Shown here piece after piece: positions 1-47,118 of a DNA stretch of 47,118 nucleotides (within the stretch, counting starts at the first letter, position 1; the number at the start of each line of letters is the position of its first letter). The notes below the pieces were generated by a model that saw nothing but the letters and a program-made list of their open reading frames with translations, was not told where the DNA came from and ran no database searches. A program made the position numbers and the translations under genes. Location: the NCBI GenBank assembly GCA_020629695.1, contig JAHDCV010000025.1, forward strand, positions 1 to 47,118, given 5' to 3'. Origin of the DNA: Acidimicrobiales bacterium. Lineage in GTDB: Bacteria > Actinomycetota > Acidimicrobiia > Acidimicrobiales > SZUA-35.

Positions 1-69
1 GCCGAGGACGCGCCCGCCGAGACCGAGTCCACCGAAGACGACGCCGCGGCCGACGACGAGACCGCCTGA
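1..69 (+). CDS. 3' end of an acidic protein (partial)
   Basis: The window opens inside a reading frame that runs 22 codons to a TGA. The visible tail is almost all Glu, Asp, Ala and Thr, so it is a disordered acidic C-terminus. Such tails occur on ribosomal proteins, trigger factor and many actinobacterial proteins, so no function can be assigned. The next gene begins 42 nt downstream and seems to have its own promoter. Confidence 0.5.
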   Translation, partial: AEDAPAETESTEDDAAADDETA

Positions 70-98
70 TCGTGTGGAGTCGATCATGGGCGCGGACC

Positions 99-104
99 TA
101 GTGT
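99..104 (+). promoter_or_regulatory. -10 element, leaderless echA promoter
   Basis: TAGTGT lies exactly 7 nt upstream of the ATG at 112, and there is no Shine-Dalgarno sequence. This spacing puts the transcription start on the A of the start codon. The -35 region is weak. Confidence 0.45.
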
Positions 105-111
105 CCCGCCC

Positions 112-873
112 ATGATCGACGTCGACATCCGAGGGCACATCGCGGTCCTCACCATCAACCGGCCCGAAGCCCGCAACGCGGTGAACGGGGCGGTGGCCCA
201 GGGGCTCGAGGCCGCCATCGACCGCATCGAGGGCGACGACGACCTGTGGCTCGGCATCCTCACCGGCAACGGTCCGGTGTTCTGCGCCGGCGCCGACCTG
301 AAAGAGGTCGCCGCCGACGGAGGTCGCAGCCTCGGCACGAAGCGCGGCGGGTTCGCCGGCTACGTCATGCGTGAACGGACCAAGCCGATCATCGCGGCAT
401 GCGATGGCCCGGCACTGGCGGGCGGCACCGAGATCGTGCTCGCATCCGATCTGGTGGTCGCCTCGACCGCAGCCCGGTTCGGCGTGCCCGAGGTGAAGCG
501 ATCACTCGTGGCTGCCGCCGGGGGTTTGTTCCGGTTGCAGAAGGTCCTCCCCAAGAACATCGCCACCGAGCTCGTGCTCACCGGCGACCCGATCTCGGCC
601 GAGCGCGCCCACGAGTTCGGCATGGTCAACCAACTCTGCGAACCCGGCACAGCGCTCGACACGGCGCTCGAGTTGGCCGAGCGGATCGTCGTCAACGCTC
701 CACTCGCCGTGCGTGAGTCCCTCGGGGTGATGAACGCCGCCGCCGGAGCGGATGATGCCGAGGGCTTCCGCCTCTCCAACGAAGCGATGCGCCGACTCGC
801 CGCCACCGAGGACTTCAGGGAAGGACCACGAGCCTTCATCGAGAAGCGTGCACCCGAATGGCAGGGTCGCTGA
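112..873 (+). CDS. enoyl-CoA hydratase/isomerase (crotonase) family
   Basis: 253-residue single-domain crotonase. Family features seen are the N-terminal beta strand reading LTINRPEARNAV (about residues 14-25), the oxyanion-hole segment FCAGADLKEV (about 57-66), and the second oxyanion segment CDGPALAGGTEIVLA (about 93-107). The family hydrates or isomerises acyl-CoA thioesters in fatty-acid or amino-acid breakdown; the exact substrate cannot be read. It has Glu in GGTEI, near the first catalytic-Glu position of hydratases. The start is the ATG at 112 because a -10 hexamer lies 7 nt before it. A dioxygenase gene follows 28 nt downstream on the same strand, so the two may be co-transcribed. 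Confidence 0.9.
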   Translation: MIDVDIRGHIAVLTINRPEARNAVNGAVAQGLEAAIDRIEGDDDLWLGILTGNGPVFCAGADLKEVAADGGRSLGTKRGGFAGYVMRERTKPIIAACDGPALAGGTEIVLASDLVVASTAARFGVPEVKRSLVAAAGGLFRLQKVLPKNIATELVLTGDPISAERAHEFGMVNQLCEPGTALDTALELAERIVVNAPLAVRESLGVMNAAAGADDAEGFRLSNEAMRRLAATEDFREGPRAFIEKRAPEWQGR

Positions 874-901
874 GCGACCTCGGCACCTCACAGGAGGCGA
901 C

Positions 902-2071
902 ATGACCCCGACCCGGTCGACCATCCATGACGACGGACGCACGCTCGCACTCGCCGGCGGCGGACACTTCAACCGCTTCTGGTTACGCGACGCCTGCCCG
1001 TCGTTGCCGACCAAGGAGTCGGGACTCCGGACGTTCTCGGTGGCGAGCCTGCCGGCCGACCTCACCATGACCGGCGTCTCCGACGACGGCGACGCCGTCA
1101 TCGTGCAGTGGTCCGACGGCCACGTCAGCACGTTCGACGCTGACACGGTGCGACGGATCGCCGCCGACGCAGCGGAACACCGGGGCACTCCGGCCCCGGT
1201 CCGCACGTTCGGAGCCGGTCATGAGCCGCCGACGTTCCCGGCGGCGCGGTTGGTCGCGGGGTCGAGCGAGCACCACGATCTGCTCGACGCCGTCGCGATC
1301 GACGGCTTCGCCCTCGTCACCGATCTGCCCGACGACGACGGTGCCACCGAGATCCTGGCGGACCTGCTCGGCCGGATCCGGGAAACGGACTACGGCCGGG
1401 TGTTCGACATCGTGACCGAACCCGAAGCCTGGACGCTCTCGCAGTCGAACAAGGGGCAGGACGCCCACAGCGACGACCCGTTCCGCTACACGCCGTCGGG
1501 GATCAGCATCCTGCACTGCCGCCGAGCGGCGGCCGGCACCGGCGGCCGATCGATCGTCGTCGACGGCTTCCGGGTCGCCGAGGATCTGCGAGCAGAGGAT
1601 CCGACGGCGTTCGATCTGCTCGCCACGGTCGCGATCCCCTACATCCGGCGACGGACCGAGGCGGTCGATCAGGGCGATGACGTCGACATGATCGCCCACG
1701 CTCCGGTGCTGAGTGTCGTCGACGGCGAGCTCATGGGTGTCCGGTTCCACGAGCGCTCGACCGGCGTGTTCGATCTCCCGGCCGATCTCGTCGACGACTA
1801 CTACCTCGCCTTCCGGGCCTTCGCCGACAAGGTCCGCGATCCGGCGTACCAGTTCGACCATCGCCTCGCCGACGGCGAGGCGATCGTGTTCGACAACCAG
1901 CGGGTCCTCCACGGCCGAACGGGCTACGAGACCGACACCGGCGGTCGACGCCACATCCGGCTCTGCACCGTCGACCGTGACCAGGTGCACTCGCGGCTGC
2001 GCCGCCTGAAAGACCTGCACGACCGGCCCGGTCGGGCGAGCCGGATGCGCTCCGGCACGATGGCGGTCTGA
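902..2071 (+). CDS. TauD/GBBH-type Fe(II)/2-oxoglutarate dioxygenase
   Basis: 389 residues. An N-terminal domain with the WLRDACP signature (residues about 26-32) resembles the gamma-butyrobetaine hydroxylase N-terminal domain, followed by a TauD/TfdA double-stranded beta-helix. The iron triad is visible: H189-x-D191 (in AHSDDPF) and distal H337 (in VLHGRTG); the 2-oxoglutarate-binding Arg is likely in RRHIRL. Family members hydroxylate carnitine precursors or related trimethylammonium or taurine-like substrates. The start is ATG 902 because a perfect AGGAGG ends 4 nt before it; longer in-frame starts lack this. A missing carnitine-pathway partner nearby leaves the substrate open. The gene ends at a strong hairpin facing katG. 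Confidence 0.87.
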   Translation: MTPTRSTIHDDGRTLALAGGGHFNRFWLRDACPSLPTKESGLRTFSVASLPADLTMTGVSDDGDAVIVQWSDGHVSTFDADTVRRIAADAAEHRGTPAPVRTFGAGHEPPTFPAARLVAGSSEHHDLLDAVAIDGFALVTDLPDDDGATEILADLLGRIRETDYGRVFDIVTEPEAWTLSQSNKGQDAHSDDPFRYTPSGISILHCRRAAAGTGGRSIVVDGFRVAEDLRAEDPTAFDLLATVAIPYIRRRTEAVDQGDDVDMIAHAPVLSVVDGELMGVRFHERSTGVFDLPADLVDDYYLAFRAFADKVRDPAYQFDHRLADGEAIVFDNQRVLHGRTGYETDTGGRRHIRLCTVDRDQVHSRLRRLKDLHDRPGRASRMRSGTMAV

Positions 2072-2098
2072 CGCGGCCGACCACGACCGGAAAACGCC

Positions 2099-2133
2099 CC
2101 GGGCCCGATGGAGTGCGACTCCACCGGGCCCGG
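2099..2133. terminator. bidirectional hairpin between convergent genes
   Basis: Near-perfect 35-nt stem-loop: arm CCGGGCCCG, one A/C mismatch, TGGAGT, loop GCG, then the complementary ACTCCA and CGGGCCCGG. There is no U-tract. It sits midway between the convergent dioxygenase and katG stop codons, as expected of a shared terminator. Confidence 0.7.
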
Positions 2134-2167
2134 CAACGAATCAGCAGGGCATCGCCCCGCTCAGGAA

Positions 2168-4800
<2,633 letters not shown>

Positions 4801-4807
4801 AGGCCGC

Positions 4808-4846
4808 AACCTAGTGGGCGGTCACACAATCAACAAGCTTTGTTGA
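4808..4846 (-). promoter_or_regulatory. furA promoter with palindromic operator
   Basis: On the minus strand, -35 TTGTTG (4836-4831), a 17-nt spacer, and -10 TAGGTT (4813-4808), with the GTG start 7 nt further on. A perfect 7-3-7 inverted repeat TCAACAA-GCT-TTGTTGA (4830-4846) covers the -35 box. A dimer bound there would block RNA polymerase, as expected for FurA autorepression. Confidence 0.7.
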
Positions 4847-4851
4847 CTACC

Positions 4852-5271
4852 TCAGGAAGAAATCCCGGAAGTCGGGGCGATCCCCTGCGCGGTCAAGACC
4901 TCGAGAAGGCCCGACACCAGGTCCAGCGAGCCGATCGCGTCGACCGGGATCCACGCGGCCTCGCTCGCGTCGTCGCCGGCCATCGGCTCCGCAGAGCCGG
5001 CGACCGGCTCGGCGTGGAAGTCCGCGATCACCACGTGGCCGGTGTCGTGGAACCGTTCCACCAACGTCGCCAAGTCGCCGCATCGAACCGCCACGCCGGT
5101 CTCTTCGAGGACCTCACGCTCGACACCCGCGGCCATGGTCTCGCCGAGCTCCAGTCGGCCGCCCGGCACCGACCACTTCCCCACCTCGGGCTCCGTGCCG
5201 CGCCGGATCATCAGGAGGCGCCCGCCGTGCACCACGAAGGCCCCGACACAGAACTGGGGGCGTGGCGGCAC
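4852..5271 (-). CDS. Nudix hydrolase
   Basis: 139 residues with an intact Nudix box (G-x5-E-x7-R-E-x2-E-E-x-G; about residues 37-59), reading GGRLELGE then REVLEETGV. This helix binds Mg2+ and cleaves nucleoside diphosphates linked to another group; the substrate is not predictable. The start is GTG 5271, four bases after the stop of the upstream GNAT gene. It is the last gene of a tightly packed four-gene minus-strand operon, and its stop lies just beside the furA operator. Confidence 0.88.
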   Translation of the reverse strand: MPPRPQFCVGAFVVHGGRLLMIRRGTEPEVGKWSVPGGRLELGETMAAGVEREVLEETGVAVRCGDLATLVERFHDTGHVVIADFHAEPVAGSAEPMAGDDASEAAWIPVDAIGSLDLVSGLLEVLTAQGIAPTSGISS

Positions 5272-5275
5272 GTTC

Positions 5276-5767
5276 TCAGTCGTCGACGGTCAGGTCCCGG
5301 TGCACCAGCAGTTGGCGCGCCTTGAGCCCGAACGACTCGAAGAAGTTCTTGGTCTCCCGGTCACCCGGAAGCGCTCTGGCACCGATCCCGGTCCCACCGG
5401 CGGCACGCACACGGTCGATCGCCAGATTCATCATCGCCTCGCCGATCCCGACCTCACGGGCTTCGGCATCGACGGCGAAGTCGTCCAGTTCCCCGACGAG
5501 CGAGCCGTCAGCGAGCCGGCGATGGCGGAGCACGCAGATCCCGAACACGACGTCGTCGAAGGTCCCGACGATCACGACGTCGGCACCGACCTCGTCGACG
5601 GTGTCGGCGACGGCCGAACCCAGACGGTCACGCCATGGTGTGCGGCCGTCCTCGGCCGCGAGCAACATCGCGCCGCCCCGGTTCGGAGCCAGCTCGTCAC
5701 GGATCCGCTCGCCGATGGCGAGCGCGGCCGGAAGATCAGCCGACTCGACGAGGCGAGCGGCTTCCAT
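5276..5767 (-). CDS. GNAT-family N-acetyltransferase
   Basis: 163 residues. The acetyl-CoA pyrophosphate loop is seen as AREVGIGEAMM (about residues 103-113), after a beta strand ending in ELDDFAVD, and the C-terminal FFESFGLKA matches the usual last GNAT motif (N/F-FYe-GF). The acceptor substrate is unknown. The start ATG overlaps the upstream stop as TGATG, so translation is probably coupled. Its position in an operon with a Nudix hydrolase suggests small-molecule housekeeping but proves nothing. Confidence 0.8.
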   Translation of the reverse strand: MEAARLVESADLPAALAIGERIRDELAPNRGGAMLLAAEDGRTPWRDRLGSAVADTVDEVGADVVIVGTFDDVVFGICVLRHRRLADGSLVGELDDFAVDAEAREVGIGEAMMNLAIDRVRAAGGTGIGARALPGDRETKNFFESFGLKARQLLVHRDLTVDD

Positions 5768-6324
5768 CAGCCCTCGAGCTGGTCGAGCTTGCCGAGCACG
5801 GTCTTGCGGGCCCGGTTCGCGGTCTCGTGAGCCCTCACCGTCGCACGTTGTTCGGCGGTGAGGTCAGCGAGCATCGCCACGATGTCCTTGGCCCGGAGGT
5901 CGTCGTACCCGGCGATCGGCAGGATCACAGCCGATTCGGCGAGCTCCTCGGTCGTCGACGGCTCGTCGGCCGGGGCCGCCTCGGCGCCGTCTGCCCGCGT
6001 CGCCCGCTCGTCGAGCGACGACGGCGCGGTTGGCTCCGGTGCCAGCCCGAGCCGGGTCCCGACGTCGGTGATGCCCTTCGCCACGACCGTGCCGGCAACG
6101 CCGGCGGCCTCGATCAGCTTCGACTCGACGTCGACCTGCTGGCGGGCCATCCCGGCCATCAACCGAGCGAGCTGGACCTGCGAGCGACCACGCTTGACCA
6201 CGGTCTCCATGACCTTGTCCCGCTCGTAGAGCAAGCCGATCGGAGCATGGACGAGCAGGTCGAGGAGCTGATCGACCGGATTCGGTCCCTCGCCCGACGA
6301 AGCCTTGTCGCCGTCGGTCGTCAT
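5767..6324 (-). CDS. conserved helical protein of unknown function
   Basis: 185 residues, not confidently recognised. The N-terminal half (about 18-85) is predicted helical and amphipathic. The middle (about 95-130) is a low-complexity Ala/Glu/Pro linker. The C-terminus (about 137-183) has the pattern YDDLRAKDIVAMLADLT..QRATVRAHE, a helical motif I associate with actinobacterial membrane- or lipid-droplet-associated proteins. No signal peptide or transmembrane segment is evident. Its start follows the stop of the acidic zinc-ribbon gene by 1 nt, and its own stop overlaps the GNAT start. Confidence 0.7.
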   Translation of the reverse strand: MTTDGDKASSGEGPNPVDQLLDLLVHAPIGLLYERDKVMETVVKRGRSQVQLARLMAGMARQQVDVESKLIEAAGVAGTVVAKGITDVGTRLGLAPEPTAPSSLDERATRADGAEAAPADEPSTTEELAESAVILPIAGYDDLRAKDIVAMLADLTAEQRATVRAHETANRARKTVLGKLDQLEG

Positions 6325-6325
6325 G

Positions 6326-6796
6326 TCAGGCGAGCCCGAGATCGGCGACGCAGCTGTCGCAGTACGTCGGGAATCCCTTCGAGGGTTTCACGGTGAGGAA
6401 GCAGCCCTCACAGACGATCTCTTCGTTCTTGACGTTGCCGACCGGGCCGGTCGCCTCGTCCTCGTCGTCGTCGTCCTCGTCGTCGTCGTTCGCGGCCATG
6501 CGATCGCGGAGGATCTCCTCGAGGTCGGCCTCGACGTCGTCGGGATCGACCTCTTCGTCCTCGTCCTCGTCGTCGCCGGCCGCGACCTTGCGAGCCTTCG
6601 GCGTCGGCGCCGCGGCATCGTCGTCGTCGTCCTCGTCGAGGTCGTCCGCGACGACGTCGTCGCCTGCCAGCTCGTCGTCGTCGCCGGCGAGGTCGTCGTC
6701 GTCCAGATCGTCGTCGTCCAGGTCCTCGTCCAAGTCCGCGTCGAGGTCCTCCTCGATCACGTCCTCTTCGATGTCGATGTCGTTGTCGTCACTCAC
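6326..6796 (-). CDS. highly acidic protein with C-terminal zinc ribbon
   Basis: 156 residues. Residues about 1-120 are mainly Asp and Glu, in runs such as DEDLDDDDLDDDDL. The last about 35 residues hold two CxxC pairs (CEGCFL and CDSC) that should bind one zinc. The acidic front plus terminal CxxC-F-L motif recalls the actinobacterial DUF4193 family, though the match is only partial. The acidic part may mimic nucleic acid or bind basic proteins such as RNA polymerase or ribosomal proteins; this is inference. The start is GTG 6796, with GGAGG 5 nt upstream. It is the first gene of the four-gene operon. Confidence 0.8.
   Translation of the reverse strand: MSDDNDIDIEEDVIEEDLDADLDEDLDDDDLDDDDLAGDDDELAGDDVVADDLDEDDDDDAAAPTPKARKVAAGDDEDEDEEVDPDDVEADLEEILRDRMAANDDDEDDDDEDEATGPVGNVKNEEIVCEGCFLTVKPSKGFPTYCDSCVADLGLA
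6462..6780. repeat. GTC/CTC trinucleotide-rich low-complexity tract
   Basis: Imperfect runs of GTC and CTC triplets on the plus strand encode the Asp/Glu stretch of the acidic protein on the minus strand. Such tracts can slip during replication, and slippage by whole triplets keeps the frame. Confidence 0.6.
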
Positions 6797-6895
6797 GGGT
6801 GCCTCCCAAGGGGGGTCGGGGGCCGATGCGCCGGGACTCTACACACCGAAGCCGCGAACCCGCAGCACCAACTCGGAGATCCCGGTCACACCCGC

Positions 6896-8512
6896 TCAGC
6901 CAGCAGCGCCTGCGGAGCGTCGCGCTTCGGCGCGACGCTCGGCCTCGAGGCGTTCGAGGTCCGACTCCGAATCGTGATTGACGAACCGCATCATCTCGGC
7001 GAGGGCGTGGTGACCCGCCTCGTCGGCGATCAACCGGTGCATGTCCTGCGCCACCGTGCGGTAGGCCGGATGCCCTTGCGGTGTCGATCGCAGCTCGGTC
7101 ATGTGCATCGCCGAACGGGCGTTCAGGTGCATCGAGAATCGGACTCGATACGCCAGCGCCACGGCATAGGACGCCTGCGGCTCATGATCGACCGCCAGGA
7201 GGTCGTACAGCTCGGCCGAACGGGACATGGCATCGTCGAACAGGCCATCCACGCCGGCCTCGGACACGAGATCGGGTCGGGTGTAGCCGTGCCGGCACGA
7301 CAGGGGCTGCCAGTCGAGCGTCAGCATGCGATGGCGCTGCAGATCTCGGAACGCCCCGTAGTCGGCCAACACGTCGAAGGTGTAGAACGACCGTTCGAGG
7401 GCGCGTCCCGGCCGATGCCGACGATTGCCCCGCTCACCGGCGTAGGCCCGCAGGATGCGGACCCGATCCTCGGTTCCCATGGTGTGGACCTGATCGAGGA
7501 TCGCCGATTCGGACAGATGGGTGTGCGGGTAGAGGATCGCCGCGACCGTCTTCGCCTCCGCCTCCGGATCGAAGTCGACGAGACGGACCTCGGCGTCGGC
7601 GTCCGGCACCGCCGAACTGTCGAGCAGCTCGGCGGCCAGCTCGGCGGTGGCGTCCCGCGTCCGGGCGAGATAGTCGCTCCAGACCCCGCCCCGTTCGGGA
7701 AGGTCCACCCGACGCAGGAAGGACGGGATGACTTTGCGGAGCTCGGTGAGCATCAGGTCGGCGTAGTCCCGGGCCTCGGGCAACGGGTGGGATCGCATGC
7801 GCAGCAGCAGGGCCTCGTAGGACTGGCCCGAGCCGAAGATGCCGACGTTCGACTGTGCCGAGGCGGGCAACATCCCGCGCACGGAGTCGAGCGCCTTCGC
7901 CTTCACCGCCGAGCGGTAGACGAAGTCCGAGTCGCCCGTGGCCTTCGGCGTGACGGTGCGGATGTGGTCCTCGACGCGAACAGCGGCCTCCGCATAGGCG
8001 TCGAAGAGCCGATCCATGTCGCCGATGTAGCGGGCACCGAGGGTCGAGGAGAGCAGCTCGGGGTCCCGGTAGTACCGGTATCGACCCGAGTCGCGCACGT
8101 CGTAGGCGATGTAGCGGGTCGACTGCTCGAGGTAGCTCGCGAGCCGACCCCACTCGAGGATCTTCGTCAACACGTTCGAGGCCTGCTCACATGCGAGATG
8201 CACGCCGCCGAGCTGTGCCACCGAGTCGTCGCCGTATTCGACGAACACCTTCTCGTAGAGCTGCTCGGCCCGATCCAGACCGATGGTCGCGTCGATCGTC
8301 GTGTCGCCCTCGACGTCGAGTTCGCCGACGAACTCGTCGAGGAACAGTCGCCGCAGGGACTTCGGCGAACGCGAGTAGCGGGCGAACAGGGCCCCCTTCA
8401 CCACCTCGGGCAGGTTCACGAGCGCGAACACCGGCTGATCGAGGTTCGTGAAGTACCGACGAAGGACGTCTTCTTCCGCTGGCGTGAACGCCTCCGCCAC
8501 GTACGTGCTCAC
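6896..8512 (-). CDS. tandem ThyX-like (FAD-dependent thymidylate synthase family) protein
   Basis: 538 residues, about twice the size of ThyX. Two halves resemble ThyX: residues about 85-150 hold YGDDSVAQLGG, then GRLASYLEQSTRYI, like the ThyX core with its RHR lost. Residues about 385-420 hold DLQRHRMLTLDWQ, keeping an RHR but not the following Ser of RHRx7S. A late segment (MHLNARSAMHMTELR) matches the C-terminal ThyX region. True ThyX methylates dUMP using FAD and methylene-folate; with the motifs split and altered, this is probably a divergent paralogue with a different or lost activity. The start is GTG 8512, with TAACGT 6 nt upstream. It is downstream of the lipid-kinase-like gene. Confidence 0.7.
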   Translation of the reverse strand: MSTYVAEAFTPAEEDVLRRYFTNLDQPVFALVNLPEVVKGALFARYSRSPKSLRRLFLDEFVGELDVEGDTTIDATIGLDRAEQLYEKVFVEYGDDSVAQLGGVHLACEQASNVLTKILEWGRLASYLEQSTRYIAYDVRDSGRYRYYRDPELLSSTLGARYIGDMDRLFDAYAEAAVRVEDHIRTVTPKATGDSDFVYRSAVKAKALDSVRGMLPASAQSNVGIFGSGQSYEALLLRMRSHPLPEARDYADLMLTELRKVIPSFLRRVDLPERGGVWSDYLARTRDATAELAAELLDSSAVPDADAEVRLVDFDPEAEAKTVAAILYPHTHLSESAILDQVHTMGTEDRVRILRAYAGERGNRRHRPGRALERSFYTFDVLADYGAFRDLQRHRMLTLDWQPLSCRHGYTRPDLVSEAGVDGLFDDAMSRSAELYDLLAVDHEPQASYAVALAYRVRFSMHLNARSAMHMTELRSTPQGHPAYRTVAQDMHRLIADEAGHHALAEMMRFVNHDSESDLERLEAERRAEARRSAGAAG

Positions 8513-8518
8513 CGCGTC

Positions 8519-8524
8519 ACGTTA
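8519..8524 (-). promoter_or_regulatory. -10 element, leaderless promoter of ThyX-like gene
   Basis: TAACGT on the minus strand, 6 nt before GTG 8512. There is no Shine-Dalgarno sequence, and the -35 region is poor. Confidence 0.4.
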
Positions 8525-8568
8525 TTGCCCGTCCACCCCTATGGCGCGGAGCCTCCACAAACCCCGGG

Positions 8569-9210
8569 TCAGATGACGATCTCCCCCGCATCGGGGATCA
8601 CCCGGACCTCGAGCCGTCGGCACCACCCCATGCGCACACCATCGGTCCACACCATGGTCGGTTTGTCGAACTCCGTCGTCCAGGACGAGGACGCGAAGCT
8701 CGACACGTCCGGATGTGGCAGGTGCGAGCCGGTGCGGGCCCGCTTGCGGAACTCGGGCCACTCCCGGGTCGAGATCGAGCCGTCGGTCACGTCGAGCCGG
8801 CCATCGTTCGGATGCCCCTTCGGGGCGAGATACAGATCGCCGTGCCACGCGGCGTTCATCACGACCACGAACCGGCCCCGCCAGGGCCGCGAGGACAGCC
8901 GACGACGGCTCCGGTGGGCGACGCAGTGCGCGAGGAACGGACGCGGTGGCCCGCCGTCGAGCATCGCGATGCCGAGATCGATCGGCACCACGGTGGCCTC
9001 CTCCCCCGCCAACACCTTGGCCTGTTGTGCCCCATCGGTGATGCCGAGCGTCGTGGCCATGTCCGTGCCGGGGGCGAGCGCCATACGAAACCGCTCGTCG
9101 GGAAGTGCCTGATGGAACGCCCGGGCGGCCGAGGTGTCGTCGAACCAGAGCGCCTGGGTGTCGATGAGCCGGCCGGGTCGGCCCCAGGCAGCGCCCTTCC
9201 GGATCGTCAC
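8569..9210 (-). CDS. diacylglycerol-kinase/YegS-like C-terminal domain protein
   Basis: 213 residues. The segment VVMNAAWHGDLYLAPKGHPNDGRLDV (first Val about residue 115) matches the C-terminal beta-sandwich of lipid kinases of the DAGK/YegS family, which usually reads N-x-R-y-ggg-l-P-A-dDG-LDv. The N-terminal ATP-binding half with its GGDGT motif is absent and no frameshifted remnant is visible upstream, where helY is intact. It may be a regulatory or lipid-binding domain on its own. The GTG start overlaps the helY stop (GTGA), indicating coupling. Confidence 0.6.
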   Translation of the reverse strand: MTIRKGAAWGRPGRLIDTQALWFDDTSAARAFHQALPDERFRMALAPGTDMATTLGITDGAQQAKVLAGEEATVVPIDLGIAMLDGGPPRPFLAHCVAHRSRRRLSSRPWRGRFVVVMNAAWHGDLYLAPKGHPNDGRLDVTDGSISTREWPEFRKRARTGSHLPHPDVSSFASSSWTTEFDKPTMVWTDGVRMGWCRRLEVRVIPDAGEIVI

Positions 9211-11888
9211 GGTGCCACCTCCACCTCGGCGGCGGGGAGGTCCGGATCCGTCTCGGTTGCGGCGCTGCCGTCGTCGGCGTCGTCCGCATCCTCCTCCGCC
9301 CCGACGGACTGGGCCGCCACCAGGTCGCGCATCACCGCATCCGCAGCGAGCCCGGCGCTGCGACGGGTCGCGGCGGCCGGGGCGAGCTTCGCGATCTGTC
9401 GGAGCAGGTCCACGAGTTGTCGGGCGGTCCTGACGAAGTCGCCGGCGGTGATGTCGGTGTCGTCGAGCACCATCGCGAGCTCTCCACCGGCCGCCCAGGC
9501 ATGAGCGAGATCCATGAAGCCGGCGTCCGGTTCGCGTGTCTCGGGCAGGTGGGCCCGTCGTTCGTCGGCGCGGAGCTCGCGATGGAGTCGGACCAGCGCC
9601 TTCATGCGCTTGTCGAGGGTGCGGGTCGGCAGACGGGTCCGGCCGACCTCACGACGCCGCTCGGAATACACCAGCGCCGACGCGAGTGCGGCGATCTCGG
9701 CGGGCGGGAGTTCGTCGAAGATCCCGTCCTCGATCGCCTCGACGCAGAAGAGATCCGACTCGTGATACAGCCGGGCCAACCGCTCCCCTCGGGGGGTCAG
9801 CTCCCACCCGTCGAGATGGCCCCACTCCTCGAGCAGCCCGATCACGCGGTCGAACTGGCCCGCCAAGGATCGACCGCGATCCTCTCCCGCCGACATCTTG
9901 GCGAGATCCGCGTCCATCCGGTCGAGGCGTTTCAGCTGCTTGATGACGGGCCGGGGGATGTCATCGGCCGACGTGATCACTCCGGACGGCCGGAGATCGG
10001 TCGGTCGCCGATTGGCGAGGCGGGTTCGGGCGAGGATCTTGGAGACCTCGTGGGCGAACACCATCGACTGGGGCAGATAGGGCTCGGGGAGATCGAGTTC
10101 GCCGGCGACGACGGGAGCGGCGACGAGCTGGGCCGGGGTGAGTTCGTGGACGTCACCGTCGTGGTCGACGACCCTCGCCCGGACCTGACCGCCCTTGCGG
10201 AACGCGACGCTGAGCACCGCGACCGGCGACGGCACGTCCTCGGCCGAGAGCCGGAGGATGTCGCCGGGGTTCGTGCGGGAGAGGGCGAACGCGATCGAGT
10301 CGCGGTCGTCCTCCGTCGCCTCGGGAGCGGCCAGCGCCGCCCGAAGCTCCGCCTCGGGTCCGTACTCGGCCTCGAGCCGCATCGCGATCTGGCGTCGACG
10401 GTCGATCAAGCGCTCCCTGGCCTGCTCACCCCGCACGACCTCGGCATCGCTGCGGAACTGGGCGAACGACAGATTGAGCAGCTGGCGGGCCCGCTCGGCG
10501 TCGTAGCGACGGACCAGGTTGGCGGCCATGTTGTAGGTGGGCCGGAACGACGAACGGAGCACGAAGTCCCGGCTCATCGCCAGGCCCGCGATCTGGTCGA
10601 AGGTGATGTACGGGGACCACAACACGACGGCTGTTCCGTGGGTGTCGATGCCCCGCCGTCCGGCACGCCCGGTGATCTGGGTGTACTGGGCCGGGCTCAG
10701 CATCTCGTGGTGCTCTCCCGTGAACTTCGACAACTTCTCGATGACGACGCTGCGGGCCGGCATGTTGATGCCGAGGGCCAGGGTCTCGGTCGCGAAGACG
10801 ACCTTGATCAGACCTTCGGCGAAAGCCCGTTCGACCGCTTCCTTGAACGGCGGGATGAGGCCCGCATGGTGGGGAGCGATCCCGGCGAGGCAACCGCGCT
10901 CGAAGGTCTCGTAGTCGAGCACCTCGCGGTCTTCGTCGGACAGTGACCCGAGGTGATCCTCGAGGATCTCCCGGATGCGTCGCTGCTCCTCGGCGTCGGT
11001 GAGCATCAGCCCGCCATCGACGCAGGCCTTCGCCGCATCGGAACATCCGGCGCGGGAGAAGATGAACACGATCGCAGGCAGGAGTTCCTGTTTGCGCAGC
11101 ATCCGCACCACATCGAGCCGATGTGGTGTCCGCCACCGCTTCTTGTCGCCCTTCGAGCCACCCCGCCCACTCCGCCCGCGGCCGCCCCGGAGCGCCCGGA
11201 AGTCGTGGTCGAAGCGATGCCCGTCCGGGTTCGGTCGGCCGCCGACGACGGTTCGCAGCAGGTGCTGATCGTCGCGGCCGCCCCGTTCGGCGATCAGGTA
11301 GTGGTGGTCGAGCTCGACCGGACGGGTGTGTTCGACCACGAGCCCCGTCGCCCCCCGGACCGTCGTCATCCATTCGGCCAGCTCGGCCGCGTTCGAGACG
11401 GTGGCGGACAGGCACACGAGCTGGATCGTGGCCGGGAGGTGGATGATGACCTCCTCCCACACCGGACCCCGGTAGGCGTCCTGGAGGTAGTGCACCTCGT
11501 CGAGCACCACGGCGTCGAGCTCGCTGAGCGGATTGCCCGCGTACAGCATGTTGCGCAACACCTCGGTCGTCATCACCACGATCGGCGCGTCGGGATTGAT
11601 GGCGTTGTCACCCGTCAGGAGGCCGACTCGGTCGGCGCCGTGGTCGTCCACCAGTTCGCCGAACTTCTGGTTCGACAGGGCCTTGATCGGCGTCGTGTAG
11701 AAGAGTCGGCGTCCCTTGCGGAGCGCTCGATCGACGGCGTAGGAGGCGACCAGCGTCTTGCCGGCACCGGTCGGTGCGGCGACGATCACGTGTTCACCGG
11801 CGTCGAGGAGCTCGAACGCCTCGATCTGGAACCGGTCGGGGGTGAAGCCGAGCGCGTCGACGAATGCGGCGCGGGCGGAGTCGCTCAT
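9207..11888 (-). CDS. helY: Ski2/HelY-type DEVH-box helicase
   Basis: 893 residues. Superfamily 2 motifs in order: Q-type lead FQIEAFELL, Walker A APTGAGKT (K44), TTPIKALSNQ (Ia), DEVH (130-133), SAT (III), and the motif VI region TGRAGRRGIDT. The C-terminal third is a DSHCT-type helical domain. Its nearest known relative is mycobacterial HelY and the RNA helicases Ski2/Mtr4, so RNA unwinding or decay is likely. Gene order pafBC-tat-helY is standard in actinobacteria, which supports the name. The start overlaps the tatC stop (ATGA). Confidence 0.92.
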   Translation of the reverse strand: MSDSARAAFVDALGFTPDRFQIEAFELLDAGEHVIVAAPTGAGKTLVASYAVDRALRKGRRLFYTTPIKALSNQKFGELVDDHGADRVGLLTGDNAINPDAPIVVMTTEVLRNMLYAGNPLSELDAVVLDEVHYLQDAYRGPVWEEVIIHLPATIQLVCLSATVSNAAELAEWMTTVRGATGLVVEHTRPVELDHHYLIAERGGRDDQHLLRTVVGGRPNPDGHRFDHDFRALRGGRGRSGRGGSKGDKKRWRTPHRLDVVRMLRKQELLPAIVFIFSRAGCSDAAKACVDGGLMLTDAEEQRRIREILEDHLGSLSDEDREVLDYETFERGCLAGIAPHHAGLIPPFKEAVERAFAEGLIKVVFATETLALGINMPARSVVIEKLSKFTGEHHEMLSPAQYTQITGRAGRRGIDTHGTAVVLWSPYITFDQIAGLAMSRDFVLRSSFRPTYNMAANLVRRYDAERARQLLNLSFAQFRSDAEVVRGEQARERLIDRRRQIAMRLEAEYGPEAELRAALAAPEATEDDRDSIAFALSRTNPGDILRLSAEDVPSPVAVLSVAFRKGGQVRARVVDHDGDVHELTPAQLVAAPVVAGELDLPEPYLPQSMVFAHEVSKILARTRLANRRPTDLRPSGVITSADDIPRPVIKQLKRLDRMDADLAKMSAGEDRGRSLAGQFDRVIGLLEEWGHLDGWELTPRGERLARLYHESDLFCVEAIEDGIFDELPPAEIAALASALVYSERRREVGRTRLPTRTLDKRMKALVRLHRELRADERRAHLPETREPDAGFMDLAHAWAAGGELAMVLDDTDITAGDFVRTARQLVDLLRQIAKLAPAAATRRSAGLAADAVMRDLVAAQSVGAEEDADDADDGSAATETDPDLPAAEVEVAP

Positions 11889-12676
11889 GCGGCGGCGCGC
11901 TGCAGGCGTCGCTTCCGCAAGCGCGAGCCGATCAGGATCGAGACCTCGTAGAGCACGTACATCGGTCCGCCGATGGCGAGCAGCGTGAACGGATCCCCGG
12001 TCGGGGTGACGACCGCCGAGAGGATCACGATGCCGACGAAGGAGATGCGGCGATTCGACCGCAGGGTCTCGGTCTGCACGATGCCGACCATCTGCAGGAA
12101 GGTCAACACGACGGGCAGCTCGAAGGCGATCCCGAAGGCGAGCACCATCTTCACGAAGAACCCGAGGTACTGCTTCGGGCTGAAGAACGCCTCGAACCGG
12201 TCCTGACCCGCGACGTTCACCAGCACGTCGAGGGCCCGGGGCATGAACAGATAGGCCAGCACCATGCCGATCAGCAGCAGCACGACCGACGCAGCGAGAA
12301 ACGGGATCAGGACCTTGCGTTCGTTCGGGTAGAGGCCCGGCAGGATGAACTTGCCGATCTGATACATCACGAACGGCAGGGCGATGATGGCTCCGCCGTA
12401 GAGCGACACCATCAGCAGGGCGTTGAACGGATCGAGCGGATCGGTGGCGAGCAGGACGCAGTCGTTCTCCGGCCGGATGTCGCAGTACGGCGTGAGCAGG
12501 AAGTCGAACACCGGACCGTTGAAGATCATGATGACCGTGGCGACCACGAAGATCGCGATCACGGACCGGATCAGCCGGGAGCGGAGCTCCTGGAGGTGAT
12601 CGATGATCGACATCTCGTCGGGATCGACCGGGGCGGCATCGTCGTCGGACTTGCGGAACGGGATCCTGAGCTTCAC
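11885..12676 (-). CDS. tatC: twin-arginine translocase subunit TatC
   Basis: 263 residues with six predicted transmembrane segments. Signature features: the N-terminal cytoplasmic HLQELRSRL (Glu is part of the signal-peptide site), and FILPGLYPNERK between TM2 and TM3. TatC recognises twin-arginine signal peptides and with TatB and TatA exports folded proteins. A loop of about 30 residues before TM2 holds a Cys pair (YCDIRPENDC), which could form a disulfide outside. The GTG start overlaps the tatB stop as GTGA. Confidence 0.96.
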   Translation of the reverse strand: MKLRIPFRKSDDDAAPVDPDEMSIIDHLQELRSRLIRSVIAIFVVATVIMIFNGPVFDFLLTPYCDIRPENDCVLLATDPLDPFNALLMVSLYGGAIIALPFVMYQIGKFILPGLYPNERKVLIPFLAASVVLLLIGMVLAYLFMPRALDVLVNVAGQDRFEAFFSPKQYLGFFVKMVLAFGIAFELPVVLTFLQMVGIVQTETLRSNRRISFVGIVILSAVVTPTGDPFTLLAIGGPMYVLYEVSILIGSRLRKRRLQRAAA

Positions 12677-13221
12677 GACGCCATCCCGCCCTCGGGGTCG
12701 TCTTCGCTCACGGTGGCCTCACTCACGGTGGCATCGCTCACGGTGGCCTCCCCCTGGCCCTCATCGCCCGCCTCACCGTCGGTGGCGTCGAGGTCCGACC
12801 CCTCCGCCGCCTCCTCGGCGGGCTGGGAGAGGCCCAACACCGAGGTCGTCGAGTTCTGCGAGAAGGGTTCGATCCGAGGGGCCTCGTCGGTGCGCGACGC
12901 ACCCTCGGCGTCGGCAGCCTCGTCGACGCTCGAGGCGCTGCCGCCAGCTGTCGAACCGCCGTCCGGATCCTCGATCACGCGCTTCAGTTCGGCGGCCGGC
13001 TCCCGGAAGGTGGCCGAGATCTCGTCGAGCGGCTCCCGCACCGACGCTTCGAGCTCGTCGATGCCGGCCATGAACTCCGTGCGCAGGCCGCTCGTCATCG
13101 AACGGAACTGCGACGCCCACCGGCCCATCTTCCGCACGACGCTCGGAAGCTGGTCCGGACCGACGGCGATGAGGGCAACGATGACGATGACCAGGAACTC
13201 TGGACCGCCGACCTGGAACAT
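12673..13221 (-). CDS. tatB: Sec-independent translocase TatB
   Basis: 182 residues: one N-terminal transmembrane helix (about 8-21) with the GPEF start and E8, the GPDQLP hinge, then an amphipathic helix and a long acidic, Ser/Ala-rich tail. Glu at position 8 and the long helix favour TatB over TatA, and no separate tatA is in the window. The tail contains an ATVSE-type triple repeat. ATG 13221 has TAGTCT 6 nt upstream. It is the first gene of the tatB-tatC-helY-lipid-kinase-like run, joined by 4-nt overlaps. Confidence 0.88.
   Translation of the reverse strand: MFQVGGPEFLVIVIVALIAVGPDQLPSVVRKMGRWASQFRSMTSGLRTEFMAGIDELEASVREPLDEISATFREPAAELKRVIEDPDGGSTAGGSASSVDEAADAEGASRTDEAPRIEPFSQNSTTSVLGLSQPAEEAAEGSDLDATDGEAGDEGQGEATVSDATVSEATVSEDDPEGGMAS
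12707..12751. repeat. three 15-bp tandem repeats within tatB
   Basis: Three copies of CTCACGGTGGCnTCn (12707-12721, 12722-12736, 12737-12751) encode a repeated A-T-V-S-D/E unit in the disordered TatB tail. Copy number may vary between strains without shifting the frame. Confidence 0.8.
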
Positions 13222-13227
13222 GCCCTC

Positions 13228-13233
13228 AGACTA
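13228..13233 (-). promoter_or_regulatory. -10 element, leaderless tatB promoter
   Basis: TAGTCT on the minus strand, 6 nt before the tatB ATG, just downstream of a terminator hairpin. Confidence 0.45.
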
Positions 13234-13239
13234 ACGGCC

Positions 13240-13287
13240 CGAACGCGCTCGACCCCGGCTCCGGGAGCCGGGGTCGATGAGCGTTCG
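13240..13287 (-). terminator. strong hairpin after the zinc-ribbon gene
   Basis: A 12-bp perfect stem CGACCCCGGCTC / GAGCCGGGGTCG with a 3-nt loop, extended by CGAACGC / GCGTTCG across a small internal loop. It lies between the upstream gene's stop (13316) and the tatB promoter and has no U-tract. Confidence 0.7.
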
Positions 13288-13315
13288 GTGTTCGGGCGAG
13301 GCGTGCGGGTCGGCC

Positions 13316-13648
13316 TCAGCCCTGACTGAATTCGGCGAGGGCCTGTTCGAGACGACGATCGTCCTGGAGCAGGTGGTGGAAGTCGAGGAGATCGTCGTGG
13401 GTGATCGGCTCGCCCGATCGGATCTCGTGCAACTCCGCAGGGAGTCGCCAGGTCGTGAACTCCACGCCCGATGCGATCAACAGATCGATCGTGCGGGTCT
13501 CGGCCGGCTTGACCACGGTCATCCGGCAGGACGGGCAGGTGAAGGAGTACTCCCCCGCTTCGGTGTCATCACAGATTCGCACCCGGACGTCGGCCGTTGT
13601 CAGCTCGACATCACCGCAATCGGGGCAGCTCGCTCGAATCGTCGCCAT
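13316..13648 (-). CDS. small zinc-ribbon protein of unknown function
   Basis: 110 residues. The N-terminal half has two CxxC knuckles, CPDC (about 8-11) and CPSC (about 38-41), making a zinc ribbon. The C-terminal half is helical, including LLDFHHLLQDD. Similar small zinc ribbons are common in actinobacteria and have no settled function. The start is ATG 13648, with AGGAG 8 nt upstream; an in-frame start 8 codons earlier lacks a ribosome site. It ends at a strong hairpin and is transcribed apart from tatB. Confidence 0.75.
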   Translation of the reverse strand: MATIRASCPDCGDVELTTADVRVRICDDTEAGEYSFTCPSCRMTVVKPAETRTIDLLIASGVEFTTWRLPAELHEIRSGEPITHDDLLDFHHLLQDDRRLEQALAEFSQG

Positions 13649-13788
13649 GAGGTGGGCTCCTGTCGTCCACATCGGAGTGCGGGTCCGCTACCCGCTCACA
13701 CACAGGTCGGCACACCTCGGGGGTGTCTTGAGCAACCAGGGGCTCCGATCCCGAGAGACGGGCCGAACGGACTAGGAGCGGGCATCCT

Positions 13789-14532
13789 GTGGGGGTGCCG
13801 AGACATCCGAGCCTTCTCGAACGACCCATCCTCTTCGCTCACCGTGGCGCCCGGGCCCAGCTCCCCGAGAACACGATCCCGGCGTTCGAATTGGCGGTCC
13901 GACTCGGGGCCACCGGCCTCGAGAGCGACGTCTGGGTCACCACCGACGGTGTGGCCGTGCTCGACCACGACGGCGAGTTCGGCACCTGGCCGTTCAAGAA
14001 GCCGATCTCGGCGCTGCGACGGGACGAGCTCCCCGTGCACGTGCCGACCCTGAGCGAGTACTACGACGTCCTCGGTCCGTCGATCCCGTTGTCGCTCGAC
14101 GTGAAAGACGCCGCGGCCTTCGACGCCACGGTGGCCGCCGCACGGGCGGCCGGAGCGGAGGAGCAGCTCTGGCTCTGCCATCCCCGGCTCGAGGTCCTGC
14201 GGGAGTGGCGGGAGCACACCACGGCGAAACTCGTGGACTCCACACGGCTGAACAAGCTCGATGGCGGCCCGGAGCGACGGGCCGCGGAGTTGCGGGACCT
14301 GGGGATCGAGGGGATCAACCTCCGGCTACCGGATTGGAACGCCGGTCTCGTCACCCTGTTCCACCGGTTCGGTCGCACGGCGTTCGGGTGGGACGCCCAA
14401 CACGTACGGGAGATCGTCGCGTTGATCGACATGGGAATCGACGGGCTCTACTCCGATCACAGCGACCGCATGGCCGAGAGCTTCCAGGCCATGTTCGACG
14501 ACCACGTCGATCGAGATGAGGTCGACGAGTGA
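13789..14532 (+). CDS. glycerophosphodiester phosphodiesterase family
   Basis: 247 residues with the GDPD signature: HRGA (about 18-21), LPENTIPAFELA, then LESDVWVTTDG and LDHD. These supply the catalytic His pair and metal-binding Glu/Asp. The fold cleaves glycerophosphodiesters to glycerol-3-phosphate and an alcohol. No signal peptide is visible, so the protein is probably cytoplasmic. The start is GTG 13789, with AGGAG 10 nt upstream. Its stop overlaps the RNase start (GTGA). Why a GDPD should be coupled to an exported RNase is unclear. Confidence 0.88.
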   Translation: MGVPRHPSLLERPILFAHRGARAQLPENTIPAFELAVRLGATGLESDVWVTTDGVAVLDHDGEFGTWPFKKPISALRRDELPVHVPTLSEYYDVLGPSIPLSLDVKDAAAFDATVAAARAAGAEEQLWLCHPRLEVLREWREHTTAKLVDSTRLNKLDGGPERRAAELRDLGIEGINLRLPDWNAGLVTLFHRFGRTAFGWDAQHVREIVALIDMGIDGLYSDHSDRMAESFQAMFDDHVDRDEVDE

Positions 14533-15005
14533 AGCTGTCGCGTCGTGACCTGATCGCCTATGGCGTCGTGGCCCTCCTGGCCGTCGTCGGCCTGTTCTGG
14601 CAGAACGCCGGATCGACCACCGCCGACGACGGCGCGACCGACACGCCGGTCGCCGCCGAGTCCGCCGACGGCGCACGGGTCGTGCTGGACGCCGGCAACA
14701 TCACGCTGCGCTCGGACCAGGTGTCGGATCTGCCGCCGATCGCGCTGGGCCAGCTCCCTCCCGAGGCGATCGACACCCTCGAGCTGATCGAGGTCGACGG
14801 CCCGTACCCGTTCGATCGGGACGGCATCACCTTCCAGAACCGGGAAGGGTTACTGCCCGACCGCGAACGTGGCCACTACGAGGAGTTCACCGTCATCACC
14901 CCCGGTCTCGATCACCGGGGGGCTCGTCGTATCGTCGCCGGCGACGACGGCGAGCGGTACTACACCGACGACCACTACGACTCGTTCTCGGAGATCACGC
15001 CATGA
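14529..15005 (+). CDS. exported guanyl-specific ribonuclease (barnase/RNase Sa type)
   Basis: 158 residues: an N-terminal signal or anchor (charged MKLSRRD, hydrophobic about 8-24), a Ser/Thr/Asp-rich linker, then an RNase Sa-like domain from about 65. Catalytic residues line up with RNase Sa: E119 (EEFTV), R130 and R134 (HRGARRI), H149 (YYTDDHY). GITFQNRE matches the guanine-binding segment. It has no Cys, so it lacks the RNase Sa disulfide. SRRDLI resembles a twin-arginine motif. The start overlaps the GDPD stop and its stop overlaps the barstar start, so enzyme and inhibitor should be made together. Confidence 0.9.
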   Translation: MKLSRRDLIAYGVVALLAVVGLFWQNAGSTTADDGATDTPVAAESADGARVVLDAGNITLRSDQVSDLPPIALGQLPPEAIDTLELIEVDGPYPFDRDGITFQNREGLLPDRERGHYEEFTVITPGLDHRGARRIVAGDDGERYYTDDHYDSFSEITP

Positions 15006-15367
15006 GTTGGCTCGACGATCCCGGTGTCACCGAAACCGATCGCCCGCTCGCTGCGCTGGCCCACGATCTCGCCCTCGACGAGACACCGTGGACGATCGCA
15101 CACGTCCGCCTCGGCGAGGTCGTCGACAAGGCCGGGTTGCTGGCGGCGCTGCGGGCCGGTCTGGCCGCACCGGATCACATGGGATCGAACTGGGACGCCG
15201 TGGCCGACGTCCTCGGTGACCGGAGCGCCCCGCTCGTGGTGTGTCTGGACGGGGAGGTCGCCGGGAGTGCCCGTCGAGACCTCGACGTCCTGATCGACAT
15301 CGTCGACGAACAGACCAGGATCACCCGGCCGCTCACGCGAGCGATCAGAGTGCGTCGACCCGATTGA
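15002..15367 (+). CDS. barstar-family ribonuclease inhibitor
   Basis: 121 residues. The barstar core is GSNWDAVADVLGD (about 61-73), with D65 and D69 at the positions of barstar D35 and D39, which plug the barnase active site. The preceding segment DKAGLLAALRAGLAAP matches barstar helix 1. It has no signal peptide, so it acts in the cytoplasm, protecting the cell from the RNase encoded just upstream. The ATG overlaps the RNase stop (ATGA). Its 3' end overlaps the convergent lepB by 23 nt. Confidence 0.92.
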   Translation: MSWLDDPGVTETDRPLAALAHDLALDETPWTIAHVRLGEVVDKAGLLAALRAGLAAPDHMGSNWDAVADVLGDRSAPLVVCLDGEVAGSARRDLDVLIDIVDEQTRITRPLTRAIRVRRPD

Positions 15368-16709
15368 GCGGCCAGAACAGGACGAATGCCCGCCCGACGA
15401 TGCGTCCCCTCGGGATCGTGCCGATCCAACGACTGTCGAAGGACTGATCCCGGTTGTCACCCATCACGAAGAACTCGTCGTCGGGCACCGGTGTCGACGG
15501 GTAGTCGTCCATGACGACGTCGGGGTCGAGGTAGGGCTCGTCCAGCAACAGGCCATCGATGTAGACCGCCCCGGCGCGGATCTCGACGGTCTCGCCCGGC
15601 AGTCCGATCACCCGCTTGATGAGGTCGTCGGTGTCGCCCGGGGTGTTGGGATCCCGGCGGAACACGATCACGTCACCACGATTGACGTCGTGCAGCCGGT
15701 AGCTGAGCTTGTTGACCAGCACCCGGTCGTTCTCCGTGAGCGTGGACTCCATCGACTCCGACGGGATGTAGAACGACTGGATGACGAAGTAGCGCAGGAT
15801 GATCGCGACGAGGAACGCCCCGACGAAGACGGCGATCCACTCGGCGAGCACGCGAACCGGGCCCGGTTGGTCGTCGATCTCCTCGATCTCACCGTTGCCG
15901 AGGTCACCGATGGTGGACGGGTCACTCCCCGCGGAGGCCACGGGCTCGGCCGGCACCTCGGCGGTCGGAACAGGTTCGGGAACGGCCGGTTGGGCCGACT
16001 CCGGCTCGGGGGCGACCGGCGATGGCGAGGGCTCCGGGTCCGGTGTCGGCATCTCGGGCTCGTCGGATGACACGGTTGGCTCCAGGGATGCCGGCGGGAT
16101 CGTCGGGGACACCCCGTCGTTGTTCGGCGTGCTCGGTGGGGGTGCTTGAGAAACGACTGCGGGGGCCGTCTCCGATCCGGACGCCTGTGAGGTGGCCCGC
16201 GTCGCGTCGGGTGCCGGAAGCGGCATCCCGGGCACCGATGGTGGAGGCGCCGAGGCCTCGAGGCCGGGGAAGAGTGCGGGCGGCGAGGGTGGGCGGTCGT
16301 CGATCGGGTTCCCGGCTGGACCGAAGATGGTGGTCGTCGGCTCGCTTCGACGTTCGAGCCGCAGCTCGGATCCGATGTCGAACCCGGTCGGCTCCGACTC
16401 GACCGGTTCGGGCCCCGGCGACACGACCTCGTCTCGCACCCCCGGCTCCGGTGAGGGCTCGGGGTCCGGGTTCGTGGCCGGTGACGCGGTCACGTCACCA
16501 GCAGCGACCTCGAAGGGCCGGTATCTCCGGCCGCCGAGCGGATTCACCGCCGGCCCGTCGGCGGTGCCGGGCGTCGATCCGTCCGCATTCGGTCGGTCCG
16601 GAGCGGCCCTCGGAGGGGGCGTGGCCGATGCCGGAGCTTCCGGAGGGTCACCGAGCACGGCCTCGATCAAGGCCTCGGAGATCCAGTGGTCGTCGGCGGG
16701 ATCGGGCAT
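15345..16709 (-). CDS. lepB: signal peptidase I with long Pro-rich N-terminal extension
   Basis: 454 residues. The C-terminal about 170 residues are a complete type I signal peptidase: one transmembrane helix (about 283-303), catalytic Ser319 in PSESM, the general base Lys365 in LIKRVIGLPGE, and the box MGDNRDQSFDSR. It cleaves signal peptides outside the membrane. The first about 280 residues are low-complexity Pro, Glu, Ser and Thr and should face the cytoplasm; typical enzymes of 200-300 residues lack this. The start is uncertain: ATG 16709 has TATCGT 9 nt upstream, and a GTG at 16802 would add 31 residues. The 3' end overlaps barstar. Confidence 0.9.
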   Translation of the reverse strand: MPDPADDHWISEALIEAVLGDPPEAPASATPPPRAAPDRPNADGSTPGTADGPAVNPLGGRRYRPFEVAAGDVTASPATNPDPEPSPEPGVRDEVVSPGPEPVESEPTGFDIGSELRLERRSEPTTTIFGPAGNPIDDRPPSPPALFPGLEASAPPPSVPGMPLPAPDATRATSQASGSETAPAVVSQAPPPSTPNNDGVSPTIPPASLEPTVSSDEPEMPTPDPEPSPSPVAPEPESAQPAVPEPVPTAEVPAEPVASAGSDPSTIGDLGNGEIEEIDDQPGPVRVLAEWIAVFVGAFLVAIILRYFVIQSFYIPSESMESTLTENDRVLVNKLSYRLHDVNRGDVIVFRRDPNTPGDTDDLIKRVIGLPGETVEIRAGAVYIDGLLLDEPYLDPDVVMDDYPSTPVPDDEFFVMGDNRDQSFDSRWIGTIPRGRIVGRAFVLFWPLNRVDAL

Positions 16710-16718
16710 GGGACCGCC

Positions 16719-16724
16719 ACGATA
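16719..16724 (-). promoter_or_regulatory. -10 candidate for lepB
   Basis: TATCGT on the minus strand, 9 nt before ATG 16709. This would give a leader of about 2 nt, and it favours ATG 16709 over GTG 16802 as the start. Confidence 0.3.
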
Positions 16725-16852
16725 ACCCTCGGGCCTGTCCGGCAGGGGGAGGTCTCGGGGCGCCGTCACCGACGTCGGGGACACGGTCCGCTTGCGGCGC
16801 ACCGGTCACCCACGCAGACTCCCCGCACCGCCACACGACCGACGGAGCCCCC

Positions 16853-17191
16853 ATGCCCAGAGATCGACACGAACTCGCACTCGTCACGATCGCCGTGGCC
16901 TTCAGCCTCTTCTTCGCCGCCGTCGTGATCCCGGCACTGCTGGACGACCGCGACGTGATCGGTGCGTTCGCCGCCGGCTTCGACAACCCCTACGCGTCGG
17001 GCTACTCGTTCGACGTGATCCTCTGCTGGGTCACCCTGGTCGTGCTGATCGTCCACGATGCCCGCACCCACGGCGTGCAACACGGGTGGCGCTTCGCGGC
17101 GATCGGGCTCGTCCCCGGCGTGGCCGTCGGTCTCCCGCTCTATCTGATCTCGCGGCGTCGTCAGCTCGACGCCGTGGTGCCCGACGTGTAG
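16853..17191 (+). CDS. DUF2834-like small membrane protein
   Basis: 112 residues with three predicted transmembrane segments (about 8-28, 52-68, 80-100). The order N-x-x-A-S-x-x-S-x-D in the second loop and a terminal LPLYLISRRR match the DUF2834 family pattern of small integral membrane proteins of unknown function. The start is ATG 16853, with GGAG 5 nt upstream. It is transcribed divergently from lepB, and its last 31 nt overlap the convergent pafC. Confidence 0.72.
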   Translation: MPRDRHELALVTIAVAFSLFFAAVVIPALLDDRDVIGAFAAGFDNPYASGYSFDVILCWVTLVVLIVHDARTHGVQHGWRFAAIGLVPGVAVGLPLYLISRRRQLDAVVPDV

Positions 17192-18144
17192 CGGGCACGG
17201 ACCCTGGCCGCCGCTTCGGCGCCGACGGCCCCGAGGTCGACACCGTCCGACACCGGACCGACCATCGCGATCGATCGCACCGACGGGCCGAGGCGCACGA
17301 GCAGGCGCTCGAGCCAGGCCGTTCCGGTCACGGCCAGGACGACACGCGCCCCACCGCCATCGACGGGCGTGACCGCCTCGGTCGGGTAGTACTCGGTCAC
17401 CCACATCGCATCGGGGGCGAGGTCGAGCTCGACCCGGGGATGGCGATCGTCGGGGTGGAACACCGCTTCGCCGGCATCGGCCGGCGGTCGCTGTGCGCTG
17501 GCCTCGCCGGTCGGGCGGGTCGCGGCGACACGGTCGATCCGGAAGAGGCGTTCGCCCTCCGCGAGATGGCACCACGCATCCACGTACCAGGCGCCGGCAT
17601 CGGCGAAGACCCGCCAGGGAGCAATCCGCCGGGTCGTCTCGACATCACGGTTGTACGAGTAGTAGTCGATCTCGACCTCGGTGCCCGCCGATGCCGCGTC
17701 GCGGAGCACGGCGAGTGTCTCGGCATCACCGTCGCCGAGGTCGACGTCGACCCGGTCGGCGGTGTCGACACCGAGTGCACCGGCCAGCTTGCCGAGCGCC
17801 CGGGGCAACGCACCATCTGCGTCGGCGCCGGGCACCGACGCCAACCCGTCCGACGAGACGAGCAAGGCGAGCGCCTGCGGGGGCGTGAGCTTCAAGGGAC
17901 GCTTGAAGAAGTCGGCGTAGTGGATCCAGACCCGTCCATCCTCGATGACCACATCGACGAGGTTGTCGGGGGTGTAGGGCGGCAGACCGACGAGCCACAC
18001 GACGTTGAGGTCATCGAGCAACTCCGCTTCGGAGATGCCGAACCGGGCCGCCGCGTCGGCCACGGCCACTCCAGGGTGGGCCACCAGCCACGGGACCATC
18101 GACAGCACGCGCTTCATGCGGTCGCCCGCGGTCGCGCGGCTCAT
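17161..18144 (-). CDS. pafC: WYL-domain transcriptional regulator PafC
   Basis: 327 residues: N-terminal winged helix (about 1-60), a middle helical segment, a WYL domain (about 170-240) with YYSYNRD, WYVDAWC and LFRIDRV, and a C-terminal WCX-type domain. With PafB it forms the PafBC activator of the RecA-independent DNA-damage response in mycobacteria, where single-stranded DNA binding to the WYL domain is the proposed signal. The start is ATG 18144, overlapping the pafB stop (ATGA). The 3' end overlaps the DUF2834 gene by 31 nt. Confidence 0.93.
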   Translation of the reverse strand: MSRATAGDRMKRVLSMVPWLVAHPGVAVADAAARFGISEAELLDDLNVVWLVGLPPYTPDNLVDVVIEDGRVWIHYADFFKRPLKLTPPQALALLVSSDGLASVPGADADGALPRALGKLAGALGVDTADRVDVDLGDGDAETLAVLRDAASAGTEVEIDYYSYNRDVETTRRIAPWRVFADAGAWYVDAWCHLAEGERLFRIDRVAATRPTGEASAQRPPADAGEAVFHPDDRHPRVELDLAPDAMWVTEYYPTEAVTPVDGGGARVVLAVTGTAWLERLLVRLGPSVRSIAMVGPVSDGVDLGAVGAEAAARVRARYTSGTTASS

Positions 18145-19064
18145 GCGGACACCACCCGGTCGAGCCAATCGACCAGATCATCCCGCAGCTCCTGCGGCGA
18201 CAGCAGTTCGGCGTGGTCCAACAGGTCGAGGACGAACGATCGGAACGCGTCCCGATTCCGCACCGCCACCTCGAACAGTGTCGCGGCGTCGTCGGACTCG
18301 ACCACCGCGTCGTCGCCGAGCTGCTGGCGAGCCCAGGGCGCCCGGATCGCATCGACCCGCAGCCGGGCCGTGATCGGCTCGTCCTCGCCGTATTCCCAGG
18401 AATGCCGGCGGGCACCCGATGCCGGTGGTGGCTCGGAAGACGCCGAGCCACGAGCGCCGTCGATCAGGACCGCGCCGTCGATGCGGTCGAGGCGGAAGTT
18501 CCGCTCTTCGCCCCGGGAGTGATCGAACGCCGTGAGATACCAACGACCCCGTTGGAAGTCGAGCCGCCACGGGTCGAGCTCGCGGTCGGCGTCGCGATAC
18601 CGGAACCGGACCCGTTGCCGGCCGGAGATCGCGGTGAACAACGGCACGAGCGCCGGGTCGGACGGCACCTCGGTGATCGGCGCCGTCGGCGCGCCGTCGG
18701 GTGTCGCCCCGCCACCGAGCTTCCAGAACGCCTCGGCGTCGTCGAGTCCCTCCAGACGGACCGCCAACGAGGCGAGATGGAGCGCGGCGAGCTCATCGGG
18801 GTCGAGGCCCGGATCGGTGAGGTAGTACTCCTCGGGCGGAATCCGGTAGCCGTCCACCGGCGGATCCGTCCCGGGCACCCGTTCGACCGCGAGCGGGATA
18901 CCGAGGGTGCGCAGGTCGTCCTTGTCCCGTTCGAAGGTCCGCCGGAACGAAGGACCCGGCGGCGGGTACCCCTCGATCTGTGTCCGGAGTTCCTCAGCCG
19001 ACAGCGGTCGACGGGTCTCGAGCAGGACCGCGGTCAGATTCAGCAGACGTTCCAGCTTGCTCAC
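18141..19064 (-). CDS. pafB: WYL-domain transcriptional regulator PafB
   Basis: 307 residues with the same plan as PafC: winged helix (about 1-70, including FRRTFERDKDDLRTLG), a WYL domain (about 150-200: RFRYRD, DPWRLDFQRGRWYLTAFD, NFRLDRI), and a C-terminal domain. It pairs with PafC. The GTG start is 9 nt after the pafA stop, and the stop overlaps pafC, so pafA-pafB-pafC form one transcript. Confidence 0.93.
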   Translation of the reverse strand: MSKLERLLNLTAVLLETRRPLSAEELRTQIEGYPPPGPSFRRTFERDKDDLRTLGIPLAVERVPGTDPPVDGYRIPPEEYYLTDPGLDPDELAALHLASLAVRLEGLDDAEAFWKLGGGATPDGAPTAPITEVPSDPALVPLFTAISGRQRVRFRYRDADRELDPWRLDFQRGRWYLTAFDHSRGEERNFRLDRIDGAVLIDGARGSASSEPPPASGARRHSWEYGEDEPITARLRVDAIRAPWARQQLGDDAVVESDDAATLFEVAVRNRDAFRSFVLDLLDHAELLSPQELRDDLVDWLDRVVSA

Positions 19065-19073
19065 GCCAGGCCC

Positions 19074-20456
19074 TTACAACGACGAGATCAGGGTGTCGAC
19101 CCGGGGGTCGTCATGACGGAACGGATCCTTGCAGAGCACCGTCCGTTGGGCCTGGTCATTCAGCTTCAGGTGCACCCAGTCGACCGTGTAGTCCCGCTTG
19201 CGGTCCTTGGCGGCGCGGATGAAGTCCCCGCGGAGCTTCGCCCGGGTCGTCTGGGGCGGGGTCTCGATCGCCGCGAACATCTCGGCGTCGGTGAGGGTCC
19301 GCTCGACGAGCCCCCGATTCGACATCTTGTTGAACACACCCTGGTCGTGGCGGACGTCGTGGTACTGGAGGTCGAGCAGCGCGACGCGGGGGTCGGCGAG
19401 CGTCAGGTCGTGGCGTGCGCGGAACTTCTCGATCAGGTTGTGCTTGATGACCCAGTCGAGCTCACGGTCGAGCGAGAACGGATCGCGCTCCAGACCCTCC
19501 ATGACGTGTTTCCACATCTCGAGCGCCTTCATCTCGTCCGGTGGGAGCCCCTTCGTCTCGGCGTAGCGGATCGCACGCTCGAGGAACTCCGACTGGATCT
19601 CGAACGCCGAGGCCTCCCGGCCGTTGGCGAGGCGCACACGCCGCTTGAACGACAGATCGTGACTGATCTCGCGGATCGCCCGGATGGGGTTCTCGAGGGT
19701 CATGTCCCGCAGCACGACCGAGTCGTCTTCGACCATGCGCAGCAGGATCGCCATCGCACCGACCTTGAGATAGGTCGTGTACTCGCTCATGTTCGAGTCG
19801 CCGACGATGACGTGCAGACGGCGGAAGTGTTCGGCGTCCGCATGCGGTTCGTCGCGAGTGTTGATGATCGGGCGGGAACGCGTCGTCGCCGACGACACGC
19901 CCTCCCAGATGTGCTCGGCCCGCTGCGACACCACGAACATCGAGCCACGGGCGGTCGACAGCACCTTGCCGGCACCGGCATAGATCTGTCGCGACACCAG
20001 GAACGGAATCAGGATCTCGTTGTAGTGGGCCAGATCGTCGCCCCGCGTCGTCAGGTAGTTCTCGTGACAGCCGTAGGAGTTGCCCGCGGAGTCGGTGTTG
20101 TTCTTGAACAGGTGGATCGTGCCGCGGATGCCTTCGTCCCGGAGGCGTTCCTCGGCCGATTCGAGCAGCTGTTCGAGGATCCGCTCCCCCGCCTTGTCGT
20201 GGACGACGACCTCACCGATCGTGTCGCACTCGGCGGTCGCGTATTCGGGGTGCGAACCGACGTCGAGATACAGCCGGGCGCCGTTCACGAGGAACACGTT
20301 CGAGCTGCGCCCCCACGAGACCACACGGCGGAAGAGGTAGCGAGCCACCTCGTCCGGACTCAGGCGGCGCTGGCCGCGCAGTGTGCAGGTGACGCCGTAT
20401 TCGGTCTCGATGCCGTAGATGCGGCGGGAGAACCCTTCCGGGCCGGCGGGCGGCAC
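19074..20456 (-). CDS. pafA: Pup--protein ligase PafA
   Basis: 460 residues of the glutamine-synthetase-like fold. [11 protein letters not shown] at the N-terminus carries the ATP/Mg-binding Glu, and [13 protein letters not shown] holds the catalytic Asp. [10 protein letters not shown] and [13 protein letters not shown] are further conserved blocks. It joins the C-terminal Glu of Pup to substrate lysines using ATP. The start is GTG 20456, one base after the prcA stop; a longer in-frame version would overlap prcA. Unlike Dop it lacks the extra loop after the first strand. Confidence 0.97.
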
Positions 20457-20457
20457 G

Positions 20458-21135
20458 TCAGGCGAGCAGCGACGTGATGTCGCCGTTCTCGAGGCGACGG
20501 AAGCGGCGACCATCGCCGTCCCGATCGAGCACGGCGACCTCGATCTCGTCGACGGTCAGGCCACGGTCCGGACCGGCCAGCGCGTCGATCGCCGCCCGCA
20601 GCGCAGCGCCGAGGCCCATGTCGGCCTGGACCGCACCGTCGAGGCGACCACGGATCGCTTCCGCGTCACCGCCGAGCACGGTCACGAGTGTCTCGTCCGA
20701 CACCGAGCCGTCGTAGCGGATGTGGAAGAGCCGATCGCCGCTCTGTTCGGTGCCGACCTCGGCCACCAGGATCTCGACCTCCATCGGCTTGGCGTCGTGG
20801 GTGAACACCTGACCGAGGATCTGGGCGTACTGGTTGGCGAGCGCCTGGGCGTCGACGTCGTCACGGCTGTAGTTGAAGCCCTTGAGATCGGCGTGGCGGA
20901 CGCCGGCGATGCGGAGCTGGTCGTACTCGTTGTACTTGCCGACGCCGGCGAAGGCGATGCGGTCGTAGATCTCGGAGACCTTGCGGAGGTTGCGGGACGG
21001 GTTCTCGGCGCAGATGAGGATTCCGTCCGCACACTCGATGGCGACGAGCGACCGGCCCCGGGCGATGCCCTTCTGGGCGTAATCGGCCCGGTCCTTCATG
21101 AGTTGTTCGGGGGCGACGTAGAACGGCATGTTCAT
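20458..21135 (-). CDS. prcA: proteasome subunit alpha PrcA
   Basis: 225 residues. The N-terminal helix ([22 protein letters not shown]) is typical of actinobacterial alpha subunits, which form the gated outer rings that dock ARC. No catalytic Thr is expected or seen. The C-terminus lacks the long acidic tail of some homologues. ATG 21135 has GAGGAG about 8 nt upstream; a second ATG is two codons in. It follows prcB by 11 nt. Confidence 0.96.
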
Positions 21136-21146
21136 GGTGAGGCTCC

Positions 21147-21971
21147 TCAGTCGCCGACGGAGTCGGACGTGGTCGAGCCGCCGTGGCGGACGGCGATGGC
21201 GTCGACGACGGCATCGAATCGCTCCGACACCTCCGCCTCGGCGAGTTCGGTGAACCCGTCGGCGGTGATCGTCGCCACGATCGGGAAGATGCCCCGCATC
21301 GAATCCGGCCCACCGGTGGCGGAGTCGGCGTCGGCGGCTTGGAACAACGACTGGATGACGAGCTCGACGACCTCGTCACGGGTCATGCCGGCACGCTGGC
21401 CCAGCTTGATGACCGTGCCGGCGTGCAGGCTGCCCGAGCCGGAGACCACGTGATCCTCCTCCTCGTAGCGACCACCGGTCACGTCGAAGGCCCAGAGGCG
21501 GCCCTTGTCCCGCTTCCGGTCGTAGCCGGCGAAGATCGGCACCACGGCCATGCCCTGCATCGCGGCGGGCAGATGGTTGCGGACCATGCCGGAGAGCTGG
21601 TTGGCCTTGCCCTCGAGCGAGAGCGTATGGCCCTCGACCTTCTCGTAGTGCTCGAGCTGGAGCTGGAACAGCTTCACCATCTCGATGGCCGGACCTGCCG
21701 CGCCGGCGATCGCCACACCCGACCAGCGGTCGGCGGCGAACACCTTCTTCATGGTGCGGTGGCTGATGAGATTGCCCGAGGTGGCGCGTCGGTCGCCGGC
21801 GATCACGACGCCGTCGGCGTACTTGACCGCCACGACGGTCGTGCCGTGGGTGATCTCGAGCTTGTCGGACGCGTCGGCCGGCAGATCGACCGGCCCCTGC
21901 CCGACGGATCGGAGCAGCGAGGCGAAGCTCGGGCCCGGATCCTCGGTGGGATGGAAGAGCGGAAGGGTCAC
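21147..21971 (-). CDS. prcB: proteasome subunit beta PrcB
   Basis: 274 residues from GTG 21971. A propeptide of about 43 residues ends at HG before the catalytic Thr (HGTTVVAVKYADG; T44), which is exposed by self-cleavage. GDRRAT supplies the Asp and KKVF the Lys of the active site. The late block DADSATGGPDSMRGIFP is diagnostic of the family. The start chosen has TAGTCT exactly 7 nt upstream, which fits the leaderless pattern of the window. ATG 22010 is the alternative; it adds 13 residues and has a purine tract only 1-2 nt before it. Confidence 0.95.
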   Translation of the reverse strand: MTLPLFHPTEDPGPSFASLLRSVGQGPVDLPADASDKLEITHGTTVVAVKYADGVVIAGDRRATSGNLISHRTMKKVFAADRWSGVAIAGAAGPAIEMVKLFQLQLEHYEKVEGHTLSLEGKANQLSGMVRNHLPAAMQGMAVVPIFAGYDRKRDKGRLWAFDVTGGRYEEEDHVVSGSGSLHAGTVIKLGQRAGMTRDEVVELVIQSLFQAADADSATGGPDSMRGIFPIVATITADGFTELAEAEVSERFDAVVDAIAVRHGGSTTSDSVGD

Positions 21972-21978
21972 GGGTTCG

Positions 21979-21984
21979 AGACTA
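21979..21984 (-). promoter_or_regulatory. -10 candidate for prcB, inside the pup-prcB interval
   Basis: TAGTCT on the minus strand, 7 nt before GTG 21971. It would let prcBA-pafABC be transcribed apart from pup. Confidence 0.4.
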
Positions 21985-22026
21985 GCGATCCGACCTCGGT
22001 GACTCTCCATCTTCCCCCAGACGGGA

Positions 22027-22221
22027 TTACTCGCCGCCCTTCTGGATGTAGGACTTCACGAAGTCCTCGGCGTTCGTCTCGAGCACGTCGTCGATCTCGT
22101 CGAGGAGGTCGTCGATGTCGGACTTGAGGGCTTCGCCGGCTTCGGCGTCGACGGGTGCTTCCTCGACGACCTCGTCGTTGCGCTGCGGCGACGGCTTGCG
22201 GATCTGTTCACGTTCGGCCAT
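22027..22221 (-). CDS. pup: prokaryotic ubiquitin-like protein Pup
   Basis: 64 residues: a disordered N-terminus, a central helical segment [23 protein letters not shown] that binds the ARC coiled coil, and the C-terminal KGGE. The last residue is Glu rather than Gln, so PafA can use it without prior deamidation by Dop. The start is ATG 22221, with AAGGGAGG 5-8 nt upstream. prcB follows 16 nt or 55 nt downstream depending on its start. Confidence 0.98.
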
Positions 22222-22308
22222 CGGTGGCCTCCCTTCGTCCCCCGGGGAAGCCGGGCGGTGTGAGTGCGCTCAGTGTGTCACGCCGCGTCGTCGGCGCACA
22301 GGTCGGAT

Positions 22309-22327
22309 GGTCGGCGGGGTACCGACC
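22309..22327 (-). other. stem-loop between dop and pup
   Basis: GGTCGG, a 7-nt loop, then CCGACC. It lies in the 153-nt space between dop and pup. It may be a weak terminator or an attenuating element that sets pup level relative to dop. No clear pup promoter was seen in the gap. Confidence 0.35.
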
Positions 22328-22374
22328 AACGTCCACGGATGACCGCCACGCCCGTGTCGCTCCGCATCGACGTT

Positions 22375-23886
22375 CTACGAGCCGAGCTTGGCCAGGAGGT
22401 CGGCGACGGTGTCGGAAGCGTCGAGCAGCTCACCCACGTGGGCCTCGGTACCCCGGCTCGGCTCGAGCATCGGCACCCGACGGAGCGGCTCGTCGCCGGT
22501 GTCGAACACGATCGAGTCCCAGTTCGCGGCGACCACGGCGCTCGTGTACTTCTGCAGGACCCTGCCCCGGAAGTACGCCCGGGTGTCGGTCGGTGGGGTC
22601 GTCTTGGCCGCCTGGACCTCGTCGTCGGTCGTGATCCGACGAAGCCCGACCTTGGCGGCGAGGCCCCGGCCGACCCGCAGGTCGTGGTACTGCAGATCGA
22701 GCGCCCGGAGGCGGTCATCGTCCCAGCCGCATCCGTGACGGGCCCGGAAGGCGTCGAACAGCCGCTTCTTGGCGACCCAGTCGATGCGGTCGGCGAGTGT
22801 CATCGGATCGGTGGCGAGTCCGTCGAGCACGAGCTGCCACTCGTCGAGCACGAGCCGACCGCTCCGCTCGCCGCCGACGAGATCGAAGCCGCGGGTCTCG
22901 GCCCAGGCGTGAGCCCGGGCGCAGAGGTCCTGCTGGATCTCGAGGGCGGTCATGGTCGAGCCGTCGGCCAGGGCCAGCGGCTTCGACAGCGTCAGGTCGT
23001 GCGACACGGCCCACATCGTCGGGACCGGGTCGTCGAGCACCGCGAGGTCGTCGAGCACGCCGTCTTCGAGCATGGCGAACACGAACTGGCTCGTGCCGAC
23101 CTTCAGCAACGTCGCGGTCTCGGACAGGTTGGCGTCGCCGACGATCACGTGGAGGCGGCGGTACTTCTTCGAGTCGGCGTGCGGCTCGTCGCGGGTGTTG
23201 ACGATCGGACGCTTCAGCGTCGTCTCGAGGCCGACCTCCTCTTCGAAGTGATCGGCACGCTGGGTGAGCTGGAACGGCACGTCGCCACCGAAGCCGGGCA
23301 GCTCGCAGCCGACCTTGCCGGCCCCGGTGAAGATCTGGCGGGTGACGAAGTGGGTCGTCGCGACGTCGATGATCCGACCGAAGGGCGTCTGGCGCTCGAG
23401 CAGGTAGTTCTCGTGCGTGCCGTAGGCGTTGCCCTTGCGGTCGGTGTTGTCCTTGTAGATCACGACCTCGGCGTCGCCGGGCAGCATCTTGTTGGCCGCC
23501 GCCATCGAGTCCCGCACGATCTCCTCGGCGGCCCGGTCGAACACGACGACGTCGCGGGCGCTCGTCACCTCGGGCGTCGAGATCTCCGGGTGGGCGTGGT
23601 CCACGTAGTAGCGGGCGCCGTTGGTCAACACCGTGTTGACGAGGTGCGTCTCGATCTCGGGTGGCATGGCGAACTCGGGCGAGAAGAGGTCGCGGGCGTC
23701 CGCGCCGGGCATCTCGTCGATGAAGTCCCAGGCGATCGGGCCGGTGTGGTCGTCGAGCGAGCCGACACCGGTCGCGACGTAGGCGTTGATCAGCAGCGAC
23801 GACGCCGAGACCGGGTTCCAGTCGGGTGCGCCGCGCACGATGATGCCGTACTCGGTTTCGATGCCACAGATCTTCGGGACCGCCAC
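22375..23886 (-). CDS. dop: depupylase/deamidase of Pup, Dop
   Basis: 503 residues, homologous to PafA. KICGIETEYG (5-14) carries the nucleotide-binding Glu. The stretch of about 35 residues after it is the Dop-loop region absent from PafA. YYVDHAHPEISTPE contains the catalytic Asp region. [10 protein letters not shown]-type and [15 protein letters not shown] blocks are shared with PafA. Dop cleaves Pup from substrates; with a Glu-ended Pup its deamidase role would be unnecessary. The start is GTG 23886, because TAGGGT lies 7 nt upstream. Confidence 0.96.
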   Translation of the reverse strand: MAVPKICGIETEYGIIVRGAPDWNPVSASSLLINAYVATGVGSLDDHTGPIAWDFIDEMPGADARDLFSPEFAMPPEIETHLVNTVLTNGARYYVDHAHPEISTPEVTSARDVVVFDRAAEEIVRDSMAAANKMLPGDAEVVIYKDNTDRKGNAYGTHENYLLERQTPFGRIIDVATTHFVTRQIFTGAGKVGCELPGFGGDVPFQLTQRADHFEEEVGLETTLKRPIVNTRDEPHADSKKYRRLHVIVGDANLSETATLLKVGTSQFVFAMLEDGVLDDLAVLDDPVPTMWAVSHDLTLSKPLALADGSTMTALEIQQDLCARAHAWAETRGFDLVGGERSGRLVLDEWQLVLDGLATDPMTLADRIDWVAKKRLFDAFRARHGCGWDDDRLRALDLQYHDLRVGRGLAAKVGLRRITTDDEVQAAKTTPPTDTRAYFRGRVLQKYTSAVVAANWDSIVFDTGDEPLRRVPMLEPSRGTEAHVGELLDASDTVADLLAKLGS

Positions 23887-23893
23887 GGGCCGC

Positions 23894-23899
23894 ACCCTA
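23894..23899 (-). promoter_or_regulatory. -10 element, leaderless dop promoter
   Basis: TAGGGT on the minus strand, 7 nt before GTG 23886. The same hexamer precedes aldh, arc and the GGDEF gene. Confidence 0.5.
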
Positions 23900-23949
23900 G
23901 GCGGGTGGTGTGCCCGAACATCATCCAGGCCCGGCGAGGCCACCCGACC

Positions 23950-25320
23950 TCAGTCGAGCGGTTCGAGGCCGTCGAGGAACCAGGGCAGCAGCTCCCCGAC
24001 GGTGGGATGGGTGTAGACGGCCTTGCGGAACGTCTTGTACGACTGCTCGGCGTACATGTACGGAGCGAAGATGTTGATGATCTCGTCCCCGCCGACGCCG
24101 AGGATCGTGACCCCGAGGAACTGTTCGGTGTCGGCGTCGACCAGGATCTTCACGAGGCCGGCGGTCTCGTCCTTCTCCCGGGCTCGGGAGATCGACGACA
24201 TCGGGCGGGTCACACCCAGCACGTTGCGACCCGAGGCCAGCGCCTCCCGTTCGCTCATGCCGATCCGACCGAGGGGCGGATCGATGTACATGGCGTAGAT
24301 CGGGATGCGATCGTCGATGTTGCGGTCGCCCTCCCCCGAGTAATGGTCCCAGAAGGTCTCGCCGTCGTTGACGGAGGTGTGGGTGAAGGCGCCCCGGCCG
24401 TTGACGTCGCCGACGGCGTAGATGTGGTCGACGTTGGTCTGGAGCACGCCGTTCACGCCGATGTAGCCCCGCTCGTTCGTCTCGACGCCGGCGTTGTCGA
24501 GCCCGAGCCGATCGCTGTTCGGCACCCGGCCGACGGCGAGGAGCAGATGGCTGCCTTCGATGACCTCGGTGCCGTCGGCGGTCTCGACGGTGACCTCGAC
24601 GGCGCCCGACGCGGGTTGGGCGACGGCGGCGACCTTCGCGCTCGTCCGCACGTCGATGCCGCCGTCGGTCAGGATCTGTTCGGCGGCCTCGGCGACGTCG
24701 GCGTCCTCGCGGGGCATGAGCTGGTCGGCGGCTTCGATGACGGTGACCCGGGCTCCGAGGCGGCGGAAGATCTGGCCGAACTCGAGGCCGATGTAGCTGC
24801 CCCCGACGATCACGAGGTGCTCGGGCACGGCATCGAGGTCGAGGAGACCGGCGTTGTCGAGCCAGTCGACGTCGTCGATGCCGGCGATCGGCACCTTCAG
24901 GGGGCGGGTGCCGGTGTGGATCACGATCGTGTCGCCGGAGATGGTCTCGTCGCCGACCCGGACCTCGTGATCGGTGACGAACTCCGCGTACTCGGCGTAG
25001 AAGTCGGCATTGTCCATCGTGCGGAGCCATTGCTCCATGCCCGTGTTGTCGCGCATGGCGTTCATGCGGGCCATGACCGTGCCCATGTTCACCGAGTACT
25101 CCGGGATCTCGATCCCGAAGTCGGGCCCCCGCTCGGCCATGTGCGCGGCCCTGGCCGAGGCGACGAGCGTCTTGGTCGGGGTGCAGCCGTAGTTCACGCA
25201 GGAACCCCCGACCTTGCCGCCTTCGATGATGGCGACACGTTTGCCTGCCGCGGTGAGCCGGGGCACGACGGTGCCCGTGGCCTGTCCGGTCCCGATCCAG
25301 ATGACGTCGTAGTGCAACAT
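23950..25320 (-). CDS. class I pyridine nucleotide-disulfide oxidoreductase (mercuric-reductase-like)
   Basis: 456 residues. The FAD motif is IGTGQATGTVVP (about 9-20), the redox pair is C41/C46 in GGSCVNYGCTPTK, the NAD(P)H motif is IVGGSYIGLEFG, and the C-terminal dimerisation domain ends with HPTVGELLP, giving the usual His-Glu pair. The GGxCVNxGCTPTK-TL pattern fits MerA-like flavoproteins; the N-terminal MerA metal domain and the C-terminal vicinal Cys pair are absent, so Hg(II) reduction is unlikely. The true disulfide substrate is unknown. The start is ATG 25320, with no Shine-Dalgarno sequence. The stop is 63 nt upstream of dop. Confidence 0.85.
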   Translation of the reverse strand: MLHYDVIWIGTGQATGTVVPRLTAAGKRVAIIEGGKVGGSCVNYGCTPTKTLVASARAAHMAERGPDFGIEIPEYSVNMGTVMARMNAMRDNTGMEQWLRTMDNADFYAEYAEFVTDHEVRVGDETISGDTIVIHTGTRPLKVPIAGIDDVDWLDNAGLLDLDAVPEHLVIVGGSYIGLEFGQIFRRLGARVTVIEAADQLMPREDADVAEAAEQILTDGGIDVRTSAKVAAVAQPASGAVEVTVETADGTEVIEGSHLLLAVGRVPNSDRLGLDNAGVETNERGYIGVNGVLQTNVDHIYAVGDVNGRGAFTHTSVNDGETFWDHYSGEGDRNIDDRIPIYAMYIDPPLGRIGMSEREALASGRNVLGVTRPMSSISRAREKDETAGLVKILVDADTEQFLGVTILGVGGDEIINIFAPYMYAEQSYKTFRKAVYTHPTVGELLPWFLDGLEPLD

Positions 25321-25432
25321 GTGTGAAGGAACCGGCGAGGACGGATTCTGTTCCGCGGCTGTCCGATCGAGGTGTCCGCATCGGTGCCGATCTCGTTGGA
25401 TCACGGCGCACAGAGCCGCCAAGCTGCGTCCC

Positions 25433-26722
25433 ATGTCCGATCGACGCGCCGCTCCCCGCCTCGTGCCACCGGCCGTGGCGGCGGGCTCGATCGGTGCGAC
25501 CGCGCAGCCGGTGATCGAGTCGACGAACGGGCACGTGTTGCGGCCGCTGGTCGACGCCGACGCACCACGAGTGATCGAGGCGTTCCGCGACCCCGACATC
25601 CAGTACTACTTCTCCGCGTCTCCCGACCGGGCGTTCGCCGAGGCGTGGATCGCGGAACGGCGAGCGGCGTGGGTGGCCGAGACCAACGCCACGTGGGCGA
25701 TCAGCGACGGCATCGACGGACCGCTGCTCGGTCGGGTGTCGTTGGACCTCGATCTCGCCGGCGGCGCCGGCGCCGTGGCCTACTGGATCGTGCCCGACTC
25801 GTCGGGGCGAGGACTCGCCGCCGCAGCGACACGATCGGTGGTGCAGTGGGCGCACGAGACCGGCCTCCATCGGGTCGCACTCGGCCACAAGCGCACCAAC
25901 ACCCGGTCCCGCCTGGTGGCCGAGCGATGTGGCTTCACCCTCGAAGGCACGCGTCGCGGGGCGGCCCGCCTGATCGACGGCCGCCACGACGCGTTGTTGT
26001 GGAGCCATCTGGACGGCGAGCCGGACCGGATCTCTGTCGGGGCGGGCGAGTTCGACTCCCCTCGACGGACAGCCCTGGTGTCGGGGCGGCCGAGGTCGAT
26101 CTCACCGGATGGACGACTCGGCAACGGCCACCTGCGGGCCTGCCCGCCGGCGATCGCCCGAGGCACCATCTCGTCGGGGGCCCAACCCGACCTCGCGCCG
26201 GGTCGGGGTCTGCGGGCCCGACCCTTCGTCGCCGACGACGCCGCCCGGGTGGTCGAGGCGTTCGCCGATCCCGACATCCGCTACTTCCACGGACGCGATC
26301 TCGACCTCGAGGGCGCCCGTCGGTGGATCGACGACGCCCACCACGGGTGGCAGGCCGAGCGGGTCGCCAACTGGGCCGTGGTCGACGCCGACCGGCCGGA
26401 CCGATTGCTCGGGCGCGTGAGCATGTCTCTCGCTCTCGCCGAAGGGCACGGTGAGGTCGGCTACTGGGTGCTGCCCGATGCCCGGGGGCGCGGCATCGCG
26501 ACGGCGGCCTGTCGTGCGGCGACCGCCTGGGCGCACACGCTCGGGCTGTACCGGGTGGAGCTCGAACATCATCCGTCGAACGAGCGGTCCCGCCGGGTCG
26601 CCGAACGCTGCGGTTTCACCTTCGAGTTCGTGAAGCGCTCGCATCACCGCATGGTCGACGGCACGAGCGACGCGTGGTTGTGGAGCCACCTGGTCGGTGA
26701 AGCGGACCGGCCGCCGACCTAG
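25433..26722 (+). CDS. tandem GNAT acetyltransferase (internal duplication)
   Basis: 429 residues made of two RimJ/RimL-like GNAT domains, about 30-205 and about 230-425. Both have the same order: FRDPDIQYY / FADPDIRYF, a trailing W-x-V/x-P-x-x-x-GRG acetyl-CoA loop, WAHETGLHRVAL / WAHTLGLYRVEL, then VAERCGFT in each, and a final LWSHL. The copies have clearly diverged. One domain may serve as a scaffold, or both may be active. The start is ATG 25433, divergent from the MerA-like gene. The TAG stop shares its CTAG with the stop of the convergent acyl-CoA dehydrogenase. Confidence 0.85.
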   Translation: MSDRRAAPRLVPPAVAAGSIGATAQPVIESTNGHVLRPLVDADAPRVIEAFRDPDIQYYFSASPDRAFAEAWIAERRAAWVAETNATWAISDGIDGPLLGRVSLDLDLAGGAGAVAYWIVPDSSGRGLAAAATRSVVQWAHETGLHRVALGHKRTNTRSRLVAERCGFTLEGTRRGAARLIDGRHDALLWSHLDGEPDRISVGAGEFDSPRRTALVSGRPRSISPDGRLGNGHLRACPPAIARGTISSGAQPDLAPGRGLRARPFVADDAARVVEAFADPDIRYFHGRDLDLEGARRWIDDAHHGWQAERVANWAVVDADRPDRLLGRVSMSLALAEGHGEVGYWVLPDARGRGIATAACRAATAWAHTLGLYRVELEHHPSNERSRRVAERCGFTFEFVKRSHHRMVDGTSDAWLWSHLVGEADRPPT

Positions 26723-27948
26723 TTCTTCGGCAGCTCCGAGAACGGGGTGTCCTTGGCCGGGCCGGGCTCCCGGGGCAGACCGAGGCCGCGTTCACCGATG
26801 ATGTTGCGCTGCACCTGATCGGTCCCGCCGTAGATGGCGGGGCCGGGTGAGAACATGATGATCTCCTGCACGAGCGAGGCGAAGTCGCCCTTGGTCGCCA
26901 GCGTCGCCTCGGCGCCCAGCACACTGGCACCGAGCTCCCGAGCCGATCGGTACAGATCACTCATCATCAACTTCGAGATGTTGGGGCTGGCCGAGCTGGC
27001 GCCCTTCGTCCGACCGCGCATCGCCGTCAGGCGATTGACCTCGGCGAGCATCCAGAACTTCGTGAAGTCGTCCCGCACCACCGGGTTGTCGAGCCGCCCG
27101 TTCTCCCGAGCCACCTCGGCGAGACGGCCCCAGAACTGCAGATTCGGGGCCGGTACGCCCGACTCGCTCCGCTGTCCGGCCTCGACGACGTCGCCGGCCC
27201 GCTTGCCGAGATTGCCGATGATCGTGCCCGGGTTCGTGCTGGCGAGTGGCACGGGATTCGCGCCGAGCGACATGCGCTCGAACATGAGGGTGTCGTTGGC
27301 GACCCGCCAGCCTCCACCGTTCTCCCCGATGAGATCGTCCACGCCGACCCGGCAGTCGTCGAGGAAGACCTCGTTGAAGATCGCTCGGCCGGTCATCTCG
27401 GTGAGGGGCCGGACATCGACCCCGTCCTGGGCCATGTCGAACGCGAAGTACGAGATGCCGCGGTGCTTCGGCGCGTCCGGGTCGGTCCGGGCGATGAGCA
27501 TGCCCTTGTTGGCGATCTGGCCGCCCGAGGTCCACACCTTCTGGCCGTTCACGACGAACTCCTCACCGTCGGCGACGGCCGAGGTCTGGATGCTGGCGAG
27601 ATCGGAGCCGGCGTTGGGCTCGGAGAAGAGCTGGCACCAGGCCTCGGTGCCGTTGAGGATCGGCTTCACGTGCCGGTCGATCTGTTCCTGGGTGCCGTTG
27701 GCGGCGATCGTGGGAGCGGCGAGCATCATGCCGAGCCCGGTGGGCGGGCCCATGGCGCCTGCGTCCTTGAGGGCCGTGCGGACGGCGGTGTTGCCGGCCC
27801 GGTCATAGCCACGGCCGCCGGCGTTCTCGGGGAGGGACGGATGGCTGTAGCCGGCGTCGGCCAGTCGTTGCCACCACTCCCCGACGGTCAGATCCGGGTC
27901 CCAGTTCTGTTCGACCCAGGCGGCGGCTTCGGTGGCGATCTCGCTCAT
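26719..27948 (-). CDS. acyl-CoA dehydrogenase
   Basis: 409 residues of the ACAD fold: N-terminal helices, a beta domain with FSEPNAGSDLASIQT (about 108-122) and VNGQKVWTSGG (flavin contacts), and a C-terminal helical domain ending IYGGTDQVQRNIIGERGLGLP. It removes two hydrogens from an acyl-CoA, passing electrons to ETF. Ending and length recall FadE proteins of the steroid or branched-chain type, but the substrate is open. The start is ATG 27948, with TACGAT 7 nt upstream. It is divergent from the zinc sensor gene. Confidence 0.9.
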   Translation of the reverse strand: MSEIATEAAAWVEQNWDPDLTVGEWWQRLADAGYSHPSLPENAGGRGYDRAGNTAVRTALKDAGAMGPPTGLGMMLAAPTIAANGTQEQIDRHVKPILNGTEAWCQLFSEPNAGSDLASIQTSAVADGEEFVVNGQKVWTSGGQIANKGMLIARTDPDAPKHRGISYFAFDMAQDGVDVRPLTEMTGRAIFNEVFLDDCRVGVDDLIGENGGGWRVANDTLMFERMSLGANPVPLASTNPGTIIGNLGKRAGDVVEAGQRSESGVPAPNLQFWGRLAEVARENGRLDNPVVRDDFTKFWMLAEVNRLTAMRGRTKGASSASPNISKLMMSDLYRSARELGASVLGAEATLATKGDFASLVQEIIMFSPGPAIYGGTDQVQRNIIGERGLGLPREPGPAKDTPFSELPKN

Positions 27949-27955
27949 GCAGCGG

Positions 27956-27961
27956 ATCGTA
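27956..27961 (-). promoter_or_regulatory. -10 element, leaderless acyl-CoA dehydrogenase promoter
   Basis: TACGAT on the minus strand, 7 nt before ATG 27948. It shares the roughly 100-nt divergent space with the zinc-sensor promoter. Confidence 0.5.
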
Positions 27962-28010
27962 GATCGCGGGGTGCGACGTGCCGAATCTGGATGCCTCGAA
28001 CGGCGCGGCC

Positions 28011-28059
28011 TTGACCGGCCCGAGTTGTGTCGATATCTTCAGACCTGTGCAGGTATCGA
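28011..28059 (+). promoter_or_regulatory. zinc-sensor promoter with overlapping dyad operator
   Basis: -35 TTGACC (28011-28016), a 17-nt spacer, and -10 TATCTT (28034-28039), with the GTG start 7 nt on. A 30-bp imperfect inverted repeat (28030-28059; outer arms TCGATA/TATCGA perfect, 11 of 15 pairs overall) covers the -10 and the start codon. This matches the place where an ArsR/SmtB dimer would repress its own transcription. Confidence 0.65.
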
Positions 28060-28433
28060 CTTCGTCCACCTCGTTCCATCGCCGCACCGCGCCGGAACTC
28101 GCCGCGATCGAGGCATCGCTTGTCGATCTCGACACTGCGGCCGAGCTGGCATCGCTGTTCCGGCTGCTCGGCGACCCGACCCGGGTCCGCATGCTGATGG
28201 CGCTGCGCGACGCCGAGGAGTTGTGCGTCTGCGATCTCGCCGCGGTCGTCGGCACGAGCGAAACCAAGGTGTCGCAGGGGCTCCGACTCCTCCGCACCGC
28301 CGGCGTCGTCCGGAACCGACGGGAGGGACGCAACATCCACTACCGACTCGACGACGACCACGTTCGGACGTTGCTCACCGTCTCGGCCGAGCACCTGGAA
28401 CACATGCTGCCGACATCGGCGGACACACCCTGA
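28047..28433 (+). CDS. ArsR/SmtB-family metal sensor (CzrA-like)
   Basis: 128 residues of winged-helix type. Helix 5 holds the zinc ligands D103-x-H105-x10-H116-x2-H119, the order of the alpha5 site in CzrA and SmtB, so zinc or cobalt is the likely effector. C60-x-C62 (ELCVCDL) in the recognition-side helix could form an additional alpha3-type site. DNA-recognition helix: SETKVSQGLRLLRTAG. The start is GTG 28047: a good promoter places its transcription start there, whereas a start at 27978 would lie upstream of that promoter. The stop overlaps the CDF start as TGATG. Confidence 0.92.
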   Translation: MQVSTSSTSFHRRTAPELAAIEASLVDLDTAAELASLFRLLGDPTRVRMLMALRDAEELCVCDLAAVVGTSETKVSQGLRLLRTAGVVRNRREGRNIHYRLDDDHVRTLLTVSAEHLEHMLPTSADTP

Positions 28434-29365
28434 TGGGCGCCGGACACGACCACAACCACGCTCCCTCCCTCGCCCGGGCCGGCGAGCGCCATCGCGGCCG
28501 CCTGACCGCGGCGTTCGCGATCATCGCCGTGTTCTTCGTCGTCGAGGCGATCGCCGGCGTGGTCTCGAACTCTCTGGCCCTCCTGTCGGACGCCGGTCAC
28601 ATGCTGACCGACGTCATCGGGCTCGGCATGGCCTTGGCCGCGATCCAGCTCGCCACCCGGTTCGAGCGGCGGGATCGGTCCGTGGCGACGGCACACACGT
28701 TCGGCGTCTACCGACTCGAGATCCTCGCCGCGTTCGTCAACGCCCTGTTGCTGTTCGGCGTGGCGATCTGGGTACTCGTCGAGGCCGTCCGGCGACTGTT
28801 CGAGCAGCCGGAGGTGCTCAGCACGACGATGCTGGTCGTCGCTGTGCTCGGCCTCACCGCCAACCTCGTGGCCTTCTGGCTGCTGCGGGAGGGTGCTGCG
28901 GAGTCGATCAACCTCGAAGGCGCCTACCTCGAGGTGCTCGCCGACACCATCGGCTCGGTCGGCGTGATCCTCGCCGCTCTCGGCGTGCGGTACCTCGGCT
29001 GGCAGTGGCTCGATCCGGTCATCGGTGCCGCGATCGGGCTCTGGATCCTGCCCCGTACGTGGCGTCTCGGCCGCAAGGCCGTGCACGTGTTGCTGCAGGC
29101 AGCGCCCGAACACGTCGACCTCGCCGCTCTGACCGCCGACCTCGAGAGCATCGACGACGTCACCGACGTGCACGACCTCCACGTCTGGACGCTCACCTCC
29201 GAGATGGACGCCGCCTCGGCCCACCTCATGACGGTCGACGGGGCGGATGCCCATGCCGTCCTGGATCGAGCGCGGGAGATCCTGCACGATCGATTCGGCA
29301 TCGATCACGGCACCTTCCAGGTCGAGCCCGAGTCACACGAGGGGTGCCACGACGCCACCTGGTGA
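28433..29365 (+). CDS. cation diffusion facilitator (Zn/Co efflux)
   Basis: 310 residues, six predicted transmembrane helices and a cytoplasmic C-terminal domain. A short His-rich N-terminus (HDHNH) may gather metal. The transport site in TM2 is intact: H56-x3-D60 (DAGHMLTD). In TM5 the usual H-x3-D is E-x3-D (YLEVLADT), an unusual first ligand that could change metal preference. The C-terminal VHDLHVWTL is the metal-sensing ferredoxin-like domain. Overlap with the sensor gene shows that metal-triggered derepression of the pump is the purpose of this operon. Confidence 0.93.
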   Translation: MGAGHDHNHAPSLARAGERHRGRLTAAFAIIAVFFVVEAIAGVVSNSLALLSDAGHMLTDVIGLGMALAAIQLATRFERRDRSVATAHTFGVYRLEILAAFVNALLLFGVAIWVLVEAVRRLFEQPEVLSTTMLVVAVLGLTANLVAFWLLREGAAESINLEGAYLEVLADTIGSVGVILAALGVRYLGWQWLDPVIGAAIGLWILPRTWRLGRKAVHVLLQAAPEHVDLAALTADLESIDDVTDVHDLHVWTLTSEMDAASAHLMTVDGADAHAVLDRAREILHDRFGIDHGTFQVEPESHEGCHDATW

Positions 29366-29374
29366 GCAGTCGGC

Positions 29375-31090
29375 TCAGCCGCCGCGGTGTTTGAAGCTGT
29401 CGCGACGGAAGCTGTAGAGCGCCTCGGGGTCGACGGCGACGTCGATCACCGCCGGCTTGCCACAGGCGAGGGCCGCCTCGATCGCCTCGCCGACCTCGGC
29501 CGTCGTCTCGGCCCGGAACCCGGCACCACCGTAGAGCTCGGCGATCTTGTCGAACGGCGGCGACGACACGTCGGCGCCGATGTAGCGGCCGTCGAAGAAG
29601 TCCCGCTGGTACGCCTTCTCCGCACCCCAGCACTGGTTGTTCATCACCACCGTGACCGTGTTGATCCCGTGGTCGACCGCGGTCGAGAGCTCCGACAGCG
29701 TCATCCCGAAGCCGCCGTCGCCCATCAGCGAGATCACCGGTCGATCCGGCATCGCGAGCTTCACACCGAGCCCGGCGGCGAACGAGAAACCGACGAGACC
29801 GAAGTCGAGCGGGGTGAAGAGGCTCTTCGGGTGCTCGTAGATCAATGCGTCGGTCGCCTGGAGACACATCGTGCCGGCGTCCATCGTGATGGCGGCCTCG
29901 GCGGGAATCGCACGACGAAGGGCCTTGAAGAGGCCGGACGGTTGCAGCGGCGTCGTCTCGACCGCGGCGGCGTCCCGCTCGGCGAGGAAGGTCGCTCGTT
30001 CGGTTTCGAACTCCTGCATCCAACGGAACGCCGCGCCCCGCTGGGCGCCGGCCGCCACGGCCTCGCAGAGCTGGCGGGCCACGGTCGGCGCGTCACCCCA
30101 GATCCCGATCTCGACATCGAAGAAGCGCCCGATCGCAGTCGGCTCGATCTCGACGTGGATGATCTTCGCCTCGGGGTTGAGATTGTCGTGGGTGTAGAAC
30201 GTCGAGTTGAAGCCGAGGCGGGTGCCGAGTGCGAGGATCACGTCGGCCTCCCGCACCAGCCGGGAGGCCACCGGGTTCCCGCGCGGCCCCATCTGGCCGG
30301 CGTTGCGGGGATGCGAGGCCGGGATGGCGTCGCCATGACCGGGTGAGGTCGCAACGGGGCAACCGAGCGCATCGGCGAGCTCGAGCACGACGCCGTGCCC
30401 CTCGGTGTCCTTGGTCCCGCCACCGGTCACGATCACGGGCCGATCGGCGGCGGTGAGCAGAGCCGCCGCCTCGGCGATCAGCGCCGCATCACCCGCCGGC
30501 ATCGACTGGTTGCGGTAGCGCTTCGGTGTCCGACCATCCGTGACGGGAGTCTGCGCCGACAGCACATCCCGCGGCAGGTTCACCTGCACCGGACCCTTCC
30601 GGGGCGACTGGGCGACGCGGAACGCCTCACGCATGATCTCCGCGACCCGATCGGCGGAGGGCACCGTCCACGTCTTCTTCGTGATCGAGGTGAACAGCGC
30701 CTGCTGGTCGACCTCCTGGAAGGCGTCTCGGTACACGTGCCCCGAGGCGAGCGAGCCGGCGATCGAGACGACGGGCGAATACGCCGCCTTCGCCTGGGCG
30801 AGGCCGGTCACGAGGTTGGTGGCGCCCGGACCGTTCTGTCCTGCGAGGATCACCCCGGTCCGCCCGGATGCCCGGGCGAACGCGTCGGCCATGTGGGTGC
30901 CGGTCCGCTCGTCGTGCACACCGATGAACGTGACGTCGTCGGCGTCATACAGGGCGTCGAACATCTCCATCGTGGCCGAGCCGATGAGGCCGAACACGTG
31001 GCTGACCCCCTCGTCCCGGAGGGCCGCGACCGCGGCCTGTCCGCCGGAATGGGTCGGTTCGGTCGACGGAGTCGAAGCTGGGTCGGTCAT
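29375..31090 (-). CDS. thiamine-diphosphate enzyme, acetolactate-synthase/sulfoacetaldehyde-acetyltransferase-like
   Basis: 571 residues in the three-domain TPP order: Pyr domain with GSATMEMFDAL and the catalytic Glu in HDERTGTHMAD, a central Rossmann domain, and a PP domain with MGDGGFGM and the closing NNQCW (about 27 residues later). The early GSA-x-M-x-x-x-D pattern recalls sulfoacetaldehyde acetyltransferase (Xsc) and its relatives rather than classic IlvB. The substrate is thus probably a 2-oxo acid or a sulfonated aldehyde. It is the last gene of the five-gene operon; its ATG overlaps the hydrolase stop (ATGA). Confidence 0.85.
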   Translation of the reverse strand: MTDPASTPSTEPTHSGGQAAVAALRDEGVSHVFGLIGSATMEMFDALYDADDVTFIGVHDERTGTHMADAFARASGRTGVILAGQNGPGATNLVTGLAQAKAAYSPVVSIAGSLASGHVYRDAFQEVDQQALFTSITKKTWTVPSADRVAEIMREAFRVAQSPRKGPVQVNLPRDVLSAQTPVTDGRTPKRYRNQSMPAGDAALIAEAAALLTAADRPVIVTGGGTKDTEGHGVVLELADALGCPVATSPGHGDAIPASHPRNAGQMGPRGNPVASRLVREADVILALGTRLGFNSTFYTHDNLNPEAKIIHVEIEPTAIGRFFDVEIGIWGDAPTVARQLCEAVAAGAQRGAAFRWMQEFETERATFLAERDAAAVETTPLQPSGLFKALRRAIPAEAAITMDAGTMCLQATDALIYEHPKSLFTPLDFGLVGFSFAAGLGVKLAMPDRPVISLMGDGGFGMTLSELSTAVDHGINTVTVVMNNQCWGAEKAYQRDFFDGRYIGADVSSPPFDKIAELYGGAGFRAETTAEVGEAIEAALACGKPAVIDVAVDPEALYSFRRDSFKHRGG

Positions 31091-32034
31091 GTCGGGGAAC
31101 TCCCGGAGTCGGTCTCGGGGCGAGAGATGTCGGATGAGTCGCCGGTGTCGAGTGCTCGGAGAAACGCCACGACGGGTCGGCAGAAGGCGGCGGGATCCTC
31201 GAGGATCCCGAGGTGTTGGCGGTCGGGCACGATCGTGCACGGGCAGTCGTCGAGTTGGCCGGCGATGGCCTCGGCCATCGCCGGGGTGGACCCGCTGTCG
31301 TTGGCGGAGGTCATCACCATCGCCGGGACGTCGAAGTGCAGCGACGGCTCGGTCAACTCCACGACTCCGTTCGCCAGCACCCAAGCGGCATCGGCGTAGC
31401 TGCCGTGGTCGACGCCGTGGCGCCAATGGGTGACGAGATCGATGACGTCGGGTCGATCGTCGATGAAGTCGGCGGTGAACCAACGACGGATGGCAGCGTC
31501 GAGCGTCGAGAGCGGATCGCCGTCGCGCACCGCCGCTGCCCGATCTTCGACGAGTGCCTGAGCGTCGGGCCCACGGTCGTGGGGCGAGTTGAGCACGGCG
31601 ATCGAGGCGACCCGCTCGGGTGCGTCCAGCACCACCCGCCGGTTGATCATGCCGCCGATGGAGAACCCGACGAGATGACCGGTGTCGGCACCCACGGCGT
31701 CGAGCACCTCGACCACCTGCGAAGCGAGGTCCGCCAGGGTGACCGGCCGGCGAGCCGGGTCGACGGGACTCGATCCGCCGTGTCCGAGCAGGTCGTAGGT
31801 GACGGTCGGCCGGTCGACGAAGAACGGAAGCGCCGTGTCCCACATGTCGCTCGAGAGCCCGAGGCCGTGGATCAGCACCGTGACCGGCTCTCCCTGTCGA
31901 AGTTCGGGTCCATGCACACGAAACGCCGTGCCACCCGGGGTTCGTCCGACACGATCCCCCTCCGCCACGTCCGACGATCCCGCGGGCAGATCGCCGTCGG
32001 GCGTCCGGTCAGACACCGGCCGGGTTCTCGACAT
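31087..32034 (-). CDS. alpha/beta hydrolase
   Basis: 315 residues from ATG 32034. Oxyanion HGLG (about 57-60), nucleophile elbow GFSIGG (Ser about 121), acid in the NDSGS segment and a late His in QHLGILE make a complete triad. Lid helices lie between. The family covers esterases, C-C hydrolases and dehalogenases; the operon suggests cleavage of a ring or side-chain intermediate. The start overlaps the upstream AA_synth gene; a GTG at 32040 or one at 32019 are alternatives. Confidence 0.82.
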   Translation of the reverse strand: MSRTRPVSDRTPDGDLPAGSSDVAEGDRVGRTPGGTAFRVHGPELRQGEPVTVLIHGLGLSSDMWDTALPFFVDRPTVTYDLLGHGGSSPVDPARRPVTLADLASQVVEVLDAVGADTGHLVGFSIGGMINRRVVLDAPERVASIAVLNSPHDRGPDAQALVEDRAAAVRDGDPLSTLDAAIRRWFTADFIDDRPDVIDLVTHWRHGVDHGSYADAAWVLANGVVELTEPSLHFDVPAMVMTSANDSGSTPAMAEAIAGQLDDCPCTIVPDRQHLGILEDPAAFCRPVVAFLRALDTGDSSDISRPETDSGSSPT

Positions 32035-32662
32035 CGCCACCCATCTCGGCCAGATCCTGGTAGCGGTTGCCGATCCGGTGGTGGGGGTTGCCGCCGATCG
32101 ACGCGCCGAGCCCGATGATGATCTCGTCCTCGGCCGGGGCGTCCGGCACCGTCACGTGGATGGTCTGATAGTGCGACCGCTGGCCACCGTCGTCTTTGTG
32201 CATCAGCGGGATCATGATCGGGCAACCCGCGGCGCCGCGGGTGTTGGTGAAAGCCAGGTAGGTCTTGGCGTTCACCGCCTCCCGATACTGATTGCCGAAC
32301 CAGAGGGTGTGGGTGAGCGCCTGGGCGTGTTCGACCTCACCGCCCATGCCGGTGACCGAGACCTTGCCGTAGCCCTCGACCGCGGTGGTCTCGGGTGTGG
32401 CACCCTCCGGGCCGTCGGCCGCGGCGAGCACCATGTCGGTGAGCAGCTTGCCGAGCACGGGCGCGTGCGACCGGATCTCCGGCCGGAGGTTCTCGACGAA
32501 CCCGCGACCGAACCATGGGTTCCGGATCACGGCGAGCGCCGTGATCAGTCGCGTCGGCTCCTCGAGCGGCGTGCCACCCTCCTCCATCGTCGTCTGGACG
32601 ATGGTGAGCGTGCGCCGAATCGTGGGCAGGGCGGCGGGGTTGGGTGTGGCGTTCTCCGTCAC
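32009..32662 (-). CDS. AA_synth (PF06684/DUF1185) family protein
   Basis: 217 residues. Blocks match this family: RRTLTIVQTTMEEGG at the start, AVIRNPWFGRGFVENL, VTGMGGEVEHAQALTHT, a GCPIMIPLMHKD segment, and VPDAPAEDEIIIGLG near the end. Its biochemical function is not established, although the family name says amino-acid synthesis. Its place between a flavin oxidoreductase and a hydrolase argues for a catabolic role. The start is GTG 32662, 12 nt after the preceding stop. Confidence 0.82.
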   Translation of the reverse strand: MTENATPNPAALPTIRRTLTIVQTTMEEGGTPLEEPTRLITALAVIRNPWFGRGFVENLRPEIRSHAPVLGKLLTDMVLAAADGPEGATPETTAVEGYGKVSVTGMGGEVEHAQALTHTLWFGNQYREAVNAKTYLAFTNTRGAAGCPIMIPLMHKDDGGQRSHYQTIHVTVPDAPAEDEIIIGLGASIGGNPHHRIGNRYQDLAEMGGDVENPAGV

Positions 32663-32674
32663 AGGGACCGTCTT

Positions 32675-33739
32675 TCAGACTGCGACGCCGGCATCCGCCG
32701 ACGACGTTGCGAACCGGGGCATGACCTCGTCGATGAACAGCTCGAGCGAGCGTCGCTGGGCGCCCATGTCGAGCCCCATCGAGGCGTAGTAGATGAACGC
32801 GTCGACGCCGATCGACTCGTACTGGCGGAGCTTGTCGACCACCGTCGCCGGGGAACCGAACATCAGGTTCTCCTCGAGCATCACGGGGTCGACACGAACG
32901 TTGCCCTCGAGCTCCTCGAAGGGGATCCGGTCGGGGAAGCCGTTGCGGACCTCGCCCTTCTTCAACATGAGGTTGCCGAACATGCCCAACACGTTGCGGA
33001 TGGCGTCCATCGACGCCGCGCGGTCGGCTTCGTTCTCGTAGACCGCGGTGTGACGCATCATGGCGAACCGGCCCGACCAGTCGGGGTTGTGGGTCGCGAT
33101 CGCCTCGTCGAGTTGTGCCCGGTACTTCTCGGCCTCGGAGAACGGGTGGGTCAGCGGCCACGACATGACGTGGCAGTCGTGCTGCACCGCGTGATCGAAC
33201 GTCGTCGGCGACCGTGCGGCGACCCAGAACGGCACGTCGGCCTGGACCGGCTTCGGGCACGACGTCGCCGTCGGGAACGACCAGAACTCACCGTCGTGAT
33301 CGACGTCGCCGGCCCACAAGGCCTTGACGAGCGGCAACATCTCGCGCATGTACCGGTGACCGTCCGACTGGGCGAGGCCGGGCTGCATCCGGTCGAACTC
33401 ACGCTGGTAGGCGCCGGAGCCGAGGCCGAGTTCGAGACGACCGCCGGACAAGACATCGACGAGGGCGGCCTCACCAGCGAGACGGATGGGATGCCAGTAC
33501 GCCGAGTTGGCGACACCGCAGCCGAGTCGGATCCGATCGGTGTGGTCGGCCCACCACGTCATCAGGTGGAACGGGTTCGGGGCGATCGTCATCTCGAGTG
33601 CGTGATGCTCGGCGGCCCACACGATCTCGAATCCCGCCCGGTCGGCGAGCTGGACCATCGCGAGGGTGTGGTCGCGCACCGCCCGGATGTCGGTGGTGTC
33701 GTCCATTCGCTCGAGGTTGATGGCGAGGTGGAACTTCAT
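32675..33739 (-). CDS. luciferase-like (LLM) flavin-dependent oxidoreductase
   Basis: 354 residues, TIM-barrel bacterial-luciferase fold. The AEHH motif (about 43-46) near the N-terminus, the GGRLELGLGSGA phosphate-binding segment and the C-terminal GSPATVVDKLRQY are typical. Such enzymes use reduced FMN or F420 from a partner; no flavin reductase is in the operon. It probably oxygenates or oxidises the substrate that the neighbouring aldehyde dehydrogenase then processes. It follows aldh by 24 nt. Confidence 0.86.
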   Translation of the reverse strand: MKFHLAINLERMDDTTDIRAVRDHTLAMVQLADRAGFEIVWAAEHHALEMTIAPNPFHLMTWWADHTDRIRLGCGVANSAYWHPIRLAGEAALVDVLSGGRLELGLGSGAYQREFDRMQPGLAQSDGHRYMREMLPLVKALWAGDVDHDGEFWSFPTATSCPKPVQADVPFWVAARSPTTFDHAVQHDCHVMSWPLTHPFSEAEKYRAQLDEAIATHNPDWSGRFAMMRHTAVYENEADRAASMDAIRNVLGMFGNLMLKKGEVRNGFPDRIPFEELEGNVRVDPVMLEENLMFGSPATVVDKLRQYESIGVDAFIYYASMGLDMGAQRRSLELFIDEVMPRFATSSADAGVAV

Positions 33740-33763
33740 CGAAGGATCCTTCCGAAGCGATGC

Positions 33764-35284
33764 TCAGCGGGGCACGAACGGGTTGGCGATCGGCTCGTCG
33801 GAGGTGTTGATCCACACCGTCTTCGGCCGGGTGTAGTCCCGCATCGCCTGGAGTCCGGCCTCGCGGCCGTAGCCCGAGCCCTTCACCCCGCCGAACTCGG
33901 CGATCGGCGAGATGACGCGGTAGGTGTTGATCCAGACGATCCCGGCCCGGAGACCTCGGGCCATGCGGTGCTGGCGGGCGCCGTTGGCGGTGAAGACACC
34001 GGCGGCGAGCCCGTGTTCGGTGTCGTTCGCCAGCGCCAGGGCCTCGTCCTCGGTCTCGAAGCGCTGGACGGCGACGACGGGTCCGAAGAGTTCGGTGTCG
34101 ACGATGTCGAGGTCCTGGCTCGGGCATTCGACGATCGTCGGCTCGAAGTACCAGCCCTCGAATCCCCCGGGTCGGGCACCGCCGGTGCGGATGGTCGCAC
34201 CCTGTTCGACGGCGCGGGCGACCTGGGCCTCGATGTGGTCGAGCTGGCCGAGCGTGCAGAGCGGACCCATCTGGGTGGTGTCGTCGCTCGGGTCCCCGAT
34301 GGTGATGCCTTCGGCGAGTGCGGTGAGCTTGTCCAGGAACTCGTCCGCGATGCCGGACTGCAGGTAGAGGCGGCTCCCCGCGACGCAGCTCTGACCCGCG
34401 GCGGCGAAGATGCCGGCTGCCGAGGCGTTGACGGCGGAGTCGATGCCGCCCGGCGTGTCGGCGACATCGTCGAACACCACGAACGGCGACTTGCCGCCGA
34501 GCTCGAGTGAGACCTGCGCGAAGTTCTCGGCCGAGTTCCGCACGACGTGGGACGCCGCGACAGGACCGCCGGTGAACGCGATCTTCGCCACCAGCGGATG
34601 GGTCGTGAGCGCACGTCCGCACACCTCACCGTGACCCGTCAGGATGTTGACGACCCCATCGGGGATGCCGGCTTCGGCGATCAGTCGCCCGAAGGCGAGC
34701 AGGGGCTCCGACGCATGCTCGGAGGCCTTGAGGACGATGGCGTTGCCGGCGGCGAGGGCCGGGGCGACCTTCGTGGCCGTCAGGAACATCTGGGAGTTCC
34801 AGGGGATGACGGCCGCCACGACACCGACCGGCTCACGGTCGGTGAACACGAACAGGTCGGGTTTGTCGACCGGAAGCGTCTCGCCGGAGATCTTGTCGGC
34901 GGCCCCGGCGAAGAAGTGGAAGTACTCGGCGATGTAGGTGGCCTGCCACCGTGTCTCCGCCAGCAGCTTGCCGGTGTCGGCGGTCTCGATCCGGCCGAGC
35001 TCTTCGGAGGCTCCGGCCATGAGGTCGCCGAGTCGGCGGAGATGGCGACCACGTTCGGTCGGCGTCATCCGGGCCCAGGGACCCTCGGTCATGGCCCGGT
35101 GCGCGGCACGTACCGCACGGTCGACGTCGGCTTCGGTCGCCTCGGGGGTCAGCGCACGCGGTCGGGCGGTCATCGGGTCGAGGCTCGCGAAGCTCGCACC
35201 ATCGGAGGCGGCGACCCACGCGCCGTCGATCAGCATCTGCTGGGTCGGCAGGTCGATCACTGGGCGGTCTGTGACATCGGTCAT
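33764..35284 (-). CDS. NAD(P)-dependent aldehyde dehydrogenase
   Basis: 506 residues. PWNSQMF (nucleotide-side Asn), the general-base Glu in LELGGKSP, and the catalytic Cys in AGQSCVAG are present, as is the late EFGGVKGSGYG block. It oxidises an aldehyde to an acid. It is the first gene of a minus-strand operon ALDH-LLM-AA_synth-hydrolase-TPP enzyme. TAGGGT lies 8 nt before its ATG, so the mRNA has almost no leader. A LysR regulator diverges upstream. Confidence 0.93.
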   Translation of the reverse strand: MTDVTDRPVIDLPTQQMLIDGAWVAASDGASFASLDPMTARPRALTPEATEADVDRAVRAAHRAMTEGPWARMTPTERGRHLRRLGDLMAGASEELGRIETADTGKLLAETRWQATYIAEYFHFFAGAADKISGETLPVDKPDLFVFTDREPVGVVAAVIPWNSQMFLTATKVAPALAAGNAIVLKASEHASEPLLAFGRLIAEAGIPDGVVNILTGHGEVCGRALTTHPLVAKIAFTGGPVAASHVVRNSAENFAQVSLELGGKSPFVVFDDVADTPGGIDSAVNASAAGIFAAAGQSCVAGSRLYLQSGIADEFLDKLTALAEGITIGDPSDDTTQMGPLCTLGQLDHIEAQVARAVEQGATIRTGGARPGGFEGWYFEPTIVECPSQDLDIVDTELFGPVVAVQRFETEDEALALANDTEHGLAAGVFTANGARQHRMARGLRAGIVWINTYRVISPIAEFGGVKGSGYGREAGLQAMRDYTRPKTVWINTSDEPIANPFVPR

Positions 35285-35292
35285 CGTCTCGG

Positions 35293-35362
35293 ACCCTATG
35301 CCGAACCGGAACTTCGGGAAAGCGAATGTTTCTGGACGTTTGGTTCAGAATCATCGAATCTG
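35293..35362. promoter_or_regulatory. aldh promoter and candidate LysR operator
   Basis: -10 TAGGGT for aldh on the minus strand (35298-35293). Two overlapping dyads lie in the divergent space: TTCTG-N11-CAGAA (35330-35350) and CAGAATC-ATC-GAATCTG with one mismatch (35346-35362). They are AT-richer than the surroundings and are in the right place for the divergent LysR protein. Binding is inferred. Confidence 0.45.
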
Positions 35363-35413
35363 TGGTGGCACCCGCTGCAGCACGGCGGCGGCAGCCGCAG
35401 CAGGGAGCACCCC

Positions 35414-36226
35414 GTGAACCTCGAACTCCTCACGACCTACCTCGCCGTCCTCGAGGCGGGCGCCCTCGGGCGGGCGGCCGAGGAGCTGCACGTCTCGCCC
35501 TCGACCGTGACCACCCGCATCCAACTCCTCGAGAGCGAACTGGGCCAGACGTTGCTGGTGCGGGATCGCAGCGGTGTCGTGCCGACCGCAGCAGGGGCCC
35601 GTCTCGTCCGCCACGCCGAGACCATGGTCGGTCTCTGGGAACAGCTGCGGTCCGAAGCCCGACTCGCGCCCATGATCTCGGCTGCGGTCAACCTCGGTTG
35701 CCAGCCCGATCTGTGGCCGGGATTCGGCCGGCCCCTCTTCGACCAGCTCCGGATCCAGCACCCCGAGACCGCCGTCTCGGTGAGACTCGACGACCCGGCG
35801 TCGCTGGCCGACCGACTGGGTCGGGGTACGTTGGACGCGATCGTCACCTGGGACAAGCCGAGCGGCGACGTCGCCGACCAACCGCTCGGCGAAGACAGAC
35901 TCGTCGTCGTCGCCGATCACCCCGACACGCCGACCGCGTTCGACCCCGGCTACGTCTACCTCGACGCCGGCGCCGAGTTCGGACGCTGGCATGCGGAGAC
36001 CTACGCCCACGCGGCGATCGCCCGACTGAGCTTCGATCGGGCTGCGCTCGCCGTCGATCACGTGCTCACCCACGGCGGCTCGACGTATGCACCGCGGTCG
36101 GTCGTGGCCGCCGATCTCGCCGCCGGCCGACTCCACGAACTCGATGCACCGGTGTGGCTCGTCACCGCTCGGCTCGTCGCCAGCTCGGATGCGGCTGCGA
36201 GCTGGCCCTGGTGGCCGACGGAGTGA
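35414..36226 (+). CDS. LysR-family transcriptional regulator
   Basis: 270 residues: N-terminal winged helix with LTTYLAVLEAGALGRAAEEL and SPSTVTTRIQLLESELGQ (about 5-45), linker helix, and a shortened effector domain (usually about 200 residues, here about 180). It should control the divergent five-gene operon, with a pathway metabolite as ligand. The start is GTG 35414, with AGGGAG 6 nt upstream. Confidence 0.9.
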   Translation: MNLELLTTYLAVLEAGALGRAAEELHVSPSTVTTRIQLLESELGQTLLVRDRSGVVPTAAGARLVRHAETMVGLWEQLRSEARLAPMISAAVNLGCQPDLWPGFGRPLFDQLRIQHPETAVSVRLDDPASLADRLGRGTLDAIVTWDKPSGDVADQPLGEDRLVVVADHPDTPTAFDPGYVYLDAGAEFGRWHAETYAHAAIARLSFDRAALAVDHVLTHGGSTYAPRSVVAADLAAGRLHELDAPVWLVTARLVASSDAAASWPWWPTE

Positions 36227-36234
36227 GGCGAGTC

Positions 36235-36287
36235 CCGAGTCCGGACTCGGCACCGGACGACGGCCGGCACGACGCCCGACCCGGGCG
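36235..36287. terminator. paired hairpins between convergent genes
   Basis: A perfect 16-bp palindrome CCGAGTCCGGACTCGG (36235-36250), then a second stem CGCCCG-ACC-CGGGCG (36273-36287). They lie between the LysR stop and the nucleotidyltransferase stop and have no U-tract. Confidence 0.5.
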
Positions 36288-36307
36288 ACCTGCGGATGCG
36301 CCGCCGG

Positions 36308-37102
36308 TCAGGAGCGGCGGATGAGCGCGAGCACGTCGTCGACGTAGTCGGCGACGGCGTCGACGGCGGCACGGTCGTCCACTCCGCCGATCTCGCCGCT
36401 CCGGATCGCGAGCGCCCGATCGATGATCGTCCGATGGGCCGGCAGCTCTGCGGCGATCCAGCGACCGGCACCCGACTTCGAGATCACGTCGCCGGTCCGG
36501 ATCGTGAAGAGCAGACGAGCGACACCGAGCACCGTCCAGGCGGTCATCTCGGACGGGAACTCGGTCCGTGTCTCATCGGTCAGTGCCGACCGGATCTGCT
36601 CGCCGACACCGGACCAGTAGGTCGCCGCATTCTCCCGACAGAACGATCGGACCGCATCGAGGTCGGCGGTCACGCCCAGCGACGCAGCGGTGGGCCCACG
36701 CACGGCGCGGCCATGGCGGGCGAGCGTCAACCAGGTGACCGGGTGCAGCTCGAAACACTCGTCATCGAGATGGAACGCACCGTCGAGTGTCCACGGCCGA
36801 GGATCCATGATCGCCGCCGGCGCACCCGCGAGATCGTCGGCGAGGAGCCGAGGGCCGTCGATCGTGGTCCCGAGCTCACCGGCACCGAACCGATCGTGGG
36901 CCGACCGCAGCGCGGCGACGGCGTCGTCGTCGATGCGATCGACGAGGACGATCACATCGATGTCGGAACCCGGCCGCCAGTCGTCCAGCACGGCGGACCC
37001 GACGAGGATCACCCCGGTCAGGAGGCCCGGCGCGACCTCGTCATGCACGGCCATCCAGTGCTCGAGCGCACGAATCACGGGAGTCGGTGTTGGCGACGAC
37101 AT
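36308..37102 (-). CDS. AadA-like nucleotidyltransferase
   Basis: 264 residues. The nucleotidyltransferase signature is LVGSAVLDDWRPGSDIDVIVL (GS then D-x-D, about 34-50), followed by a helical C-terminal domain like that of aminoglycoside adenylyltransferases. AadA proteins put AMP on streptomycin or spectinomycin, but many chromosomal relatives have other or no known substrates, so resistance cannot be claimed. The start is ATG 37102, with GAGG 9 nt upstream. It lies downstream of arc on the same strand. Confidence 0.75.
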   Translation of the reverse strand: MSSPTPTPVIRALEHWMAVHDEVAPGLLTGVILVGSAVLDDWRPGSDIDVIVLVDRIDDDAVAALRSAHDRFGAGELGTTIDGPRLLADDLAGAPAAIMDPRPWTLDGAFHLDDECFELHPVTWLTLARHGRAVRGPTAASLGVTADLDAVRSFCRENAATYWSGVGEQIRSALTDETRTEFPSEMTAWTVLGVARLLFTIRTGDVISKSGAGRWIAAELPAHRTIIDRALAIRSGEIGGVDDRAAVDAVADYVDDVLALIRRS

Positions 37103-37203
37103 GGCGACCAGCCTCGCGGCTGCGGATCCCGCCGCGATGTCGGGTCCTTGCTGGAGCTCGAGCGAACCCGTGACGCCCAGCGTCACGGGGTCTGAGGATC
37201 TCG

Positions 37204-38928
37204 CTAGAGGTACTGGCCTGTGGCGACCTGTTCGATCGAGCGGCCGCCCGACTGATCGCCGCCCATGCCGCCACCGACCAGGGTGCGGACATAGACGATG
37301 CGTTCGCCCTTCTTGCCCGAGATCTTCGCCCAGTCGTCCGGGTTGGTCGTGTTGGGCAGGTCCTCGTGCTCGGCGAACTCCTGGGCGACCGAGGCCACGA
37401 GGTCCTCGGCCTTGATGCCGGTCTCGCCGCAGTCGAGGAAGCGCTTGATCGCGAGCTTCTTCGACCGGCGGACGATGTTCTCGATCATGGCGCCGGAGGA
37501 GAAGTCCTTGAAGTACAGGATCTCCTTGTCGCCGTTCTGGTAGGTCACCTCGAGGAACTGCGAGTCCTCTTCGGTGGAGTACATGTGCTCGACCGCGGAG
37601 TCGATCATCCGAGCGATCGCCGCGTCGGCGTCGCCGTCGGCGGCCTCGATCTCGGAGGCATGGATCGGCAGGTCGGTCGTCAGGTAGCGACCGAAGATCG
37701 AGCCGGCCTGGTCGGTGCCGGGGCGCTCGATCTTGATCTTCACGTCGAGGCGGCCCGGGCGGAGGATCGCCGGGTCGATGAGGTCCTCTCGGTTGGAGGC
37801 ACCGATGACGATCACGTTCTTCAGGGTCTCGACACCGTCGATCTCCGCCAGCAGCTGTGGCACGATCGTCGATTCGATGTCGGACGAGATGCCCGATCCA
37901 CGGGTCCGGAACAGCGACTCCATCTCATCGAAGAACACGATGACCGGGAAGCCCTCTTCGGATTTCTCCCGGGCCCGCTGGAAGACCATGCGGATCTGGC
38001 GCTCGGTCTCGCCGACGTACTTGTTGAGCAGCTCCGGGCCCTTGATGTTCAGGAAGAACGAGCGGCCACCGGTGTCGACCCCTGAGGTCTCGGCGACCTT
38101 CTTGGCGAGCGAGTTGGCGACGGCCTTCGCGATCAGGGTCTTGCCGCAACCGGGCGGGCCGTAGAGCAGGATGCCCTTCGGTGCGGGGAGGTCGTACTCG
38201 GCGAACAGGTCGGGGTGGAGGAACGGCAGCTCCACGGCGTCCTGGATCTGTTCGATCTGGGCGTCGAGGCCACCGATGTCGGCGTAGTCGACGTCGGGAA
38301 CCTCTTCGAGGACGAGATCCTCGACCTCGACCTTCGGGAGCTTCTCGACGACCACCTGGCTCCGGGGGTCGAGCAGGAGCGAGTCGCCGGAGCGGAGGCC
38401 GACACCGATCAACGGCTCGGCGAGATCGACGACGCGCTCGTCGTCGGTGCGGCCGACCACGATCACCCGGCGGCCGTCCTCCATGACGTCCTTGACCGTC
38501 ACGACCTCACCCGAACGCTCGGGCTGACGCACACGGACCACGTTCAACGACTCGTTCAACACGAGCTCCGCACCGACGGTCAGCTCCGACCGGTCGATGC
38601 CGGGATGCACCTCGACGCGCATCTTGCGCCCGGAGGTCGAGATGTCGACCGTGTCGTCCTCCTCGTTCGCTCCGAGCAGGGTGCCGTAGCTCGACGGCGG
38701 CTGGGTCAGCTTGTCGACTTCCTCACGCAGGGCCGCGATGTGGTCCCGCGCTTCGCGGAGGGTGTAGGTCAGCTTCTCGTTCTGGGAGACCGCCTGGGCG
38801 AGCTGCCCCTTGGTCTCGAGCAGTCGTTCCTCGAGCGTGCGGACGCGCTTGGGCGCGTCCTGCAGCCGGCGCCGGAGGGTGACGACCTCTTCCTCCATCA
38901 CCTTGAGTTGCTGCTGGAGTTCGGCCAT
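37204..38928 (-). CDS. mpa: proteasome-associated AAA ATPase (ARC/Mpa)
   Basis: 574 residues: N-terminal coiled coil (about 1-75) that captures Pup, two OB folds (about 80-195), and the AAA module with Walker A GPPGCGKT (257-264), Walker B FFDEME, and [17 protein letters not shown]. It ends in GQYL, the penultimate-Tyr motif that opens the PrcA gate. It unfolds pupylated proteins. It is separated from dop by about 13 kb, unlike the usual contiguous order. The start is ATG 38928, but an AGGAGG 55 nt upstream and a coiled-coil-like open frame before the ATG raise doubt. Confidence 0.96.
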
Positions 38929-38973
38929 GCCGCTCTCGTAGTCAGCCAGCCTGCGTTCGTACTCGGAGCTGTT

Positions 38974-39030
38974 GACGGCACGACCTCCTGGGTGCGCATC
39001 CGGCCTGGATCAGGCCACGAAGTGACCCTA
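38974..39030 (-). promoter_or_regulatory. arc/mpa leader: -10, hairpin and misplaced Shine-Dalgarno
   Basis: -10 TAGGGT (39030-39025), then a perfect 6-3-6 dyad GGCCTG-GAT-CAGGCC (39002-39016) at about the transcription start, then AGGAGG (38989-38984). Seven bases after AGGAGG the arc frame has GTC (38976), not a start codon. The annotated ATG is 48 nt further on. Confidence 0.45.
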
Positions 39031-39084
39031 CTCCTCGTGTCGGCGGGAAGGAGAACGGTTCAAGCGACTGTTCCACGCTCGCAA

Positions 39085-41148
39085 TCAGCCGGCACCGACG
39101 GCGTCGATGACGAAAGCGAGGACACGGGCCTCGTCCCGCCAGGCGTCGTACCGTCCGGTGACCCCACCGTGCCCGGCCTCCAGATCGGTCCAGAGCAGCA
39201 CGGGAGCCGTCCCGGAGGTCTCGTCCCGCAGCCGGGCGACCCACTTCGCGGGCTCCCAGTAGCCGACCCGCGTGTCGTGCAGACCGCCGAGTGCGAACAC
39301 GGGCGGATAGTCGGCGCCGGCGCGGATGTTCTCGTATGGCGTGAACGAGCGGTACCGCTGGTAGGTCTCGACGTCGGCGGCCGGGTTTCCCCACTCCTCC
39401 CACTCGATGGCGGTGAGCGGCAGCGAGTCGTCGAGCATCGTGTTGAGGGCGTCGACGAACGGCACCTGGGCGACCGCGGCGCCGACGCAGGTCGGGTCGA
39501 GGTTGAGCACCGCACCCACGAGCAGACCGCCAGCGGAGCCGCCCCGGAGGCAGATCTGACCCGGCTCGCACCATCGGTCGGCCACCAGGGAGCGGGCGCA
39601 GGCGACGGTGTCGGAGAACGTGCGCGCCTTGTGCTCCATCTTGCCGTCGAGGTACCACTGGCGGCCCATCTCGCCGCCGCCCCGGACGTGGGCGATCACG
39701 AACGCGAATCCGCGGTCGAGCAGGCTGAGCCGGGCCACCGAGAACGACGGGTCGATCGAGACCTCGTAGGCGCCGTAGGCGTACAACAGCAACGGCCCCG
39801 GTCCGGCCGGGCGATCCCGACGGCTGACGATCGACATCGGGATCCGGGCCCCGTCCTCGGCCGTGGCCCAGAGCCGCCGGGTCTCGTACTGCTCGGCGTC
39901 GTAGCCACCGAGCACCTCCTGCTGCTTGAGCAGCCGCCGCTCGCCCGTGGCGAGGTCGAGCTCGAACAGCGACGGGGGCGTCACCATCGAGGTGTAGCCG
40001 TACCGCAAGGTCGTCGCGGCCGGGTCCAGGTTGATGCCCGACCACACCGTCGACACCGGCTCGGGCTGCTCGACCGGCTCGATGCGACCGTCCTCGAACC
40101 ACCGGATCCGCATCCGGGTGACCCCGTCGGCACGCTCGTACAGGACGAGGTGGGTGTCGAACACGTCGACGTCGTTGATCGTCACCTCGGGATCGGCGGC
40201 GACGAGGTCGATCCAGCCGGGCGACCCCGGGTCCGACGGCGAGGCCGTCACGACACGGAACGTCGGAGCATCGAGGTTGGTCAGGATGACGAGGCGGCCG
40301 TCGTGATGGGCGACCGAGTACTCGACGTCCTGCACCCGGGGGGCGACGACGAACGGCGCGGCGGCCGGGTCGGCGGCATCGAGCAGGTGCACCTCGTCGG
40401 TCACCGCGGAGGAGCAGGCGATGTGCACGAAGGCGTCGTCCCGGTCGCGCCCGACCCCCAGGTGGAAGCGGTCGTCGGGCTCGGCGAACACGAGCTCGTC
40501 GGTCGTCGGGTCGGCGCCGATGCGGTGACGCCAGACCTCGTGGGGCCGGTTCTGGTCGTCCGGGCGCAGGTAGTAGAAGGTCCGGTTGTCGGTGCAGAAC
40601 GCCGAACCGGCCGCGAGATCGGTCAACACGTCGGCGTGGGCCTCGCCGGTGTCGAGGTCGGTGATGCGCAGCGTCATCCGTTCGTCACCCGTCAGATCGA
40701 CACCCCAGATCAGGGTCGAGTGGTCCGGCGACACCTCGAAGATCCGGACATCGCAGAACCCGCTCGGCGACTCGGCCGCCAAGGCGTTCTCGTCGAGCAG
40801 GATCTGCTCGGGGCCGTCGTCGGGGCGATCCGCGGGTCGGCGGCAGTGGATCGGGTAGGCCAGCCCTTCCTCGGTTCGGGTGTAGTAGGCCCAATCACCG
40901 TCGATCACGGGCACCGACAGGTCGGTCTCCTGCACGCGGGAGCGGATCTCGCCGAAGAGTGTCTCCCGGAGTTCGGCCAGCGGCTCGAGCACCGCTTCGG
41001 TGTGTGCGTTCTCGACCTCGAGGTGGGCCACGACCCGATCGCGTTCGGCCCGACGGATCCAGTCGTAGTCGTCCACGACGGTCTCGCCGAAGAGCGTGCG
41101 CTCCACGGGTTCCTTGGTGATCGACGGAGCCGGGATGTCTCGACGCAT
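39085..41148 (-). CDS. ptrB: prolyl-oligopeptidase-family serine peptidase (oligopeptidase B)
   Basis: 687 residues: N-terminal beta-propeller (about 70-400) and C-terminal alpha/beta hydrolase. Catalytic Ser is in RGGSAGG, Asp in LGGLHDTRV, His in EAGHGG. The EEWGNP block and the HVRGGGEMGRQWYLDGK block mark oligopeptidase B, which cuts short peptides after basic residues in the cytoplasm. It could further degrade proteasome products, but this link is inference. ATG 41148 is preceded 6 nt away by TAGCCT. Confidence 0.93.
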   Translation of the reverse strand: MRRDIPAPSITKEPVERTLFGETVVDDYDWIRRAERDRVVAHLEVENAHTEAVLEPLAELRETLFGEIRSRVQETDLSVPVIDGDWAYYTRTEEGLAYPIHCRRPADRPDDGPEQILLDENALAAESPSGFCDVRIFEVSPDHSTLIWGVDLTGDERMTLRITDLDTGEAHADVLTDLAAGSAFCTDNRTFYYLRPDDQNRPHEVWRHRIGADPTTDELVFAEPDDRFHLGVGRDRDDAFVHIACSSAVTDEVHLLDAADPAAAPFVVAPRVQDVEYSVAHHDGRLVILTNLDAPTFRVVTASPSDPGSPGWIDLVAADPEVTINDVDVFDTHLVLYERADGVTRMRIRWFEDGRIEPVEQPEPVSTVWSGINLDPAATTLRYGYTSMVTPPSLFELDLATGERRLLKQQEVLGGYDAEQYETRRLWATAEDGARIPMSIVSRRDRPAGPGPLLLYAYGAYEVSIDPSFSVARLSLLDRGFAFVIAHVRGGGEMGRQWYLDGKMEHKARTFSDTVACARSLVADRWCEPGQICLRGGSAGGLLVGAVLNLDPTCVGAAVAQVPFVDALNTMLDDSLPLTAIEWEEWGNPAADVETYQRYRSFTPYENIRAGADYPPVFALGGLHDTRVGYWEPAKWVARLRDETSGTAPVLLWTDLEAGHGGVTGRYDAWRDEARVLAFVIDAVGAG

Positions 41149-41170
41149 GGCGAGAGGCTAGGAAGGCCGC
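41149..41170. promoter_or_regulatory. 22-bp divergent leaderless promoter centred on CTAG
   Basis: Two ATG codons face away from each other across 22 bp. CTAG (41158-41161) gives TAGCCT on the minus strand and TAGGAA on the plus strand, each 6 nt before its ATG. The -35 regions must lie inside the opposite genes. Confidence 0.5.
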
Positions 41171-41863
41171 ATGGCTGAGCCTCGTTCCTTTCCGCAGTCG
41201 GTCTTCACTCCCCCGCCGGGAGCGTGTCAGATGCTGCTGGTGCGTCATGGACAGTCGGCGCCCTACGTGGACGGCGAACCCTTCCCGCTGCGCGACGGGC
41301 ACGGCGATCCGCCGCTGTCGCCGTTGGGACGGCAACAGGCCGATCGTGTCGGGGCACGGCTCGCCGGTGAACCGTTGCAGGCGATCTACACCTCGACGCT
41401 CCAACGCACGCACCAGACCGCGGCGCCCACGGCGTCGGCGTGTGGCCTCACGCCGACCGAGCTGTTCGACCTGCGGGAGATCTTCCTCGGCGACGCCGAG
41501 GGCGGCCTGTTCCGCCAGTGGAGTGCGGACGATCACCCCGCCGTCGTCGAGATGCGTCGGACCGGCGACTGGGGAGCCATCCCGAATGCGGAGACCAAGG
41601 CCGAACTGGTGACCCGGGTCCGCCGGGGGCTCGAGGGCATCCGCGACACGAACCCGGATCGATACGTCGCGGTGTTCGTCCATGGCGGGGTGATCGGCGC
41701 GGCGATGGCCATGGCCGCGGGCGTCGACGCCGTCACGTTCGCGGGCAGCCGGAACGGTTCGTTCTGCCATCTGGTCGGCCTGGCCGACGGGTCGTGGGTG
41801 GTGCGGTCGTTCAACGACGCGAGCCACATCGGGACCATCACGACCGACGACGCCGTGGACTGA
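41171..41863 (+). CDS. histidine phosphatase (phosphoglycerate-mutase superfamily)
   Basis: 230 residues. LVRHGQS (about 23-29) bears the phospho-accepting His; LQRTHQTA is the second box; the late VFVHGGVIG contains the second catalytic His. GGL and spacing fit the branch 1 phosphatases, which act on sugar phosphates, nucleotides or other small phosphoesters. Whether it is a mutase is not decided by sequence. It is divergent from ptrB. Confidence 0.85.
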   Translation: MAEPRSFPQSVFTPPPGACQMLLVRHGQSAPYVDGEPFPLRDGHGDPPLSPLGRQQADRVGARLAGEPLQAIYTSTLQRTHQTAAPTASACGLTPTELFDLREIFLGDAEGGLFRQWSADDHPAVVEMRRTGDWGAIPNAETKAELVTRVRRGLEGIRDTNPDRYVAVFVHGGVIGAAMAMAAGVDAVTFAGSRNGSFCHLVGLADGSWVVRSFNDASHIGTITTDDAVD

Positions 41864-41934
41864 CCCCGAGCGTCGGTGGCGCCGCACAGAAATCGTCGGA
41901 ACAACCACCCACAGACCAGGATCCGCAGACCACG

Positions 41935-41940
41935 TAGGGT
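41935..41940 (+). promoter_or_regulatory. -10 candidate for the GGDEF gene
   Basis: TAGGGT. Transcription would start near 41947, giving a leader of about 50 nt before ATG 41998. The GTG at 41944 would then be upstream of the transcript start. Confidence 0.35.
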
Positions 41941-41997
41941 ACGGTGCTGTCCACTCGGGGTGGTCGAATCCGACTGCACGAGGGCTCAAAACAGGCG

Positions 41998-43431
41998 ATG
42001 GCGGATCTTCTCTGGGAACGACGACAGAGCGTGGCGGCGGCCATGCTCCTGGCGGCGGCAGCGCTGCTTGCGTTGCTCGACGGTCTGACGCGCCCCGACC
42101 CGGGGGCTGAACCGCTGCTGTTCGTGCTCGCCGGGGGCCTCGGGCTGGCCGCCGTCGCTCTGCCGACGGTGTTGCGGACCCGGAGTGGCCCCGGCTGGCC
42201 CTTCGTCGCACCGCTCCTGGTCGTGGCCGCCATCGTCGTCGCCGTCCTGGCGGCGGGCTCGGCCTCGTCGACCCATGCCGCCACGGGGCTGGCGCTGCTG
42301 GCGGGCTTGGTCTCGGTCGCGATCGGGATCGCTCTGCCGCCCGGTTCGGCCCTGTTGTTCGCCCCCGTCCTGGTCGCCGTCGCCGTACTCGCCAACAGGA
42401 ACGACCCCGACGAGGTCACCCTCGCACTCGCGCTGCTCGTGGTACCGGCCGCCGCACTGGTCGGCGAACTGGTGTCGGCGCTGCTCCAGCGGGCCGAGCG
42501 TGAGCAACTCCCCGACGCCGACCACCGCCGTCTGGAGCGGCTGAACCGGCTCGAGGAAGGCCTGCGCGGGTTCCGCCTCCCGGCCGACTTCCGGCGGGCC
42601 TGCTACGAGGTCGCCGCCGCGGCGAATGCGACCTTCGACACCGATCGAGCCACGGTGGTCCTCCGCCATCCGTCGGGGAACCTCGTGTCGGCCTCCGTCG
42701 GCGTCGAGATCCCGACCGAGCAGCTCGACGCGATCGGCAGCCTGATCACCCAGGCCGTCCGCGGCGGTGAGCCCGCCATCGTGGGGGTCAACGGCGACGG
42801 ACTGCTGGTGCTGCCGATGAGCCGGGAGGGGTCACCCGACGGCGCCGTCGTCTGTGGACCCGTCGACACCGATGACCCGGAGTTCACCCTCGATCTCGCC
42901 CGACTCTTCGAGGGCATGATCCGCATCGACCAGCTCACGGTGCTCGCCGAGCTCGAGGCCGAGGTGAGCCGCGACGCACTCACGGGCCTCGGCAACCGAC
43001 GCCACGGTGACGCCCTCCTCGCCTCGCTCACCCCCGGCGACGCGATCGTCCTGCTCGATCTCGACGGGTTCAAGGCCGTCAACGACACCTACGGTCACTC
43101 GGCCGGCGACCAGGTCCTCCAGCTGCTGTCGGGCCATCTGCGGTCGACCTTGCGTGACTCCGACACCTCGGCCCGTCTCGGCGGTGACGAGTTCCTGATC
43201 CTCGCCCGACAGTCCTTCGCCGACCCGTCCGCCGTCGCCGACCGTGTGTTGGCCGGCTGGCGGACCAAGGAGGATCGCACGACCCTGTCGGCCGGCGTGG
43301 CGATCCACGAGGCCGGCTCGACCTCGGCCGAGACGTTCGAACGGGCCGACCGGGCGCTGTATTCAGCCAAGGCCGCGGGCAAGAACCGGGCGGTCGTCTA
43401 CATGTCCGAAGTCGACGAGGACGAGGACTGA
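41998..43431 (+). CDS. membrane-bound diguanylate cyclase (GGDEF)
   Basis: 477 residues. Five or so transmembrane helices fill about 12-160, then a GAF-like region (about 180-300) and a GGDEF domain. The active-site loop GGDEF (395-399) is exact and the inhibitory RxxD site (RDSD) lies five residues before it, so c-di-GMP synthesis with product inhibition is expected. DLDGFKAVNDTYGHSAGDQ is the metal- and substrate-binding segment. The start is ATG 41998; GTG 41944 is an alternative. Confidence 0.9.
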   Translation: MADLLWERRQSVAAAMLLAAAALLALLDGLTRPDPGAEPLLFVLAGGLGLAAVALPTVLRTRSGPGWPFVAPLLVVAAIVVAVLAAGSASSTHAATGLALLAGLVSVAIGIALPPGSALLFAPVLVAVAVLANRNDPDEVTLALALLVVPAAALVGELVSALLQRAEREQLPDADHRRLERLNRLEEGLRGFRLPADFRRACYEVAAAANATFDTDRATVVLRHPSGNLVSASVGVEIPTEQLDAIGSLITQAVRGGEPAIVGVNGDGLLVLPMSREGSPDGAVVCGPVDTDDPEFTLDLARLFEGMIRIDQLTVLAELEAEVSRDALTGLGNRRHGDALLASLTPGDAIVLLDLDGFKAVNDTYGHSAGDQVLQLLSGHLRSTLRDSDTSARLGGDEFLILARQSFADPSAVADRVLAGWRTKEDRTTLSAGVAIHEAGSTSAETFERADRALYSAKAAGKNRAVVYMSEVDEDED

Positions 43432-43435
43432 GCCC

Positions 43436-43441
43436 TAGATT
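43436..43441 (+). promoter_or_regulatory. -10 candidate for class II aldolase gene
   Basis: TAGATT, 35 nt before the GTG, giving a leader of about 28 nt that contains the ribosome site AAGGGG. Confidence 0.3.
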
Positions 43442-43476
43442 CGGGTCATCTCCGACGACCTACAAGGGGCCCGGCC

Positions 43477-44280
43477 GTGACCGATCTCGCCGAACCGACA
43501 CCGGATGTCAACCTGCAGGGACCGGCGCGACGCCTTCGTCCCGAGACCTTCGACTCCGTCGAAGCCGAACGCCTCCACCTGAAGCAGCGCCTCGCCGCCG
43601 CCTTCCGGCTCTTCGGCCGATTCGGTTTCGACGAGGGTGTGGCCGGCCACATCACGGTGCGGGATCCCGAGCACACCGACCGCTTCTGGCTGAATCCGTT
43701 CGGAGTGAACTTCAAGCACATCCGGGTGTCGGATCTGATCTGTGTCGACCACCACGGCGAGCTCGTCGAGGGTGAGGGCATGGTCAACCGTGCGGCATTC
43801 GCGATCCACTCCCGGGTGCATGCCGCCCGCCCCGACGTCGTCGCCGCGGCGCACGCCCACTCGGTCTACGGCAAGGCATGGTCGGCGATGCGCCGGCCGC
43901 TCGATCCGCTGACCCAGGATGCATGTGCGTTCTTCGACGACCACGCGGTCTTCGACGACTACACCGGCGTGGTCCTCGACACCTCCGAGGGTGATCGCAT
44001 CGCCGAGGCGCTCGGTGACCGCAAGGCCGCCATCCTCGCGAACCACGGCAACCTGACCGTCGGTGGTTCCGTCGACGAGGCCGCCTGGTGGTTCATCACG
44101 ATGGAGCGGACCTGCCAGGCGCAGCTGCTCTGCGAAGCCGCCCGTACCGCGCCCATCCCGATCGACGACGAGATCGCGAAGCTGACCTATTCCCAGGTCG
44201 GATCACCAGCGGCGGGCTGGTTCTCGTTCCAGCCGCTGTACGACATGATCACCCGCGCCGAACCCGATCTGTTCGACTGA
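43477..44280 (+). CDS. class II aldolase/adducin-family protein
   Basis: 267 residues. Zinc-binding HAHS (about 127-130) and the late NHG (about 189-191), plus GHITVRDPE near the N-terminus, fit the fuculose-aldolase/adducin fold. The N-terminal helix and lack of a Glu-type catalytic motif recall the numerous class II aldolase-like proteins of unknown substrate. The start is GTG 43477, with AAGGGGCC upstream. A hairpin follows its stop. Confidence 0.85.
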   Translation: MTDLAEPTPDVNLQGPARRLRPETFDSVEAERLHLKQRLAAAFRLFGRFGFDEGVAGHITVRDPEHTDRFWLNPFGVNFKHIRVSDLICVDHHGELVEGEGMVNRAAFAIHSRVHAARPDVVAAAHAHSVYGKAWSAMRRPLDPLTQDACAFFDDHAVFDDYTGVVLDTSEGDRIAEALGDRKAAILANHGNLTVGGSVDEAAWWFITMERTCQAQLLCEAARTAPIPIDDEIAKLTYSQVGSPAAGWFSFQPLYDMITRAEPDLFD

Positions 44281-44289
44281 GTTCGGGCG

Positions 44290-44310
44290 CTCGGCGGGCC
44301 GACCGCCGAG
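44290..44310. terminator. hairpin between convergent aldolase and MerR genes
   Basis: Perfect stem CTCGGCGG / CCGCCGAG with a 5-nt loop, 9 nt after the aldolase stop and 6 nt beyond the MerR stop. It has no U-tract. Confidence 0.65.
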
Positions 44311-44316
44311 GGTGTC

Positions 44317-44796
44317 TCAGGCTTCCGCGACGAAACCGAACGGCAGGGTGACCTCGCCGTCCTCGATCGTCGCGCCCGGGTTCAGCTCGATGATGCGGGC
44401 GTCGACGGAGTCCTTCACGCCGGCGAGCGCGAGCACGTTCAGCACACCCTGGCCTTTCTGGAGGATGTCGATCAGCTCGTCGCCCGTCTGCACGAGCACC
44501 GAGGTCTGGCCCGAGATCACGATGTTGGCCGAAGCGACGTCCTCACCGAGCTGTTCGCGAAGGTAGTGGAAGACCTCGCGCACCGACTCGAGCCGGATCC
44601 CGGCGTCGAGCAGCGATTTGATGACCTTGAGTTCGAGCAGATCGCGGTAGCTGTAGAGGCGGCGGCTGCCGGATCCCTCGGCTTTGGCCACGGACGGCTT
44701 CACGAGGTCGGTGCGGGCCCAGTAGTCGAGCTGGCGGTACGTGATCCCGACGATCTCGGCGGCGCGCTTTCCGGGGAAGTGGACGTCGACAGCCAT
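44317..44796 (-). CDS. MerR-family regulator (Rv1830-like)
   Basis: 159 residues: N-terminal MerR helix-turn-helix (KRAAEIVGITYRQLDYWARTDLVKPS, about 10-35), wing GSGSRRLYSYRDLLEL, a dimer helix, and a C-terminal domain of about 80 residues with no metal cysteines. The domain order and the nearby BFN and FtsR-like genes match mycobacterial Rv1830. It probably senses a protein or small molecule. ATG 44796 has GAGGAG upstream. A phosphotransferase gene on the other strand separates it from its usual neighbours. Confidence 0.87.
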   Translation of the reverse strand: MAVDVHFPGKRAAEIVGITYRQLDYWARTDLVKPSVAKAEGSGSRRLYSYRDLLELKVIKSLLDAGIRLESVREVFHYLREQLGEDVASANIVISGQTSVLVQTGDELIDILQKGQGVLNVLALAGVKDSVDARIIELNPGATIEDGEVTLPFGFVAEA

Positions 44797-44834
44797 GGGT
44801 GGCTCCTCAGGATCGACCGCGTCGTGGTGACGTC

Positions 44835-44919
44835 GGTGAAATTACACCAGCAGGGTTCATCACGGAACGTAGTCACACGACCGCGACACGTCAACGACCA
44901 TTCGCGCGAATTTCGCGCG
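44835..44919. promoter_or_regulatory. MerR promoter with two inverted repeats
   Basis: On the minus strand, TTGACG (44894-44889), 17 nt, TACGTT (44871-44866), a near-consensus promoter. Downstream in the leader is GGTGnAATTnCACC (44835-44848). Upstream of the -35 is a perfect 8-1-8 repeat CGCGCGAA-T-TTCGCGCG (44903-44919), the tightest dyad in the window. Confidence 0.6.
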
Positions 44920-44995
44920 GTCCGCGCGAGAAGGCGCACGGAACGGGCCACGAGCAGCGTCCGATGTGAGGTGGTCCGGCGACCGGACGGGTTGG

Positions 44996-45001
44996 TAGCG
45001 T
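44996..45001 (+). promoter_or_regulatory. -10 element, leaderless phosphotransferase promoter
   Basis: TAGCGT, 6 nt before GTG 45008; no Shine-Dalgarno sequence. Confidence 0.4.
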
Positions 45002-45007
45002 GCGCGC

Positions 45008-45973
45008 GTGCACCCCACCGAGGCGCTGCTGCGTGACCATCTGGGCGATGCGCTCGAGGTGACACGAATCGAGCCGATCACGGGTCGCGGTGTGTTCTCG
45101 ATCGTCGAACGGTGCCACCTCCGCGGGTCCGCCGCGCCGGCTGCGACCGTCGTCGTCAAGCGGCCGACCGACGGCCCGAACCATCGAGCCGCACTGGACG
45201 GCGGCGCGTATCGGCGGGAGGCGCTCGCCTACCGCGAACTCGGGGAAGTCCTGGACGGTCTCGGCCCGGCCTGCCACGCGACCGTCGATCACGACGACGG
45301 CGGGATCACGTTCGTCCTGGAAGACCTCGAGCGATCGGGTCGCGCCGCCGACCAGGTCGTCGGCCTGACCGCGGATGACGCCCATGCGGTGCTCGACACG
45401 CTCGCTCGCTGGCACCGCCGAGGTGCCGAGCTGGATCTGGCCGGCCTGGACGTCCGCCGATCGACCCCGTCGCTGATTCCGCTGGCGGCTGCCACGGCGG
45501 GGCTCGATCGTCTGCCCCCGGGCGAGCGAGCGGTGTTCGCCGCGCTGTTGGAACGCGCCCCCGCACTCATCGAGGCCTTCGATGCCCGGTCCGACATCAC
45601 CCTGTGCCACGGCGACCCTCGGGGTGACAATGTCGTCATCGTCGATGACCCGTCGGGAGCGGAGGCGCCTGCCCGGCTGCTCGACTTCCAGCAGCTCGCC
45701 GTGCAGACCCGAGGGGCGGATCTCGCCTGGTTGCTCGCCACCAGCCTCGATCCCGACGTTCGTCGGGCGCACTGGAGCGGCCTCATGGGCGCCTACAGCG
45801 AGGCGACGGGGCGCCCCATTCACGAGGCCGAGGAGGCGACCCGGATCGGCACGCTGCTTCCCGGACTCGCCGTGCTCCTCCTGGTGCAGCGGGAGGTCTC
45901 CGACGGGCGCGGGCGTGCGATGGTCGCCCGTTCCGTCGAACGGATCTCGGCGATGGTGGCGGACCTCCTCTGA
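45008..45973 (+). CDS. aminoglycoside-phosphotransferase-like kinase
   Basis: 321 residues with a protein-kinase-like fold: nucleotide-loop TGRGVFSIV (about 25-33), lysine in VVVKRP, catalytic CHGDPRGDNVV (about 199-209; Brenner motif), and metal-binding LLDFQ. Homologues phosphorylate choline, ethanolamine, aminoglycosides or unidentified metabolites. No signal peptide is present. It sits on the opposite strand, inserted within the MerR/BFN/FtsR-like group, and ends 11 nt before the BFN stop. Confidence 0.82.
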   Translation: MHPTEALLRDHLGDALEVTRIEPITGRGVFSIVERCHLRGSAAPAATVVVKRPTDGPNHRAALDGGAYRREALAYRELGEVLDGLGPACHATVDHDDGGITFVLEDLERSGRAADQVVGLTADDAHAVLDTLARWHRRGAELDLAGLDVRRSTPSLIPLAAATAGLDRLPPGERAVFAALLERAPALIEAFDARSDITLCHGDPRGDNVVIVDDPSGAEAPARLLDFQQLAVQTRGADLAWLLATSLDPDVRRAHWSGLMGAYSEATGRPIHEAEEATRIGTLLPGLAVLLLVQREVSDGRGRAMVARSVERISAMVADLL

Positions 45974-45984
45974 GGCCCGGCCGA

Positions 45985-46482
45985 TCAGCTCTCGCTGCCG
46001 AAGTCCTCGGGGGTGACGTTGTCGAGGAACTTGCGTAGCTCCTCGACCATCTCTTCGGTCTCGTCGGCGTCGTCCTCTTCGATGATGCCCGCCTCGTCGA
46101 CGAGGGCTTCCTCGGCGAAGATCGGCATCCCGGTGCGGGCGGCGAGCGCCACGGCGTCCGATGGACGGGCCGAGATGACCACGACGTCGCCGACGCCGGA
46201 CCGGAGGTAGAGATCGGCGTAGAACGTGCGATCGCGGAGCTCGGTGATCACGACCTGTTCCGGCGTGGCGCCGAGCTGATCGATGGTCTCCACGAACAGG
46301 TCGTGGGTCATCGGGCGCTCCGTCTCGACCTCCGAGATCGCGAGGTCGATGGCATGGGCCTCGGGTCCGCCGATGTAGATCGGCACGACCCGATTCGGCT
46401 CGGACCGCTCACGCAGCAACATGATCGGTGCGTTCGTCGGTACCTGGATTCGGACCCCGACCAGCTCCATCTCGATCGTCAT
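45985..46482 (-). CDS. bifunctional nuclease (BFN/DUF151) family protein
   Basis: 165 residues. MELVGVRIQ, LPIYIGGPEAHAI-like (here VVPIYIGGPEAHAIDLA), RPMTHDL and ISARPSDAVALAARTGMPIFAEE are the DUF151 blocks; an acidic C-terminal tail follows. Plant and thermophile members cleave RNA and DNA, while the actinobacterial Rv1829 role is open. The start is ATG 46482, with TACGGT 6 nt upstream. Confidence 0.93.
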   Translation of the reverse strand: MTIEMELVGVRIQVPTNAPIMLLRERSEPNRVVPIYIGGPEAHAIDLAISEVETERPMTHDLFVETIDQLGATPEQVVITELRDRTFYADLYLRSGVGDVVVISARPSDAVALAARTGMPIFAEEALVDEAGIIEEDDADETEEMVEELRKFLDNVTPEDFGSES

Positions 46483-46488
46483 GCCCGT

Positions 46489-46494
46489 ACCGTA
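46489..46494 (-). promoter_or_regulatory. -10 element, leaderless BFN promoter
   Basis: TACGGT on the minus strand, 6 nt before ATG 46482. Confidence 0.4.
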
Positions 46495-46526
46495 CCGCCG
46501 CTCGCCACGCCGTGACGGACGCGTCG

Positions 46527-47118
46527 TCAGCCCGGTGGGATCAGGGTGTTGACCGCCCGATCCATGAGCAGGCGGCGGAGTTCGTCGGATTGCTCCCGGA
46601 GCTCCGCGACCATCGCCCGACCCTCGACCCGCGACGCGGCGTCTCGTTTGGAAAGAGCCGGGCCGGCGAGTTGTTCGAAGAGGCCGACCTCGCGGTCGAC
46701 CGAGAGCCGGAAGGGGCGCAGGTGTCGTGGATCGAGCCCCAGCTCGCCGAGGCGGCCCACGACGCGGAGCACGTCGAGCGCGTCGGCGCCGAACAGCATG
46801 GCCTGACCGGCCGATCGGCCCGTCAACAGCCCCGCCCGTTCGAGCTCCCGCACGGTGGAGATCTCGACGCCGGCGGCGGTGGCGAGGTCTTCCCGTGTCA
46901 TGACCAGGTCGTCGCTCGTCGTGATCGACGCCGCGTCATCCGCGACGCTCGGGTCGGTGACGTCGGGCTCGACCCGGTCGGGTTCGGCCCGGACGACGGT
47001 CTCCTGCTCCACAGGGGTGCGCAACCGCTCGTCACCCGGCCAGTCGACGGGCCGATCGTCGGCTTCGGCCGCTTCGCCGGCGTCATCGTCGAGGTCGACG
47101 GTGCCGGCATCGTCGATG
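46527..47118 (-). CDS. FtsR-like (Rv1828-type) MerR protein, C-terminal part
   Basis: The frame stays open to the window edge, so the gene is cut at its 5' end. Visible are an acidic linker (from the edge to about 46930), then the conserved C-terminal domain: MTREDLATAAGV, ELERAGLL, LGELGLDPRHLRPFRLSVDRE, and LMDRAVNTLI. This matches the second domain of mycobacterial Rv1828/corynebacterial FtsR; the N-terminal MerR helix-turn-helix must lie outside. FtsR activates ftsZ in Corynebacterium. A TTG at 47024 gives only an internal start and is not preferred. Confidence 0.8.
   Translation of the reverse strand, partial: IDDAGTVDLDDDAGEAAEADDRPVDWPGDERLRTPVEQETVVRAEPDRVEPDVTDPSVADDAASITTSDDLVMTREDLATAAGVEISTVRELERAGLLTGRSAGQAMLFGADALDVLRVVGRLGELGLDPRHLRPFRLSVDREVGLFEQLAGPALSKRDAASRVEGRAMVAELREQSDELRRLLMDRAVNTLIPPG

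Follow-up and report, generated by a model that had tools for sequence, protein, structure and literature searches.

A chromosomal gene pair for an RNase Sa-type ribonuclease and a barstar-family protein in an Acidimicrobiales bacterium

Simple barnase-barstar gene pairs form a long-described and widespread class (Zhang et al. 2012, PMC3482391). The secreted G-specific (binase-type) RNases of Bacillus are induced by phosphate starvation, and balifase is reported in one operon with its own inhibitor (PMC5021464); for Bacillus pumilus binase, no dedicated inhibitor is known (PMC8837141). The pair considered here lies in a stretch of 47,118 nucleotides, hereafter the window, of an Acidimicrobiales bacterium (GTDB lineage SZUA-35; assembly GCA_020629695.1, contig JAHDCV010000025.1). 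A preliminary description of this DNA rightly took barnase-barstar pairs to be known already, and it saw novelty in three features, namely a link to a glycerophosphodiester phosphodiesterase (GDPD), a missing disulfide and possible Tat export. Comparison with relatives removes all three of these apparent novelties.

Genes at the locus and their families

Three genes follow one another on the plus strand: a GDPD gene (13789-14532; PF03009, E 1.7e-18), a gene for an RNase Sa-type guanyl-specific RNase (14529-15005; PF00545, E 4.5e-21, 75.6 bits against a cut-off of 24) and a gene for a barstar-family inhibitor (15002-15367; PF01337, E 2.7e-10, 40.5 bits against a cut-off of 23.4), all scoring above the gathering thresholds. 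Neither the GDPD nor the barstar, which is predicted to be cytoplasmic, has a signal peptide. The 4-nt overlaps reported earlier were found exactly, with GTGA at 14529 joining the TGA stop of the GDPD gene to the GTG start of the RNase gene and ATGA at 15002 joining the RNase stop TGA to the barstar ATG. Co-transcription of the three genes in the window is likely. The convergent lepB gene for signal peptidase I (15345-16802, minus strand; TIGR02227, 1.3e-47), a neighbour only, overlaps the barstar 3' end with its own 3' end by 23 nt, and upstream lie tatC (11885-12676, minus strand; TIGR00945, 7.1e-55) and tatB (12673-13221, minus strand; TIGR01410, 56.8 bits against a cut-off of 56.5). In the family this neighbourhood is conserved: tatC, tatB and a zinc-ribbon gene share one strand, the GDPD, RNase and barstar genes come next, and lepB lies convergent to them. 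At two loci (L106 and L115), the place of the single lepB beside the cassette is taken by signal peptidase I genes in tandem, two or three in number. In the window, the cassette sits inside a larger actinobacterial Pup-proteasome/PafBC/tatBC/SF2 helicase cluster (9207-23943), which includes the SF2 helicase (9207-11888), PafC-like and WYL genes beyond lepB (17161-19064), Pup-ligase-family genes also beyond lepB (19074-20513 and 22375-23943) and a proteasome subunit (21147-22010).

By profile, residues and predicted fold, the second gene product is a member of the guanyl-specific RNase N1/T1 family (PF00545, RNase Sa type). After KLSRR comes a hydrophobic anchor or signal (residues 5-27, approximately), followed by an acidic low-complexity linker (about 28-65) and the catalytic domain (71-156), which aligns to RNase Sa with an E-value of 5.7e-29. 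The residues E119, R134 and H149 noted earlier are present and correspond in this alignment to the active-site residues E54, R69 and H85 of RNase Sa, and R130 and the guanine-binding E106 correspond to R65 and E41. AlphaFold2 predicts the domain with a pLDDT of about 97, an unbroken helix at residues 5-27 and a disordered linker; the model has the microbial RNase fold, its best Foldseek match being RNase Sa2 (rmsd 0.7, TMt 0.92). The protein contains no cysteine, as had been noticed, but there is nothing unusual in the missing disulfide, because cysteine is absent from 116 of 117 distinct homologue domains. Among these sequences, the disulfide of RNase Sa is the exception and not the reference.

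The third gene product is, on the evidence of its profile, its DxxxD motif and its predicted fold, a diverged barstar-family protein. N63, D65 and D69 correspond to N33, D35 and D39 of barstar, so that both key aspartates of the DxxxD inhibitory helix are present, as claimed. N63 and D65 are invariant in 70 of 70 homologues, and D69 is D or E in all of them, although most of these proteins are just 17-36% identical to the barstar of the window. The fold was predicted because a sequence search of solved structures gave no real match for the barstar, and the top PDB fold matches of the resulting model (pLDDT 87, pTM 0.79) are barstars (TMt 0.63-0.82).

The RNase-barstar pairing among relatives

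Judged by co-occurrence and adjacency, the pairing of RNase and barstar genes is beyond chance. Across the order (298 genomes), 20 genomes have both, 3 the RNase only, 4 the barstar only and 271 neither (P = 2.8e-24); in the 39 genomes of the family, counted by Pfam, the corresponding numbers are 23, 3, 0 and 13 (P = 6.9e-8). One of the three family exceptions (G307) has a diverged barstar directly after the RNase (L202), which the Pfam model missed. Adjacency with overlap or near-overlap is found in 104 of 105 same-strand pairs from Actinobacteria, Chloroflexota and Proteobacteria: a possible barstar start falls between -20 and +30 nt from the RNase stop in these 104 and at -4 in 81 of them. 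Since the start counted was the script's pick nearest -4, and since ATGA and GTGA overlaps come cheaply in a high-GC genome, where any base but C before TGA makes a start codon, it is the conserved frame relation and not the 4-nt length that constitutes evidence. Gene order, co-occurrence and overlap conservation thus support the coupled pair proposed in the preliminary description, and binding between the two products may be presumed.

The inhibitor gene is nonetheless the less settled partner. In genus g8, it lies on another contig in all five RNase-bearing genomes (G235, G273, G306, G305 and G304; L197-L201), and the RNase is still in the tat-GDPD-lepB neighbourhood; because the flanks of the barstar site align among the five genomes, a single old relocation is suggested. 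Two genomes, G071 and G214 (both 94-95% complete), have an intact RNase gene at a locus (L109 and L115) that leaves no space for a barstar, and none was detected elsewhere in either genome. Either the RNase is tolerated in these bacteria or another inhibitor exists, and on the evidence of these two genomes the RNase does not depend strictly on the barstar everywhere. The sequences diverge in the same uneven manner. Of the proteins measured in the family, the RNase (its domain) is the most conserved (mean identity 0.70, with 0.58 for TatC and 0.49 for GDPD on the same family pairs) and the barstar the least (0.33); between the window and its congener, the identities are 0.89 for the RNase and 0.43 for the barstar. 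RNase identities do not track those of TatC (Spearman -0.1, calculated as a test of lateral transfer), a value that may reflect saturation by constraint. An enzyme that is conserved, beside an inhibitor that drifts, moves and is sometimes missing, suits steady work outside the cell better than an arms race.

Export, anchoring and alternative readings

A strong hydrophobic segment precedes the RNase domain in 112 of 117 homologues. In the window, residues 1-27 read MKLSRRDLIAYGVVALLAVVGLFWQNA, of which residues 4-9 (SRRDLI) had been put forward as a possible twin-arginine signal. RRDLI does fit the TatP-type pattern applied here (RR.[FGAVML][LITMVF]), and this much is common to the sole congener, whose corresponding N-terminus (L025, same contig as in G307; MKFSRRDLLVYGLMAVFAVAVLWWQNG) contains SRRDLL. 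However, the pattern is rare among relatives: it occurs in 7 of these 112 homologues (the window, the congener and five others), in some of them upstream of the likely start, and within the family it is confined to the window, the congener, L123 (a lipoprotein) and L212, so the motif is not conserved among orthologues as would be expected of a Tat substrate. The most hydrophobic 16-mer has a value of 2.66 against 1.14-1.81 in ten Tat signals of E. coli, a rough yardstick by which this h-region is more than moderately hydrophobic. Furthermore, 42 of the 112 homologues, mostly from Streptomyces, have a lipobox-like cysteine, and many of those without a lipobox have a transmembrane segment that ends in aromatic (W/F) and polar residues and shows no obvious cleavage site. 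Given the rarity of the Tat pattern, the high hydrophobicity, the predicted helix and these lipobox or transmembrane ends in homologues, a membrane anchor with unfolded export is preferred, and the N-terminal segment reads better as such an anchor than as a Tat signal. Sequence and model make it probable that the RNase sits on the outer face of the cell membrane; a weak site for signal peptidase I may, however, lie around residues 28-34 (AGS or TTA), in which case the enzyme could be released. As for the Streptomyces relatives, most of them (L052-L103, among L025-L104) have an LAGC- or LTGC-like lipobox and resemble surface lipoproteins adjoining a barstar gene.

The alternatives to an anchored enzyme with a cytoplasmic inhibitor differ in where they place the RNase and in what they ask of its neighbours. 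If the RNase folded in the cytoplasm, was inhibited there by the barstar and was then exported folded through the adjacent TatBC, the barstar being stripped or released, the twin arginines would be accounted for, a cysteine-free, fast-folding enzyme would suit the route, and tatC-tatB lies 1.3 kb away; yet tatBC is just as near in relatives without the arginine pair and in genomes without the RNase, and together with the rarity of the pattern and the hydrophobicity of the segment this makes such a route quite unlikely. A literature search on barstar and twin-arginine found nothing relevant. Tat as a general export route was rejected on the same two grounds, pattern and hydrophobicity, and Tat export as a property of the system is not supported, although Tat may be used in the window genus, in which the arginine pair is kept in the one congener. 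A different suggestion is that GDPD and RNase act jointly on phosphodiesters as a phosphate-scavenging operon. The overlapping genes in the window and the same-strand adjacency of GDPD and RNase in 22 family loci agree with it, as does the assignment of binase-like RNases to the Bacillus PhoP regulon in work cited by PMC5021464, but the GDPD lacks an export signal and would work in a different compartment from the RNase. Moreover, GDPD runs directly into lepB without the pair in seven genomes, the RNase is inverted beside GDPD in three, G309 has the pair and no such GDPD, and no GDPD-like ORF lies within 3 kb of RNase loci outside the family. A joint operon of this kind is therefore unlikely. 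On account of these loci, GDPD was rejected as an obligate functional partner, and its link to the RNase is best read as a common location that one family has inherited; the GDPD is a co-directional neighbour from a conserved locus, there mainly by position. Looked for in other genomes, as had been suggested earlier, this gene order belongs to a neighbourhood conserved in the family, and GDPD is lacking at homologous loci outside it; what had seemed a novel link is a positional effect, pair and GDPD each also occurring without the other. A literature search on barstar and GDPD returned only the polymorphic-toxin survey PMC3482391.

That same survey describes simple barnase-barstar pairs as a possible incipient toxin-immunity order, and the locus might accordingly encode a competition effector, with the RNase entering neighbour cells and the barstar shielding kin. 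The toxin gene precedes the inhibitor gene, as such a role would have it, and some RNase domains of the same order have HINT-type sequence or surroundings like those of polymorphic toxins (L124 and L125). These two are distant RNase homologues that resemble polymorphic-toxin ends; L125 has a HINT-like sequence upstream and barstar-like ORFs nearby, and in the genome of L124 the barstar is on another contig. In the window, however, there are neither N-terminal trafficking or repeat domains nor a variable tip, only anchor, linker and RNase domain, and the cluster, a housekeeping neighbourhood, contains no delivery domain or secretion-system gene. It is also the barstar that diversifies, whereas the RNase does not, and the lack of RNase polymorphism argues somewhat against a competition toxin. 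Hence, this role seems improbable. Even less can be said for a type II toxin-antitoxin module acting inside the cell. Its outline would be matched by a toxin gene and a neutraliser gene that are both small and overlap, but the toxin bears an N-terminal membrane segment (in most homologues, too, the domain follows a strong hydrophobic stretch), its gene comes first, and the inhibitor is sometimes absent. We consider it highly improbable.

Proposed function and relation to known systems

It is very likely, in our assessment, that the locus is a chromosomal simple barnase-barstar pair with an anchored external RNase and a cytoplasmic barstar, a model in which the parts shown here are the protein families with their residues and folds, the order and co-occurrence of the genes, and the conserved frame overlap. 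The first gene of the pair would encode an RNase Sa-type enzyme, guanyl-specific and metal-independent, whose hydrophobic N-terminus would carry it through the membrane, most likely in an unfolded state by way of Sec/YidC. This segment would probably remain as an anchor, N-in and C-out, with the disordered acidic linker behind it, and the tethered enzyme would cut RNA outside the cell. The barstar, translated from the overlapping start, would stay in the cytoplasm and plug the active site of any RNase folded before export, with D65 and D69 facing R130, R134 and H149. As to the role, scavenging of RNA or phosphate, or clearance of surface RNA, is slightly preferred over attack on competitors, although inspection by eye showed no PHO-type repeat upstream of the GDPD gene.

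As a tentative generalisation, barstar-paired barnase-type RNases outside Bacillus might predominantly be surface-tethered (transmembrane or lipoprotein) housekeeping enzymes under strong constraint, with a cytoplasmic inhibitor that drifts, relocates and is sometimes lost. Such a pair would protect or feed the cell at its own surface and would not be a secreted weapon, and in the window genus the tether may have become a Tat-type signal. What keeps the locus interesting is that most barstar-paired RNases appear to be tethered at the surface, and that the enzyme is conserved whereas its movable inhibitor changes fast. The natural pairs, including the inhibitor-free ones, offer a test of how much inhibitor an exported RNase requires.

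Compared with RNases Sa, Sa2 and Sa3 of Streptomyces (PF00545), the window RNase has a catalytic domain about 52-54% identical over the fold and the same active-site and guanine-binding residues; it differs in having no disulfide (the position of Sa Cys7 is Ala72), in its N-terminal anchor and acidic linker, and in adjoining a barstar gene. With barnase-barstar of Bacillus amyloliquefaciens and with binase/balifase, it shares the plan of an exported G-specific RNase without cysteine and an intracellular inhibitor that uses D35 and D39. However, the window RNase is closer to RNase Sa than to barnase (E 0.009) and is probably membrane-anchored, and the window barstar is only about 20% identical to that of B. 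amyloliquefaciens in a structural alignment. The likeness is closest to the simple pairs surveyed as Tox-Barnase/Imm-Barstar (PMC3482391), which have the same gene order, the same families and a wide distribution, and from which the window pair, having no polymorphic delivery part, differs only in genomic address. The window pair belongs to this described class, and what is new is this member at a new genomic address.
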